A stretch of 64,000 bases of DNA from Kineosporia babensis (GTDB taxonomy: Bacteria > Actinomycetota > Actinomycetes > Actinomycetales > Kineosporiaceae), in NCBI RefSeq assembly GCF_021129305.1, contig NZ_JAJOMB010000004.1, forward strand, positions 372,001 to 436,000, read 5' to 3'. This document shows positions 1 to 64,000 of the stretch, in pieces. Position 1 is the first letter of the stretch. Each line of letters opens with the position of its first letter. Both the position numbers and the translations under genes were made by a program. Under the pieces are notes generated by a model that worked only from the letters and a program-made list of their open reading frames with translations, ran no database searches and was not told the origin of the DNA.

Positions 1-289
1 CCACGAGTTCCGGTTCCAGGGGAGCGCCGCTCTCCCGGCTGCGGTTGACCAGCTCGGCGGCGGTGGCCTGATGCCCTTCCCGGCCCGCGGCCTCGGCCTG
101 CCAGATCAGCGAACTGGCCACCGCGGCCGCATCACCCAGGTCCTCGGCCTGCTTCTGCAGTTCGTGCGCGAGCTTGCGGGCCTGCGAGGGCTGGGAGCCG
201 ATCAGCTCGTCCAGCGCCGCGAGTTCGGCCCGGATCCGGGCCGGTTCGCCGGGCACCCCGGTCAGGAGATCCTGCTGGCCCTCGCTCAC
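1..289 (-). CDS. Partial signalling protein, N-terminal part; tandem paralogue of the adjacent GGDEF protein
   Basis: An open minus-strand frame begins with GTG at 289 and runs without a stop off the left edge of the window (about 96 codons seen). Its start overlaps the TGA stop of the upstream gene as GTGA, which suggests translational coupling. The visible residues (LAALDELIG, then SSLIWQAEAAGREG and AELVNRSRE) align with the N-terminal helical region of the upstream gene (LAALDDVVG, SAILWQAEASQRDG, SVLINQVRD), so the two are tandem duplicates. The region looks like TPR-type helical repeats. By analogy a C-terminal GGDEF domain may lie outside the window, but that part is not visible. Frame and homology are clear; the full function is not. 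Confidence 0.75.
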   Translation of the reverse strand, partial: MSEGQQDLLTGVPGEPARIRAELAALDELIGSQPSQARKLAHELQKQAEDLGDAAAVASSLIWQAEAAGREGHQATAAELVNRSRESGAPLEPELV

Positions 290-1905
290 CCGGCACCCGA
301 CGTCTTTCCATCGGTGCAGATCCGGTTGCGCCCGGCCGATTTCGCCGCGTACAGCTGGGCATCGGCCCGGGCCAGCAACGACGAGCGGGTGTCCTCCGGG
401 CCGGCGGTGGCCATTCCTCCGCTCAGCGTCACGATCCGGCCGGGGGTGATCTTCGTCCATGGGTAGTTCTCCACCGACCGACGCAGACCGTCGACGATCG
501 CCAAAGCCTGCGCAACGTCTGCGGTCACCACGATCAGCAGCAGCTCCTCGCCGCCCAGGCGCGCCGCGAACGATCCGGCCCCGGGCGCCTCGGCGGCCTC
601 TTCCAGCAGAGTCGCCACGATCCGGAGCACCTCGTCGCCGACCTCGTGCGAGAAGGTGTCGTTCACCAGCTTGAAGTGGTCCAGGTCGAGCAGCGCCACG
701 CTGACCTGACCCGGCGCCGTCAGCTGGTCGTCGAGCAGGCCGGGCAGGCGTTCCTCCACGTACAGCCGGTTGCGCAGGCCGGTCAGCGGATCCCGCCGGG
801 CCTCCTCCCGGTAGCGCGCCGCCTCCTCGCGGGCGGTGATCGTCTCGTAGATCGTCTGCCGGGCCTTGGCCTGGGCCTCACGCTGCTGGTAGAGCAGTTC
901 CTGATCGGCCGCGTAGAACGCCTTGTGGGTCTGGAAGGCAGCCTTGAAATCCCCCAGCGCGGCCTGGACCTCGGCCTCCTCCTCGAGAATCCGGGCCCGG
1001 GTGCGGGCGTAGGCCTCGGTCCCGCACATCTGCCCGGCGCGTTTCAGCGTCGCCGAGGCCACCTCGGGCAGGCCGAGCTGGCGCTGCGAAACGGCGAGGG
1101 TGAGCAGGTACTCGGGCAGCGCATCGGCGACCTTCGTCTCCAGCTGCTGGGCGGCGTCCACCGCCTGCTGGGCGGTCTCGGCGGCGGCGCCGGGATTGCG
1201 GCGCAGCAGATGGATCCGGGCGATCGTGTCCAGCGCATCGGCGTTGAGCGGGCGCTGGTAGCGGGTGCTGAGCGTCATCAGCGCCTGGGCCTCGTGCAGC
1301 GCCACCTGGGCCTCGCCGGCCTCCAGAGCGCCGTAGGCCCGGTTGTTGACCACCAGCATGTGCATCCGGCCGTCCCCGACCGCCAGTTCCTCGGCCCGGC
1401 CGTACCAGATCAGCGAGTCCTCGCGGGCACCGAGCTCGTCGAGCAGGTCACCGACCTTGATCAGCACCCGGGTGCGCAGCCGGCGCGAGACGTCCTCACC
1501 GAAAGCGGCCACCGAGTCCATCGCGTGTTCCAGGGCGGCGGGCCGGTCGCCGAGGTCGGTGTAGACCCGGGACATCAGCCAGGCGGCCCGCACCGTGTGT
1601 TCCGCGCTGAGCGGGGCGAAGGCGTCGCGGACCTGGTTGATCAGGACCGACGCGGCGGCCGGCTCACCGTCGCGCTGAGAGGCCTCGGCCTGCCACAGGA
1701 TCGCGCTGACGGTGGCGTCGTGATCGGCCAGCTCCTCCGCCCGGGCCCGCAGCGCGGTGGCCTGCCGGAGCGCACCGGCCGGATCGAAGCCGACCACGTC
1801 GTCCAGGGCCGCCAGCTCCTGGGTCAGCTGGGCCGGGGTCAGCAGTACGGCCGGCGGTGAGGGAGTCACCGTCAGGCCGTCACGGGGTTGCTTCACCTCG
1901 ATCAC
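286..1905 (-). CDS. GGDEF-domain protein with N-terminal TPR-like repeats, putative diguanylate cyclase
   Basis: 539 residues starting at GTG 1905, preceded by the Shine-Dalgarno sequence AGGAAGG about nine bases upstream. Residues 1 to about 340 are alpha-helical, Ala/Leu-rich TPR-like repeats. A short coiled coil rich in Glu, Arg and Ala (around 335-368) leads into a GGDEF domain from RDPLTGLRNR (about 370) to the C-terminus. The catalytic signature reads RLGGEEL near residues 446-452, a GGEEF-type motif with Leu in the last position, so cyclic-di-GMP synthesis is plausible. No RxxD inhibitory site is seen just upstream of the motif. There is no signal peptide or membrane segment, so a cytoplasmic sensor is likely. 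The stop overlaps the start of a paralogue. Confidence 0.85.
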   Translation of the reverse strand: MIEVKQPRDGLTVTPSPPAVLLTPAQLTQELAALDDVVGFDPAGALRQATALRARAEELADHDATVSAILWQAEASQRDGEPAAASVLINQVRDAFAPLSAEHTVRAAWLMSRVYTDLGDRPAALEHAMDSVAAFGEDVSRRLRTRVLIKVGDLLDELGAREDSLIWYGRAEELAVGDGRMHMLVVNNRAYGALEAGEAQVALHEAQALMTLSTRYQRPLNADALDTIARIHLLRRNPGAAAETAQQAVDAAQQLETKVADALPEYLLTLAVSQRQLGLPEVASATLKRAGQMCGTEAYARTRARILEEEAEVQAALGDFKAAFQTHKAFYAADQELLYQQREAQAKARQTIYETITAREEAARYREEARRDPLTGLRNRLYVEERLPGLLDDQLTAPGQVSVALLDLDHFKLVNDTFSHEVGDEVLRIVATLLEEAAEAPGAGSFAARLGGEELLLIVVTADVAQALAIVDGLRRSVENYPWTKITPGRIVTLSGGMATAGPEDTRSSLLARADAQLYAAKSAGRNRICTDGKTSGAG

Positions 1906-2435
1906 ACCCCGCGCCTTCCTGAAGATCTGCTCATGAGGACCATCGGTCGCTGGAATGCCGTTCTTGACCGGTCAGGCCCGCTGCCCGCCGCCGTGGTGCA
2001 TCACAGTTCGACCGCGTCCACCCTCCCCCGGCTCCGGGACGAGCACTTCTCCAGAACTGTCCCGGCGATCAGTACGCACCGTGTCATTATGGCTGCCGCC
2101 ACCCCGAATGCACGGTCAGTGCGCGTTCAACTTTCACGAATTCCGTACCGGTTTCCCCGCGGCCCCCGCGTGCCTCAACCGTGCCGGTGTCCGACCCCCA
2201 CCAGCAACCTTGCGGGCCGAGCCGGGCATTCGTCAATGCCCGGCGCCGACCGGACCGGATCCCAATTGTTGGACGCCTGCCAAGACTTTCGGGCAAGGCA
2301 AGACTTTCGGGCAAGGCAAGACTTTCGGGCCAGGGCGGGCGTCCGCGGTCCGGCCGGCCGTTTCCGGTGCGGCCGGAAAGAACGGGCGCGGCCCTGCCGC
2401 CCAGCCGGATCCGGGTGCTAGCGTCCGGACGGGTG
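1906..2435. other. Intergenic region with divergent promoters and a short tandem repeat
   Basis: 530 bases between the divergent GGDEF gene and the aldo/keto reductase gene. It must hold the promoters of both. Apart from the three-copy 18-base repeat listed separately I see no gene: the open frames crossing it lack a recognisable protein and a convincing ribosome binding site. Confidence 0.5.
2280..2333. repeat. Three tandem copies of an 18-bp repeat
   Basis: The unit GCAAGACTTTCGGGCAAG is repeated three times head to tail. The first copy differs at base 1 and the last copy at base 17. It lies about 100 bases upstream of the aldo/keto reductase start. The role is unknown; it may be a minisatellite or a set of regulator binding sites. 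Confidence 0.8.
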
Positions 2436-3455
2436 ATGGATTTTCGGACTTTGGGTCATTCCGGCTGCTCGGTCTCCTCGCTCTGCCTGGGCACGATGAC
2501 GTTCGGCGACGAGAGCGACGAGGCCACCGCGCACGCCATGCTCGACCGGTACGTCGAGGCCGGCGGCAATTTCATCGATACCGCGGACGTGTACAACGAC
2601 GGGCGCTCCGAAGAGATCGTCGGCCGCTGGCTGAGCCGGCGCGCGGCCGACGTCGTGGTCGCAACCAAGGCCCGTTTCCCCACGGACGACTCTCCCAACG
2701 GGGTGGGCCTGTCGGCGCGGCACCTGAGTTCCGCGCTGGACGCCTCGCTGGCTCGGCTGGGTGTGGAGACCATCGACCTCTACCAGCTGCACGCCTTCGA
2801 CCCGCACACCCCGATCGACGAAACCCTGCGCACGCTGGACGGTTTCATCCGCTCGGGCAAGATCCGCTACTACGGCCTGTCGAACTTCACCGGGTGGCAG
2901 CTGACCAAGCTGGTGCACCGCGCCGCGGCCCTGAACATCCCGGCCCCGGTCACCCTCCAGCCGCAGTACAACCTGCTGGTGCGCGAGATCGAGTGGGAGA
3001 TCGTGCCGGCCGTGCTCGATGCCGGGATGGGCATGCTGCCCTGGGGCCCGCTGGGCGCCGGGTGGCTGACCGGTAAGTACCAGCGGGACCAGCGCCCGGC
3101 CGGGGCAACCAGGCTGGGCGAGAATCCGCAGCGGGGCATGGAGGCCTACGACCGGCGCAGCACCGAGCAGACCTGGGCCGTGGTGGAGGCCGTGCAGCAG
3201 ATCGCCGGGCAACGCGGAGTTCCGATGGCCCAGGTCGCCCTGTCCTGGGTGACGAACCGGCCCGGGGTCACCGCGTCGATCCTCGGCGCCCGCACGGTGG
3301 AACAACTGGAGACCAACCTGGCATCGGCCGGACTGAACCTGACGGCCGAGGAGACCGCCCACCTCGACGAGGTCAGCCTGCCCAAGGTGGCCGACTACCC
3401 CTACGGAGAGCTGGGCATCGTGCAGCGCAGCCGCAAATTGTCGGGAGGTCGTTAG
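2436..3455 (+). CDS. Aldo/keto reductase
   Basis: 339 residues, the normal length for the family. ATG at 2436 is chosen because the family's first strand (MDFRTLGHSG) begins there; GTG at 2433 is an in-frame alternative. The NADPH-dependent reductase barrel is intact. The catalytic tetrad is visible as Asp and Tyr in FIDTADVYNDG, Lys in VVATKARF and His in YQLHAFD. The C-terminal cofactor-binding stretch (SILGARTVEQLETNL) is typical of the YghZ/YajO-like subgroup. The substrate cannot be predicted. Its stop codon overlaps the stop codon of the convergent secreted-protein gene by four bases. Confidence 0.9.
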   Translation: MDFRTLGHSGCSVSSLCLGTMTFGDESDEATAHAMLDRYVEAGGNFIDTADVYNDGRSEEIVGRWLSRRAADVVVATKARFPTDDSPNGVGLSARHLSSALDASLARLGVETIDLYQLHAFDPHTPIDETLRTLDGFIRSGKIRYYGLSNFTGWQLTKLVHRAAALNIPAPVTLQPQYNLLVREIEWEIVPAVLDAGMGMLPWGPLGAGWLTGKYQRDQRPAGATRLGENPQRGMEAYDRRSTEQTWAVVEAVQQIAGQRGVPMAQVALSWVTNRPGVTASILGARTVEQLETNLASAGLNLTAEETAHLDEVSLPKVADYPYGELGIVQRSRKLSGGR

Positions 3456-5755
3456 ACCTTGCTGATCTTCAAGGTGCCGGTGATCTTCTTCTCTCCTCGG
3501 ATGCCGATCGCCGCCCCCTCGCCGTCTTTCGCCTCAGCGGTGAGTTCCCAGCTGTAGCTGCCGTTGGCCAGGGCCTTGCCGGCGCCGTTGCGCCCGTCGA
3601 AGACCAGGTCGCGGATGCTGCCGTCCGGCCCGGTGCCGGTCAGCGTGCGCAGGGTGCTGCCGGTCCGGGTGCTGCGGATGGTCAGCTTCACCTCGTTGAC
3701 CGGCTTGGACAGGTCGAACTGGGGCGTCCAGGTGTCGGCCCGGCCGTCGCCGTTGGGGGTGAAACCGGCCGGGGCGAACGTACCGATCAGCCTCGGCCGG
3801 TAGGGCACCGCGTAGCTGCGGTAGACCACCACGGCCCCGGTGCTGACCCGCCGGGCCAGGTAGTGGTCGTCCAGCCGGATGGTGCGCCCGGCCGCGGCGT
3901 AGGCCCACGGCACGGACTTGGCGCTGTTCAGGTTCAGCGTGTACGTCTTGGCGTTCGCGTTCCAGGCCAGCGTGCCCTCGCCGCTGGTCAGCTCGACCAG
4001 CGGGCCGGTGATCTTCACCTTGCGCACCTTGCTGGAACTCAAGTTCCGCACGCTGAGTTCGCGCCCACCGGACTGCCAGGCCACGGTGTTGCCCCAGATC
4101 GTCACCTTCGGCGAACTGACCTTGCTCGAGGCCAGTTTGCCGGGATTCTTCTTGGACTTCGGCCGGTCCAGATCCCGCAGCCAGATATCGGTATCGCCGT
4201 TCTTGGCCCGCTTGGTGTAGACCAGCCGGGGCCCGTAGAGATCGTCGTTGCCGGACCAGGTGAACAGCTCACCGGCCGCGGCGCCCGGCCGGGAGTAGAT
4301 CTGCCGGCCCGCGGCGTCGAACACGTGCCCGGCGGAAATCATGTAGGGCCCGGAAAGATTCGGATAGCGGTCGTCGCTCTCCCCGGTGGGCTGGAACGAC
4401 CACTCCTGCTTGATCGTGGCGCTGGTCCGGCCCCGGTCGAGCAGGCGCCAATTGAACCAGCCTCCGGTGAACTGGTCGCTGACCACGCCCCGGCCGGCCG
4501 AGAACGACATGCTGCGGGCCGGATCGCCCGGCAGGAAGGCGGTTCCGTAGTCCAGCTCGACCTCGTCGCCCAGCACCGGCCGGCCCAGACCGGTCACCGG
4601 CCTCGACCAGACATGCATGGGCGTGGGCCGGGCCAGCGGATAGTTGTCCTCGTTGTCGAAGATCGGGTTGTCGGAGTAGTACACCCGCCCGGCCGCCATC
4701 GAGATGCCCCAAACCGGTGCGTCCGGTGCGTCCACAGTGGCCACCCGGGTCGGCGTCGTGCCCTCGACCGTGTACACCCCCGCGTCCTGGCCGCGGCCAC
4801 CGACGCTGAAGAGCCAGCGCGAGCCGTCGGCCCGCAACGATCCCGATTCGTCAGGCAGAACAACGGTTTCCACCGCGCCCGAGGTGGAGACGGTGCGCAG
4901 CCGCCAGTTGTCCTTGCTCTTGTACACGTAGCCGATCCCGTCGGAACCGGCCACCTTCTGGGCGTTGTCGGCCCAGTCGTCCGTTTCTTCGTACGTGGTC
5001 ACCGGGCCGCCGGAACGCGCGCGGATCTTGATGGGCTGAGGCTCACCCACGGTCTGGTTACGCCACCAGGTGATGGTGGTGGGCGAGATGTCGTACCCCA
5101 GGATCCCGGCCTTCTCGGTGGCCACCCGTTCTGTTGTTCCGCTCGTGAAATCGACCAGGTCCAGATGGGTCTCGCCGTCCGTGCCGCTGGTCTGGGCCAG
5201 CAGGCCGTCGGTGGTCAGATCGAAGCCGTAGCTGTTGGGCGGGACCTTGGCCAGGCGGGTGGCCGCGCCGTTGTCGAAGCGGGTGGAGACCAGATAGCCG
5301 TCGGCCGTACCGATCCAGCTGTCCGCGGTGAAGGCCAGCGGGCGGGAGGTGACGGTGCCCAGAACGGCGTCGACCCCGGTGACCACGTTGAGCCGGTGCA
5401 TCTCGTAACGGGTGGGGTTGCCGGGCTGGTCGAACACGTAGCCCAGCTGCTGACCGACCACCCCGAGGAAGGTGACGTCCCACATCCGGTCGGCGGGCAC
5501 CGGCAGTTGGCGCTCCACCAGTTGCTCGCCGTTCGCGCTGGTGAAGATGCCGTAGCCACCGCTGACCGGCTTGGCGACCTGCGCCGCGTAGCCCTCGGCG
5601 GAACCCCCGAGCAGCGTGATCGAGACCTGTTCGGTGGGATGCAGCGGTACCGGCGTGGAGTTGTCACTGGCCTGCGCCGACGGTGTGGTCAGGGCGAGGA
5701 CCAGCGCGGTGACCGCGGCCGCCGTGAGCGTTCTTCTGCCTGCACGATTCGTCAT
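3452..5755 (-). CDS. Large secreted protein with beta-propeller-like repeats and a C-terminal FlgD-Ig-like domain
   Basis: 767 residues with a Sec signal peptide (positive MTNRAGRR, a hydrophobic core to about residue 27, then SAQAS). The body contains repeated WD/TolB-like strand patterns such as WLFSVGGRG and LVYTKRA...DIWLRDL, which suggest a beta-propeller. Near residues 660-680 is FTPNGDGRADTW, followed by KLTIRSTRTG and VFDGRNGAGKALANGSYSWEL, the pattern of FlgD-Ig/CHU_C-type immunoglobulin-like domains. No sortase motif or lipobox is seen, so the protein is probably released or held non-covalently. Enzymatic residues are not evident. It is unrelated to the neighbouring oxidoreductases. 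Confidence 0.8.
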   Translation of the reverse strand: MTNRAGRRTLTAAAVTALVLALTTPSAQASDNSTPVPLHPTEQVSITLLGGSAEGYAAQVAKPVSGGYGIFTSANGEQLVERQLPVPADRMWDVTFLGVVGQQLGYVFDQPGNPTRYEMHRLNVVTGVDAVLGTVTSRPLAFTADSWIGTADGYLVSTRFDNGAATRLAKVPPNSYGFDLTTDGLLAQTSGTDGETHLDLVDFTSGTTERVATEKAGILGYDISPTTITWWRNQTVGEPQPIKIRARSGGPVTTYEETDDWADNAQKVAGSDGIGYVYKSKDNWRLRTVSTSGAVETVVLPDESGSLRADGSRWLFSVGGRGQDAGVYTVEGTTPTRVATVDAPDAPVWGISMAAGRVYYSDNPIFDNEDNYPLARPTPMHVWSRPVTGLGRPVLGDEVELDYGTAFLPGDPARSMSFSAGRGVVSDQFTGGWFNWRLLDRGRTSATIKQEWSFQPTGESDDRYPNLSGPYMISAGHVFDAAGRQIYSRPGAAAGELFTWSGNDDLYGPRLVYTKRAKNGDTDIWLRDLDRPKSKKNPGKLASSKVSSPKVTIWGNTVAWQSGGRELSVRNLSSSKVRKVKITGPLVELTSGEGTLAWNANAKTYTLNLNSAKSVPWAYAAAGRTIRLDDHYLARRVSTGAVVVYRSYAVPYRPRLIGTFAPAGFTPNGDGRADTWTPQFDLSKPVNEVKLTIRSTRTGSTLRTLTGTGPDGSIRDLVFDGRNGAGKALANGSYSWELTAEAKDGEGAAIGIRGEKKITGTLKISKV

Positions 5756-5901
5756 CTCGCCCCCACTTCGTCGTGAGCCACCATTGTGACCACGCGATTA
5801 CCAAAAGGAGCGGGATTCCACTCTTCGGGAGCACTTCCCAGCCGAGCGGGCGATGCCCGGGCGGGGCAGACGCCCGAGGCGCCCACCCCGTCCTGGCGGC
5901 T

Positions 5902-6840
5902 CTACGGCGCGAGCAGCGGCCGGACCTCCTGCCCCAGGAACCGGATGAAACCCTCGAGGTCGGGCTCGTCCGAGGTGGGCTGCAGGATCACCGTGGTGCA
6001 GCCGAGCCGGTGCAGGCGCCGCACATCCGCCGCGACGGTGGCCGCGTCACCGGCGACTCCGTTGCCCGGCCCGGGCTTGCGGCCCCAGATCGGCAACTCG
6101 GCGTCGACCCGGGCCTGAGCATCCGGACCGGTGGCGGCGATCTGGCCGACCGAGATCTCGTGCCCGACGCCGGCCAGCGCCGGTGCCTTGGCCTGCACGC
6201 CCTCACGCACCAGTTGCACGCGCTCGCCGAGCTCGGTGTCCGACCCCGCGAAGCTGAGCATCGAGCCGTCGCCCACCTCACCGGTCAGCTTCAGCGTCTT
6301 CGGGCCTTCTCCCCCGACCCACAGCTTCGGCGGGGTGAGCGGCGGCCAGTCCAGCTTCACGTCGGTCAGGTTGACGTACTTGCCCTCGACCGTGACCTTC
6401 TCGCCGTGCAGCAGCCGGCGCAGCGCGTCGGAGTACTCACGCAGCAGGGTCAGCGGAGAGGCGGCCCGGTTGCCGACCTGGCCCATCCAGCTCTGCACGC
6501 CGTGCCCGACCCCGGGCAGCACCCGGCCCGGGAACATCCGTTCCAGCGTGGCGATCTCCATCGCCGTGAGCGCGACGTTACGTAGCGGCGCGGGCATCAG
6601 GCCGATCCCGACCCGGACCCGCTCGGTCCAGGCCAGCGCCGCGGCCGCACTGGCCACCCCGCTCTCCTTGAAACAGTCCTCCCAGACCCAGAAGTCGTCC
6701 AGACCGGACTCCTCGGCGGCGACCACGAGGGAACGCAGGCGCTCGGGCGGGACGACGGGGACGAAGGCGACTCCGAGCCGAGGCTGCCCGGACGACGCCG
6801 CTGTCGTGCTGTTGTCTGCCGTGGAAGTCATGACGCCCAT
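5902..6840 (-). CDS. LLM-class (luciferase-like) flavin-dependent oxidoreductase
   Basis: 312 residues from ATG 6840, preceded by a weak GGGGTG. ATG 6831 and TTG 6852 are alternatives in the same frame. The sequence shows the bacterial luciferase-like TIM barrel: an N-terminal GVAFVPVVPPERL strand, GLDDFWVWEDCF, the VGIGLMPAPLRN loop, ERMFPGRVLPGVGHG and LWVGGEGPKTLKL. These are the usual FMN/F420-binding regions. Actinomycete members often use coenzyme F420, but the cofactor cannot be decided from sequence. It sits 146 bases upstream of the secreted-protein gene on the same strand, with no obvious functional link. Confidence 0.88.
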   Translation of the reverse strand: MGVMTSTADNSTTAASSGQPRLGVAFVPVVPPERLRSLVVAAEESGLDDFWVWEDCFKESGVASAAAALAWTERVRVGIGLMPAPLRNVALTAMEIATLERMFPGRVLPGVGHGVQSWMGQVGNRAASPLTLLREYSDALRRLLHGEKVTVEGKYVNLTDVKLDWPPLTPPKLWVGGEGPKTLKLTGEVGDGSMLSFAGSDTELGERVQLVREGVQAKAPALAGVGHEISVGQIAATGPDAQARVDAELPIWGRKPGPGNGVAGDAATVAADVRRLHRLGCTTVILQPTSDEPDLEGFIRFLGQEVRPLLAP

Positions 6841-6858
6841 CCAACACCCCAAACGCGA

Positions 6859-6893
6859 CGATCGGCCCCCGGCACAGTGCCGGAAGCCGATCG
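6859..6893 (-). terminator. Hairpin downstream of rbpA
   Basis: Inverted repeat CGATCGGC / GCCGATCG enclosing an inner CCGGCAC / GTGCCGG stem. It lies 24 bases past the rbpA stop and just before the oxidoreductase gene. There is no U-tract, as is common for actinobacterial terminators. Confidence 0.65.
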
Positions 6894-6916
6894 GGAAGCA
6901 GAACCTGCGGTGGAAC

Positions 6917-7267
6917 TCAGCGAATGATGCGGCGCGAGCGCAGCGAGCTCAGCGCCTCTTCCAGGATCGCCTGGCCGTCGGCGTCGCTACGACGCTCCTT
7001 CACGTAGGCGAGGTGCGTCTTGTACGGCTCGTTCCGCGGCGGTGAGGGCGGGGCGTTGCGGTCCTGCCCGGCCGGGAAACCGCACCGAGGGCAGTCCCAG
7101 GTCTCCGGCGGCTGGACCCCGGCCTCCTCGGCGAAGCTCGGCTTGGTCTCGTGCTTGTTGGCGCACCAGTAGGAGATGCGCATACGGGGCGCTGTGTCGC
7201 CCCGCTCCGCCTCGCCCATCGGCCCGGCGCCAACTCGGCTGCCGCGGATAGCGTTGCCACTCGCCAC
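6917..7267 (-). CDS. rbpA: RNA polymerase-binding protein RbpA
   Basis: 116 residues, the expected size. RbpA is an actinobacterial essential transcription factor that binds the primary sigma factor and RNA polymerase and stabilises the open complex. The sequence has the family layout: a flexible N-terminal tail (GNAIRGSRVG), a zinc-ribbon-like core (ISYWCANKHET and TWDCPRCGFPAG), a basic linker (NEPYKTHLAYVKERRS) and the C-terminal sigma-interacting helix (ILEEALSSLRSRR). It is close to secG in the conserved glycolysis block. The identification is secure. Confidence 0.96.
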   Translation of the reverse strand: MASGNAIRGSRVGAGPMGEAERGDTAPRMRISYWCANKHETKPSFAEEAGVQPPETWDCPRCGFPAGQDRNAPPSPPRNEPYKTHLAYVKERRSDADGQAILEEALSSLRSRRIIR

Positions 7268-7318
7268 CGTGAATCCTCTCCTTCAGTACCCGGACTCGCG
7301 CCGGTTGCCGTATGTCGT

Positions 7319-7573
7319 TCAGAACGCGTCGGGGAAGAACCTGTAGATCAGGTTCAGCAGGACGATGACGATGCCCCAGGTGACGCCGATCGCGATCGTG
7401 AACCGATTGAGGTTGCGCTCGGCGACCCCCGAGCTGCCCATGCTGGAGGACATGCCGCCACCGAACATGTCCGACAGGCCGCCACCCCGCCCCTTATGGA
7501 GAAGGATCAGCAGCGTCAGGATCAGGCTGGTGATGACGAGAAGCACCTGAAGGCTCAGGCGTAGCACGGACAC
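7319..7573 (-). CDS. secG: Preprotein translocase subunit SecG
   Basis: 84 residues from GTG 7573. SecG is the small non-essential subunit of the SecYEG channel. Two membrane helices are visible (residues 5-25 and 59-77), separated by the conserved Gly/Ser-rich loop LHKGRGGGLSDMFGGG. Size, topology and the position directly after tpiA match the conserved actinobacterial order. Confidence 0.96.
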   Translation of the reverse strand: MSVLRLSLQVLLVITSLILTLLILLHKGRGGGLSDMFGGGMSSSMGSSGVAERNLNRFTIAIGVTWGIVIVLLNLIYRFFPDAF

Positions 7574-7646
7574 GCGGACCTCTATCTCGTTTGCTTGGTT
7601 TGGTCAGGATGCTCAGAAAGCAGTCTCGAGACACAGCGTAGGCGAT

Positions 7647-7681
7647 GCGCGGCCCCGGATCGGACAGATCCGGGGCCGCGC
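7647..7681 (-). terminator. Hairpin between tpiA and secG
   Basis: Perfect 15-base inverted repeat GCGCGGCCCCGGATC with a five-base loop (GGACA). It lies 42 bases after the tpiA stop and 74 bases before the secG start. There is no T-tract. It probably ends or attenuates the gap-pgk-tpiA transcript. Confidence 0.75.
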
Positions 7682-7722
7682 GCCGCGTGATACGCGGTTT
7701 TTACCAGACCTAAGCGTGTGCC

Positions 7723-8523
7723 TCAGGCTGTCTTATGGTCCCGATAGCGGACAATCGACGCGAAATCACCCGGATCGATCGACGCCCCGCCGACGAGAGC
7801 CCCGTCGACGTCTTCCTGCGCCATGATCGCCGCGACGTTCTGCGCCTTGACCGAGCCGCCGTACAGCACCCGGACCGCAGCCGCGACGTCGGCCGAGTAC
7901 AGCTCGCCGAGCCGCTTGCGGATCGCCGCGCAGACCTCCTGCGCGTCGTCCGGGGTGGCCGTCTCACCGGTGCCGATCGCCCAGACCGGCTCGTACGCGA
8001 TCACGATCGAGGCCGCCTTCTCGGCCGGCACCTCGGCCAGGTCGGCGTCCAGCTGGGCCAGGACGTGCTGGACCTGACGGCCCTCCTTGCGCACCTCCAG
8101 GCCCTCGCCGACGCAGACGATCGGGATCAGGTCGTGCCGAAGGGCCGCCTTGGTCTTGGCATTGACCACGGCGTCGTCCTCGGCGTGGTACTGCCGCCGC
8201 TCGGAGTGCCCGACCACCACGTAGGTGCACTTCAGCTTCGCGAGCATCGCACCGGAGATCTCTCCCGTGTACGCGCCCTTGTCGTACTGCGACAGGTCCT
8301 GTGCGCCGTACTTGAAGCCGAGCTTGTCGCCGTCCACCAGGGTCTGCACGGAGCGCAGGTCGGTGAACGGCGGCAGCAGCGCCACCTCGACGGCGTCGAA
8401 GTCGTGCTTCGCGTCGTCCAGGGTCCACGCCAGCTTCTGCACCAGGTGGGCCGCCTCGAAGTGGTCGAGGTTCATCTTCCAGTTCCCCGCCATCAGCGGG
8501 GTCCGGCCCTGTGCGGTGGCCAT
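7723..8523 (-). CDS. tpiA: Triosephosphate isomerase
   Basis: 266 residues, full length. It interconverts dihydroxyacetone phosphate and glyceraldehyde 3-phosphate. Catalytic features are visible: the N-terminal Lys in GNWKMNL, His in VVGHSERR, the active-site Glu in [12 protein letters not shown] and the phosphate-binding YGGSVKAQN and [10 protein letters not shown]. The ATG overlaps the pgk stop by one base (TGATG), indicating translational coupling within gap-pgk-tpiA. Confidence 0.98.
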
Positions 8524-9734
8524 CAGCTCTCCAGAACGGTCAGGCCCGGGAGCGTCTTGCCCTCGAGGAACTCCAGGCTGGCGCCGCCACCCGTCGAGAT
8601 GTGGCCGAAGCCCTTCTCGTCGAAGCCGAGCGTGCGCACGGCCGCGGCCGAGTCGCCGCCACCGACCACGCTGAACGCGTCGCCGTCGACCAGGGCCTGA
8701 GCCACCGCACGGGTGCCGTGGCTGTAGGGCTCCATCTCGAAGACGCCCATCGGGCCGTTCCAGAACACCGTCTGGCAGTCGGCCAGCTTGCTCGCGAAGA
8801 GCTTGCCCGACTCCGCCCCGATGTCCAGGCCCAGCCGGTCGGCGGGGATCTCCTCGGCCGCCACGGTGGAGTGCTCGGCGTCGGCCGCGAAGGCCGCGGC
8901 CGCGACCACGTCGACCGGCAGCACCAGTTCGACGCCCTGGGCGGCCGCGCGCTCGATGTAGCCGCGCACGGTCTCCAGCTGGTCCTCCTCGAGCAGGCTC
9001 TTGCCCACCTCGTGGCCCTGGGCCTTGAGGAAGGTGAACACCATGCCGCCACCGATCAGCAGCCGGTCGGCGGTGTTCAGCAGGTTGTCGATGACCCCGA
9101 GCTTGTCGGAGACCTTCGACCCGCCGAGCACCACGGCGTAGGGCCGCTGCGGGGTCTCGGTGAGGCGCTTGAGCACCTCGACCTCGGCCAGCACCAGACC
9201 GCCGGCGGCGTGCGGCAGCTTCTGCGCTACGTCGTAGACGCTGGCCTGCTTGCGGTGCACCACGCCGAAGCCGTCGCTGACGAAACCGTCGGCCAGAGCG
9301 GCCAGCTGGTCGGCGAAGGCGCCCCGCTCGGCGTCGTCCTTGCTGGTCTCCCCTGCGTTGAACCGCAGGTTCTCCAGCACCAGGAGCTCGCCGTCACCGA
9401 GGGCGGCGACGGCGGCCTGGGCGGCCTCGCCGACGGTGTCCTGCGCCAGGGAGATCGAAACCCCCGGCAGCAGTTCCTTGGCGCGCTCCACCGCGGGAGC
9501 GAGCGAGTACTTCGCCTCCGGAACGCCTTTCGGGCGGCCGAGGTGGGCGACGACGATGACCTTCGCGCCCGCGTCCAGGAGCCGCTGCCAGGTCGGCAGC
9601 GACGCCCGGATGCGACCGTCGTCCGTCACCGCGCCGGTCTCCTTGTCCAGCGGCACGTTCAGGTCGCTGCGGACCAGAATGCGCTTGCCGGCAAGGGTTC
9701 CCAGCTCGGCGGTGAGGTCGTCGATGGTCTTCAT
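8523..9734 (-). CDS. pgk: Phosphoglycerate kinase
   Basis: 403 residues, the normal length. It catalyses ATP formation from 1,3-bisphosphoglycerate. Visible signatures are [13 protein letters not shown] near the N-terminus, the [10 protein letters not shown] substrate loop, [10 protein letters not shown], the hinge region [14 protein letters not shown] and the nucleotide-binding [10 protein letters not shown] and [11 protein letters not shown]. It lies four bases after gap and overlaps tpiA by one base. Confidence 0.98.
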
Positions 9735-9738
9735 GAAA

Positions 9739-10818
<1,080 letters not shown>

Positions 10819-11044
10819 CTACGGGGTGGCTTTCTACGACGGATGTCCAGACAGACCCTGTGAGGGTCCCGTGTCCGGACCCTTGTTCCGGCTGGTGATC
10901 CCGGGACCAACGGGCCATGAATCAGGGACGACCGACACATGGCACGCTGGTCGGAGCGGGTCCGGCGGGTTTTCAGCAGAGCTCAAACCGACGGACGCTC
11001 GTCCCCGGCACCGGTAGCCGGCTCGCCTGGATCCTCCAGGCGAC

Positions 11045-12025
11045 TCAGGCGTCCAGCATGTCGGGCGTCAGGTTGGCGTCGGTGCCGGGTACGCCGAGAT
11101 CGGCGGCCCGCTTGTCGGCCATCGCCAGCAGGCGCCGGATCCGGCCCGCCACCGCGTCTTTCGTCATCTGCGGCTCGGCCAGCTGGCCGAGTTCCTCGAG
11201 GCTGGCCTGCTTGTGGGCCAGCCGCAGCTTGCCCGCCGAGCGCAGGTGCTCGGGCACGTCCTCGCCGAGGATCTCCAGCGCCCGCTCCACCCGGGAGCCG
11301 GCCGCCACCGCGGCCCGGGCCGAACGCCGCAGGTTCGCGTCGTCGAAGTTGGCCAGCCGGTTGGCGGTGGCCCGCACCTCGCGGCGCATCCGGCGCTCTT
11401 CCCAGGACATCACCGCGTCGTGGGCGCCGAGCCGGGTGAGCAGCGCGCCGATCGTGTCCCCGTCGCGGATCACCACCCGGTCGACCCCGCGCACCTCCCG
11501 GGCCTTGGCCTGGATGCCGAGCCGGCGCGCGGCGCCGACCAGCGCCAGGGCCGCTTCCGGGCCGGGGCAGGTGACCTCGAGGGCGCTGGAACGGCCGGGT
11601 TCGGTGAGCGAGCCGTGGGCCAGGAACGCACCGCGCCAGGCCGCCTCGGCGTCGCAGGTCGCGCCGGAGACCACCTGCGGGGGCAGCCCGCGGACCGGGC
11701 GGCCGCGGCCGTCGACCAGACCGGTCTGGCGGGCCAGCGACTCTCCGTCACGGATCACCCGGACCACGTAGCGGCTGCCGCGGCGCAGACCGCCGGGCGC
11801 CAGCACCACGATGTCGCTGTTGTGCCCGAACACGTCGCTGATGTCCTTGCGCAGCCGCCGGGCGGCGGCGGCCGTGTCGAGCTCGGCCTCCACGACGATG
11901 CGGCCGCCGACGATGTGTAGCCCACCGGCGAACCGGAGGGTGGCCGATACCTCGGCTTTGCGGCAGCAGGGCTTGGTGACCTGCAGCCGACTCAATTCGT
12001 CTTTGACCAGTGCCGTCAATGCCAT
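11045..12025 (-). CDS. whiA: WhiA, sporulation/cell-division transcription regulator
   Basis: 326 residues from ATG 12025, matching the usual WhiA length near 327. ATG 12034, with GGTGG four bases upstream, is an in-frame alternative. WhiA has a LAGLIDADG-like N-terminal domain and a C-terminal helix-turn-helix. In streptomycetes it works with WhiB on sporulation-septation genes. The family N-terminus ([12 protein letters not shown], then [19 protein letters not shown]), the central [17 protein letters not shown] and the C-terminal [19 protein letters not shown] and [10 protein letters not shown] are seen. It follows yvcK in the conserved rapZ-yvcK-whiA order. Confidence 0.95.
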
Positions 12026-12157
12026 GAACAGCATCTTGCCACCGCGCGCAAGCATGGTTCGTGAACTTGTGAAACCGGCGGGCGCCGGATGGTCTCCGGG
12101 GCCCGGGCCGGGCACCGGCGCCCCCGCAGGGATCGGCCCGGCGCCCGGCCGGCGGGC

Positions 12158-13168
12158 TCAGGCGTTCAGCGTGATCGAACCGCTGAACAGATCCCGGTAG
12201 GCGGCGGCCAGCCGGAGCGGGTCGTGCCGGGGCGTGCCGTCACCGATTGCTACGTCGCGGGTGACGAGGACCGCACCCATCCCCTGGGCCGCGGCGACCA
12301 GCGAGGCCTCGTCCTCGATCTGCGAGGGGTCGACCAGCACCGCGTCGATCCGCAGTTCGGGGGCGTGCGCGGCGAGCACCTCCAGATGCTTCTCCGGGGA
12401 GAAACCGTCGGTCTCCCCCGGCTGCTGGCCTAGGTTGAGGGTCAGGCAGATCCTGGAGTCGGTGCGCGAGAGGGCCCGGGCCAGTTCGGGCACCAGCAGG
12501 TGCGGTAGCACGCTGGTGTACCAGGAGCCCGGGCCGAGGACCGTCCAGTCCGCATCGCGCACGGCGGCCAGCACCTCCGGCCGGGCCGGCGGGTCGTTCG
12601 GGCTCAGCTGCACGCCGATCACCCGGCCGGGGGTGGTGGCCACGGCGACCTGCCCGCGCACCGTGGTCAGGCCGCCCGGGTCGTCCGGGTCGATGCCCAG
12701 CACGGTCGCCTCGATGTCCAGCGGCACCGCGGCCATCGGCAGTACCCGGCCCCGGGCCCCGAGCAGCCGGGCCACCCAGTCGAGCCCGCTGACCGGGTCG
12801 TCGAGCAGTTCCCAGAGCGTGACGATGAGCAGGTTGCCGAGCGCGTGGTCGTGCATCGCCCCGGCGCTGGCGAAGCGGTGCTGCAGCACGTCTCTCCACA
12901 GCAGGCCCCATTCGCTGTCGTCGCACAGCGCCGAGAGGGCCATCCGCAGGTCGCCCGGGGGGAGAACCCCGAACTCGCGGCGCAGCCGGCCCGAGGACCC
13001 GCCGTCGTCGGCCACGGTGACCACTGCGGTCAGCCGGTCGGTGAGGTGCCGCAGCGCCGACAGGGACGCGGCCAGGCCGTGACCGCCGCCGAGGGCGACC
13101 ACGTTCGGGCCCCGACTGCTGCTGACCGAGGGGACGCTCGGCCCGCGGCCGGGGGTGGGAAGGGTCAC
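12158..13168 (-). CDS. yvcK: YvcK/CofD-like protein (putative gluconeogenesis factor)
   Basis: 336 residues from GTG 13168, overlapping the rapZ stop as GTGA. The family binds UDP-sugars and affects carbon flow and cell-wall growth in Bacillus and mycobacteria. Visible motifs are the glycine loop [50 protein letters not shown] and [19 protein letters not shown]. About 20 Ser/Pro-rich residues precede the conserved domain. A 120-base GC-rich segment with inverted repeats separates it from whiA. Confidence 0.93.
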
Positions 13169-14193
13169 TCTCGCCCCAGATCACGGTGCACGGTGGTGAC
13201 GGCGACCCCGTCGCCCTCCAGCTTCTGGGACAGCAGCTCGGTGATCGCCACCGAACGGTGCTTGCCGCCGGTGCAGCCCACCGCGATCGTGGCGTAACGC
13301 TTGTTCTCGCGCACGTACCCGGCCAGCACCGGCTGCAGGGCCAGGGCGTAGCGCTCGACGAAGTCGGCGGCCCCCTCCTGGGACAGCACGTAGTCGGCCA
13401 CCTCCTGGTCGAGGCCGTTGTGCGCCCGCAGTTCCGGCACCCAGAACGGGTTGGGCAGGAAGCGCATGTCGACCACCTGGTCGGCGTCCAGCGGCAGGCC
13501 GTACTTGAAGCCGAACGACATCAGCAGGATCCGGATCGCCGGGTCGCCCGCGTCGCCGAACAGCGCGATGATCTTGCTGGCCAGCTCGTGCACGTTCAGC
13601 CGTGAGGTGTCGATCACGGTGTCGGCGTTGCCGCGCAGCTCGCCCATCACCCGGCGTTCCTCGCGGATGCCGTCGAGCGGGGCGCCGTCACCCTGCAGCG
13701 GGTGCGGCCGGCGCACCGACTCGAACCGGCGCACCAGGGTCTCGTTGGTGGCGTCCAGGAACAGCAGACGGGTGCGGATGCCGCTGTTCTCGGCAGTGGA
13801 GACCGCATCGGCCAGGGCGCTGAAGAAGGACCGGCCGCGCACGTCCACGGCGACCGCGATCCGCGGCACCCGCGGCTCGGCGGTGGCCGCGAGCATGGCC
13901 AGCTCGGCGATCAGCTGGGGCGGCAGGTTGTCGACCACGTACCAGCCGAGGTCCTCCAGGGCCTTGGCCGCGGTGCTGCGCCCGGCACCGGACATGCCGG
14001 TGATGATCAGCAGCTCGGACGAGGCCGCGGGCCCGGGGGCCGGGCGGCCGTCCGGGCCGGCGCCGGCTTCGGCGGCTGCTTCGGCGGCGGGGTCGGTGGC
14101 GGGCACGTGGTGGGACGAAGCCACCGTTTCCGCGATCGCGGGCACCGTGGACTCCGAGCCCGTCGACTCGGACCCCTCCGGGGTGCTGGTCAC
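13165..14193 (-). CDS. rapZ: RNase adapter / nucleotide-binding protein RapZ (YvcJ family)
   Basis: 342 residues from GTG 14193, chosen because GGAG lies seven bases upstream; GTG 14223 is a longer alternative without such a site. An Ala/Glu/Pro-rich N-terminal extension of roughly 55 residues precedes the conserved domain. The P-loop reads GMSGAGRST, with Arg before the Ser as is frequent in actinobacteria. The C-terminal domain has the hallmark [12 protein letters not shown]. In E. coli RapZ controls GlmS through a small RNA; in Gram-positives the role is less clear. It is coupled to yvcK by a four-base overlap. Confidence 0.94.
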
Positions 14194-14286
14194 CTTGCGT
14201 CTCCAAATCTCGTCGGGGGCCACCGCCGGTCCGGCGGTGCTCCGGGTCCAGGACCGGGTTTGTCTCTCGATGTCGGGTGTTCGCGA

Positions 14287-16377
14287 TCAGTCGAGCAGTT
14301 CCCCGGTGGCCATGTCCACCGCGACAGGCTTGTCCGCTATCGCCGTGTCTCCCGGGGCCGGGTTCAGGGTGTCGACCACCGCCTGGGCCACCTTCGGCCC
14401 GACGCCCTGGACCGAGGCGATCGCCTCGACCGAGGCGGTCCGCAGCTTCTTCACCGAGCCGAAGTGCGCCAGCAGCGCCTTCTTCCGGGCCGGACCGAGA
14501 CCGGGCACGGCGTCGAGCTCGCTGGCCGTCATCGCGGTGCTGCGGCGCTGGCGGTGATGGGTGATCGCGAAGCGGTGCGCCTCGTCGCGCACCCGCTGCA
14601 GCAGGTACAGGCCCTCGCTGGAACGCGGCAGGATCACCGGCTGGTCGTCGTCCGGGATCCACACCTCCTCCAGCCGCTTGGCCAGGCCGCACAGGGCCAC
14701 GTTCTGGATGCCGAGCTCACGCATCGCGGCGGCCGCGGCGGCCACCTGGGGAGCGCCGCCGTCGACCACCACCAGGTTGGGGGCGTAGGAGAACTTGCGC
14801 GGGCGACCGGTCTGCGGATCGATCGCGGTGGGCCGGCCCTCGGGCGCCTCGTCGTCGAGAGAGGGTGCCTGGTCGAGGATCTCGCCGGTGGCCGGGTCGG
14901 CCCCGGCGGTGAGCGCGGCGCCAGCCTCCTGCTCGCCGGCAATGGCCTCCTGCTCGCTCAGGAAGCGCCGGAACCGCCGGCTGATCACCTCCCGGATCGA
15001 GGCCACGTCGTCCGAGCTGCCCTCGGCCAGGCTCTTGATCGTGAACTTGCGGTACTCCGGCTTCTTGGCCAGGCCGTCCTCGAAGACCACCATCGAGGCG
15101 ACCACGTTCGAGCCCTGGATGTGCGAGATGTCGTAGCACTCGATCCGCAGCGGCGCCTCGGGCAGGTCGAGCGCCTCCTGGATCTCCTGCAGCGCCTTGG
15201 ACCGGGTGGTCAGGTCGCCCGCCCGGCGGGTCTTGTGCAGGGTGAGCGCCTGCCCGGCGTTGCGGGCCACCGTCTCCATCAGGGTGCGCTTGTCGCCGCG
15301 CTGCGGCACCCGGACCTCGACCCGGGAACCGCGCAGCCCGGACAGCCAGTCCTCCACCTCGCCGAGGGCCGGCGGCTCGTGCGGCACCAGCACCTCGCGC
15401 GGCACCGCCTCACCGTTGGTCTCGCTGCCGCCCTCGCCCCCGGTGTCGCCGTAGACCTGCTGCAGCAGGTGCTCGACCAGGTCGCCGGTGGTGACGTCCT
15501 CCACCTTCTCGACCACCCAGCCGCGCTGGCCCCGGATCCGGCCGCCGCGCACGTGGAACACCTGCACCGCGGCCTCGAGCTCGTCGTCGGCCAGGGCGAA
15601 CACGTCGGCGTCGGTGCCGTCGGGCAGCACCACCGCGTTCTTCTCCATCGCCCGCGAGAGCGCCTGGATGTCGTCGCGCAGCCGGGCCGCCTGCTCGAAC
15701 TCCAGGTCGTGCGAGGCCTGCAGCATGTCGCGCTCCAGGCGCTTGACGTAGCGCTCGGTGCGCCCGCCCATGAAGTCGCAGAAGTCCCCGGCCAGGCGCC
15801 GGTGCTGCTCGGCGTCGACCTTGCCCACGCACGGCGCCGAGCACTTGTCGATGTAGCCCAGCAGGCACGGCCGGCCGATCTGCCCGGCCCGCTTGAAAAC
15901 CCCGTTGCTGCAGGTGCGGACCGGGAACACACGCAGCAGCAGATCCACCGTCTCGCGGATCGCCCAGGCGTGCGCGTAGGGCCCGAAGTACCGCGTGCCC
16001 TTGCGCTTGGCCCCGCGCATCACCTGCACCCGGGGGAACTCCTCGCCCATGGTGACGGCCAGGTACGGGTAGGACTTGTCGTCCCGGTACTTCACGTTGA
16101 ACCGCGGGTCGTACTCCTTGATCCAGGAGTACTCCAGCTGCAGCGCCTCGACCTCGGTGTTCACCGTCGTCCACTCCACCGAGGCGGCGGTGAACACCAT
16201 GGTCTGGGTGCGCGGGTGCAGCCCGGCCGGATCGGCGAAGTACGAGTTCAGCCGCTGCCGCAGGCTCTTGGCCTTGCCGACGTAGATGACCCGCCCGGAC
16301 GAGTCACGGAACCGGTAGACGCCCGGTTGCTCGGGGATGGTTCCGACCGCCGGTCGGTACGTCGATGGATCAGCCAC
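14287..16377 (-). CDS. uvrC: Excinuclease ABC subunit UvrC
   Basis: 696 residues. UvrC makes both incisions around UvrB-marked DNA lesions. Seen in order: the GIY-YIG nuclease ([25 protein letters not shown]), a cysteine-bearing region ([19 protein letters not shown]), a UVR segment, the RNase H-like nuclease with [13 protein letters not shown] and VVDGGAPQV, and a helix-hairpin-helix tail ([18 protein letters not shown]). GTG 16377 is chosen over GTG 16401 because it lies exactly seven bases after a TAAGGT -10 box, predicting a leaderless mRNA. The longer start would lie inside pepN and upstream of that promoter's start site. Confidence 0.97.
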
Positions 16378-16384
16378 GCAAACA

Positions 16385-16407
16385 ACCTTAGGCGCCCCCA
16401 CCGACAG
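16385..16407 (-). promoter_or_regulatory. PafBC/RecA-NDp-type DNA-damage promoter of uvrC
   Basis: On the minus strand it reads CTGTCGGTG, eight bases, then TAAGGT, which fits the mycobacterial RecA-independent damage consensus (tTGTCRGTG-N8-TAnnnT). The uvrC GTG follows seven bases after the -10. Its upstream half lies inside the last codons of pepN. Confidence 0.85.
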
Positions 16408-18805
16408 TCTCGCCCTGTGCCCGGGCCCGCAGCATCCGGGCGACCTCGTCGGCCCGGCTCGCCAGGGTGGTGGCCACCACCGGGGCGAGTCCGTCCTTGA
16501 CCTCGGCGGCCCGGGCCACGAAGGCCTCGTCGATGCCGAAGACCGGGAAGAGCGCCGCGGTGAAGTACAGCCCGGGGATCATCCCGCCCTGGTGCAGGGT
16601 GGGCAGCAGGGTCAGGTACTGCTCGCCGTAACCGGCCAGGAGATCCTCCTGGCCGGGGCGCCAGAAGGCACTCATCACCGGGTAGACCGCGCCCAGCGGC
16701 AGGGTGTGCTCGACCACCGCCTGCCAGGTCTCGGCCTTGGCCGCGGCCGAGGGTGCGGCCGCCCGGACCGCGGCGGCCCGGTTCTTGGCGTCCGGGTCCG
16801 GGTCCTGGGCCAGCAGGTCCGCCACCGGGCCGGCGGTGTCCACCCCCAGCTCGGAAAGCCGGACCAGGGCCCGCCAGCGCAGGTCGATGTCGTCGCCGAT
16901 CAGCTCTTCCACGTCGGTGGTGAACCGGGCGAGGGTGCGCAAGGCGGGCCGCCGCAGCTGGGGCTGATCGGCCAGCTGACGGCAGACCTCGGCCAATTGC
17001 TCGGCGCTGCGCTCACGCTGGGCGGCGGGTGTCCAGAGCTCGGCCGCGGCGGCCGCCATCTGTAGGTACGTCTCGACGATGGAGGGCGCGGTCTCGACCC
17101 GGAGCACCGCGACCAAGCCGTCCAGAGTCTGCTGAGCGCCAGCCTCTCCGGTGAGCAGAGCGTCCCACATTGATGTAGCGGCAACGGCCCGCGCGATGGT
17201 GGTGGGCAGTTTTCCGGCCGTCGCGGCCGACGCCACCGGGCGGGTCGAAGCAAACGTAAGGTCGTCGTCGTTCACCAGGTAGAAATCCGCTCCCTGGGGC
17301 AGATTCACCGGCGTGCGCTCGGACTGGACGTCTACCAGCTGAAGATCGGTGCGCTCCAACGCGTCACCCGTCACTGTGTAGGCACCGACGGCCAATACCT
17401 GCGGCCGCGGCGGTCCGGCCGGACCGCTCCCCACCAGCACCGGCTGCTCCCCCGTCAGGTCCAGGCTGAAACGGTCGGTGCCGGCGGTCTCCAGCCAGCC
17501 CTCCTTCCACACGTCCAGGTCTTTGCCCGAGGCGGCGGCAAGTTCGTCGATCAAGTCCTGCAACGTGGTGTTCCGCCAGGCGAAGCGGGCGAAGTACGAG
17601 GTCATCCCGGCCCGGAAGGCCTTCTCCCCCACGTACACCTGCAGCTGCCGCAGGGCGGAGGCGCCCTTGGGGTAGGTGATCGCGTCGAAGATCGACATCG
17701 CCTGCGCCACGTCGTGGATCGGCTGACGGATCGGGTGCGAGATCGGCCCCTGGTCGGCCAGGTAGGCCTCGACCTTGCCGTCGGTCAGGTGCCGGGACCA
17801 GACGTCAGTGTGCACGGTGGCCTCGGCGGCGGCCCAGTTGGCGGCGAACTCGGCGAACGACTCGTTCAGCCACAGGTCGTCCCACCAGCTCATCGTGACG
17901 ATGTTGCCGAACCACATGTGGGCCATCTCGTGCAGCAGGATCCGGGCCTGCAGCTCGTCCTCGCCGGCCGAGGGCGTGCTGCGCCGCAGGTGCGAGTCCG
18001 ACCAGGTCACGCAGCCGAAGTTCTCCATCGCGCCGCCGAACTCGGGGACGAACACCTGGTCGTAACGCGGCTGCGGGAAGGGCATCCCGAACTGCTCGCC
18101 GAAGAACCGCAGGCCCTGCGCGGTCACCGTGAACAGCTTCTCGGCGTCACGATCGAGCACCGCAGCCAGCGAACGGCGGCTGTACAGGCCCAGGTCGTAA
18201 CCCTCGATCGTGCGCCGCACCTGATGGAACGGGCCGGCGTTGACCACCGTGTTGTACGGCGACAGCGGCGGGGTGGCGGCGAACTTCCAGACCGTGGACG
18301 TTCCGCTCGCCTCGGTCTCGGCGGTACCGGTGTTGCTGGTCACCGTCCACCCGGACGGGGCCTTCACGGTGAACGTGTGCGGCGCCTTCAGATCGGGCTG
18401 GTCGAAGCACGCCCAGACGTGCCGGGCCTGGTCCGGCTCGAAGCTCATCCACAGGTAGACCTCGCCGTCGGCCGGGTCCACCGCCTTGTGCACCCCGGCG
18501 CCCGCGCGGGTGTCGGCCTGCTCGCACTCCACCACCAGGGTGTTGTCCGCAGCCAGGTCCTCCAGGGTGAGCCGGGCCTCGTCCGCCGGGCCGAGTTCGC
18601 GGCCGTTGAGCGTGGCCCGCAGCACGGTCGCGGCGGCGTCGACGAAGGTGTGCGCGCCCGGCGTGCGGCAGGTGAAGGTGATCGTCGAGGTGGTGCGCAC
18701 GTGCGGGCCGGTGGGCAGATCGGTCAGATCCACCGCGATGTCGTACCGCTGCACGCTCAGCAGTGCGGCGCGTTCGGCGGCCTCGGTCTGGGTCAGGCTC
18801 TTCAC
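16388..18805 (-). CDS. pepN: Aminopeptidase N (M1 family zinc metallopeptidase)
   Basis: 805 residues from GTG 18805, which has GGAGAG about nine bases upstream; GTG 18823 is an alternative six codons longer. The M1 signatures are intact: the substrate-binding GGAMENFG exopeptidase motif, the zinc-binding [10 protein letters not shown] helix and the third zinc ligand Glu in [10 protein letters not shown]. An ERAP1-like helical C-terminal domain follows. It has no signal peptide, so cytosolic peptide turnover is likely. Its 3' end carries the uvrC damage promoter. Confidence 0.96.
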
Positions 18806-18856
18806 GTCGACCAACTCTCCCACGTCATGCGGCTATGCGATCGGACATTACGGACC

Positions 18857-19774
18857 CTACGCATCCAGCCGCGCGCGGAGCCAGCGCAACGCCGCATCTC
18901 CTTGAGATCGCTGAAAATCCCTCAGGGTTGGCAGGTTCTGCGGCACCGGCAGAGTCGAGCGATACAGGAAGAATCCGGCCGCGGCGGCCAAAACGGCATT
19001 CACGTCGTCGGCGGAGGCGTTCTGCGCCGGGCCGAACGACGCCCAGACCGCCTCCGGGTCGACCGTGCCGCCCATCGCCGCGCTGGGCAGCATCAGCAGC
19101 AGATCGCACCAGGCCGCACCGACCGCGGCGTGCGGCCAGTCGACCACCACCACAGCACCTTCGGGGGTAAGGAGCAGATTGTCGTCCCGCAGATCGATGT
19201 GAAGCAGCGTGTCACCGCGGGCGGCCTCGGGCCAGCGCGACTCCAGGGCCACCAGATCGGGCAGGTGCTCACGGGCCCAGGCGTCGGGTACCTCGGAGAG
19301 CTGGGCCGAGGCGGCGAACGAGCGCCATCCGGTGAAGTATTCGGCCACGGTCTCGGTCATCTGCGGCGCCACCGCCGGAGCCGGGGTCAGCGTTTCCGCC
19401 AGGCGTTCCAGCGCAGACACGACTCTGTTCAGTTCCGCCGCGTCCCAGGGAAAACGCGGGGGCACGCCATCAACGTCTTCCATCACCAGCACGACCCATT
19501 CCCCGTCGTCGTAGCTGTGCAGGAGCCGAGGCGTTGGAGCAGACAGCGGCAGGTACTCCATAACGGCGATCTCCCGCCGGTAAAGCACCGGCGCGTCCAC
19601 GTTCCGCACAGCCCCCACCGCTTTGACAAACACCCGCCGGCCGTCACTCAGGAGCAGGCGCGAGGCCACCCCCGGCGAGAAGCCGCCGGGCTGTGACGTC
19701 TCCCCCACCACGGCCGCGCCGAGCCACTCCGTGACCTTGTCGCGGACGTGAGCCGGGATCTCTGACCAGAGCAT
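18857..19774 (-). CDS. Aminoglycoside phosphotransferase-like (APH/choline kinase family) protein
   Basis: 305 residues from ATG 19774; GTG 19780 and GTG 19804 are in-frame alternatives and none has a clear ribosome binding site. The kinase-like fold shows the catalytic loop HIDLRDDN (family HxDxxxxN) and the metal-binding Asp in VVVDWPHA, with RVFVKAVG as the likely ATP-binding Lys strand. Such proteins phosphorylate small molecules, not necessarily antibiotics, so resistance should not be assumed. It is transcribed towards pepN, about 50 bases away. Confidence 0.82.
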   Translation of the reverse strand: MLWSEIPAHVRDKVTEWLGAAVVGETSQPGGFSPGVASRLLLSDGRRVFVKAVGAVRNVDAPVLYRREIAVMEYLPLSAPTPRLLHSYDDGEWVVLVMEDVDGVPPRFPWDAAELNRVVSALERLAETLTPAPAVAPQMTETVAEYFTGWRSFAASAQLSEVPDAWAREHLPDLVALESRWPEAARGDTLLHIDLRDDNLLLTPEGAVVVVDWPHAAVGAAWCDLLLMLPSAAMGGTVDPEAVWASFGPAQNASADDVNAVLAAAAGFFLYRSTLPVPQNLPTLRDFQRSQGDAALRWLRARLDA

Positions 19775-20034
19775 TCGCACGCGCAGCAGTGTGCCGGGCG
19801 CCACACTCCCAGCGCCTGCGAATATTTCTGCCGACCACCGGACAAACCGTCACCGAACAGCGGCCCCGCACCCCCGCGTCCGCCGTCACCCCAACCGGTC
19901 GCTCAGGTGACCCGGCCGGCCTCGGTGCGCACCCCGTCCTCAAGCAGACGTGCGGAACTGGTGCCGCGAGCGCCACCCGCTCACCCGCAACTCGGCATTT
20001 GAGCCGTTACCACGTAAACTTTGAAGTCGGCCAG
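19775..20034 (+). other. Divergent intergenic region with the probable metH promoter
   Basis: This lies between the phosphotransferase start and the candidate riboswitch. A TAAACT hexamer at 20015-20020 could be the -10 of the metH promoter, putting the transcript start near 20027, just before the folded leader. I see no clear -35 and no gene here. Confidence 0.4.
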
Positions 20035-20120
20035 GGTCGAGAGGCGCTGCAACGGGCACTGCGGGAGCAGTTCCCGCCACGCTCACCTGCGGCTTAGTGC
20101 ATCACAAGGGCGCCCCTCTC
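20035..20120 (+). promoter_or_regulatory. Candidate S-adenosylhomocysteine (SAH) riboswitch in the metH leader
   Basis: The leader contains GAGGCGCTGCAACGGGC, close to the conserved SAH-riboswitch core (GAGGAGCGCUGCRAC). Three helices can be drawn: GGTCGAG (20035) with CTCACC (20082), with one bulge; a hairpin GCGGGA (20061) with TCCCGC (20072); and GCGC plus GAGAG (20039-20047) with GCGC and CTCTC (20110-20120), a long-range pseudoknot-like pairing. SAH riboswitches activate metH or ahcY genes when SAH accumulates, which fits the gene 40 bases downstream. No covariance model was run. Confidence 0.5.
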
Positions 20121-20160
20121 AGAACGAGTCGTCATCCGTGTCGGAGTGGGGTTGCAACAG

Positions 20161-23799
<3,639 letters not shown>

Positions 23800-23853
23800 C
23801 CGGCCTGGATCTGGTTGAACTGAAACGGGTTTGAACCGGATCGGTTTCGAACG

Positions 23854-23890
23854 AGAGGACGCGTACGGGAACCGCCCGTACGCGTCCTCT
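23854..23890 (+). terminator. Intrinsic terminator after metH
   Basis: Perfect 16-base stem AGAGGACGCGTACGGG with a five-base loop, followed on the plus strand by TTGTTT. It lies between metH and the convergent DUF805 gene and probably serves metH mainly. Confidence 0.88.
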
Positions 23891-23906
23891 TGTTTGGTTC
23901 GTGGCT

Positions 23907-24329
23907 CTACTGAACGAAGTCCGGCTGCCCGTAGGCCGGGTCGGCGTTCTTCGGGTTCGGGCCCCACTTGTTGGTCCCCTGCTCGCCTTCCAGCACCGCG
24001 AAGACGATGAGCACCAGGGCACCGAACGGCACCAGGCTGAGCAGCATCCACCAGCCGGTGCGGCCGATGTCGTGCAGGCGGCGGACCGCAACCGCCAGGC
24101 TCGGCAGGATCAGGCCGAAATAGACCACGGCGTAGATGATTCCGGCCACCACGATCGCGGCCGGGAACTCCTGGCCCGCCACCAGGCCGAGCGCCAGAAC
24201 GATCGTGGCCACCGCGTTGATCAGGATCGAGGCCAGGCAGAACCACCAGTACTCCGAGCGCCGGGCGCGGCCCGAGAACTTGGCGTACTTACGCTTGAGA
24301 ACCGTGACGACGGCCTCTGAGAACGACAC
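23907..24329 (-). CDS. DUF805 family inner-membrane protein
   Basis: 140 residues from GTG 24329, selected because AGGAG stands seven bases upstream. The family signature is clear: KYAKFSGRARRSEYWWF near the N-terminus and the cytoplasmic loop VRRLHDIGRTGWWMLL. Four hydrophobic helices are predicted. DUF805 proteins (YhaH/YhaI-like) are widespread and of unknown function. The C-terminal tail is Asn/Pro-rich and hydrophilic (GTNKWGPNPKNADPAYG), as in many family members. It is convergent with metH. Confidence 0.9.
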   Translation of the reverse strand: MSFSEAVVTVLKRKYAKFSGRARRSEYWWFCLASILINAVATIVLALGLVAGQEFPAAIVVAGIIYAVVYFGLILPSLAVAVRRLHDIGRTGWWMLLSLVPFGALVLIVFAVLEGEQGTNKWGPNPKNADPAYGQPDFVQ

Positions 24330-24489
24330 GCAGCAACTCCTGATGAGGTGAGGAAGGGGAACGCGCACAGCGAGAACGGGCGCCGGATCCGACGCCCACC
24401 CCCGTGTGATCAGGAGAAGTATGAAGTGCGGCTAAAGACGCGGCCGGGCGTTTATGGTCACAACCGGGCAACGGTGCACCATGTGCCTC

Positions 24490-25263
24490 TTACGGCGCAG
24501 TGGCGAACACCACGATCCGCTGGATGCTGCCGAAGGTGGACAGCGAGCGAACGCTTTCGGCCTGGAGGTCGGCCAGTGCCGCGTCCTCGCCGTCGTTGGG
24601 CAGGCTGACCGCTTCCTCGTGCAGGGCCCGCTCGAGCGCCAGCCAGCGGGCCCGGCGGGCCACCACGATCTCGGTGAAGCCGGCGGCCTGCAGATCCCGG
24701 CGCAGATCGAGGTTGCGCAGCCGGGTCGGCAGGGCCGGATCCGGGCGGATGGCCTGCCAGGTGGTCAGGGCCAGCCGGCCACCCGGCCGGAGCACCCGGC
24801 GGAACTCGGTCAGGGCGTCGACCCGGGGCTCGGCGAACTGCACGGAGTCGGTGCACAGCAGCGCATCGACGGTGCTCTCGGCCAGCCCGGTACTGGTGAA
24901 TGTGCCCTCGGTGAACTGGGCCCAGCCCTCCCCCAGCAACGTGGCCGCGGCCAGTTGTGCCTGCTTCAGCGCCACGGCGGAGAAGTCGACGCCGGAAAGC
25001 CTTGCTCCGCTGCGCTTTGCCACCGCTATGCCGTAGCCACCCCGGCCACAGGCAATGTCGGCGAGCAGACCTCCGGGGCTCAGGCGGAGTTCGGCGCTGA
25101 TCTCGTCGAGCGCTTCCCAGGGCAGGAAACCGGTGATCGCGACATAGTCGGCCGGGGTGCCCAGGTGGCGCGCCTGGAGCGCGTCCTTGACCGGCGAGGT
25201 CTCCATGTCGGAGTACCAGCGGTCGAAGTAGACGCTGTCGAGGATGGGGGGCTGGTCTGACAC
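24490..25263 (-). CDS. Class I SAM-dependent methyltransferase
   Basis: 257 residues from GTG 25263. The SAM-binding Rossmann fold shows motif I as LLADIACGRGGYGIAVA, the acidic end of strand 2 as LSGVDFS, and the later FRRVLRPGGRLALTTW typical of UbiE-like enzymes. The C-terminal segment after residue 180 resembles the variable substrate region. No substrate can be assigned. It is divergent from the alpha/beta hydrolase gene. No clear ribosome binding site precedes the start. Confidence 0.85.
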   Translation of the reverse strand: MSDQPPILDSVYFDRWYSDMETSPVKDALQARHLGTPADYVAITGFLPWEALDEISAELRLSPGGLLADIACGRGGYGIAVAKRSGARLSGVDFSAVALKQAQLAAATLLGEGWAQFTEGTFTSTGLAESTVDALLCTDSVQFAEPRVDALTEFRRVLRPGGRLALTTWQAIRPDPALPTRLRNLDLRRDLQAAGFTEIVVARRARWLALERALHEEAVSLPNDGEDAALADLQAESVRSLSTFGSIQRIVVFATAP

Positions 25264-25480
25264 GGGGACATCGTGACGTACGACCAATGCTCACGGATAG
25301 ACCTTTTGTCCACTTACCGAGCGCACCCCCGCAACGGTCGCGCCGACGTCCCTGATTGGCCCCTCGACCGAAGCGGAGCGCTTCCACCGGCCTCCCGCTA
25401 AAGTTCCTGACGAAAGTCGTTGCGGGACAGGGTTCCTCATGCGACTTAGGGGACGAATGGGGCCACGGGGGGAGCCGAAG

Positions 25481-26173
25481 GTGGACGTACTGCTGGTGCA
25501 CGGAGGCAGCCATGATGCGACTTGCTGGAAGCCGCTGGTTCACGCCCTGACCGCCTTGGGGATCAGCACTGCCACGGTCGATCTGCCCAGCGCCGCCGGC
25601 CCGGGTCATCCGCCCGCTGGTGTCGCTGAGGACGCTCGGGCGATCCGGGCCAGGCTGGTCGAGCACCACCCGCGCATGGTGCTGTGCCACTCCTACGGCG
25701 GCATCCCGACCACGGACGCGGTGCTGCCTTCCGACGGCGTCGAGTTGTTGATCTACCTGGCTGCCTTCATGCCGGCTGAAGGTGAGAGCGTGTGGACGGT
25801 GCCGCAGGCCGACCGCGGCGAGCCGACCTCGGAGTCCCGGGTGAGCGAGGACGGCCTCTACCTCGAGGCCACCGATCCGATCAGCATGTTCTACGGCACC
25901 ACCCCGCGCAGGCTGGCCGAGCAGATGGTGCAGACCCTGCGGCCGCAGTCGATGCGCAGCTTCAGCGAGCCGGTCGGGCGGGCGGCCTGGCGGGACATCC
26001 CTTCCGCCTATCTGCTGACCTTGCAGGACAAGGCCATCGCACCGGCTCAGCAACGGCTGATGGCCGCGCGTGCCACTTCGGTGCAGGAGATCGACAGCGA
26101 CCACTCGCCCCACCTGGGCATGCCCGGCGATGTGGCGTTGCGGGTGCGGGACCTGCTGTCTTCTCTGCGGTAG
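25481..26173 (+). CDS. Alpha/beta hydrolase
   Basis: 230 residues from GTG 25481, chosen because a strong GGGGGGAG site lies six bases upstream; ATG 25439 is a longer alternative. The sequence begins with the oxyanion-hole strand VDVLLVHGGSHDATCW, has the nucleophile elbow CHSYGG (the first Gly of GxSxG replaced by Cys) and ends with the catalytic His in SDHSPHLGMP. It resembles the salicylate-esterase/hydroxynitrile-lyase-like group. The substrate is unknown. Confidence 0.85.
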   Translation: MDVLLVHGGSHDATCWKPLVHALTALGISTATVDLPSAAGPGHPPAGVAEDARAIRARLVEHHPRMVLCHSYGGIPTTDAVLPSDGVELLIYLAAFMPAEGESVWTVPQADRGEPTSESRVSEDGLYLEATDPISMFYGTTPRRLAEQMVQTLRPQSMRSFSEPVGRAAWRDIPSAYLLTLQDKAIAPAQQRLMAARATSVQEIDSDHSPHLGMPGDVALRVRDLLSSLR

Positions 26174-26191
26174 TTCTGTGACCGCCGGCGC

Positions 26192-26719
26192 TCAGCGGGA
26201 AGACACAGCCACCTGGTCCGGCAGCCGGCTGAAGGTGCAGTTCTCGCCGGCCACCACCAGGTGACTGCCTTCGGTCATCAGGCTGAGCACCTGGTTGGGG
26301 CGGTCCTTGCCGTCGTTGTCCAGGTCTCCGCCTTCGGCATCGGTCTGCTTCCAGAAGCAGTTGGCGATCACCTCACGGTCGAGGCCGCCGGAGTAGCGGC
26401 CGAGCTCGATGTCACGGCCGACGATGTAGCTGCCCGCGCCGAACGAAGTTGCCGCGGTGGCGGCGGGAGTGGGCTCGTGGAACACCAGCGCAGGTCGCTC
26501 CACCGTCCCGGCAACCTCGTCGGCGGATGTGCCGGAACCGCGCGCCACCATGACGCCGGCCAGCACCAAGCCGGCCACCACCACCCCGGAGACGGCTACC
26601 CCAGTCAGCACCCGCGTCTGTCGACTCTGCTCCGCCACTGCTCGCGCTCCTGCCACTCCGATGGCGCTGACCTGGGAAGATGCGATCTTGGGAGGCAAGG
26701 TCGGCGCCGGGGCGGACAT
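26192..26719 (-). CDS. Membrane-anchored hypothetical protein
   Basis: 175 residues. A short N-terminal cytoplasmic stretch is followed by one membrane helix (about residues 38-60, VLTGVAVSGVVVAGLVLAGV). The extracytoplasmic domain contains SYIVGRDIELGRYSG, NCFWKQTD and ENCTFSRL, a pattern of two paired Cys in a small beta domain often found in actinobacterial surface proteins of unknown function. It lies between the hydrolase and uvrA and overlaps neither. No function is proposed. Confidence 0.75.
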   Translation of the reverse strand: MSAPAPTLPPKIASSQVSAIGVAGARAVAEQSRQTRVLTGVAVSGVVVAGLVLAGVMVARGSGTSADEVAGTVERPALVFHEPTPAATAATSFGAGSYIVGRDIELGRYSGGLDREVIANCFWKQTDAEGGDLDNDGKDRPNQVLSLMTEGSHLVVAGENCTFSRLPDQVAVSSR

Positions 26720-26780
26720 CCTGACCGATGGCCACGAAGTCCGTCAACGACGGGTGAGAGCCGTCACCCCGCCGAAACGC

Positions 26781-26824
26781 GGAATGCTGCGCGAGAGCCC
26801 TTCCGGGCTCCCGCGCAGCATTCC
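26781..26824 (-). terminator. Strong hairpin downstream of uvrA
   Basis: Inverted repeat GGAATGCTGCGCG / CGCGCAGCATTCC continuing, after one mismatch, as GAGCCC / GGGCTC around a TTCC loop. It starts ten bases after the uvrA stop. Confidence 0.85.
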
Positions 26825-26834
26825 GCCGGTGGGG

Positions 26835-30011
<3,177 letters not shown>

Positions 30012-30018
30012 GACGGAC

Positions 30019-30041
30019 ATGCTAGGTGCCACCACCGACAG
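30019..30041 (-). promoter_or_regulatory. PafBC/RecA-NDp-type DNA-damage promoter of uvrA
   Basis: The minus strand reads CTGTCGGTG, eight bases, TAGCAT, then seven bases to the GTG start. It is a full match to the mycobacterial RecA-independent damage-promoter consensus apart from the first T. It implies a leaderless transcript. Confidence 0.9.
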
Positions 30042-30222
30042 TCTTCGCGTCGAACCGGCCCATCGCCGTCCGGCGAGTGGACATCAGGCACCAGAGCACC
30101 GGAAAAGGACTCGGGATCGCCCGGCGTCGAGCCGGGCGATCAGGGTGCCGGACCCGATGGATCACCCGGCGATGTCGCGGTCCCGGGTCCGGGTGGGCCT
30201 GGTGGGCTGGCAGGGTATGCCC

Positions 30223-30879
30223 ATGGTCTACAGCGGAGAAGTCACCCATGGCGGGCCTGCGGACGTTCGTGATCTGCCCGACGCGGTGATCCGGAAGGCG
30301 AGCGTCTCGCCGCAGGACAACAACACGTACCTGATCACCTGCCGGGCCACCGGCGAGCAGTTGCTGATCGACGCGGCCGAGGACGCGGAGCGGATCAGCA
30401 CCCTGATCGGCGAGGGCGGTGGGGTGCTGCGCGGCATCGTGACCACGCACCAGCACTGGGACCACCACCGCGCCCTGGCCGAGGTCGCCGCCGTCACCAA
30501 GGCGCCGACACTGGCCGGCGAGGAGGACGCCGATGCACTGCCGGTGCAGCCCGACGTGCGGCTGCGGCACGGTGACAAGGTCGCGATCGGTGAGCTGACC
30601 CTGGAAGTGGTGCACCTGCGGGGGCACACCCCGGGCTCGATCACCTTGGTGCTGACCAGTTCCGACGGCAGCGTGCACGCTTTCACCGGGGACAGTTTGT
30701 TTCCGGGCGGAGTCGGCAAGACGACGCAGGACACCTTCCCGTCACTGATCGCGGACGTGGAGCAGCGGCTGTTCGACGTCTACCCGGACGAGACCTGGAT
30801 CTACCCGGGGCACGGCAAGGACACCACGCTGGGGGTCGAGCGCCCGCACCTGGCGGCGTGGCACGAGCGCGGCTGGTGA
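30223..30879 (+). CDS. MBL-fold metallo-hydrolase (glyoxalase II-like)
   Basis: 218 residues from ATG 30223, with AGGG eight bases upstream; ATG 30217 is also in frame. The metal-binding motif THQHWDHH (HxHxDH), the second-site His in LRGHTPGS, Asp in FTGDSLFPGGVG and the last His in YPGHGKDT are all visible, so the enzyme should be active. The family hydrolyses thioesters such as S-lactoylglutathione. In actinomycetes, which lack glutathione, the substrate may be a mycothiol conjugate; this is inference. It is divergent from uvrA. Confidence 0.9.
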   Translation: MVYSGEVTHGGPADVRDLPDAVIRKASVSPQDNNTYLITCRATGEQLLIDAAEDAERISTLIGEGGGVLRGIVTTHQHWDHHRALAEVAAVTKAPTLAGEEDADALPVQPDVRLRHGDKVAIGELTLEVVHLRGHTPGSITLVLTSSDGSVHAFTGDSLFPGGVGKTTQDTFPSLIADVEQRLFDVYPDETWIYPGHGKDTTLGVERPHLAAWHERGW

Positions 30880-31035
30880 TGGTGTGGCCCGGGGTGCCTG
30901 AGGCCGGCCGGCTGAGGCGGCCCCGGGCCACCGACTCGGCAGTAGCCGCCCGGCACAGCCAAGCCATAGGATCCGGCCCGGCACCTGCCGTCCGACAGCT
31001 CGCATCACGAGCTCGATGCGAGGAGAACGACCGCC

Positions 31036-31425
31036 GTGATCCGGTTCCTGCCCGTTCTGATCCAGCTCGCGCTGATGATCTTCTGCCTGATCGAGTGCAT
31101 CCAGACCGACTCCGACCGGGTCCGTAACCTGCCCAAGGTCGGCTGGATCCTGCTGATCCTGTTCTTCCCGATCGTCGGTGGGATCGCCTGGCTGGTGGCC
31201 GGGCGGCCCAAGGATGCGGCCGGTAATCAGGTGGCCTGGCGTTCCACCGGGACCGCGGGGTTCCCGGAGTACGAGCGGCCGCAGACCCACCGGGCCGCCA
31301 CCGATGCGATCGACGAGCAGTTGCGCCGGGATCAGGAGCGCGTGGACCGCGAGCACGACGAGGCGTTGCGCAAGTGGCGTGAGAGCCGGGGCGAGGATCC
31401 CGGGACCGAACCGCAGAAGCCGTGA
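31036..31425 (+). CDS. Small membrane protein with a phospholipase D-nuclease N-terminal (PLDc_N) domain
   Basis: 129 residues from GTG 31036 with GAGGAG about nine bases upstream. Two membrane helices (residues about 4-21 and 36-55) enclose IECIQTDSDRVRNLPKVGW, the PLDc_N hallmark, and the second helix ends in AWLVAGRPK. A charged tail rich in Arg and Glu follows (RRDQERVDREHDEALRKW). The domain is common in actinobacteria, with unknown function when no phospholipase domain follows, as here. Confidence 0.88.
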   Translation: MIRFLPVLIQLALMIFCLIECIQTDSDRVRNLPKVGWILLILFFPIVGGIAWLVAGRPKDAAGNQVAWRSTGTAGFPEYERPQTHRAATDAIDEQLRRDQERVDREHDEALRKWRESRGEDPGTEPQKP

Positions 31426-31456
31426 CACCCGTCCGTTGCTCGCAATTGCCTGCCGG

Positions 31457-32803
31457 TCAACGAGATTCGGAACAGCGACGGTAGTAGGTGCGGTTCTCGC
31501 TCCCAAGGTAAGGCCGGCCCTTCTCCCAGCTGATCTGGAACCGGATTGTGACGCGCCGGCAGTCGGCCACGGTACGGCCATGAGTGGCGTCGGAGTGCTC
31601 GTCGACGCTGACGATCACCAGCTCCGGCCGACGCCGCGGCTTGGCCGAGTGCAGTTCGAAGTTCCGGTAGATCTTCCCCCGAAATCGTTCTGACCAGGGC
31701 TGCACCGCTGCGGCCGATTGCCGCTGGCCGGGACTGAGGTTCCGGAAGGCGTCGCGGTAGGAACCCTGGGACAACGACCGGTAGTAGGACCTCATCCGCG
31801 CCCGCACCAGCTTCTCGCGTTCGGTGTCGCCCTCCGGCGACTGGGGTTCGAGACCGGAGCGCGCCCGGGTCGGTTCGGGGGTCGATTCGGGAGTGGGTGC
31901 GGGCGTCGAAGAACTATGGACGTCGATGCTGGCTGATCCGGCGATCCCACCATGGTGGGAACAGGCCCCCTGAGCGTGCTGGGCGTAGCTGATCGCCCCG
32001 TCCGCGCAGATGAAACTCGGCGTATCGCCGGGACCGTAGTCCTGACCCGAACCACCGCCCGCACCCGGGTGTCGGGCCGAACTACTTGCGCCCAGGTACG
32101 GTTCGGCGGCCTCGTCCTGAACGCCTAAGTCGTGTTCGGGGCTGGACGCGGCGACGGGGAAGTCACCTTCGGCGGTCGGAGTGAGCAGGTGGACCAGGCC
32201 GAAGAGCAGGGACGCCGCCACCACCGCGGCACCCGCCCGTGGGACGGCGAACTTGATGGCACCGAGCAGACGCAGCCGTAACGCTGACATCCGGGCGGGG
32301 CCCGCGAGCAGGCAGACCGCACAGGTCTGGCGAGGCACGACGCTCAGCTCACGGGTCTGCTGCCGGTCGGGCTGCAACCACCAGGGCCGGTTCCGGGTGT
32401 GCGTGCAGGGTGCGAGGGCTTCGGCCTTCTCGCGGGCGCGCTTGACCCAGTCCAAGGTCAGGCACCGGCGGCACAGGACGGCGGGAGAATCCTGCACCGC
32501 TACCGGAGCCAGACCCTGACAGGTACCGCAACGACTGGTGGGCCAGTTCAGCAGTTCAAGGATGTCCTTGTACGCGGCCGACTGCTGCTTGGTCGCGGGA
32601 TCAGGAAGAGCGCGGCCCTCCTCCATCGCGTGCAACAGCTGCCATGCGTAGGCCTTCTTGTCGGCCAGCCGCATCCGTCCGATGAAGGCCCGGGTCTCCG
32701 GCAGAGTCACGGCCAGATCGGTCTGCCGTGGTTGCGGCGGACGACGGGGAGCCGAATGGTTAAGACGCCGGTAGCGAGCCACCGACTCATCATCCCGGTC
32801 CAT
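31457..32803 (-). CDS. Membrane protein with Cys-pair zinc-ribbon-like N-terminus and DUF3761-type extracellular segment
   Basis: 448 residues. The cytoplasmic N-terminal part has three CxxC pairs (RCGTCQG, LCRRCLT, TCAVCLL) that could bind zinc. One membrane helix lies near residues 188-208 (AAVVAASLLFGLVHLL). Outside the cell is FICADGAISYAQHAQGACSHHGG, the DUF3761 signature, then a Pro/Thr/Ser linker, then a C-terminal domain (SYYRSLSQGSYRDAFRNLSP) resembling NTF2-like folds. The combination is unusual. No function is proposed. It follows the next membrane protein by 45 bases and may be co-transcribed with it. Confidence 0.75.
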   Translation of the reverse strand: MDRDDESVARYRRLNHSAPRRPPQPRQTDLAVTLPETRAFIGRMRLADKKAYAWQLLHAMEEGRALPDPATKQQSAAYKDILELLNWPTSRCGTCQGLAPVAVQDSPAVLCRRCLTLDWVKRAREKAEALAPCTHTRNRPWWLQPDRQQTRELSVVPRQTCAVCLLAGPARMSALRLRLLGAIKFAVPRAGAAVVAASLLFGLVHLLTPTAEGDFPVAASSPEHDLGVQDEAAEPYLGASSSARHPGAGGGSGQDYGPGDTPSFICADGAISYAQHAQGACSHHGGIAGSASIDVHSSSTPAPTPESTPEPTRARSGLEPQSPEGDTEREKLVRARMRSYYRSLSQGSYRDAFRNLSPGQRQSAAAVQPWSERFRGKIYRNFELHSAKPRRRPELVIVSVDEHSDATHGRTVADCRRVTIRFQISWEKGRPYLGSENRTYYRRCSESR

Positions 32804-32848
32804 GGTGAAAAGGGTGGTGAAAACGGGAATTCTGAGGTCTCGGGCCGA

Positions 32849-33556
32849 TCAGGGGCAGTTCAGCCGCAGCACGTAGAACGGGCCCGACTCCGGCGAACTG
32901 TCTTCGGGCCCGGGCAGTACCTCCGGTGGCAGCACCACCCTTTCGATCTCGGTCAGCGCGCCCAGGTCGCCGCTCCAGGTGAGCCGGTAGTCGCCCGCCT
33001 GGAAGGGCTGCGAGCCGTCGATCGTGGCGAAGGTGGTGACCTTGTGGGCCAGGCCCCAGGAACCGTCGGACTGGTACAGCGAACCGCCGCCCGCCCGCAG
33101 GAAGCTGTTCTCCCCCGCGATCACCAGGCATCCCCTGGGGGCCGGCGGGTTCAGCACGGTGGTGTTGGACGAGTACAGCAGGTGGGCGCCCTCGACCACG
33201 GTACTCAGCAGCAGCGCGGTCAGGACCAGCAACTTCCGGGCGGTGGCCGGGAGGAGTTTGTCCAGCCGGGTGAGAACCGGTTTGCCCGTGGCGACCACCC
33301 GGCGGGCACCGGGCCAGCGCCGCCGGGCGACCCCGAGCGAACCCAGGGCCACCGCGGCGAAGGCGAAGACCTCGACCGGGACCCGGCCGGGCAGAACGAC
33401 ACCGCCGAGCACGATCAGGATCCCGCCGGTCAGGTCGGCCAGCCAGAACGTGAAGGACGCGATGGCGCTGAAGGCCGCAGCCAGCCACCAGCCCGTGCCC
33501 GCGACCGGCACGACATGACTGCCGCGCGCGAGCCTTGTGGGCGTTTCGTCCCGCAT
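32849..33556 (-). CDS. Hypothetical membrane protein
   Basis: 235 residues from ATG 33556. Hydrophobic helices are seen at about residues 24-54 (probably two, forming a hairpin around LADLTGG), 61-77 and 108-122. A C-terminal extracytoplasmic region of about 100 residues follows, with two Cys (PRGCLVI near the middle and LRLNCP at the end). I do not recognise a family. It probably forms a two-gene transcript with the DUF3761 protein downstream. Confidence 0.65.
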   Translation of the reverse strand: MRDETPTRLARGSHVVPVAGTGWWLAAAFSAIASFTFWLADLTGGILIVLGGVVLPGRVPVEVFAFAAVALGSLGVARRRWPGARRVVATGKPVLTRLDKLLPATARKLLVLTALLLSTVVEGAHLLYSSNTTVLNPPAPRGCLVIAGENSFLRAGGGSLYQSDGSWGLAHKVTTFATIDGSQPFQAGDYRLTWSGDLGALTEIERVVLPPEVLPGPEDSSPESGPFYVLRLNCP

Positions 33557-33605
33557 GCCCGGATCGTGACACGGCCGCAGGCTTTTTGCGATGCCTTCCG
33601 GGCGC

Positions 33606-34304
33606 TCAGCGGATGAACGCGAACAACCTCCGCGCCGTATCGAGCGGCACCGCCTCGCCGGCGTACTCCATGACCCCCAGGGCCGGGCGCTCGTCGCGCT
33701 CCAGCGCCTCGTAGGCGATCTCGCGGAAACCCGCAGCGGCGAACCAGCCCCGCACGCTGTCGTTCAGGTCGTGGATGTCCTCGTCCCGCCCGCGCGACCA
33801 GATCAGCCGGGCCCCCGGACGACAGAAGGCTCCGGCCGACCGGATGGTGCGCTCGAGATCCTCGGTGCTGATGTTGCCGAAGATCCCCACCATGAGCACC
33901 AGATCGGCCGGGATCAACCCCTGGTACAGCGCGGCGTCACCGGCATCGGCCTGGAGAACCCGCAGCCGCAGCCCGTGCTCGGCGGCCGCCGCCCGGGCCC
34001 GGCCGCCGAGCACCGGATCGATCTCGACGAGCGTGGCCCGGACCCGGTCCGCATCCGGCCGGGCCGAGAGCACGCCGATCAGATCGCGCCCGTCGCCCGC
34101 GCACAGGCTCAGGGCCGTCAGCTCACGCCCGGCCGCCGCATCGAGCGCCAGGTCCACCGCATCGAGCGCCAGGTCCGCCACGTCGAACGCCAGGTCGAGG
34201 GCGAGCCCGATGTGGTGCCGGACCCGGGACAGCCGCCAGGCCAGAGCCGACCCGGACCGCTCGTATTCGTCGTGCCAGGACACGTAATCCCGGATCTCCC
34301 CCAT
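33606..34304 (-). CDS. SAM-dependent methyltransferase-like protein with heptad repeat
   Basis: 232 residues. A Rossmann-type methyltransferase fold is indicated by LTALSLCAGDGRDLIGVL (motif I), TLVEIDP (motif II), VLQADAG and ADLVLMVGIFGNIS. Residues 38-54 contain an in-frame repeat, DLAFDVADLALDAVDLALDA, encoded by three near-identical 21-base units (34139-34201). This suggests recent expansion of a helix. The family resembles class I methyltransferases annotated near regulators, with unknown substrate. It is divergent from the TetR gene, 67 bases away. Confidence 0.75.
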   Translation of the reverse strand: MGEIRDYVSWHDEYERSGSALAWRLSRVRHHIGLALDLAFDVADLALDAVDLALDAAAGRELTALSLCAGDGRDLIGVLSARPDADRVRATLVEIDPVLGGRARAAAAEHGLRLRVLQADAGDAALYQGLIPADLVLMVGIFGNISTEDLERTIRSAGAFCRPGARLIWSRGRDEDIHDLNDSVRGWFAAAGFREIAYEALERDERPALGVMEYAGEAVPLDTARRLFAFIR

Positions 34305-34371
34305 GCCGGGATCCTCGCATGCCTGTCCACCTCCGGCAAAAAACGCTACGCAAATGCCGTATCATCGATCC

Positions 34372-35121
34372 ATGACGCCCGCGGAGAAGACAGCCCCTCG
34401 CTCCCCTCGCGCCGACGACGACTCCGCGCTCCGGACGGCGATGCTCCAGGCCGCGGAACGACTGCTGGCCGAGTCCACCGACAACGACATCGCCACCCGC
34501 GCGGTGTGCGAGGCGGTGGGGGCCACCCAGCCGCGGCTGTACCGGCTCTTCGGCGACAAGCGCGGCCTGCTCGACGCGGTGGCCGACGCGGGCTTCGAGC
34601 GCTACGCCCGGCACAAGGCCCAGCTGGAGCAGACCGCCGACCCGGTGGCCGACCTGTACGTCGGCTGGGACGACCACATGGCCTTCGCGATGGCCAATCC
34701 GGCGCTGTACCAGCTGATGTTCACGCCCCGGCCGCGCTCGCACAGCCAGGCCCGGACCCGCATCCTCGAACTCCTCGGGGCCGCGCTGCTGCGCTGCTCC
34801 GCGGTGGGCGCGCTCAAGGTCGAGGTGGACCAGGCCGCCCAGCTGATCCTCTCGGCCAACGTCGGGGTCGCGTTCAACCGGATCGCCCAGCCCGGCCTGT
34901 TCCCCGAAAGCCTGTCCCACCAGGCCCGCGACGCCGTGTTCGGGGCCGTGCTCACCGAGCCGGCCACCAGCGTCCTGGAGCACCCGATCTCCGACGCCGC
35001 CCGTCAGCTGCACTCCCAGCTGGCGCTGAACGGCAGCGGGGCGCTGGAGTCCGAGGAGACCTCGCTGCTGGTGCGCTGGCTGGAACGCATCGTCAAGGAC
35101 GTACCGCGCAGCGGGAAGTGA
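34372..35121 (+). CDS. TetR/AcrR family transcriptional regulator
   Basis: 249 residues from ATG 34372; the longer frame to 34303 is rejected because a TATCAT -10 box sits at 34360-34365, six bases before the ATG, predicting a leaderless mRNA. The N-terminal helix-turn-helix spans about residues 20-70 (AAERLLAESTDNDIATRAVCEAVGATQPRLYRLFGDKRGLL split over three helices). The ligand-binding half resembles the TetR_C_33-like group. It lies 101 bases before an aldo/keto reductase gene and divergent from a methyltransferase gene, its most likely targets. An imperfect inverted repeat TACGCAAATGCCGTA overlaps the promoter. Confidence 0.9.
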   Translation: MTPAEKTAPRSPRADDDSALRTAMLQAAERLLAESTDNDIATRAVCEAVGATQPRLYRLFGDKRGLLDAVADAGFERYARHKAQLEQTADPVADLYVGWDDHMAFAMANPALYQLMFTPRPRSHSQARTRILELLGAALLRCSAVGALKVEVDQAAQLILSANVGVAFNRIAQPGLFPESLSHQARDAVFGAVLTEPATSVLEHPISDAARQLHSQLALNGSGALESEETSLLVRWLERIVKDVPRSGK

Positions 35122-35222
35122 TCCGGGGGCCGGCGAGTTGGCCACGACGTTCCCCTACGCGAGGAAGCTCGGGGACGGGAACGATCCGAGACACCGCCTG
35201 ATTCACCGGAGGCAAGCACCTC

Positions 35223-36083
35223 ATGTCAGTAGCTGACAGCGGCACGATCGACCTCGGCGGCCAGAAGGTCGCCCGGCTCGGGTTCGGCGCCATGCGGATC
35301 ACCGGCGACGGGATCTGGGGGCCACCGAAGGACCACGACGAGGCGCTGCGGGTGCTGCGCCGGTCCGTCGAGCTCGGTGTCACTTTCATTGATACCGCCG
35401 ACAGTTACGGCCCCTACGTCTCCGAGGACCTGATCAAGGAGGCGCTGCACGACGGCAGCGGCTACGGCGACGTGGTCATCGCCACCAAGGGCGGCCTGAC
35501 CCGCAGCGGCCCGGATGTCTGGCCGCAGCTGGGCCGTCCGGAATACCTGCGTCAGTGCATCCTGATGTCGATGCGGCGCCTCGGCCTGGAGCAGATCCCG
35601 CTGTGGCAGCTGCACCGGATCGACGCCAAGACGCCGCGCGAGGACATCTTCGGCGAGATGAAGAAGTTCATCGACGAAGGGCTGGCCCTGCAGGTCGGCC
35701 TGTCGCAGGTCGACGTCGAGGAGATCAAGGCCGCGCAGGCCGCCGGCCTGCCGATCGCCTCGGTGCAGAACCGCTACAACCTGGGCGACCGCAGCGCCGA
35801 GGACGTGCTGGAGTACTGCGAGCAGCAGGGCATCGCGTTCATCCCGTGGGCGCCGGTGAACGCCGGCACGCTGGCCCGGCCCGGCGGTCCGCTGGAGAAG
35901 GTGGCCGCTAATCACCCGGGCGCCACCACGTCCCAGCTGGCGCTGGCCTGGCTGCTGCGCCGCTCCCCCGTCATGGTGCCGATCCCGGGGACGTCCTCGG
36001 TGAAGCACCTGGAGGAGAACCTCGGCGGCGCCGACATCCAGCTGACCGACGAGGAGTTCCAGGCACTCGCCGACGCGGTCTGA
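35223..36083 (+). CDS. Aldo/keto reductase
   Basis: 286 residues with GGAGG about ten bases before the ATG. The barrel shows [10 protein letters not shown] at the N-terminus and the tetrad as Asp/Tyr in [11 protein letters not shown], Lys in VVIATKGG and His in LWQLHRID. The cofactor end is [19 protein letters not shown]. It belongs to the same broad superfamily as the reductase at 2.4 kb but to a shorter, pyridoxal-reductase-like or general stress-like subgroup. Control by the upstream TetR protein is likely. Confidence 0.9.
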
Positions 36084-36090
36084 ACCACGA

Positions 36091-36140
36091 ACCAATGGGG
36101 GACGTGTGTGCGCCCGGTGCGCACAACGTCCTTCATTGGT
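36091..36140. repeat. REP-like palindrome, copy 1
   Basis: Imperfect hairpin with outer arms ACCAATG / CATTGGT and inner arms GACGT..TGTGCGC / GCGCAC.ACGTC. It shares its core with the next copy and with a hairpin at 44753. It follows the aldo/keto reductase stop. Confidence 0.75.
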
Positions 36141-36152
36141 GGTGAGGAAAGA

Positions 36153-36203
36153 ACCAACAGGGGACGTGCGTGCGCGAGGTGCGCACGCACGTCCCCCATT
36201 GGT
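36153..36203. repeat. REP-like palindrome, copy 2
   Basis: A 23-base stem with 21 matches (ACCAA at the outer end, GGGGACGTGCGTGCGC inside) around a five-base loop. It sits between convergent genes and can act as a bidirectional terminator. Confidence 0.8.
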
Positions 36204-36209
36204 TTGCTG

Positions 36210-36833
36210 TCAGGTCAGAGCGCCGAGCAGTTCGTCCGCGGTGACCGGTACCGAGAACATCGGGAAGTCGAAACGCAGGGCGTTCTCGTGCTCTTCGGCC
36301 GAGGTGGCGGCCGTGCAGTCGGACAGCGTGATCACCCGGTAGCCGTTCTCGTACCCGCTGCGCATGGTCGACTCGACGCAGCAGTTGGTGAGGAAGCCGC
36401 CCAGGATCACCGTGCGAATTCCCTTGCTGCGCAGGATGAAGTCGAGGTTGGTGCTGGCGAAGGTGTCCAGTCCGCGCTTGCCCTCGACCACGATGTCACC
36501 GGGTTGCGGGGCCAGGTCGTCGGTGATCGCCGCGCCCCACGAGCCCTTGACGAAGGCCTTGCCGTCGACCACGCCCTTCAGGATGCCGTAGGGGTGTGCG
36601 CTGATCTCGTTGTACCCCTCGGCAAAGGTGATCGGCGCGTGCATCACCGTGACCCCGGCCGCCCGCGCCGCCTGCACCACGGACTGGGTCTTGGCCAGCA
36701 TGCCGGTGCTCTCCATCACCGGGGCGACTGCGGCGTGCAGCACGCCGCCCTCGCTGGTGAAGTCGTTCTGGTACTCGATCAGCACGATCGCGGTGGTGGC
36801 CGGGTCGATGGGCTCGAGGACCGGGTTCGCCAT
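36210..36833 (-). CDS. Isochorismatase-family cysteine hydrolase
   Basis: 207 residues from ATG 36833 with AGGAG seven bases upstream; the frame extends to 36857. The catalytic triad is visible: Asp in IEYQNDF, Lys in VEGKRGLD and the nucleophile Cys in GGFLTNCCVEST, with a cis-peptide-like turn before it. Family members hydrolyse isochorismate, nicotinamide, carbamoyl-sarcosine or similar amides. The substrate is not clear here. N-carbamoylsarcosine is a tempting thought given the sarcosine-oxidase-like gene 6 kb away, but there is no direct support. Confidence 0.9.
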   Translation of the reverse strand: MANPVLEPIDPATTAIVLIEYQNDFTSEGGVLHAAVAPVMESTGMLAKTQSVVQAARAAGVTVMHAPITFAEGYNEISAHPYGILKGVVDGKAFVKGSWGAAITDDLAPQPGDIVVEGKRGLDTFASTNLDFILRSKGIRTVILGGFLTNCCVESTMRSGYENGYRVITLSDCTAATSAEEHENALRFDFPMFSVPVTADELLGALT

Positions 36834-36956
36834 GGCAGTCTCCTTCGGCGGCTTCATCGGGCCGGGAAAATTTCTGGTGGCTCATGACAACCATAGGGCG
36901 CGCCCCTGCGTATTGAGGGGGAAGGACCCGGGGCAGCAGGAAATCAGGGAGCGGGG

Positions 36957-37520
36957 ATGACCAGGACGGTCGGGGCGGCGCTGCTGGCAGCGCTGCTGGT
37001 CGGGGGGCTGGTGGGGTGTGGAGGGGACACTCCCACCAGCGACCCGATCCAGGGCGAGACGGCACCGGACCAGAGGGCACCGGACGAGGGATCGCCGACG
37101 TTGTCCGACACCGGCTTCGGGGAACTGAAGCTCGGGATGAGCCTGAAGCAGGCCACCGCGCTGGGTCTGGTGAAGAACCCGGCCGCGGCGACCGAATCGG
37201 CGCCCGGATGTCAGCTGTACGAGGGCGAGCAGGGCCTGGACCAGCTCTTTTTCGTGGACGACCAACTGCTCATCATCTACCCGGAGCCGCCGGTCCGGCT
37301 GGACACCGGGATCGGGGTCGGGGACACGTACGAGCAGTTGCAGGGGGCGTACGGCGATCGGGTGCAGCCGAGCGAGGGGTTCGCCCGGGTCTACGTGACG
37401 GCGCCGCAGGCTCCCTTCGACACCGACTACCGGATCGAGATCGACAGCGAACGTGCCTTCCGGGACTCGCGGATCGAGCGGATCGCACTGGAGGCCAAGG
37501 ATCACGGATGCTACGAGTAG
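36957..37520 (+). CDS. Putative lipoprotein sharing a domain with the sigma-linked membrane protein downstream
   Basis: 187 residues. The lipoprotein signal peptide ends in LVGGLVGCGG, a lipobox with Cys near residue 21. After a Pro/Asp-rich linker the mature domain starts with LSDTGFGELKLGMSLKQATALG and contains CQLYEG and IGVGDTYEQLQGAYG. The same blocks occur in the protein at 38098 (LSDTGLGEVQLGIPITDAQAAG, NIGDTYGDV). It is 20 bases upstream of an ECF sigma gene and probably co-transcribed with it, so it may sense an envelope signal. That role is inference. Confidence 0.8.
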   Translation: MTRTVGAALLAALLVGGLVGCGGDTPTSDPIQGETAPDQRAPDEGSPTLSDTGFGELKLGMSLKQATALGLVKNPAAATESAPGCQLYEGEQGLDQLFFVDDQLLIIYPEPPVRLDTGIGVGDTYEQLQGAYGDRVQPSEGFARVYVTAPQAPFDTDYRIEIDSERAFRDSRIERIALEAKDHGCYE

Positions 37521-37540
37521 CACTGGCCGGAGTGGGGCTG

Positions 37541-38101
37541 GTGCGCAGCGAGGCGGATCGTTCCGCACACACCTTCGGCCAGGATGAACTGCAGGGTTCC
37601 GGCGCGGCCGGCGACTCCGGGTTCGTGGAGTTCGGCGACTACGTCCGCGCCCGCCTGCCGGACCTGCTGCGGATGGGGCACGCCCTGACCGGGAACCCGC
37701 ACGACGCCAGTGATCTGGTGCAGGACGTGCTGGAGAAGGTGGGGGTGCGCTGGAACACGCTGCAGCGGCAGGGCGCAAACCTGGACGCGTACGTGCGCCG
37801 GGCGATGGTGAACACCCGGACCAGCCGCTGGCGCCGCCGGCGCCGCGAGACTTTGGTGGCGGTGACCCCGGACAGCGGTTTCGCCCAACCGGATCGTTTC
37901 GACGACGAGCCGCTGTGGCAGGCCCTGGCCGTCCTGCCGGCCAAGCAACGCGCGGTGCTGGTGCTGCGTTACTACGAGGGACTGAACGAGGCCGAGATTG
38001 CCGCGGCGCTGGGTATTTCCACGGGAACGGTGAAGAGCCACACCTCCCGGGCGATGGCCACGCTGCGCAGCAACCTGGTGGTCGAGGAAGGTGGCCGATG
38101 A
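37541..38101 (+). CDS. ECF RNA polymerase sigma factor, SigE-like family
   Basis: 186 residues from GTG 37541, chosen for GGAG eight bases upstream; ATG 37508 is an alternative that would overlap the lipoprotein gene. Region 2 is FGDYVRARLPDLLRMGHALTG then DASDLVQDVLEKV; region 4 is LPAKQRAVLVLRYYEGLNEAEI and GISTGTVKSHTSRAMATL. It matches the actinobacterial SigE-family ECF group (RpoE/SigM-like size). It overlaps the next gene by four bases (ATGA), the typical layout of a sigma factor and its membrane-bound partner. Confidence 0.92.
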   Translation: MRSEADRSAHTFGQDELQGSGAAGDSGFVEFGDYVRARLPDLLRMGHALTGNPHDASDLVQDVLEKVGVRWNTLQRQGANLDAYVRRAMVNTRTSRWRRRRRETLVAVTPDSGFAQPDRFDDEPLWQALAVLPAKQRAVLVLRYYEGLNEAEIAAALGISTGTVKSHTSRAMATLRSNLVVEEGGR

Positions 38102-38790
38102 GTCACGACGAACTGGAGCACCGACTGCAGGCCCTGCTGCACGAGCGTCAGCTTGACCTGACCCCGCGCTCCGGCGCCACCGGCATGGTCGAGGGGCGGG
38201 TGCGCCGGGCCCGCAGGCGGCGGCGCGCAGTACAGACGATGGCTCCGGCGGCGCTGACCGTTGTGGCCATCGCCGCTGGAATGGCGATCGCGGGGCAGTA
38301 TTCCGACGACGATCCGGTCGCGCCCAAGTACGACGTCCTCAGCGACACCGGTCTCGGCGAGGTGCAACTCGGGATACCGATCACCGATGCGCAGGCCGCG
38401 GGCGTGGTCGGGGACGAGATCCCGCCGGAGACCGAGCGAGCCAATGCCTGCCTGCAGTACCAGGGATTCGGTTCGGTGGAAAGAGTTTTCGCCGACCGTG
38501 GGGTGATCGTCCAGATCGATGTGGATGCGCTGGCCGAAACTCCTCAGGGGCTGAACATCGGCGACACGTATGGTGACGTGGTCGCGATCTACCCAGAGGC
38601 CGGACCGGTGAAGTCGAAGGTTCCGGAGTTGCTCGAGATCGCCGCGCCGGGTGGTTCCGGGAACGTCTATCGAGTCGCTCTCGAACCCGAAGGCGATGAG
38701 CGGGATGCCAAGCCGGCCGAGGAAAGGTATGTCTTCGAACTGTCGCTGCGCACCCCGGATCTGGGCGACGCGGGGGCCTGCCAGGTCTGA
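38098..38790 (+). CDS. Membrane protein, putative partner or anti-sigma of the upstream ECF sigma factor
   Basis: 230 residues. A basic N-terminal cytoplasmic part of about 48 residues (RVRRARRRRRAVQ) is followed by one membrane helix (about 50-66, AALTVVAIAAGMAIAG). The extracytoplasmic domain is homologous to the lipoprotein at 36957 in its LSDTGxGExxLG block, a CLQYQG Cys motif and IGDTYGDV. There is no zinc anti-sigma HxxxCxxC motif, so calling it an anti-sigma rests on position (ATGA overlap with the sigma gene) and topology only. Confidence 0.75.
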   Translation: MSHDELEHRLQALLHERQLDLTPRSGATGMVEGRVRRARRRRRAVQTMAPAALTVVAIAAGMAIAGQYSDDDPVAPKYDVLSDTGLGEVQLGIPITDAQAAGVVGDEIPPETERANACLQYQGFGSVERVFADRGVIVQIDVDALAETPQGLNIGDTYGDVVAIYPEAGPVKSKVPELLEIAAPGGSGNVYRVALEPEGDERDAKPAEERYVFELSLRTPDLGDAGACQV

Positions 38791-38794
38791 GGAC

Positions 38795-39427
38795 TCAGCT
38801 CGGGATGCCGTCCCAGACCGTGACCTGAACGGCCAGTTCGTCGGCCTTGGCGGAGCCCTCGCCGATCCGCAGCCAGGCGATCCGGCCTTCGGAAGTGCTC
38901 AGGCAGAACTGGTCTCCGGGAAAGACGTCGAGCGAAGGGTAGCCCTCGGTGTCGTCCGCCACCTCCGCCACTGCCGTCGCGCAGCGTTGGGCGGCGTCGG
39001 CGGGCAGACCCTGGTCGAGGTAGAGGCTGCCGGTCTTCACCGAAAGGCCGCTGCGCTGCGACCAGAACACGTCCTGGGCACCGGGCTTGTCCGCGTCGAT
39101 CCGGTCGAGGTCCACGCCCAGGCCGCTCTCGATCGTCACCGGATCGTCGAACAGCACCACCGGGCGCTCGATCGCAGCCGGGTTCTCGTCGGGAGCCGGG
39201 GAACCTTCCATCCGCCACGGCAGCGGCCCGCCGGTGTTCCGGGCCAGCGGTTCGCTGTCCTCGGCCGGGCCGTTGTCGATCACGGCACTGGCTCCCCAGA
39301 CGATGGCGCCGAGCACCACGAGCGAGCCCAGGGCGATCAGGGCTCGCGGGGCTCCGGCGGGTCCGTGGTCCGGCTCGTCGTCCGTCTCGCCGGAGGGCAT
39401 TTCGGTGTCGCTGGGTCCTGCGGACAT
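38795..39427 (-). CDS. Membrane-anchored hypothetical protein
   Basis: 210 residues from ATG 39427; the preceding GTG at 39430 is in frame. A polar N-terminus of about 27 residues precedes one membrane helix (ALIALGSLVVLGAIVWGASAV). The outside domain has two Cys (QRCATAVAEV and DQFCLSTSEGRIAWLRIG) that could form a disulfide. I do not recognise the family. It is convergent with the sigma operon, four bases away, and lies 200 bases downstream of the secreted Ig-like protein. Confidence 0.65.
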   Translation of the reverse strand: MSAGPSDTEMPSGETDDEPDHGPAGAPRALIALGSLVVLGAIVWGASAVIDNGPAEDSEPLARNTGGPLPWRMEGSPAPDENPAAIERPVVLFDDPVTIESGLGVDLDRIDADKPGAQDVFWSQRSGLSVKTGSLYLDQGLPADAAQRCATAVAEVADDTEGYPSLDVFPGDQFCLSTSEGRIAWLRIGEGSAKADELAVQVTVWDGIPS

Positions 39428-39629
39428 CACGGTGAGATCCCCTGTGGTTCTGTGTCGAGCTCGGTACTGGAAGGGAATGTGGACACGCCGAATCAGCCCG
39501 GCCGACCGCCCCGGGGGTGAGGTCGGGACGGCCGGCCGGGCTGTTGACCGGTGACGGAAGGGACCATCACCGGTCGTCGGATTCGGTGCCGCCGGTCTCC
39601 AGGTGGAAACCGGCGGCGCCGGGCCGGTC

Positions 39630-40250
39630 TCAGGAAATTGTCACGCTGGTGCTGGCCACGCTCTGGCCGTCGATCGTGGCGCTGATCGCGTAGGTGCCGG
39701 ACTGGGTGAACTTGAACTTCACCTTGGCCTTGCCCCGCCGGTCGACCCGGTCGCTCTGCGGTTCCGGGGAACTGCCCCCGCCCAGCCGGGTGGCCGTCAC
39801 CGAGACCTCGGCGCCCACCGGCGCCATCCCGGTCAGTTCGAACCGCACGTTCTTACCCGTCACCAGATCGCTGTCGGTGCTGATCGCACCGTTCAGGACC
39901 GTGAAATCCGCACGAGCGTGCTCTTTGTCGCCCTCTGCGCAGTTCACGTTCCGGGCCCGCACCCGTTGGCGCCCCTCCTCGGCCGGGACGTTGGGGACCT
40001 CGATCGACGTCTGACCAGGGGGCAGAACGGCGTACTCGACCCCGTCGATGATGATGCGGGTGGAGCACGTCGGATTCACCTGGGTCACGGTCACCGTGAC
40101 GTCCGCCGTCCCGTCCCCGTTCGGGGCGGCGCTGGCGGACACCTCCATCGGGGTCCCGGGCGGGTAGGCGTAAGCGATGCCACCGCCGACCCCGACCAGG
40201 GTCAGCGCCCCGGCGATTGCTAGTTTTCCGGATCTCGATCTTAAGGCCAT
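39630..40250 (-). CDS. Secreted protein with Ig-like beta-sandwich features
   Basis: 206 residues with GAAGGGA about ten bases before the ATG. The signal peptide (RSRSGKLAIAGALTLVGVGGGIAYA) is followed by beta-rich sequence with alternating Val/Thr strands (TADVTVTVTQVNP, KVKFKFTQSGTYAISATIDG). Two Cys (NPTCSTR, NVNCAEG) probably pair. It lies 41 bases downstream of the DUF4012 gene on the same strand and is likely to be in one transcript with it. Function unknown; a cell-surface role is inferred. Confidence 0.75.
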   Translation of the reverse strand: MALRSRSGKLAIAGALTLVGVGGGIAYAYPPGTPMEVSASAAPNGDGTADVTVTVTQVNPTCSTRIIIDGVEYAVLPPGQTSIEVPNVPAEEGRQRVRARNVNCAEGDKEHARADFTVLNGAISTDSDLVTGKNVRFELTGMAPVGAEVSVTATRLGGGSSPEPQSDRVDRRGKAKVKFKFTQSGTYAISATIDGQSVASTSVTIS

Positions 40251-40291
40251 GACTCGCTGGTCCCTTCGGGAAGAGCGATCGGGAACGGTGG

Positions 40292-42136
40292 TCAGCCCCC
40301 GACGACGGATGAGGTCTTGCAGGCGGTCAGCGGTTCGGAGCTGCTGGTGGCCGGCCTCACCATGGGCTGGTTCAGCACGACCGGGGTCAGCCCGGCGTCG
40401 TCCTCGACGACCGGAGTGGACATCACGACGTTCACCGTCCGCTGCTGACCGGCCTGGATCGGCACGATCACCCGCCAGACCGGATGATTGGTGTCGCTCC
40501 CGATGATGGGCGCGACCGTCGTCCCGTCGATCTGAGCAAGGACGGCGGTGCTCCCCACCGGCCCGTAGATGTCCAGCACGATCCGATTACTGCCGTCCCG
40601 CGTCTGTTTCCCCCTGATGCCCTTCTGCAGGAGGTCGCTGCGGACATTGACGTAGGACGGCAGCCCTTTCCCATCCTTGGGAGCCATGTTGTCCAGGGTG
40701 ACCGAAATCTGGCCGGTCCTGGCACTGTTGGTGCAGGAGCCTGGACTGTACTTGGTGTCCAGCTGCAGGTAGGCGTCCATCTTGTTGCCACCACCGTTGT
40801 TGATCACGGCCATGGCGAACGGTCCCGGATCACCGGGCAGAGTGCCGGAGACGCTGAGCTGCTCCAGCTGGTCCTGGACATCATTGTCACCGGCCCACAG
40901 CAGCAGCCGACGCTCCCGGACCGGGTCGCGCAGCGACTTGATCAGCGTCGGCAGGCTGAACTCGCCACTGGAGAACTTACCGAAAACCGCTTCGACGAGT
41001 TCGGTGGTCACCGCATCCACCTCCGCCGGATCCGACCAGCGCGAGTAGACGCCCCGGCTCAGGAACTGCACGGCGTTGGACGAATCAACCTGCACGTTAC
41101 GAACTTTCACCGGCCCGGTGGCCGCGAGCATGGCCGCGACCACGTTCTGGTCCACCCCGGCCACGAAGTCGATCTGCTCCCGGGTCCGGGCCTTCCAGCC
41201 GGAGGCCGCGAGCACACCGGTGTGCGGGAAGTGCGGGCTGGCGTTGAATCCCGCCCATTCGGTGAGGTCCCGGCCGTAGTGCTTGCGCAGGCTGTCCGGC
41301 GCGACCGTGGCCGGGATGGCCGGGCCGGCGTCCAGCTTGGAGCGAGACTCGGCGTCGGCCAGCTCCATCCGGCCCTGCTCGGTGTGCAGCTCTGCGAAAG
41401 CACCTACCAGGCCTCCGGTTCCCCGGGCCTCGGCATCCTGCTGCAGCAGCACCAGCCAGGTCTTGCGACCGTCGGAGCCGAGCATGCCGGGCAGTTGCTG
41501 CAGGATCGGCACCGAGTCGGCGAACGGGCCCCGAGCCGAGTTCAGCCCCTGGTTCAGCAGAGTGACACCACGGGCCACCTCGGGCCGGAGCTTGCTGGTG
41601 TCGAGTTCGCCGACCCGGACCGCACCGGCTGAGATCGCCGCCGAAAGACCAGGCATCGCATCGGCAATGTCCTGGATCGCCGCGGTGTCCAGTTGCCCCT
41701 GGGTACCGGACGCCCCGGTCGGCTTCAGCCGCGGCAGGGCCGCCTCCAGCGGGGCCGCGCTCTTGGTGATGTCGTTCATCGACCGGCCGACCTGGCGTGC
41801 GGCGTACAGATCACGGCCGAGGACAGGTACATAGCTGGCCACCGCCCAGACCGGGTCAGAGGTCAGGGAGTCCACCCGCTCGGCACTTGCGCGCACCTTG
41901 GCCAGCGACTCCCCCGTGGCGACCAGGTCATAACTTTCCAGGTTCCCCTGCAGCACCAGGCCGTCGGCCTGCAGCACCTGCACCGCGCCCTGCACCTGCT
42001 TGGCCCGCACCGCCAGCCAGGCCCCCGCACCCACCACCGCGAGCATGGCGACTGCGGCGGTCAGCAACCACGGTCTCCTGATCCGGATCCGTGGTCCGCG
42101 GTCCGCCCCGGCTTCATCGTTCGTACGCCACCCCAC
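40292..42136 (-). CDS. DUF4012 family membrane protein
   Basis: 614 residues from GTG 42136. A basic cytoplasmic stretch (PRIRIRRP) precedes one membrane helix (about residues 24-43). The large outside domain has the DUF4012 marks: YVPVLGRDLYAARQVG, the LVLLQQDAEARGTGGLVGAFAEL block and DFVAGVDQNVVAAMLAATGPV. DUF4012 proteins resemble the LytR-CpsA-Psr-type envelope proteins in topology and are common near polysaccharide genes, but no activity has been shown for this family to my knowledge. It heads a transcript that includes the Ig-like secreted protein. Confidence 0.88.
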   Translation of the reverse strand: MGWRTNDEAGADRGPRIRIRRPWLLTAAVAMLAVVGAGAWLAVRAKQVQGAVQVLQADGLVLQGNLESYDLVATGESLAKVRASAERVDSLTSDPVWAVASYVPVLGRDLYAARQVGRSMNDITKSAAPLEAALPRLKPTGASGTQGQLDTAAIQDIADAMPGLSAAISAGAVRVGELDTSKLRPEVARGVTLLNQGLNSARGPFADSVPILQQLPGMLGSDGRKTWLVLLQQDAEARGTGGLVGAFAELHTEQGRMELADAESRSKLDAGPAIPATVAPDSLRKHYGRDLTEWAGFNASPHFPHTGVLAASGWKARTREQIDFVAGVDQNVVAAMLAATGPVKVRNVQVDSSNAVQFLSRGVYSRWSDPAEVDAVTTELVEAVFGKFSSGEFSLPTLIKSLRDPVRERRLLLWAGDNDVQDQLEQLSVSGTLPGDPGPFAMAVINNGGGNKMDAYLQLDTKYSPGSCTNSARTGQISVTLDNMAPKDGKGLPSYVNVRSDLLQKGIRGKQTRDGSNRIVLDIYGPVGSTAVLAQIDGTTVAPIIGSDTNHPVWRVIVPIQAGQQRTVNVVMSTPVVEDDAGLTPVVLNQPMVRPATSSSEPLTACKTSSVVGG

Positions 42137-42505
42137 GGCGCGAGTCTGACACAGAGTGAACGTAGAGACACTCTTGGTCTAACCGGATGGTCCGAACGCC
42201 TGAGGACCGACCCCCGGACGGGACCTTGCGCACCCCGGCCGGCCACAACGTCCGTTGTTCGATCCGAAGGCAGGTGAGCAGCGCGGACGCCGTTACGGAC
42301 CCGAATCGGATACGGGCCGCCGGACCGGTGGCGCGGGAGCACGGGCCGCAGCTTCACCCATGCAACCCCTTCACCAGAGTTGACTGCCAGTCACCATTAA
42401 GGGGGCGATTGTTAAATCGGTGAAGCGCTTCACCGACACCCCTCCCCCAGCGTCCCCACGAGCCCTAGTCTTCGGCTACAGCTGTGAAAGAAAGGGAAAC
42501 AGTTC
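42137..42505. other. Divergent intergenic region
   Basis: 369 bases between the DUF4012 gene and the flavoenzyme gene. A TTGACT hexamer lies at 42380-42385 and AT-richer sequence (GATTGTTAAATCGG) at 42408-42420, next to a palindromic operator. The remaining part shows no gene. Confidence 0.5.
42417..42436 (+). promoter_or_regulatory. LacI/GalR-family operator palindrome
   Basis: The 20-base sequence TCGGTGAAGCGCTTCACCGA is a perfect palindrome with the central CG and TGAAnCGnTTCA form typical of LacI-family operators. It lies 70 bases before the ATG of the flavoenzyme gene, so it probably represses that operon. No LacI-family gene is in the window. Confidence 0.8.
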
Positions 42506-43669
42506 ATGACGAACGAGCCGGACGACGTCCTTGACCTGCTGGTCATCGGCGGCGGGGTGATGGGCCTGTTCACCGCGTACCAGGCGAGCCGCAACCGGTC
42601 CCGGGTGGCGGTGATCGAGGTGGGCGAGATCGGAGATCCGGCGACCGCGTCGTTCGGCCGCACCCGTTCCTACCGCCGGGACTACCTGGAGGCCGGGTAC
42701 ACCCGCTTCGCCGACGAGGCGATCCGGCTCTGGAGCGAGTTCGAATCCGCCACCGGCGCCGACGTTCTGGTGCGATGCGGGTGCATGAACGTCGCCAGCA
42801 AGCAGATCACCCCGGACCTCGAGAACACCTACGCCACGTTGAGCAGCGACGTGCTGCGGCGCCTGGGCATTCCGGTGACCTCGTTGGACACCGACGGCAT
42901 CGCCGCGCAATACCCCAACCTGAAGGCGGATCTGGCCGATCTGGACCCGATCGGCGGCCTGGTCGATCTGCGCACGGTCACCGCCACGCTGCAGAAGTCG
43001 CTCGCCGAGGCGGGGGTTGCGGTCCATCAACGGACGTCCACCAGCACGATCGCCGAAAGCGACGGTTACGTACGGGTCACCACTTCGGCCGGCACCTTCA
43101 CCACTCGCTCCCTGGTGATCACCGCCGGGCACGGGACCAACGACGTCCTCGATCTGCTGCCGGGCAACCAGCTTCGGGTACCGATCACCAAGGACCGGCC
43201 CAGCGAGGCGCGGTACTACACCCCTCCGGCCGAGACCCGGCACCTGTACACCTCGGACCGGATGCCGGTGATCGCCTACCTGGACACCGGAATCTACCTG
43301 CACCCGATCGTCGAGGGAGTGGTGGACGCGGTGAAGATCGGCTTCTACAACCCGCCGGACATGCCGCGCGGCACCACCAGCATCAACAGCGTCGGGGACT
43401 TCGTCGAGCAGTGCATGCCCGATCTGCTCGGGGCCGAGTCCACCCCGGTGACCGACGTCGACGGCTGCGACTACGACCTGGTCGCCGACGACGACTTCGT
43501 TCTCGGGGCGGTACCGGGCTTCGGCAACGTGTTCGTCGGAGTCGGCTGGCGCGGCACCGGTTACAAGTACGCCCCCTGGGTCGGCCGGGTGCTGGCCGAA
43601 CTGTCCTGCCAGGAAGGCACCGTCTACGACGTCGCCCGATTCAACCCCGGTCGCTTCGTCACCACCTGA
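42506..43669 (+). CDS. FAD-dependent oxidase of the monomeric sarcosine oxidase / N-methyltryptophan oxidase family
   Basis: 387 residues, the normal length, with AAAGGG before the ATG. The N-terminal FAD motif is LLVIGGGVMGLFTAY, followed by the GRTRSYRRDY loop typical of MSOX-like enzymes. Near residues 325-330 is GCDYDLVADDDFVLG, which aligns with the region of the covalent flavin Cys in MSOX, and then VGWRGTGYKYAP. So an oxidase acting on N-methyl amino acids is likely; the exact substrate (sarcosine, dimethylglycine or other) is not decided. It is 28 bases upstream of a homocysteine-methyltransferase-like gene. Confidence 0.88.
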   Translation: MTNEPDDVLDLLVIGGGVMGLFTAYQASRNRSRVAVIEVGEIGDPATASFGRTRSYRRDYLEAGYTRFADEAIRLWSEFESATGADVLVRCGCMNVASKQITPDLENTYATLSSDVLRRLGIPVTSLDTDGIAAQYPNLKADLADLDPIGGLVDLRTVTATLQKSLAEAGVAVHQRTSTSTIAESDGYVRVTTSAGTFTTRSLVITAGHGTNDVLDLLPGNQLRVPITKDRPSEARYYTPPAETRHLYTSDRMPVIAYLDTGIYLHPIVEGVVDAVKIGFYNPPDMPRGTTSINSVGDFVEQCMPDLLGAESTPVTDVDGCDYDLVADDDFVLGAVPGFGNVFVGVGWRGTGYKYAPWVGRVLAELSCQEGTVYDVARFNPGRFVTT

Positions 43670-43697
43670 ATCCCTCTTCCAGACAAGGAACCAGAGC

Positions 43698-44747
43698 ATG
43701 ACCCGACCCAGCTCCCGCAGCTTCACCGAGCGGTTGGCAGACGGCGTGATGATCGGCGCCGAGGGCTACGTCTTCGAGCTCGAGCGCCGCGGCTACATCA
43801 AGGCCGGCCCGTACGTGCCCGAGGTCATCCTCGACGAGCCGGAGGCGCTGCGGCAGTTGCACCGCGAGTTCCTGCGCGCGGGCGCCGATGTGATGGTGGC
43901 ACTGACGTATTACGCGCACCGGGAGAAACTGAAAGCCGTCGGCCGCGACGGGCAGCTGGAGGAGCTGAACCGGCAGGCCGTCCGGATCGCCAACGAGGTT
44001 GCTGCCGAGGGTGGCGCGCTGGTGGCCGGGAACATCTGCAACACCTGGTCGTACGACCCTTCGCGGCCGGTGGAGTCGGGCGCCGTGGTGCGGGAGCAGT
44101 ACCGGGAGCAGCTCGGCTGGGCGGTCGAGGAGGGCGTGGACTTCGTCATCGCCGAGACCAACGACTTCGTCGGGGAGGCGCTGATCGGGCTGGAGGTGTG
44201 CCAGGAGCTGAATCTGCCGGCCGTGGTCACCTTCGCCAGCGTGCAACCGGAACAGACCTACGACGGTTACGACTACATCGAGGCCTGCAAGCGCCTGGCC
44301 GACGCCGGTGCTGCCGTGGTCGGGTTCAACTGCTCGCGGGGGCCGGAGACCATGCAGCCAATGCTCGAAAAGCTCCGTGCTGCGGTGGACATCCCCATTG
44401 CGGCCCAGCCGGTGCCCTATCGGACGAATGCCGCTACCCCGGCTTTTGAGTCGCTGGAACTGCCGGCCGGCGGGCGGGCGTTCCCGATCGCGCTGGAGCC
44501 TTTTGCGCACACCCGGTTCGAGATGGCCGAGTGGGCGCAGCAGGCGGCCGATCTCGGGGTCTCGTTCGTGGGGATCTGCTGCGGTGGCGCGCCGCACCAC
44601 GTCCGGGCGATGGCGGAGGCGCTGGGCCGGCAGACCCCGGCCAGCCGCTACTCCCCCGTGCTCGACCTGCACCCGGTGCTGGGCACCCTGGCCGACACTT
44701 CGGCGCAGGACGTGATGGGCGACTGGAGTGCAGCTGCGCCGGTTTAG
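43698..44747 (+). CDS. Homocysteine S-methyltransferase family protein (betaine-homocysteine methyltransferase-like)
   Basis: 349 residues. The barrel resembles BHMT: IGAEGYVFELERRGYI at the start (the usual GDGG replaced by GAEG), FLRAGADVMVALTYYAHREKL, and zinc ligands as Cys in VGFNCSRGPETM and the CysCys pair in GICCGGAPHHVRAM. These ligands are complete, so zinc and homocysteine binding are plausible. The methyl donor could be betaine, dimethylsulfoniopropionate or S-methylmethionine. Pairing with an MSOX-like oxidase suggests stepwise demethylation of glycine betaine, but this is inference. Confidence 0.88.
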   Translation: MTRPSSRSFTERLADGVMIGAEGYVFELERRGYIKAGPYVPEVILDEPEALRQLHREFLRAGADVMVALTYYAHREKLKAVGRDGQLEELNRQAVRIANEVAAEGGALVAGNICNTWSYDPSRPVESGAVVREQYREQLGWAVEEGVDFVIAETNDFVGEALIGLEVCQELNLPAVVTFASVQPEQTYDGYDYIEACKRLADAGAAVVGFNCSRGPETMQPMLEKLRAAVDIPIAAQPVPYRTNAATPAFESLELPAGGRAFPIALEPFAHTRFEMAEWAQQAADLGVSFVGICCGGAPHHVRAMAEALGRQTPASRYSPVLDLHPVLGTLADTSAQDVMGDWSAAAPV

Positions 44748-44752
44748 TACTT

Positions 44753-44797
44753 GATGGGGGACGTTCGCCACCGGTTGGGTAGCGAACGTTCCCCATC
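44753..44797. repeat. REP-like palindrome, copy 3, also a probable terminator
   Basis: GATGGGGGACGTTCGC pairs with GCGAACGTTCCCCATC (15 of 16 bases) across a 13-base loop and is followed on the plus strand by GGGGGTTTTC. It shares the GGGGGACGT core with the two palindromes at 36.1 kb. It lies between convergent genes. Confidence 0.78.
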
Positions 44798-44805
44798 GGG
44801 GGTTT

Positions 44806-45345
44806 TCAGCCAGCGGTGTCGGGCAGGTCCGGCAGCAGGATGACCTCGGCGTGCGGTTCCCAGCGGTTGCGGGTCTCGTCGGTGTGCCGCGGCAGGCAGG
44901 CCAGCACGATGTGGAACGGGACCGGCGGCCGGTCGCGCCATTCGCCGAACTCGACCGCGGTGCCCCATTCCGCCGACACCATCCGCAGCACGTCGAGCAG
45001 CACCTCGAACTGGGCCGGGTCGTCGTCGGCCAGCACCAGCTCGGGCTCCTTGACGATCAGCACATAGCCGGCCTGCTGGGGAATCCAGTCCAGATCGGCC
45101 AGACAGTCGCCGAACCCGTCCCAGTTCTCGGTGAAGTACCAGGGGAACTGCAGCGCGGCCGCGAACTCGTCGAACAGACCCTGCTGGGTGCGGCATTTGC
45201 GACCGCGCACGGTCCGCACCGCCAGCCCGGCCCCCGACCAGCCCCGCTGGGCCAGGGCGTGGGAGCGCTCGTCGGCCGGGCGCAGCAGCGGACAGAACGT
45301 GCTCTCTGTGCGCAGGAGGATGGGCGAGGGTTTCATCCCGGCCAT
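44806..45345 (-). CDS. Barstar-family protein
   Basis: 179 residues from ATG 45345; ATG 45336 is also possible. The barstar (ribonuclease inhibitor) signature is clear in the middle: LFDEFAAALQFPWYFTENWDGFGDCLADLDW, shown here as two adjoining blocks (LFDEFAAALQFP and YFTENWDGFGDCLADL). Classical barstar is about 90 residues; this protein carries extra N- and C-terminal segments, as do many actinobacterial members. No barnase-like toxin gene lies beside it. A role in inhibiting an unlinked or exogenous RNase is only inference. Confidence 0.85.
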   Translation of the reverse strand: MAGMKPSPILLRTESTFCPLLRPADERSHALAQRGWSGAGLAVRTVRGRKCRTQQGLFDEFAAALQFPWYFTENWDGFGDCLADLDWIPQQAGYVLIVKEPELVLADDDPAQFEVLLDVLRMVSAEWGTAVEFGEWRDRPPVPFHIVLACLPRHTDETRNRWEPHAEVILLPDLPDTAG

Positions 45346-45479
45346 GTTCTCAAGCCGAGACCTCCCACGGCAGCAAGGACATACGGATGGCGGCATGATC
45401 CGCAGGTCCGGACCACGTTCCGAGCCAGCTCCCGAGCCCAGGCTCCTCCCGGCGGGCCCATCCCCCGGCCCGTCCGGGC

Positions 45480-47573
45480 TCAGGCGTTGGCGGCCTTCAT
45501 CCCCCTCAGCTCCTTCTTCAGCTCGCGGATCTCGTCGCGCAGCCGGGCCGCCAGCTCGAACTGCAGCTCGGTGGCCGCGGTGTGCATCTGGTCGGTCAGC
45601 TGCTGGATCAGGTCGGCCAGGTCGGTGGCGGGCACGTTCTCCACCCCGGCGGCGCGGGCGGCGCTGCTCATGCCCGGCACCGGGGCCTTGCCCCGGCTGC
45701 GCTGCCGGCCACCGCCACCGATCAGCTCCTCGGTGTCCTCGTCCTCACGGGCGAGCATGTCGGTGATGTCCTGGATCTTCTTGCGCAGCGGCTGCGGGTC
45801 GATGCCGTGCTCGGTGTTGTACGCGACCTGCTTCTCGCGGCGGCGGTTGGTCTCGCCGATCGCGTACTCCATCGAGGGCGTGATCTTGTCGGCGTACATG
45901 TGCACCGCACCGCTGACGTTACGGGCGGCCCGGCCGATGGTCTGGATCAGCGAGGTGGACGAGCGCAGGAAGCCCTCCTTGTCCGCGTCCAGGATGCTGA
46001 CCAGCGACACCTCGGGCAGGTCGAGGCCCTCCCGCAGCAGGTTGATCCCGACCAGCACGTCGAACTCGCCCTTGCGCAGCTCGCGCAGCAGCTCCACCCG
46101 GCGCAGCGTGTCCACCTCGGAGTGCAGGTAGCGCACCCGCACACCCTGCTCGAGCAGGTAGTCGGTGAGGTCCTCGGACATCTTCTTGGTGAGCGTGGTG
46201 ACCAGCACCCGCTCGTCCTTCTCGGCGCGCTCGCGGATCTCGCCCAGCAGGTCGTCGATCTGGCCCTTGGTCGGCTTGACCACGATCTGCGGGTCGATCA
46301 GGCCGGTGGGGCGGATGATCTGCTCGACCACCCCGTCGGCCCGGCCCAGCTCGTACTGCCCGGGGGTGGCCGACAGGTACACCGCCTGGCCGATCCGGTC
46401 GGCGAACTCCTCCCACTTCAGCGGGCGGTTGTCCATCGCGCTGGGCAGCCGGAAGCCGTGGTCGACCAGGGTGCGCTTGCGCGAGGCGTCGCCCTCGTAC
46501 ATCGCGCCGATCTGCGGCACCGTGCTGTGCGACTCGTCCAGCACCAGCAGGAAGTCTTCGGGGAAGTAGTCGAGCAGGCAGTTCGGGGCGCTGCCCTTGG
46601 GCCGGTCGTCCATGTGGAAGGAGTAGTTCTCGATGCCCGAGCAGGACCCGACCTGGCGCATCATCTCGATGTCGTAGGTGGTGCGCATCCGCAGCCGCTG
46701 GGCCTCCAGCAGCTTGCCCTGGCGCTCCAGCTCCTCCAGCCGCTCGGCCAGCTCGACCTCGATCGCCTCGATCGCCCGGTGCATCCGCTCCGGCCCGGCG
46801 ACGTAGTGCGAGGCCGGGAAGATGTACATCTCCTTCTCCTCGCGCACGATCTCGCCGGTGAGCGGGTGCAGCGTGTAGATCCGGTCGATCTCGTCGCCGA
46901 AGAACTCGATCCGGATGGCCAGTTCCTCGTAGACCGGGATGATCTCGACCGTGTCGCCCCGGACCCGGAAGGTGCCGCGGGTGAAGGCCAGGTCGTTGCG
47001 GGAGTACTGCATCTGCACGAACTGGCGCAGCATGTCGTCCCGGTCGATCTGCTGGCCGACCTTCACCGTCTGCATCTGGTCGATGTACTCCTGCGGGGTA
47101 CCCAGGCCGTAGATGCAGGAGACGGTGGCGACCACCACCACGTCGCGCCGGGTGAGCAGCGAGTTGGTGGCCGAGTGCCGCAGCCGCTCGACCTCCTCGT
47201 TGATCGAGGAGTCCTTCTCGATGTAGGTGTCGGTCTGCGGGACGTACGCCTCGGGCTGGTAGTAGTCGTAGTACGAGACGAAGTACTCGACCGCGTTGTT
47301 CGGCAGCAGCTCGCGGAACTCGTTGGCCAGCTGGGCGGCCAGGGTCTTGTTCGGCGCCATGATCAGCGTGGGCCGCTGCACCTGCTCGATCAGCCAGGCG
47401 GTGGTGGCGGACTTACCGGTACCGGTGGCCCCCAGCAGGACGGTGTGCTCGTCCCCCGCCTTGACCCGCTTGGCCAGCTCGGCGATGGCGGCCGGCTGGT
47501 CGCCGCTGGGCTGGTATTCCGAGACCACGGTGAAGGGTGCGACCGTGCGCTTGAGATCGGTGACTGGCCTCAT
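45480..47573 (-). CDS. uvrB: Excinuclease ABC subunit UvrB
   Basis: 697 residues from ATG 47573. UvrB is the helicase-like damage verifier that hands DNA to UvrC. Motifs: Walker [16 protein letters not shown], the beta-hairpin [17 protein letters not shown], the DESH box in [12 protein letters not shown], helicase [11 protein letters not shown] and the C-terminal UVR segment that binds UvrC ([20 protein letters not shown]). The start is defined by a damage promoter whose -10 ends seven bases upstream; the longer frame to 47597 would include promoter DNA. Confidence 0.98.
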
Positions 47574-47580
47574 GACGACT

Positions 47581-47603
47581 ACGGTAAGCGCAGCCACCGA
47601 CAG
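47581..47603 (-). promoter_or_regulatory. PafBC/RecA-NDp-type DNA-damage promoter of uvrB
   Basis: The minus strand reads CTGTCGGTG, eight bases, TACCGT, then seven bases to the uvrB ATG. It has the same geometry as the uvrA and uvrC promoters. Confidence 0.9.
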
Positions 47604-47666
47604 TCTTGTTCCCCAGCGCGGCCGGGCCGGGCAACAGCCTGCTCCACGGCCTGTTATCGAGCCGGT

Positions 47667-48275
47667 TCAGCCGTCCTGATGGCGCAGCGGCTCGATCCGA
47701 TTGCGCCAGCAGGCGTCCACCTGCGCCAGGGTGGCCGCGAGCGAACCCGAGTTGTCCAGCACCACGTCGGCGATCGCGGCCCGTTCCTCGTCCGAGGCCT
47801 GGGCACGGATGCGGGCCTTGGCGTCCTTCTTGGTCATCCCGCGGTCGGCGATCAGCCGCCGGATCCGCTCCTCCTCCGGGGTGAACACAACCATCACCAG
47901 GTCGTACTCCGCCCGGTTGGGGTTCTCCGCGAGCAGGGGGACGTCGTGCACCAGCACTGCGTCCGGCGGGGCGGCCGCGACGATCTCTTCCATCCGTGAG
48001 GCCACCCGCGGGTGCACGATCTGGTTCAGCTTGGCCAGTTTCTCGTCGTCGGCGAAGACGATCTGGCCCAGGGCCGGGCGGTTCAGCCGGGCGTCCTCGG
48101 TGAGCACCTTCTTGCCGAAGACCTGGACGATCTCGGCGAGCCCGCCGGTGCCCGGTTCGACCACTTCCCGGGCGATCACGTCCGCGTCGAGGATCAGCGC
48201 CCCCAGGTCGGAAAGCCGCCGGGAAACCGTGGACTTACCGGCGCCGATGCCGCCGGTGAGCGCTGTGCGGACCAT
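47667..48275 (-). CDS. coaE: Dephospho-CoA kinase
   Basis: 202 residues from ATG 48275. It performs the last step of coenzyme A synthesis. The P-loop ALTGGIGAGKSTVSRRL, the substrate-binding LDADVIAREVVEPG, HPRVASRMEE and VHDVPLLAEN are characteristic. A TAGACT box lies seven bases before this ATG, suggesting a leaderless start and arguing against the longer frame to 48308. No PafBC-type -35 element precedes it, in contrast with uvrB. It lies about 95 bases upstream of uvrB on the same strand. Confidence 0.95.
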   Translation of the reverse strand: MVRTALTGGIGAGKSTVSRRLSDLGALILDADVIAREVVEPGTGGLAEIVQVFGKKVLTEDARLNRPALGQIVFADDEKLAKLNQIVHPRVASRMEEIVAAAPPDAVLVHDVPLLAENPNRAEYDLVMVVFTPEEERIRRLIADRGMTKKDAKARIRAQASDEERAAIADVVLDNSGSLAATLAQVDACWRNRIEPLRHQDG

Positions 48276-48440
48276 GGCGAGCAGTCTAGGGCGCTCCGGG
48301 CTACCCACCGGTCAGCCGGGCGGCGTGCCGACGGCGGCCCTCGGCATCGCCGATGTAGTCCCTGGTTCCCGACCGGACCAGAAGGTGAGGGACGCCCGCC
48401 GGCGCGACCGACGTCCACAGTTCTGCTCTGCCCGCAAACA

Positions 48441-48479
48441 CCGGAAGGCCCGGCCCCACCAGGGGACCGGACCTTCCGG
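48441..48479 (-). terminator. Hairpin downstream of rpsA
   Basis: CCGGAAGG pairs with CCTTCCGG outside and GGCCCC with GGGGACC inside, around a short loop. It starts about 30 bases past the rpsA stop. Confidence 0.75.
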
Positions 48480-48509
48480 CACTACGACCTACAGCTGGTC
48501 AGCGGGCGA

Positions 48510-50012
48510 TCAGGCGCCGCCGGTCAGCTTCTCCCGCAGAGCGGCCAGCGCCTCGTCGGTGGCGAGGGTGCCCTCGGCCGCCGGCTGCTCGCTGGAGTAG
48601 CTCGAGCTCGAGGAGGAACCGCTGGAGGACGACGAGGCCGCGGCCTCGTCGACACCGGCGGCGCGGGCCTCGGCCTCGGCCGCGCTCGCCTCCTCGATCT
48701 GCTTGCGGTGGGCTTCCCAGCGCTCGTGGGCCGCGGCGTACTGCGCTTCCCACTCCTCGCGCTGCTTCTCGAAACCTTCGAGCCAGTCGTTGGTCTCGGG
48801 GTCGAAGCCCTCGGGGTACTTGTAGTTGCCGGCCTCGTCGTACTCGGCCGCCATGCCGTACAGGGCCGGGTCGAACGTCTCGGCGCCCGCACCGGAGCCG
48901 GCCTCGTTGGCCTGCTTCAGCGACAGCGAGATCCGGCGACGCTCCAGGTCGATGTCGATGACCTTGACGAAGATCGGGTCGTTGACCTGGACGACCTGCT
49001 CCGGGATCTCCACGTGGCGCTCGGCCAGCTCGGAGATGTGGACCAGGCCCTCGATGCCCTCGTCGACGCGGACGAACGCACCGAACGGCACCAGCTTGGT
49101 GACCTTACCCGGCACGACCTGACCGATCGCGTGGGTCCGGGCGAACTGCTGCCACGGGTCTTCCTGGGTCGCCTTCAGCGACAGGGACACGCGCTCGCGG
49201 TCCATGTCGACGTCGAGGACCTCGACCGTGACCTCCTGGCCGACCTCGACAACCTCACCCGGGTGGTCGATGTGCTTCCAGGACAGCTCGGAGACGTGCA
49301 CCAGACCGTCGACCCCACCGAGGTCGACGAAGGCGCCGAAGTTGACGATGGAGGAGACCACACCGGAGCGGACCTGGCCCTTCTGCAGGGTCTGCAGGAA
49401 GGTCTGGCGCACCTCCGACTGGGTCTGCTCGAGCCAGGCGCGGCGGGACAGGACCACGTTGTTGCGGTTCTTGTCCAGCTCGATGATCTTGGCCTCGATC
49501 TGCTTGCCCACGTAGGGCTGCAGGTCACGGACGCGGCGCATCTCAACCAGCGAGGCCGGGAGGAAGCCGCGCAGGCCGATGTCGAGGATCAGACCACCCT
49601 TGACGACCTCGATCACCGTACCGGTGACGATGCCGTCCTCTTCCTTGATCTTCTCGATGGTGCCCCACGCACGTTCGTACTGGGCACGCTTCTTCGAGAG
49701 GATCAGGCGCCCCTCCTTGTCCTCCTTCTGGAGAACAAGAGCCTCGACCTCGTCGCCGACGGTGACGACCTCGTTGGGGTCGACGTCGTGCTTGATCGAG
49801 AGTTCACGCGAGGGGATGACGCCCTCGGTCTTGTAGCCGATGTCGAGGAGCACCTCGTCGCGGTCGACCTTGACGATCGTGCCGGAGACGATGTCCCCGT
49901 CGTTGAAGTACTTGATCGTCTCGTCGATGGCCGCAAGGAAATCGGCCTCGGTGCCGATGTCGTTGATCGCGATCTGCGGGGTGCGCGCCTTTTCGGCCGT
50001 GCTGGTGGTCAT
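48510..50012 (-). CDS. rpsA: 30S ribosomal protein S1
   Basis: 500 residues, start ATG with GGAG ten bases upstream. S1 helps load mRNA on the 30S subunit. Four S1 (OB-fold) domains are seen at about residues 37-107, 125-192, 210-280 and 295-366, the actinobacterial arrangement; the third and fourth carry the canonical NFGAFVDL and PFGAFVRV strands. A long C-terminal tail from about 370 is acidic and ends in a Ser-rich tract (SSSSSGSSSSSSYSSEQ), which is not part of the RNA-binding domains. Confidence 0.97.
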   Translation of the reverse strand: MTTSTAEKARTPQIAINDIGTEADFLAAIDETIKYFNDGDIVSGTIVKVDRDEVLLDIGYKTEGVIPSRELSIKHDVDPNEVVTVGDEVEALVLQKEDKEGRLILSKKRAQYERAWGTIEKIKEEDGIVTGTVIEVVKGGLILDIGLRGFLPASLVEMRRVRDLQPYVGKQIEAKIIELDKNRNNVVLSRRAWLEQTQSEVRQTFLQTLQKGQVRSGVVSSIVNFGAFVDLGGVDGLVHVSELSWKHIDHPGEVVEVGQEVTVEVLDVDMDRERVSLSLKATQEDPWQQFARTHAIGQVVPGKVTKLVPFGAFVRVDEGIEGLVHISELAERHVEIPEQVVQVNDPIFVKVIDIDLERRRISLSLKQANEAGSGAGAETFDPALYGMAAEYDEAGNYKYPEGFDPETNDWLEGFEKQREEWEAQYAAAHERWEAHRKQIEEASAAEAEARAAGVDEAAASSSSSGSSSSSSYSSEQPAAEGTLATDEALAALREKLTGGA

Positions 50013-50363
50013 AAAGTAGGGGCTCCGATGCGGACTGTTGGTAGACGGGACAGGACACGTTCAGTGCTCTGGGTGCGGGAGAACTCGCTGCTCCGGAACC
50101 GGTCCGTGATGCTTCGGCCGATCTCAGACGGTAGGCAAGCCCAGCTGCGCCTCCCATAGCCTATCCCCCGCGCGAAGGCAGGGCAAAGCCGCCCCGGCTG
50201 CGACACGCCCGGGCTCGGGACGCACTCTGACCTTCGCGGGACGGATCCCGGCGGGTAGCGCCCGGACCACCCGTTCCGAGCAGAGGACGAGGTGGTCACC
50301 GACGTCCTCGGCGCCCCCTCGAGCGGTACGCACCTGATGAGCGGAGTGCGCTTGGATGGCGCC

Positions 50364-51212
50364 GTGACTTCTTCCGCCGATCTGCGATCCGCCGGCTACC
50401 GCGACGCCGGGGCGCAGGAGAGCGTACGTGCGGGCCGCGAGTGGTGGGACGCCAACGCGGCCGAGTACCACCACGAGCACGGCGCCGACCTGGCCGGCCG
50501 GCTGGTCTGGGGACCGGAACTGCTGGACGAGGCCGCAGCGGGACTGCTCGGGCCGGTAGCGGGCAAGGACGTCCTCGAGATCGGCGCCGGGACGGCGGAC
50601 AGTTCGATCTGGCTCCACGGACAGGGAGCGAGGGCCCTGGCCACAGACCTGTCCATCGGAATGCTGCAACGGGCCACCGTCGTCCACCAGCCGCGCGGAA
50701 CCGAAGGCGCGACGTGCGAGTCGGGCTCCCCCTCGGCCGCGTCCTTGCCTCCTCGCCTCGCCTGTGACGCCCGCGTGCTTCCTTTCGCCGACGCGTCCTT
50801 CGACATTGTGTTTACGGCTTACGGAGCGCTCCCCTTCGTCGCCGATCCCGAACGCGTCCATGCCGAAGTCGCCCGGGTACTGCGCCCCGGCGGCCGTTGG
50901 GTGTTCTCCGTGACCCACCCGGTGCGCTGGGCCTTCCCGGACGACGCCGGTGAGGGCGGACTGACTGTGCGCCGGTCTTACTTCGACCGAACCCCTTACG
51001 TGGAGACGGACGAACGCGGCACGGTCAGCTACTCCGAGCACCACCGGACGGTCGGTGACCGGGTGCGCGAGCTCGCCGCCGCCGGGTTCCGGCTGGTGGA
51101 TCTGGTCGAGCCGGAATGGCCTGCCGAAGTCAGCCGGGCGTGGGGCTCCTGGAGTCCCCTGCGCGGTCGGCTGATCCCTGGCACCGCGATCTTCGTCAGT
51201 CAGAAACTCTGA
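50364..51212 (+). CDS. Class I SAM-dependent methyltransferase
   Basis: 282 residues from GTG 50364; earlier in-frame starts (50292, 50337) are less likely because the recognisable protein begins at TSSADLRSAGYRDAGAQES. It has EWWDANAAEYHHEHG, motif I VLEIGAGTADSSIWL, the ATDLSIGML acidic loop, CDARVLPFADASFDIVFTAYGA and VLRPGGRWVFSVTHP. This UbiE-like family is common in actinobacteria next to rpsA and coaE. Substrate unknown. It ends 13 bases inside the convergent nuclease gene. Confidence 0.85.
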   Translation: MTSSADLRSAGYRDAGAQESVRAGREWWDANAAEYHHEHGADLAGRLVWGPELLDEAAAGLLGPVAGKDVLEIGAGTADSSIWLHGQGARALATDLSIGMLQRATVVHQPRGTEGATCESGSPSAASLPPRLACDARVLPFADASFDIVFTAYGALPFVADPERVHAEVARVLRPGGRWVFSVTHPVRWAFPDDAGEGGLTVRRSYFDRTPYVETDERGTVSYSEHHRTVGDRVRELAAAGFRLVDLVEPEWPAEVSRAWGSWSPLRGRLIPGTAIFVSQKL

Positions 51213-52147
51213 TCACCGGCAGCTCTGATCACCGGCAGCGTGGCCAGTTCAGCGGCCAGGGCTGCGTTGCGCTTGAGGAAGACGTCCCAGTCGCCGGCTG
51301 CTGTGCTCTTCGGGCCGAGCCGCAGGCCACTGCCCTGTTTCCACTCGCACACCCGGCCGTCCCGGACGAGGAGCCGCAGGCCGAACCCGTCGCTCTCGCC
51401 GGCCAGCACCTGGTCCGGCCTGCCGTCGACGGTCATCCGCTGCGGGGCGACCACCCAGGTCAGGCCCTCGATCTCGTCCTGCACCGCGGCCGCGATCTCG
51501 AAGAGCAGATCGGCCGAGGCCCGGTCGCGTCTTTCGCTCAGGAGCTTCAGCGCTGCGTCGTCGTCGGCCCGTTCCAGCGCGGCGACCACGGCGGCGACCA
51601 GCGTGGCCCGGTCGGCGGAGTTCACCCCACGAGTGGCCGCCATGTCCCGTTCGGCCGCGGTGAGCCGGGAGCCGGTGTAGGCCAGCGGGTAGCAACGCCG
51701 GAGCCCGGCCAGCGCGGCCCGCACCTTGCCCGAGCCCAGGTAGGGCCCGAAATACCTGACGCCGGGCCGGGCTTCGACGCCGAAGACCAGATCGAGACGT
51801 GGGGCCGCGGCCGAGTCGTCGAGCCGGAGGTACACCGGTAGTTCCTGCCCGCCCCGAGCCCGGTTCCAGCGCGGTTTGCTGCGCTGCAACAGGTTTCGCT
51901 CGAGCCAGGCCGCCTCGTGCTCGGACTCGCAGACCAGGGCCTCGATCGCGGCGACCTGCGGCACCATCCGGCGCAGGCGAGGACGGTCGGCCAGGGCACC
52001 CCAGTAGGAGCCGACCCGCCGCCGGAGATTGCCGGCCCGGCCGATGTAGAGGGCCTTGCCGGTGGCGTCGCGGAAGCGGTACACACCGGGTTCGGCAGGC
52101 AGGATCGCTACCGCAGCCGGACGTGGTTTCAACGGGCGACCGGACAT
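51200..52147 (-). CDS. GIY-YIG nuclease, UvrC-like (Cho-like) protein
   Basis: 315 residues. The N-terminal GIY-YIG domain is complete: [34 protein letters not shown] in two adjoining blocks (GVYRFRD, ALYIGRAGNLRRRVGSYWG), with the helix residues Glu/Arg in EAAWLERNLLQRSKPRWN. The middle resembles the UvrC segment before the RNase H-like half, but the RNase H-like nuclease and helix-hairpin-helix parts are absent. It therefore resembles the E. coli Cho protein, which makes only the 3' incision, or the fused exonuclease partner seen in other actinobacteria. It has no PafBC-type promoter. Confidence 0.85.
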   Translation of the reverse strand: MSGRPLKPRPAAVAILPAEPGVYRFRDATGKALYIGRAGNLRRRVGSYWGALADRPRLRRMVPQVAAIEALVCESEHEAAWLERNLLQRSKPRWNRARGGQELPVYLRLDDSAAAPRLDLVFGVEARPGVRYFGPYLGSGKVRAALAGLRRCYPLAYTGSRLTAAERDMAATRGVNSADRATLVAAVVAALERADDDAALKLLSERRDRASADLLFEIAAAVQDEIEGLTWVVAPQRMTVDGRPDQVLAGESDGFGLRLLVRDGRVCEWKQGSGLRLGPKSTAAGDWDVFLKRNAALAAELATLPVIRAAGDQSF

Positions 52148-52276
52148 GGTTTCACCGGGCGAACTGTACGCGCCGCCGGAGAACTAGGGCCCGGCTTCGA
52201 CCGGGCCGAGTGATCTGGCTGCCCGGACCACCGGGCCACCCGGACACCGTCAGCCAACACCGACGTCCTTCATCTC

Positions 52277-52458
52277 GGAGGCCCCGGCCAGCCTGGAGGC
52301 CCCGGCCAGCCTGGAGGTCCCGGCCAGCCTGGAGGTCCCGGCCAGCCTGGAGGTCCCGGCCAGCCTGGAGGTCCCGGCCGGCATGGTGTCCCGGCCGGCA
52401 TGGTGTCCCGGCCGGCATGGTGTCCCGGCCGGCATGGTGTCCCGGCCGGCATGGTGTC
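52277..52458. repeat. Compound minisatellite: five 18-bp units followed by five 17-bp units
   Basis: From 52277 to 52366 the unit GGAGGYCCCGGCCAGCCT repeats five times at exact 18-base spacing. From 52374 to 52458 a related unit CCGGCCGGCATGGTGTC repeats five times at 17-base spacing. It lies between polA and the nuclease gene, in 394 bases without a recognisable gene. The different unit lengths mean no single reading frame is kept through the whole array, so it is not coding. Confidence 0.92.
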
Positions 52459-52541
52459 CCGGCCGGCCGCCTTCCAGTCTGTCGACCGGATCGCCTGGTC
52501 CGGCCGGGACCGCCTGCTCCTACCGTTCTGTGGGCGTACCG

Positions 52542-55268
52542 TTAGTGGGCGGCCTCGTGCCACGACTGCCCCACGCCCACCGAGACGTCCAGCGGCACGT
52601 TGAGCTCGGCCGCGCCGGCCATGCCCTCGCGGACCAGGGCCTCGACCTGCTCGCGCTCGCCGGGCCAGACCTCCAGCACCAGTTCGTCGTGCACCTGCAG
52701 CAGCATCCGCGAGCGCAGCCCCTGCTCGCGCAGCTTCTCCTCCACCGCGAGCATGGCCACCTTGACGATGTCGGCCGCCGAGCCCTGGATCGGGGCGTTC
52801 AGGGCCATCCGCTCGGCCATCTCGCGGCGCTGGCGGTTGTCGCTGACCAGGTCGGGCAGGTACCGGCGGCGGCCCAGGATGGTCTCGGTGTAGCCGGTCC
52901 GGCGGGCCTCGTCGACCACGCCGTGCAGGTAGTCGCGCACCCCGCCGAACCGGTCGAAGTAGTCGTCCATCAGGGTCTTCGCCTCGTCGACCGGGATGTT
53001 CAGCTGACGGGACAGGCCGAACGCCGAAAGACCGTACGCCAGGCCGTAGCTCATCGCCTTGATCTTCGAGCGCATCTCGGCGGTGACGTCGGCCGGCTCC
53101 ACCGAGAACACCCGGCTGCCGACGAAACGGTGCAGGTCCTCGCCGGAGCGGAAGGCCTCGATCAGGCCCTCGTCCTGGGAGAGGTGGGCCATGATCCGCA
53201 TCTCGATCTGCGAGTAGTCCGCGGTCAGCAGGCACTCGAAGCCCGGCCCGACCACGAAGGTCTCGCGGATCCGGCGGCCCTCCTCGGTCCGGACCGGGAT
53301 GTTCTGCAGGTTCGGCTCGGTGCTGGACAGCCGCCCGGTGGCCGCGATCGTCTGCAGGTAGGTGGTGTGGATGCGGCCGTCGTCGCCGATCGCCTTGAGC
53401 AGGCCCTCCACCGTCTGGCGCAGCTTGGTGGCGTCCCGGTGGCGCAGCAGGTGAGCCAGGAACGGGTGCTCGGTCTTGGCGAAGAGGTCGGCCAGGGCCT
53501 CGGCGTCGGTGGTGTACCCGGTCTTGGTGCGCTTGGTCTTGGGCATGTCCAGCTCGTCGAACAGCACCACCTGCAGCTGCTTGGGCGAGCCGAGGTTGAT
53601 CTCCTTGCCGATCGCCTCGAACGCCTGCTTGCCCGCGTCCGCCACCGCGGCGGCGAAGTAGCTGTCCAGGTCGCCCAGCGCGTCCTGGTCGATCGCGATG
53701 CCGTGGTGCTCCATCGTGCGCAGCACCCCGAGCAGCGGCAGCTCCACGTCGGTGAGCAGACCGGCCGCGTTGCGCTCGGCCAGGTCGGACTGCAGGGCGC
53801 CCCACAGGTCGATGACGGCGCGGGCCCGGACCATGGCCAGGTCCGCCTCGTCCGGGCCGGAGTCGTCCATGTCGAGGGTGAGCTGCTGGTTGGCCGGGAC
53901 CTCCTCGGCCTTCAGCTGCCGGCCCAGGTGCCGCACCGTGAGGTCGGCCAGGTCGTAGCTGCGCTGGTCGGGCAGGCACAGGTAGGCGGCCAGAGCGGTG
54001 TCACCGATGATCCCCTCGACCGCCAGGCCGCGGTCGGACAGCGCGGTGAGCGGGCCCTTGGCGTCGTGCAGCACCTTGGGCCGGGACCGGTCGGACAGCC
54101 AGGCGGTGACCGCGGCGAGCGCCTCGGCGTCGGCCTCGACCAGATCGACGAAGGCGGCCGGGCCGGGCTTGCCGGGCGACGGCTCGGGGGCCGCGATCGC
54201 GATGCCGGACGCGTCGCCGTGCCCCGCCTTCCAGGTGCCCAGCACGGTGATCCCGACCGCCACGGCCGCGTTCTCGCTCAGCCAGGCGCCCACGGCCGCG
54301 CCGGTGAGCTTCTCGGCAGCCAGGTCGAACCCGCCCTCGGCCTCGGGCTCCGGGGACGCCAGGGTGGCGAACAGTCGCTCGCGCAGCACCCGGAACTCCA
54401 GGCCGTCGAAGACCTGGTGCACCTCTTCCCGGTCCCAGCCGGGCAGCCGCAGCTCGGCCGGGGTCAGCGGCAGCTCGACATCCTTCACCAGGCCGTTGAT
54501 CTGGCGGTTGAGGATGACCTGGGCCAGGTGGTCGCGCAGGCTCTGCCCGGCCTTGCCCTTGATCGAGTCGGCGTTGGCCACCACCCCGTCCAGGTCGCCG
54601 TACAGCCCGATCCACTTGGCCGCCGTCTTCGGCCCGACCCCCGGGATGCCGGGCAGGTTGTCACTGGTCTCGCCGACCAGGGCGGCCAGGTCGGGGTAGC
54701 GCTCGGGCAGCAGGCCGTACTTGGCCTCGACCGCCGCCGGCGTCATCCGGGACAGCTCGGAGACCCCGCGGGTGGGGTAGAGCACCGTGACGTTGTCGCG
54801 CACCAGCTGGAACGTGTCGCGGTCGCCGGAGCAGATCAGCACCTCGTACCCGGCCGCGCCGGCCTGGGTGGCCAGGGTGGCGATGATGTCGTCGGCCTCG
54901 AAGCCGGGCTTCTCCAGCACCGGCACCCGCAGCGCGGCCAGCACCTCTTTGATCAGCGAGACCTGCGGGCCGAACTCGTCCGGCGACTTGGACCGGTTGC
55001 CCTTGTACTCCGCGTACGCCTCGGTGCGGAAGGACTGCCGGGACACGTCGAAGGCGACCGCGACGTGGTCGGGCGACTCGTCGCGCAGGACGTTGATCAG
55101 CATCGAGGTGAAGCCGTACACCGCGTTGGTGAACTGGCCGGTGGCGGTGGCGAAGTTCTCCACCGGCAGCGCGTAGAAGGCGCGGTAGGCCAGGGAGTGA
55201 CCATCGATCAGCAGGAGGCGCGGGCGGGAGGCCTGATCGGCAGCCCCCGAGGTGGTTGTCGGGCTCAC
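52542..55268 (-). CDS. polA: DNA polymerase I
   Basis: 908 residues from GTG 55268. PolA fills excision-repair gaps and removes primers. The N-terminal 5'-3' exonuclease (LLLIDGHSLAYRAFYALP, FDVSRQSFRTEAYAEYKG, GDRDTFQL, VGETSDNLPGIPGVGPKTA), a degenerate central 3'-5' exonuclease domain and the polymerase (ADYSQIEMRIMAHLS, the O-helix region RSKIKAMSYGLAYG and QVHDELVLEV) are present. The start is set by a damage-type promoter with the GTG seven bases past its -10; this discards about 95 residues of the longer open frame (to 55556), which would read through the promoter. Confidence 0.97.
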   Translation of the reverse strand: MSPTTTSGAADQASRPRLLLIDGHSLAYRAFYALPVENFATATGQFTNAVYGFTSMLINVLRDESPDHVAVAFDVSRQSFRTEAYAEYKGNRSKSPDEFGPQVSLIKEVLAALRVPVLEKPGFEADDIIATLATQAGAAGYEVLICSGDRDTFQLVRDNVTVLYPTRGVSELSRMTPAAVEAKYGLLPERYPDLAALVGETSDNLPGIPGVGPKTAAKWIGLYGDLDGVVANADSIKGKAGQSLRDHLAQVILNRQINGLVKDVELPLTPAELRLPGWDREEVHQVFDGLEFRVLRERLFATLASPEPEAEGGFDLAAEKLTGAAVGAWLSENAAVAVGITVLGTWKAGHGDASGIAIAAPEPSPGKPGPAAFVDLVEADAEALAAVTAWLSDRSRPKVLHDAKGPLTALSDRGLAVEGIIGDTALAAYLCLPDQRSYDLADLTVRHLGRQLKAEEVPANQQLTLDMDDSGPDEADLAMVRARAVIDLWGALQSDLAERNAAGLLTDVELPLLGVLRTMEHHGIAIDQDALGDLDSYFAAAVADAGKQAFEAIGKEINLGSPKQLQVVLFDELDMPKTKRTKTGYTTDAEALADLFAKTEHPFLAHLLRHRDATKLRQTVEGLLKAIGDDGRIHTTYLQTIAATGRLSSTEPNLQNIPVRTEEGRRIRETFVVGPGFECLLTADYSQIEMRIMAHLSQDEGLIEAFRSGEDLHRFVGSRVFSVEPADVTAEMRSKIKAMSYGLAYGLSAFGLSRQLNIPVDEAKTLMDDYFDRFGGVRDYLHGVVDEARRTGYTETILGRRRYLPDLVSDNRQRREMAERMALNAPIQGSAADIVKVAMLAVEEKLREQGLRSRMLLQVHDELVLEVWPGEREQVEALVREGMAGAAELNVPLDVSVGVGQSWHEAAH

Positions 55269-55275
55269 GTCTGAC

Positions 55276-55298
55276 ACCCTATGACCCATGTCCGACAG
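55276..55298 (-). promoter_or_regulatory. PafBC/RecA-NDp-like damage promoter of polA (variant)
   Basis: The minus strand reads CTGTCGGAC, eight bases, TAGGGT, then seven bases to the polA GTG. It differs from the other three only in the last two bases of the upstream element (AC for TG). It overlaps the ATG of the divergent thioesterase gene. Confidence 0.75.
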
Positions 55299-55725
55299 TC
55301 TTGGTCTCCCGACGGCCGACGGCGCAGGCGCGCCGGACTTCTCCTCGGCCTTGACCGACAAGATGGGCATCGTGCTGACCGAGATCAGCGCGCAGCGCAC
55401 GGTCGCGACGATGCCGGTCGAGGGCAACACCCAGCCCTTCGGCCTGCTGCACGGCGGGGCGTCGGCGGTGCTGGCCGAGACGATCGGCTCGGTGGCCGCC
55501 AACACGCACGCCCAGACGATGGGCATGGTCGCGGTGGGTCTGGAGATCAGCGCCACCCATCACCGCGGGGTGCGCTCCGGCCTGGTCACCGGCACGGCCG
55601 AGGCGGTGCACCGCGGCCGCAGCACCGCCACCTACCAGATCGAGATCGTGGACGAGGGCGGCCGGCGGGTCTGCACCTCCCGGCTCACCTGCATGTTCCT
55701 GCCGGACCCGGCCCAGCGCACCTGA
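55288..55725 (+). CDS. Hotdog-fold thioesterase (PaaI/DHNA-CoA thioesterase-like)
   Basis: 145 residues. The family signature NTQPFGLLHGGASAVLAETIGSVAA contains the HGG motif with the catalytic Glu on the following helix (quoted as GLLHGGASAVLAETIG). Then come GLEISATHHRGVRSGLVTG and GRRVCTSRLTC. Proteins of this type release CoA from 1,4-dihydroxy-2-naphthoyl-CoA or phenylacetyl-type esters. Menaquinone synthesis is plausible in an actinomycete, but there is no supporting neighbour. Its start overlaps the divergent polA promoter. Confidence 0.88.
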   Translation: MSDSLGLPTADGAGAPDFSSALTDKMGIVLTEISAQRTVATMPVEGNTQPFGLLHGGASAVLAETIGSVAANTHAQTMGMVAVGLEISATHHRGVRSGLVTGTAEAVHRGRSTATYQIEIVDEGGRRVCTSRLTCMFLPDPAQRT

Positions 55726-55733
55726 CTCGGTAT

Positions 55734-55773
55734 TGCGTGAGAAAGATGCTCCTGGGCAACCCTTTCTCACGCA
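55734..55773 (+). terminator. Hairpin after the thioesterase gene
   Basis: TGCGTGAGAAAG pairs perfectly with CTTTCTCACGCA over a 16-base loop, beginning nine bases after the thioesterase stop. Confidence 0.75.
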
Positions 55774-55920
55774 GTAACGAGAGAGCGATCTCGCTAAAGC
55801 CTGTTATCGCCGAGGCGAGAGGTGGGGGAAGCTGCGGCGGCTGGGGAGGGACGACTGGAGTGGGCTTGGCCCCGACGAGGCGGAGGTGGTGGTGGCAGAA
55901 GGGAGCGAGGACGGAGGCCG

Positions 55921-55956
55921 CAGCGCGGGAAGCAGCGCGGGAAGCAGCGCGGGAAG
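55921..55956. repeat. Three tandem copies of a 12-bp repeat
   Basis: CAGCGCGGGAAG occurs three times in a row just downstream of the acetyltransferase stop. No function is evident. Confidence 0.8.
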
Positions 55957-55971
55957 AAACCGCAGCAGTGA

Positions 55972-56589
55972 TCAGCCGGCGAGGGGCGCGTCGTCGGACG
56001 GCGGGAGTCGCCGGGCCCGGGCCCGCAGCGAACGGCGCCGCGAGAGCAGGTGCTCAAGGGTGCCGCGCCGGGCGTCCGCACCGGAGAGCCGACGCCGCAG
56101 CACCGCAGGGGTGCAGGCCCGGCGCACCAGGACCGGGGCGAATCCCAGCTTGGCGAAGTAACGCTGGGCATCCTTGGACCCCAGCGGCACTTCGGCGACG
56201 ATCTGCTCCACCCCCAGCCGCTCCGCCTGCCCCGCCACGTGCACCAGCAGAGCCCGCCCCACGCCGTGCCGACGATGGGCCGCCGCGACGTAGAACTCGT
56301 CCAGGCACAGGGCGGTCGCACCCGTGAGCAGGTTCAGCGGTGCCTGGCGCAGCACCACGAAAGCCACTGCCCGATCGGCCATCCGCGCCACCAGAACCTC
56401 GGGCTCCCCCACCGCCGGCGCATCCCCGGTCCGTAACGCCGCACCCAGTCGCTCACGCGCCCGCTGAAGCGCAACCGCCCCGGACGAGGACTGCCCCAGG
56501 CTCTGCTCCCAAAGTGCGAACACCTCGTCGGCGTCTTCGGGTTCGGCTCTTGCGATCTCCAGCTGACGCCGAGGTGGACGTCGAGACAC
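55972..56589 (-). CDS. GNAT-family N-acetyltransferase
   Basis: 205 residues from GTG 56589. The GNAT core is visible: EIARAEPEDADEVFALW at the start, VLVARMADRAVAFVVL, the strand ALCLDEFYVAAAHR and the acetyl-CoA-binding loop RRHGVGRALLVHV (Q/RxxGxG/A). It ends with FAKLGFAPVLVRR. A basic C-terminal extension (RRRSLRARARRLP) follows. Substrate unknown. A 235-base gene-free gap separates it from the next gene. Confidence 0.85.
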   Translation of the reverse strand: MSRRPPRRQLEIARAEPEDADEVFALWEQSLGQSSSGAVALQRARERLGAALRTGDAPAVGEPEVLVARMADRAVAFVVLRQAPLNLLTGATALCLDEFYVAAAHRRHGVGRALLVHVAGQAERLGVEQIVAEVPLGSKDAQRYFAKLGFAPVLVRRACTPAVLRRRLSGADARRGTLEHLLSRRRSLRARARRLPPSDDAPLAG

Positions 56590-56824
56590 CGGTGGCCTCC
56601 TGGCCGACTGCCGGGACCTGGTCCCGGTTTCCCCGCGGCACCGCTTCCTGGCACCGGACCGTGGTCGGTGAGCCGCATCGTCCTCAATCGGGATCCGGCA
56701 TCACCACGCTCGACGCACATCATGGCGAACCCTGCCGAATCCGGCGGATCAATCCGCGAGAATCTCAGCCTGCGAGATCAAGTGCACTGACCGGTGCACG
56801 AAAACCCTTACGTAACGGCAAAGA

Positions 56825-57250
56825 TCACCTACTCAGCGGAAGCCTGCTGTAACTGAGCGCGGCGAGCAGGACAGTCGCGAGAGCCAGGGCCAAGACCAGG
56901 AGGTTGGCGTACCCCGGCACGAAGATCTCCCACGTGCCGACCCCGTCCACTCGACAGGCGAACCGCAACGGGACGAGTGAGTGCTCGTAGGCCTCGATGT
57001 CGCCGGCGTACTTGGGGCCGACCACCGCCTGGCATCTGTTGTTGGTATCCGACTCGTCCCGAAGCAGGTGCAGTGCACCCCATGTGTACGCGGCAATCGT
57101 GGCCGCGGCCGTCACCATGGCAAGGCCACGCAGGACGCGGGGCCGCTGCCGCCGCCCTCGGACGAGGACAACGACGCCGAAGCCACCGAGCACGGGAACC
57201 ACGAACAGCGCGAGCAACGGGATCAGGACCAGGACCACCGGGTTGGGCAT
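56825..57250 (-). CDS. Small hypothetical membrane protein
   Basis: 141 residues from ATG 57250; the open frame extends upstream to a TTG at 57316 but has no better start. Three membrane helices are predicted (about residues 4-29, 40-62 and 116-135). The loop between helices 2 and 3 has two Cys (NRCQAVVG and RFACRVDG) and is probably extracytoplasmic. I do not recognise a family. Codon use looks like that of its neighbours. Confidence 0.65.
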   Translation of the reverse strand: MPNPVVLVLIPLLALFVVPVLGGFGVVVLVRGRRQRPRVLRGLAMVTAAATIAAYTWGALHLLRDESDTNNRCQAVVGPKYAGDIEAYEHSLVPLRFACRVDGVGTWEIFVPGYANLLVLALALATVLLAALSYSRLPLSR

Positions 57251-57353
57251 GGCGAACGGGTCGGAACCGATGAGAGACTCCCTTGTGGATGACGAGCAGC
57301 GGCTCGCACGGATCAAAGCGCCAGCCGCGCAACGATATCCGCTCCGAAAAGCA

Positions 57354-57392
57354 CAGTGCGGGCCGGTTCCCCCAGGGAACCGGCCCGCACTG
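57354..57392 (-). terminator. Intrinsic terminator of the liv operon
   Basis: Perfect 18-base stem CAGTGCGGGCCGGTTCCC with a three-base loop, followed on the minus strand by TGCTTTTC. It lies 12 bases after the livF stop. Confidence 0.92.
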
Positions 57393-57403
57393 ACAGACGG
57401 CGA

Positions 57404-58168
57404 TCAGCCGCCGAGGTAGGCCTTGACGATGCTGTCGTCCTTCAGCATCTCCCGGGCAATACCCTCCTGCTTGAGGTGACCCGACTCCAGCACGTAGGCG
57501 TAGTCGCCGATCCGCAGCGCGGCGAGCGCGTTCTGCTCCACCACCAGCACCGTGGTGCCCTGGTCGCGGATCGTCCGGATGGTGTCGAAGATCAGGTCGA
57601 CCAGCACCGGGGCCAGGCCCATCGAGGGCTCGTCCAGCAGCAGCAGTTTCGGGCTGCCCATCAGGGCCCGGCCGACCGCGAGCATCTGCTGCTCACCGCC
57701 GGACATCGTGCCCGCCTTCTGCGCGATCCGTTCCTTCAGCCGCGGGAACAGGTCCAGGACCCGCTCCTTGTCGGCCGCGATCCCGGCCTTGTCGTTGCGC
57801 AGGAAGGCACCGAGCTCGAGGTTCTCCTCGACGCTCATCTTCGGGAAGATCCGCCGGCCCTCGGGCGACTGGCAGATGCCCTTGCTCACCACCTTGTGCC
57901 CAGGCACCCCGACCAGGGACTCGCCCTGGAAGGTGATCTTTCCGGTGCGGGGACGCAGCAGACCCGAGACGGTGCGCAAAGTGGTGGACTTGCCCGCGCC
58001 GTTCGAGCCGATCAGGGTGACGATCTCGCCCGGCTTGACCGAGATCGAAACGCCTTTCACCGCGGCGATGTTGCCGTAGTAGACGTGGATGTCCTCGATG
58101 GTGAGGAGGTCCTCGCCGCTCTTGCGGACCCCCGGCTGTGCCGGAGCCGCATCGGTGGGAGTGCTCAC
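57404..58168 (-). CDS. livF: Branched-chain amino acid ABC transporter ATP-binding protein LivF
   Basis: 254 residues from GTG 58168, overlapping the livG stop as GTGA. It is one of the two ATPases of a HAAT-type importer. Walker A GSNGAGKSTTLR, signature MSGGEQQMLAVGRAL, Walker B LLLLDEPSMGLAP and the switch His region LVVEQNALAAL are intact. Its order in livK-H-M-G-F and the terminator just behind it mark it as the last gene. Confidence 0.94.
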   Translation of the reverse strand: MSTPTDAAPAQPGVRKSGEDLLTIEDIHVYYGNIAAVKGVSISVKPGEIVTLIGSNGAGKSTTLRTVSGLLRPRTGKITFQGESLVGVPGHKVVSKGICQSPEGRRIFPKMSVEENLELGAFLRNDKAGIAADKERVLDLFPRLKERIAQKAGTMSGGEQQMLAVGRALMGSPKLLLLDEPSMGLAPVLVDLIFDTIRTIRDQGTTVLVVEQNALAALRIGDYAYVLESGHLKQEGIAREMLKDDSIVKAYLGG

Positions 58169-59010
58169 AGGTCGCCTCCGTAACCCTCTTCGGTACCGGT
58201 CTTACCCAGGTACGCCTCGATCACCCGCGGGTCGGACTGGATCTCGGCGGGCAGACCCTCGGCGATCTTCTGCCCCTGGTCCAGCACCGTGACCCGCTCG
58301 CTGACCTTCATCACCACGCTCATGTCGTGCTCGATCAGCAGGATCGACACGCCCCGGTCCTCGCGGACCCGTCGCACGAAGTCGACGAACTGGGCCGACT
58401 CCTGCGGGTTCATCCCGGCGGTGGGCTCGTCCAGCAGCAGCACCTTCGGCCGCAGGGCCAGGGCCCGGGCGACCTCCAGCCGGCGCTGGTCACCGTAGGA
58501 GAGGTTGCGGGCGTAGTCCCCGGCGGTCTTGCCGATGCCCATGTAATCCAGCAGTTCGCGGGCGAACTCGCGAGCCTCGCGCTCTTCCCGCCGCTGGCGG
58601 GGGGTGCGCAGGACGGTGCCGAAGATCCCGGACTTGAGGTGGCTGTGCATCGCCACCATCACGTTCTCCTCGGCCGTCATCAGGTTGAACAGCCGGATGT
58701 TCTGGAAGGTCCGGGCCAGGCCGGCGTGCGCGATCTTGTGCACCGGCTGGCCGGTCACCGTGCTGCCGTTGAGCATCACGTTGCCGGTGGTCGGCCGGTA
58801 CAGGCCGGTGAGCACGTTGAAGAAGGTGGTCTTGCCGGCCCCGTTCGGGCCGATCAGGCTGACCACGGACTTCTCCGGAACGGTGAACGACACGTCGTTC
58901 ACCGCGGTCAGGCCGCCGAACTTCACGGTGATGTGCTCGGCCTCGAGCGCCACCGGGACGGCCGGGGCGGCGGCTCCGGGGGCGCCGGACTCGGAAGCGG
59001 TGGTGGTCAC
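58165..59010 (-). CDS. livG: Branched-chain amino acid ABC transporter ATP-binding protein LivG
   Basis: 281 residues from GTG 59010, which overlaps the livM stop as GTGA. Walker A GPNGAGKTTFFNVL, the LivG-type insertion (FGTVLRTPRQRREEREARE), signature LSYGDQRRLEVARAL, Walker B VLLLDEPTAGMNP and switch His LLIEHDMSVVM are present. An N-terminal Ala/Pro-rich stretch of about 20 residues is extra. Confidence 0.94.
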   Translation of the reverse strand: MTTTASESGAPGAAAPAVPVALEAEHITVKFGGLTAVNDVSFTVPEKSVVSLIGPNGAGKTTFFNVLTGLYRPTTGNVMLNGSTVTGQPVHKIAHAGLARTFQNIRLFNLMTAEENVMVAMHSHLKSGIFGTVLRTPRQRREEREAREFARELLDYMGIGKTAGDYARNLSYGDQRRLEVARALALRPKVLLLDEPTAGMNPQESAQFVDFVRRVREDRGVSILLIEHDMSVVMKVSERVTVLDQGQKIAEGLPAEIQSDPRVIEAYLGKTGTEEGYGGDL

Positions 59011-60302
59011 TTCTTGCCTCCTTCGGCCGCCGTGTCCTCAGCGGTGCCTTCCATGTCGGCGCCCAGCGACTCGATCTCGCCGCGTTCGGGCTCCTGCAGC
59101 ACCTGCCGGGTGCGGGCCTCGGGGATCAGGCCCTCTCTTCGGAAGAGCATGAACAGCACCAGGATCGCACCGAACACCAGGAAGTTGTGCGAGGCGAAGT
59201 TCACCTCGGCGCCGGTGACGTCGTTCCAGACGTTGCCCAGCTGGCCCAGGCCGGTGGAGTTGATCCAGGCCAGCAGCAGCGCACCGACGGTGACGCCCCA
59301 GACGTTGCCCATACCGCCGAGCACGACCATCGCCAGCAGGATGATCGAGACCGAGAAGTTGAACCGGTCCGCGAGCACACCGCCGATGTGCGTCGCGTAG
59401 AGCACGCCGCCGATACCGCCGAAGGCCGCGCCGACCGCGTAGGCCGAGAGCTTGATCCGCATCAGCGGCACGCCCATCATGCTGGCCGCCAGCTCGTCCT
59501 CGCGGATCGCCAGCCAGGCCCGGCCGAGCCGGCCCTCGCGGATCCGCAGCGAGACGAACATCGCCAGAGCGAGCATCAGGCCGAAGACGATGAACTTGAG
59601 GTTCAGGTCGAAGGTGCCGATCGTCTCCGGCACCCCGGGGATGTACTGGAACGGGCCGGTCGGGATCTGGTCCATGCCGATGATGCCCTTGGTGCCGTTG
59701 GTGATGTTCCATTCACCGTTCGGGCCGACCCGCTCACCGTTGCGGAAGACCTCCGGCAGGATCTCGCCGAAGCCCAGCGTGACCAGGGCCAGGTAGTCGC
59801 TCTTCAGCCGCAGGGTGGGCGCGCCGATGATCACGCCGGCCACGGCGCAGACCAGCGCGGCGATGATCAGCACGAGCCAGAAGTTGATGTGGATGCCGCG
59901 TTCCTGGCCGGGCAGCGGGTTGCCCCAGACGCTGAAGCTCAGGTTCGCCCAGGACGGGTGCACCTGGTTGGCGAACGGCGCCATCAGCCAGCCGGCGACG
60001 TAGCCGCCGATGCCCCAGAAGGCCACGTAGCCCAGGTCGAGCAGGCCGGAGTAGCCGACCACGATGTTCAGGCCGAGCGCGAAGATCGCCCAGATCAGCG
60101 CCTCGTTGACCGCGGTCATCGGCAGCCAGGAGCCGAACCCGTTCTGGAACTCGGTGCTGGTCTCCGGCAGGATCCACTGGTTGAACACGAAAACCAGGAC
60201 CCCGGCGGCGAAGAAGCCGAGCGGCCAGCCGAACCGGGCCAGGAACGAGGTCTTCGGCGCCGGTGGGCGCACCACCGGCGCAGTGGGAGTGGTGGTCGAC
60301 AC
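59007..60302 (-). CDS. livM: Branched-chain amino acid ABC transporter permease LivM
   Basis: 431 residues from GTG 60302, three bases after the livH stop. About ten hydrophobic helices are seen, with the family blocks ALGLNIVVGYSGLLDLGYVAF, LRLKSDYLALVTLGFGEI and the cytoplasmic coupling segment GRAWLAIREDELAASMMGV. The C-terminal tail is Glu-rich and soluble. It works with LivH as the membrane channel of the importer. Confidence 0.94.
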   Translation of the reverse strand: MSTTTPTAPVVRPPAPKTSFLARFGWPLGFFAAGVLVFVFNQWILPETSTEFQNGFGSWLPMTAVNEALIWAIFALGLNIVVGYSGLLDLGYVAFWGIGGYVAGWLMAPFANQVHPSWANLSFSVWGNPLPGQERGIHINFWLVLIIAALVCAVAGVIIGAPTLRLKSDYLALVTLGFGEILPEVFRNGERVGPNGEWNITNGTKGIIGMDQIPTGPFQYIPGVPETIGTFDLNLKFIVFGLMLALAMFVSLRIREGRLGRAWLAIREDELAASMMGVPLMRIKLSAYAVGAAFGGIGGVLYATHIGGVLADRFNFSVSIILLAMVVLGGMGNVWGVTVGALLLAWINSTGLGQLGNVWNDVTGAEVNFASHNFLVFGAILVLFMLFRREGLIPEARTRQVLQEPERGEIESLGADMEGTAEDTAAEGGKK

Positions 60303-60305
60303 CGG

Positions 60306-61355
60306 CTACACCTTCTCTGTCGTCGCCGTGCCGAGGATGCCCTCGGGCTTGAACACCATCAGCGTGATCAGCACGGTGAAGACCACGGTCATCGACCAGT
60401 GCGGGCCCAGCAGGAAGCCGTCGTTGAGGCTCAGCAGGACGCCGATCAGGAAACCTCCGAGGACCGCGCCCTGCAGATTGCCGATACCACCGAGAACCGC
60501 CGCGGTGAAGGCGATCAGGCCGAGCCGGAAGCCGAGGTTGTAGTTGCTGGTACCGACCGACTGCAGGTACAGCAGACCGGCCGCACCGGCCAGGCCACCA
60601 CCGACGGCGAAGACGAAGGCGATCGTCCGGTCGACGTCGATCCCCATCAGCCGGGCCGCGTCCTGGTCCTGGGCGACCGCGCGCATCGCCTTGCCGGCCC
60701 GGGTGCGCTGAACCAGGTAGACCATGACCAGCAGCAGTGGGATGGTCACGGCCAGCACGACCAGGGTGGTGTAGGGCACCCGGACCGAACCGATGCTGAA
60801 GCTGCCGTTGCCGAACATCGTCGACCACTGCTTGGGGGCAGAACCGGACATGAAGTTGCGCTGCCCGACCCACTGGTACATGAAGCTCAGGCCGACCGCG
60901 GTGATCAGCGGGGCGAGCTTGGGCGCCCGCCGCAACCGCCGGTAGGCCACCCGCTCGGCGGCGACGTTCACCGTGGCCGCTACCACGATCGCGATCAGCA
61001 GGGCGAGGGCGACGGCACCGACCGCCGCGAAGGTGAAGCTGTCGACCGAGAACCAGCTCGCCGCGACGATGCCGGACAGCACCGTGGCCAGCATGAACAG
61101 GTCACCGTGGGAGAAGTTGATCAGCTCGATGATGCCGTAGACCATCGTGTAGCCCAGCGCGATCAGCGCGTACAACGCACCGTTGCCGACGCCGATCACG
61201 AGCAACGAGGCGAACTGCTGCGGATGCGCGATCAGTTCGTAGATCAGCCAGACGCCGACTGCGGCCAGCAGCAGGAGTCCGAGGGAGTTCGCGGCGACTT
61301 CCTGAGGGCGCCGGTGTGGCTTCACCTCGGACGCGGCGATCGCGGATGTGGTCAT
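60306..61355 (-). CDS. livH: Branched-chain amino acid ABC transporter permease LivH
   Basis: 349 residues from ATG 61355, with AAAGAG about eight bases upstream; the open frame to 61409 runs into the hairpin before it. Eight or so membrane helices are predicted, with VIGVGNGALYALIALGYTMVYG at the start of the conserved core, ELINFSHGDLFML, and RAVAQDQDAARLMGIDVDR as the ATPase-contact loop. The N-terminal cytoplasmic part is about 30 residues long. Confidence 0.94.
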   Translation of the reverse strand: MTTSAIAASEVKPHRRPQEVAANSLGLLLLAAVGVWLIYELIAHPQQFASLLVIGVGNGALYALIALGYTMVYGIIELINFSHGDLFMLATVLSGIVAASWFSVDSFTFAAVGAVALALLIAIVVAATVNVAAERVAYRRLRRAPKLAPLITAVGLSFMYQWVGQRNFMSGSAPKQWSTMFGNGSFSIGSVRVPYTTLVVLAVTIPLLLVMVYLVQRTRAGKAMRAVAQDQDAARLMGIDVDRTIAFVFAVGGGLAGAAGLLYLQSVGTSNYNLGFRLGLIAFTAAVLGGIGNLQGAVLGGFLIGVLLSLNDGFLLGPHWSMTVVFTVLITLMVFKPEGILGTATTEKV

Positions 61356-61406
61356 GAATCGCTCTTTTCGGGCGGCTGCGGGGAGAACCTGGTTCTGGCG
61401 CAAGGA

Positions 61407-61446
61407 CACTGGGTGGGCCCTCCGTCCGTGGAGGACCCACCCAGTG
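61407..61446 (-). terminator. Attenuator-like hairpin between livK and livH
   Basis: CACTGGGTGGG.CCTCC pairs with GGAGG.CCCACCCAGTG (one mismatch) over a six-base loop. It lies 16 bases after the livK stop and 50 bases before livH. It probably ends most transcripts after livK so that the binding protein exceeds the permeases. Confidence 0.82.
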
Positions 61447-61462
61447 CGGTGAAACTCTCAGA

Positions 61463-62728
61463 TCACTCGACGGCCTGGGCCTGCACGAAGGTCTGGGCGC
61501 CGTCCTTGCCGATCAGCACGGACACGTCCTTGGCGGTGGTGTCGCCGGTGGCCGGGTCGATCACGATCTCCTTACCGGTGGCCGACTCCTCGGCCGGGAC
61601 GGTGATGCCCTCACCCTCGAAGACCGCGTCGCGCACGCCCTTCTTGGTGCCGTCCGACTTCTCGATCGCCTCGACGATGACCTGGACTGCAGCCGCACCG
61701 TAGAGCGCGTAGTTGGTACGCGGGGCGGAGCCGTACTCCTCCTCGTAGGCCTTCAGGAGCTCGGCGGCGGCGCCGCCCTGCTCCTCCAGCTGCGCGGTGG
61801 CCAGGCCGGTGAAGGTGGCGTAGAGCCCCTCGGACTCCTTCTGCTTGTCCAGCTCCGGGTACCCGGTCCAGCCGTCGGGAGCCATCATCTTGACGGTCTC
61901 GTTGTCGCCGAGGACCGAGACCTTGTCCTTCAGCAGCTGGCCACCGTTGACGTCGTAGATGCCACCGACGTAGAGGCAGTCCGGGTTGGTGGCCTTGATC
62001 TTCTCGAACATGGCCGTGTAGTTCGTGGCCTTCTCGTCGTAAGGCTCATTGGCGACGACCTCGATACCGACCTCCTTGGCCCGGTCCTCGAAGGCCTTGG
62101 CGATGCCCTGACCGTAGGTCTGGTTGTCGTTCAGGATGTAGCACTTCTTGACCTTGAGGGTCTCCGAGGCGAAGTCGGCCGCCGCCGTGCCCTGCACGTC
62201 GTCCGTGGTGGTGACGCGGGCGAAGCTCTTCTTGCCGCTCGGCGCGTACAGCTCGGGCTCGCCCGGGTCGGCTGCCTTGGTCAGGCCGGTGTTGGTGGAG
62301 GCGTGCGAGACCTGGAGCATCGGGCCCTTGGGGTCCTGGTTCAGGACCGGGGCCAGCAGCTTGGAGCAGCCGGAGTTGTAGGCGCCCATGACCGCGACCT
62401 CGTCCGCCGCCTGAACGTGCTTCTGCGCGTTGGCGGTGCAGGTGGCGGCGTCCCACTGACCGGCCGTGGCGGTGGAGTTGTCGTACTCCTTGAGCTGGAT
62501 GGTGTAGTCGCCGGCCTTGTTGCCGATCGAGTCCAGGTACACCTTGATCATGTTGTTGGTGTCGGTCGAGGCGTCGGCCGAGGAACCCTGCAGCGGCAGT
62601 TCGCTGGCGATCACCAGGGTCTTACCACCGCCGGAGCCGCTGCTGTCGTCGTCCGAGCCGCCGCCGCACGCCGCGAGGCCGAGCGCCGCTACTGCGACGA
62701 CGGCAAGTGCGCGAACCGGTTTCCCCAT
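61463..62728 (-). CDS. livK: Branched-chain amino acid ABC transporter substrate-binding lipoprotein LivK
   Basis: 421 residues from ATG 62728, with GAAGAGG eight bases upstream; the frame to 62848 lacks a signal peptide start. A lipoprotein signal ends in LAACGGGSDDDSS, with the lipid-bearing Cys near residue 20. The type I periplasmic-binding fold starts at LVIASELPLQGSSA and has NDNQTYGQGIAKAFE and YVGGIYDVNGG. The ligand may be branched-chain amino acids or another amide; sequence cannot decide. It is the first gene of livKHMGF. Confidence 0.92.
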   Translation of the reverse strand: MGKPVRALAVVAVAALGLAACGGGSDDDSSGSGGGKTLVIASELPLQGSSADASTDTNNMIKVYLDSIGNKAGDYTIQLKEYDNSTATAGQWDAATCTANAQKHVQAADEVAVMGAYNSGCSKLLAPVLNQDPKGPMLQVSHASTNTGLTKAADPGEPELYAPSGKKSFARVTTTDDVQGTAAADFASETLKVKKCYILNDNQTYGQGIAKAFEDRAKEVGIEVVANEPYDEKATNYTAMFEKIKATNPDCLYVGGIYDVNGGQLLKDKVSVLGDNETVKMMAPDGWTGYPELDKQKESEGLYATFTGLATAQLEEQGGAAAELLKAYEEEYGSAPRTNYALYGAAAVQVIVEAIEKSDGTKKGVRDAVFEGEGITVPAEESATGKEIVIDPATGDTTAKDVSVLIGKDGAQTFVQAQAVE

Positions 62729-63224
62729 GTCTGAACCTCTTCCCCACGGCCGGAGCCGATCGCTGTGACTGGCGTTGGCCGGTGAAATTACCACTGCGAT
62801 GTGACATGGGTAGGGCGGTTGTTCTTGCGAAAGGTCAAGGCTCGGCAACGATTCCCGGATTGAGGCGGGTTTGACCGCATGACATTCGACCAGAAGGGGT
62901 TTCGGCCGCTCTTATGTTTCGGGAATGTGTCCGACTTGAGTCATTCTTTGAGCTACCCGAAACATATTGTTTTATGGCGTCGTAATGCCCGTTCGGGCAT
63001 CAGACGAGCAGAAACGGAATTCATCCAACGAATTCTATGGCACTAACGGGCAGGCAAAACAGAAAGCCCCCGGGATCCGAAGATCCCGGGGACATGATCT
63101 GCCCGACAGGTGTCGCCTCATGGGAGTGACACGCTTTTACTGAGATTGAATCTTTGCCGGCCGTGCGGTGGACGGTCGGGCGGCCGCCTTAACGTCGGCC
63201 GCCGAGCCGTCTCGCCGGGGAGGC
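62729..63224. other. AT-richer intergenic region with livK promoter and inverted repeats
   Basis: 496 bases between the response-regulator stop and livK. It is clearly less GC-rich than the rest of the window around 62900-63060. It holds an 11-base inverted repeat TATGTTTCGGG (62913) / CCCGAAACATA (62957) with a 33-base gap, a hairpin ATGCCC-GTTC-GGGCAT near 62984, another GAATTC / GAATTC pair near 63018-63036, and a terminator at 63068. A regulatory region or a small RNA are both possible. No protein gene was seen. Confidence 0.5.
63068..63091 (-). terminator. Intrinsic terminator downstream of the ANTAR response regulator
   Basis: CCCCGGGATC / GATCCCGGGG with a four-base loop, followed on the minus strand by GGCTTTCTGTTTTG. 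It lies about 130 bases after the regulator's stop. Confidence 0.85.
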
Positions 63225-63899
63225 TCAGGCGTCGGTGCCGGAGGCGATGACCGCGGAGGCCACTTCCTTCATCGTCAGCCGCTTGTCCATCGAGGTCTTC
63301 TGGATCCAGCGGAACGCCTCGGGCTCGCTCAGGCCGTACTTGGTCTGCAGCAGGCCCTTGGCCCGGTCGACCAGCTTGCGGGTCTCGAAGCGCTCGGCCA
63401 GGTCGGCCACCTCGGCCTCGAGCGCGGACAGCTCGGAGTGCCGGCTGGCGGCGATCTCCAGGGCGGGCACCAGGTCGGCCGCGGTGAACGGCTTGACCAC
63501 GTAGGCCATCGCCCCGGCGTCACGGGCCCGCTCGACCAGCTCGCGCTGGGAGAAGGCGGTCAGCAGCACGACCGGAGCGATCCGGGCGCTCACGATCCGC
63601 TCGGCCGCGGAGATCCCGTCCAGGACCGGCATCTTGATGTCCATCACGACCAGGTCGGGCTTGTGCTCCTGGGCGAGCTGGACGGCCTCTTCGCCGTTGC
63701 CGGCCTCGGCGACGACGTTGAAACCGTTCTCCCGGAGCATCTCGACGATGTCCAGCCGGATCAGCGCCTCGTCCTCGGCGACGAGGACGGTGCGTTCCTT
63801 GGTAGCAGCCGGCGCGGGGACGTCGGACGGGTCGGGCACGGGCTCGAGGAGGCCGGACCCGTCCGGAGTGGGTGCAGTGGAGGAGTCGCCAGCAGTCAT
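63225..63899 (-). CDS. pdtaR: ANTAR-domain response regulator (PdtaR-like)
   Basis: 224 residues from ATG 63899; the frame to 63971 is rejected because a TACCCT box sits six bases before this ATG, predicting a leaderless mRNA. After a 35-residue Pro/Ser-rich start comes a receiver domain (VLVAEDEALIRLDIVEML, phospho-acceptor Asp in LVVMDIKMPVLDG, Lys in YVVKPF). A coiled-coil helix leads to the ANTAR RNA-binding domain (DRAKGLLQTKYGLSEPEAFRWIQ). ANTAR proteins bind paired hairpins in mRNA leaders to prevent termination. In mycobacteria this regulator pairs with the kinase PdtaS. No kinase is in the window. Confidence 0.93.
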   Translation of the reverse strand: MTAGDSSTAPTPDGSGLLEPVPDPSDVPAPAATKERTVLVAEDEALIRLDIVEMLRENGFNVVAEAGNGEEAVQLAQEHKPDLVVMDIKMPVLDGISAAERIVSARIAPVVLLTAFSQRELVERARDAGAMAYVVKPFTAADLVPALEIAASRHSELSALEAEVADLAERFETRKLVDRAKGLLQTKYGLSEPEAFRWIQKTSMDKRLTMKEVASAVIASGTDA

Positions 63900-64000
63900 G
63901 TGCTCAGGGTAGCTATCCGCAGACATGAACGGGCAAGCAGGTCTGCAGCTGTCGGACATGGTCAGCGTCACGTGCGGGCGGTTACCCGGTCGTGAGCAGT

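Follow-up and report, generated by a model that had tools for sequence, protein, structure and literature searches.

The repair genes uvrA, uvrB, uvrC and polA of the window (the whole 64-kb stretch analysed, C34:372001-436000 of G000, a genome of 9.4 Mb in 89 contigs) share a single promoter design, and their four sites are most probably PafBC-dependent sigma-A promoters of the RecA-NDp class that give leaderless mRNAs, a reading to which we assign a probability of about 0.88. Exact matches to CTGTCGG-N10-TANNNT occur four times in the window, all on the - strand and only at these genes, with a GTG or ATG start codon exactly 7 nt past the last T of TANNNT. The identical arrangement that the sequence-only reading had described at the four genes is thus confirmed to the base. 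The promoters and their genes are:

30019..30041, - strand: uvrA promoter, CTGTCGGTG (-26), N8, TAGCAT (-10)
26835..30011, - strand: uvrA gene, 1058 aa, GTG at 30011, Pfam UvrA domains in the first 497 aa
47581..47603, - strand: uvrB promoter, CTGTCGGTG, N8, TACCGT
45480..47573, - strand: uvrB gene, 697 aa, ATG at 47573
16385..16407, - strand: uvrC promoter, CTGTCGGTG, N8, TAAGGT
14287..16377, - strand: uvrC gene, 696 aa, GTG at 16377, identified by sequence without Pfam
55276..55298, - strand: polA promoter, CTGTCGGAC, N8, TAGGGT, with the AC variant at positions 8-9
52542..55268, - strand: polA gene, 908 aa, GTG at 55268, Pfam on the first 497 aa

The -26 element, of the TGTCRGTG form, reads TGTCGGTG at uvrA, uvrB and uvrC, with the variant TGTCGGAC at polA, and at each window site exactly 8 bp separate it from the hexamer. 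Sequence and spacer, both directly observed, resemble the mycobacterial RecA-NDp consensus of TGTCRGTG, N8 and TAnnnT. The mycobacterial form has a T before TGTCRGTG, whereas C occupies this position at 33 of the 65 sites of this genome. When two mismatches are allowed, the window holds 31 matches against a chance mean of 32.7, so the signal resides in the exact sites. This kind of promoter is already known from Mycobacterium (Gamulin 2004 and Muller 2018, as cited in PMC8223512), and the window sites are a further instance of it.

The start codons proposed from motif position agree with the aligned N-termini of relatives, and the corrections made in the sequence-only reading stand, giving precise starts for four repair genes. 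In nearly all relatives the residue aligned with the uvrA GTG at 30011 is among the first four, in support of its corrected start. The position of a RecA-NDp motif likewise revealed a wrong annotated start at M. tuberculosis Rv1955 (PMC2897130). The true start of that gene lies ~50 nt after the transcript start, leaving a leader on the mRNA, whereas the starts here appear leaderless; lexA was reported as leaderless in the same source. A second UvrA-like gene is located at G000:C34:173121-173840, with 68% identity over 240 residues.

Counted directly across the genome, with the reversed pattern as control, CTGTCGG-N10-TANNNT occurs 42 times against 5. Allowing spacers of 5-16 yields 61 matches, 42 of which have spacer 10, the remaining 19 being scattered across the 11 other spacers; pooled in this way, the count of 61 against 58 reversed shows no excess, which counts against the PafBC reading and confines the excess to one spacer. 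TGTCRGTG-N8-TANNNT occurs 65 times against 0 and includes 33 of the 42 CTGTCGG sites. The earlier argument that the exact spacings are unlikely to arise by chance is borne out by these counts, and chance is rejected as their cause, with the caveat of the pooled spacers. A repeat or mobile element is also rejected, because similarity among the 42 sites fades ~6 nt upstream of CTGTCGG. Directly upstream of the element, at positions -5 to -1, CAAGA is common in this genome, each position being shared by 24-31 of the 42 sites.

At 24 of these 42 sites the -10 hexamer is followed after 5-8 nt by an ATG or GTG that begins an ORF of at least 90 aa (1, 3, 15 and 5 sites at 5, 6, 7 and 8 nt), and offsets of 3 to 39 nt outside this range account for at most 2 sites each. 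The hexamer lies 7 nt before the start codon at all four window genes, within the 6-8 nt of a leaderless arrangement. The leaderless design claimed from these genes is upheld in this respect, but the spacing itself is general: among 306 genes called in the relatives' stretches, TANNNT stands 6 nt before the start in 35 and 7 nt in 25, and at any other spacing in at most 6. A distance of 6-7 nt is therefore the usual leaderless geometry, and what sets the window sites apart is their -26 element at a fixed 8 bp. Among 46 genes called in the window, 6 have TANNNT at 6-8 nt, and a listing with other limits returns eight leaderless-looking starts, four of which are those of uvrA, uvrB, uvrC and polA. 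Constitutive leaderless sigma-A promoters, for which TANNNT at 6-8 nt would suffice and CTGTCGG would be incidental, would be compatible with so common a geometry, and also with the uvrC and polA genes of relatives, which mostly lack the -26 element and many of which, by eye, keep TANNNT 6-8 nt before the start. We regard this alternative as improbable, since 42 of the 61 CTGTCGG...TANNNT pairs share one spacer, TGTCRGTG stands at 65 against 0, and three of the four other leaderless-looking window starts (34372 +, 63899 - and 48275 -) show 6-7 mismatches to CTGTCGG at the element's position, the fourth (2433 +) showing 2. Leaderless transcripts are described in mycobacteria (PMC3898074), where the -10 hexamer is similarly placed for transcription to start at the start codon; the promoters here differ in carrying an activator element at -26 in addition.

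The presence of the putative regulator is observed on contig C67, where two Pup-ligase family genes, two proteasome subunit genes, pafB and pafC lie together. PafB comprises WYL and WCX domains, and PafC comprises HTH_PafC, WYL and WCX domains; NCBIfam has no family for either protein. With both genes present, the CTGTCGG excess confined genome-wide to one spacer and TGTCRGTG at 65 against 0, the proposed fit to the RecA-NDp/PafBC form holds. The resemblance to the mycobacterial system lies in this form, in PafBC with its proteasome locus, and in the genes UvrABC, RecA and RuvA, while the differences are the frequent CAAGA, the 24 of 42 leaderless sites, and the motif at polA and several metabolic genes.

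In published structures the -26 motif is bound by PafB and SigA domain 4 by PafC, and ssDNA acts as the trigger (PMC11804915). UvrABC belong to the M. smegmatis PafBC regulon (PMC8223512), and deletion of pafBC in that species lowers the uvrB transcript by 37% (PMC5656591). From this mycobacterial work we infer PafBC binding, ssDNA activation and the transcript start in the present genome. CTGTCGG(TG/AC), centred near -26, would be read by the helix-turn-helix of PafB, PafC would connect to sigma-A domain 4, and the fixed 8 bp to TANNNT would hold the PafBC complex in register with RNA polymerase. Damage-derived ssDNA would bind PafBC, whereupon the polymerase would start at the start codon's first base or immediately beside it. 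The predicted products are leaderless mRNAs for UvrA, UvrB, UvrC and Pol I, and the regulon would further take in RecA, RuvA, RadA, a PcrA/UvrD-type helicase, RarA, a DEDD exonuclease, DUF222 proteins and several metabolic genes. The -26/-10 pair might instead be read by another regulator, either an alternative sigma factor or a WYL protein other than PafBC, given that PafBC binding is putative here and that the WYL-regulator search covered PafB and PafC. Such a regulator seems unlikely, as form, spacer and part of the gene set agree with the published PafBC regulon and motif excess tracks PafC presence across the phylum.

The SOS-like box, with consensus CGAACNNNNGTTCG, bears on a further alternative, in which LexA/SOS would control the four genes alone or beside PafBC. 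In its favour, a ChIP peak marks Streptomyces venezuelae uvrA as a possible LexA target (PMC9380542), and in mycobacteria both systems are said to act on recA, uvrA and uvrC (PMC8223512). The four window genes resemble those behind the LexA boxes of actinomycetes in being repair genes expected to respond to damage, but no box within 1 mismatch lies between -200 and +120 of their motifs, and 2-mismatch matches in this interval are found at uvrA and uvrB. The recA gene, by contrast, has a perfect box 118 nt upstream of its PafBC-type motif. A missing box does not prove independence of LexA, but LexA control of the four genes is judged very improbable, and PafBC control is the preferred reading.

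The genes behind the sites were identified by Pfam, NCBIfam or, in places, sequence alone, at 58 sites that comprise all 42 CTGTCGG sites and 16 of the other 32 TGTCRGTG sites (16 of the 65 were left unread). In addition to the window genes, the following were recognised:

L006: PcrA/UvrD-type helicase, start 8 nt after the -10
L021: RarA/MgsA, start 7 nt after the -10
L034: DEDD exonuclease with GIY-YIG, start 6 nt after the -10
L008: RecA, 68 nt leader
L022: RuvA, 39 nt
L039: Tex, start 5 nt after the -10
L339 (TGTCRGTG site): RadA, leaderless at 7 nt, above the NCBIfam cut-off

NuoA, PurH, YchF, a Cys/Met PLP enzyme, HisC, a subtilase, an aldo/keto reductase, PIG-L, RDD and other proteins are also encoded behind the 42 sites, and several products there have no family. 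The 16 further sites precede genes for RadA, five DUF222 proteins, PurS, an ECF-type sigma factor, a histidine kinase, an alpha-amylase family protein, a methyltransferase, two helix-turn-helix proteins and three proteins without family. DUF222 proteins account for 8 of the 58 sites read (L011, L019, L037; L337, L344, L346, L348, L350). Behind their motifs, nuoA, purH and hisC (L004, L007, L032) have leaderless starts, and purS (L335) has a 44 nt leader; the motif at these four genes points to possible damage control of metabolism. At L034 (G000:C45:132137-132245), two divergent PafBC-type motifs, 86 bp apart from start to start, face a gene for a small Cys-rich protein on one side and that of the DEDD exonuclease/GIY-YIG protein on the other.

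Most sites read precede metabolic or unknown genes, which counts against the PafBC reading, and clear repair genes are found at ~10 of the 58, with 9 among the 42 exact sites and 1 among the 16 further ones. Motif hits before unrelated genes, named in the sequence-only reading as grounds against it, are thus partly what is seen, unless the regulon is broad; given so mixed a gene set, a regulon, if there is one, would have to be broad. The M. smegmatis PafBC regulon has >150 genes (PMC8223512). Several targets expected of a genome scan were recovered (recA, ruvA, radA, the PcrA/UvrD-type helicase, rarA and the DEDD exonuclease), but the 58 sites read yielded no recognisable dnaE2, adnAB, ligase or ruvC. 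The proposal that the complete excision-and-fill pathway forms one regulon therefore goes beyond what these sites show.

Conservation was directly observed in relatives, and it differs from gene to gene. The upstream regions of uvrB were scanned at 80 named loci (L045-L088 and L089-L124) for TGTC[AG]N followed by N9-11 and TANNNT, and all matches but one have the window spacer and a start at 6-7 nt. Among the nearest loci, 29 have upstream DNA (L045-L075 except L048 and L065), and 20 of these match, 15 as TGTCRGTG; the design is absent in nine: L050, L056, L059, L061, L062, L071 and L072 (Bifidobacterium), L073 (Mobiluncus) and L074 (Corynebacterium). Matches fall to 4 of 13 in L076-L088 (L077, L079, L080, L088) and to 1 of 36 in L089-L124, mostly from other phyla (L119, start 25 nt on). 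Streptomycete uvrB elements read TGTCAGTG in Peterkaempfera and, as a variant, TGTCGTAG in Streptomyces oceani.

The other three genes were compared in one genome from each of 30 families, the window's own included, leaving out 4 uvrA, 2 uvrC and 2 polA loci for short upstream DNA, an uncovered N-terminus or clear paralogy. TGTC[AG]G-N10-TANNNT precedes uvrA in 17 of 26, where the first in-frame start lies at 6-8 nt only in the window's gene and L146; it is at 4 nt in L136, at 3 nt in L150, absent in L142 and at 16-73 nt in the other 12. The motif is found at uvrC in 3 of 28 and at polA in 7 of 28, with a start at 6-7 nt in 6 of these 7. These proportions indicate that uvrB is the widely shared target, while uvrA keeps the motif, usually with a leader. 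The uniformity of all four genes was not seen in the other genomes of this sample.

Two of the matching uvrB loci, L079 and L088, belong to Acidimicrobiia and carry a second spelling of the element, TGTCACAC-N8-TANNNT, with the start at 6-7 nt. Both spellings were counted across the phylum, the totals being copied by hand. In the window's class, TGTCRGTG-N8-TANNNT occurs in all 29 genomes, 774 times against 17 reversed, and exceeds the control by at least 3 in 27. Outside this class, the 110 genomes whose PafC match reaches E<=1e-30 total 178 against 27 with TGTCRGTG and 323 against 7 with TGTCACAC, whereas 98 genomes without a PafC match at 1e-8 show 65 against 71 and 27 against 29. An excess of at least 3 in either spelling is found in 56 of these 110 but in 6 of the 147 genomes where PafC is absent or scores weaker than 1e-20 (Fisher p about 5e-19, taking genomes as independent, ignoring kinship and excluding 10 genomes of intermediate PafC score, of which 2 show an excess). 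Of 148 genomes sampled from the window's class, 145 have PafC at 1e-10 and 141 the motif, and the three genomes without PafC have 1, 1 and 0 matches (controls 1, 0 and 0).

Motif excess thus appears to follow PafC presence across the phylum, with several observations counting against it. In other classes, neither spelling is in excess in 54 of the 110 PafC-bearing genomes, and an excess does occur in 5 genomes that lack a PafC match. Family f82 has PafC in 7 of 8 sampled genomes, yet at most 4 motif matches in each. G320, without a PafC match at 1e-10, carries TGTCGGAT-N8-TACCCT 6 nt before a uvrA ATG, although across its genome the pattern is no commoner than chance (1 against 1). For Streptomyces venezuelae, an initial search suggested that the M. 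smegmatis PafBC motif is not conserved, and the LexA study that reports it left the existence of a PafBC-type response open (PMC9380542). The present counts would add a large actinomycete genome to the mycobacteria in which the PafBC/RecA-NDp response has been studied.

The TGTCACAC spelling is abundant in many genomes of other classes (for example 24 against 1 in G016, 19 against 0 in G263, 15 against 0 in G250, 12 against 0 in G259). In the class sample of 148 it reaches at least 10 only in family f79 (10, 24 and 17 against 0) and elsewhere at most 3 per genome. The sites read (L215-L234) comprise all 12 in G259 and 8 of 15 in G250, and the start lies at 6-8 nt in 12 of these 20. Their products include RadA (above the NCBIfam cut-off), SbcD, a PD-(D/E)XK nuclease, a ComM-like protein, RmuC, DprA, DnaQ-BRCT, a dGTPase-like HD protein (below NCBIfam cut-offs), two DUF222/HNH proteins and two DNA methylases, and also FtsH, FtsY, YajC and transketolase. 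RadA and uvrB stand behind both spellings. The literature search, limited to best matches, found no account of TGTCACAC as a promoter and nothing on PafBC in Acidimicrobiia; the second spelling may already be in print.

A candidate reader of this difference lies in PafB, which was read in 76 genomes and left unread in G127, G133, G168, G312 and G318. A genome was termed an ACAC user where the excess was at least 3 and ACAC matches outnumbered TGTCRGTG matches; among genomes with both spellings, G025, G090 and G175 fall with the ACAC users and G093, G110 and G165 with the other kind. Among ACAC users, 26 of 27 have Arg at the residue before the conserved recognition-helix Arg, as do 5 of the 48 other genomes; the rows were chosen by hand, many for strong motif counts. 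The lone ACAC user without it, G175, has His, and PafB proteins of the other spelling mostly have D, E, N, Q, S, G, K or H. By matching F42, R44, F46 and R48, the residue corresponds to position 43 in A. aurescens numbering. R44 and R48 are the counterparts of R46 and R50 in the M. smegmatis PafB recognition helix, whose change to alanine reproduces the deletion phenotype (PMC6789036).

A PafB tree built without the HTH (75 rows, G284 being dropped as too short) yields 3 independent contrasts on well-supported branches and 5 on all branches, with a median sign-test p of 0.5; with so few, relatedness alone could explain the link between Arg and ACAC. Of the predictions written beforehand, Arg in f79 was found in 3 of 3, but its absence from 13 class neighbours failed in 4 of the 11 readable (G299, G314, G310, G302). 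Arg is also present in G374, fetched alongside but outside the written prediction, and a strict rule equating Arg with ACAC use is rejected. In G299, an Arg carrier without ACAC matches genome-wide, uvrB reads TGTCACAG. Arg looks required yet insufficient for ACAC use, and the link is suggestive, not proven.

We lean towards a PafBC response with at least two promoter spellings of the same geometry, TGTCRGTG in most of the window's class and TGTCACAC in several other classes and f79, the switch going with PafB position 43. Since uvrB retains a leaderless promoter under either spelling, an old damage promoter may have been rewritten together with its reader. If true, the second spelling would make the response searchable where the mycobacterial motif finds nothing, and the two spellings would offer a natural test of how PafB reads DNA.

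DUF222 proteins recur behind both spellings, with an added HNH domain in L228 and L230. G303, G323 and G335 also contain TGTCACAC-N8-TANNNT sites. The small Cys-rich protein of L231, which like the - strand protein of L034 has no Pfam match, resembles the latter by eye.
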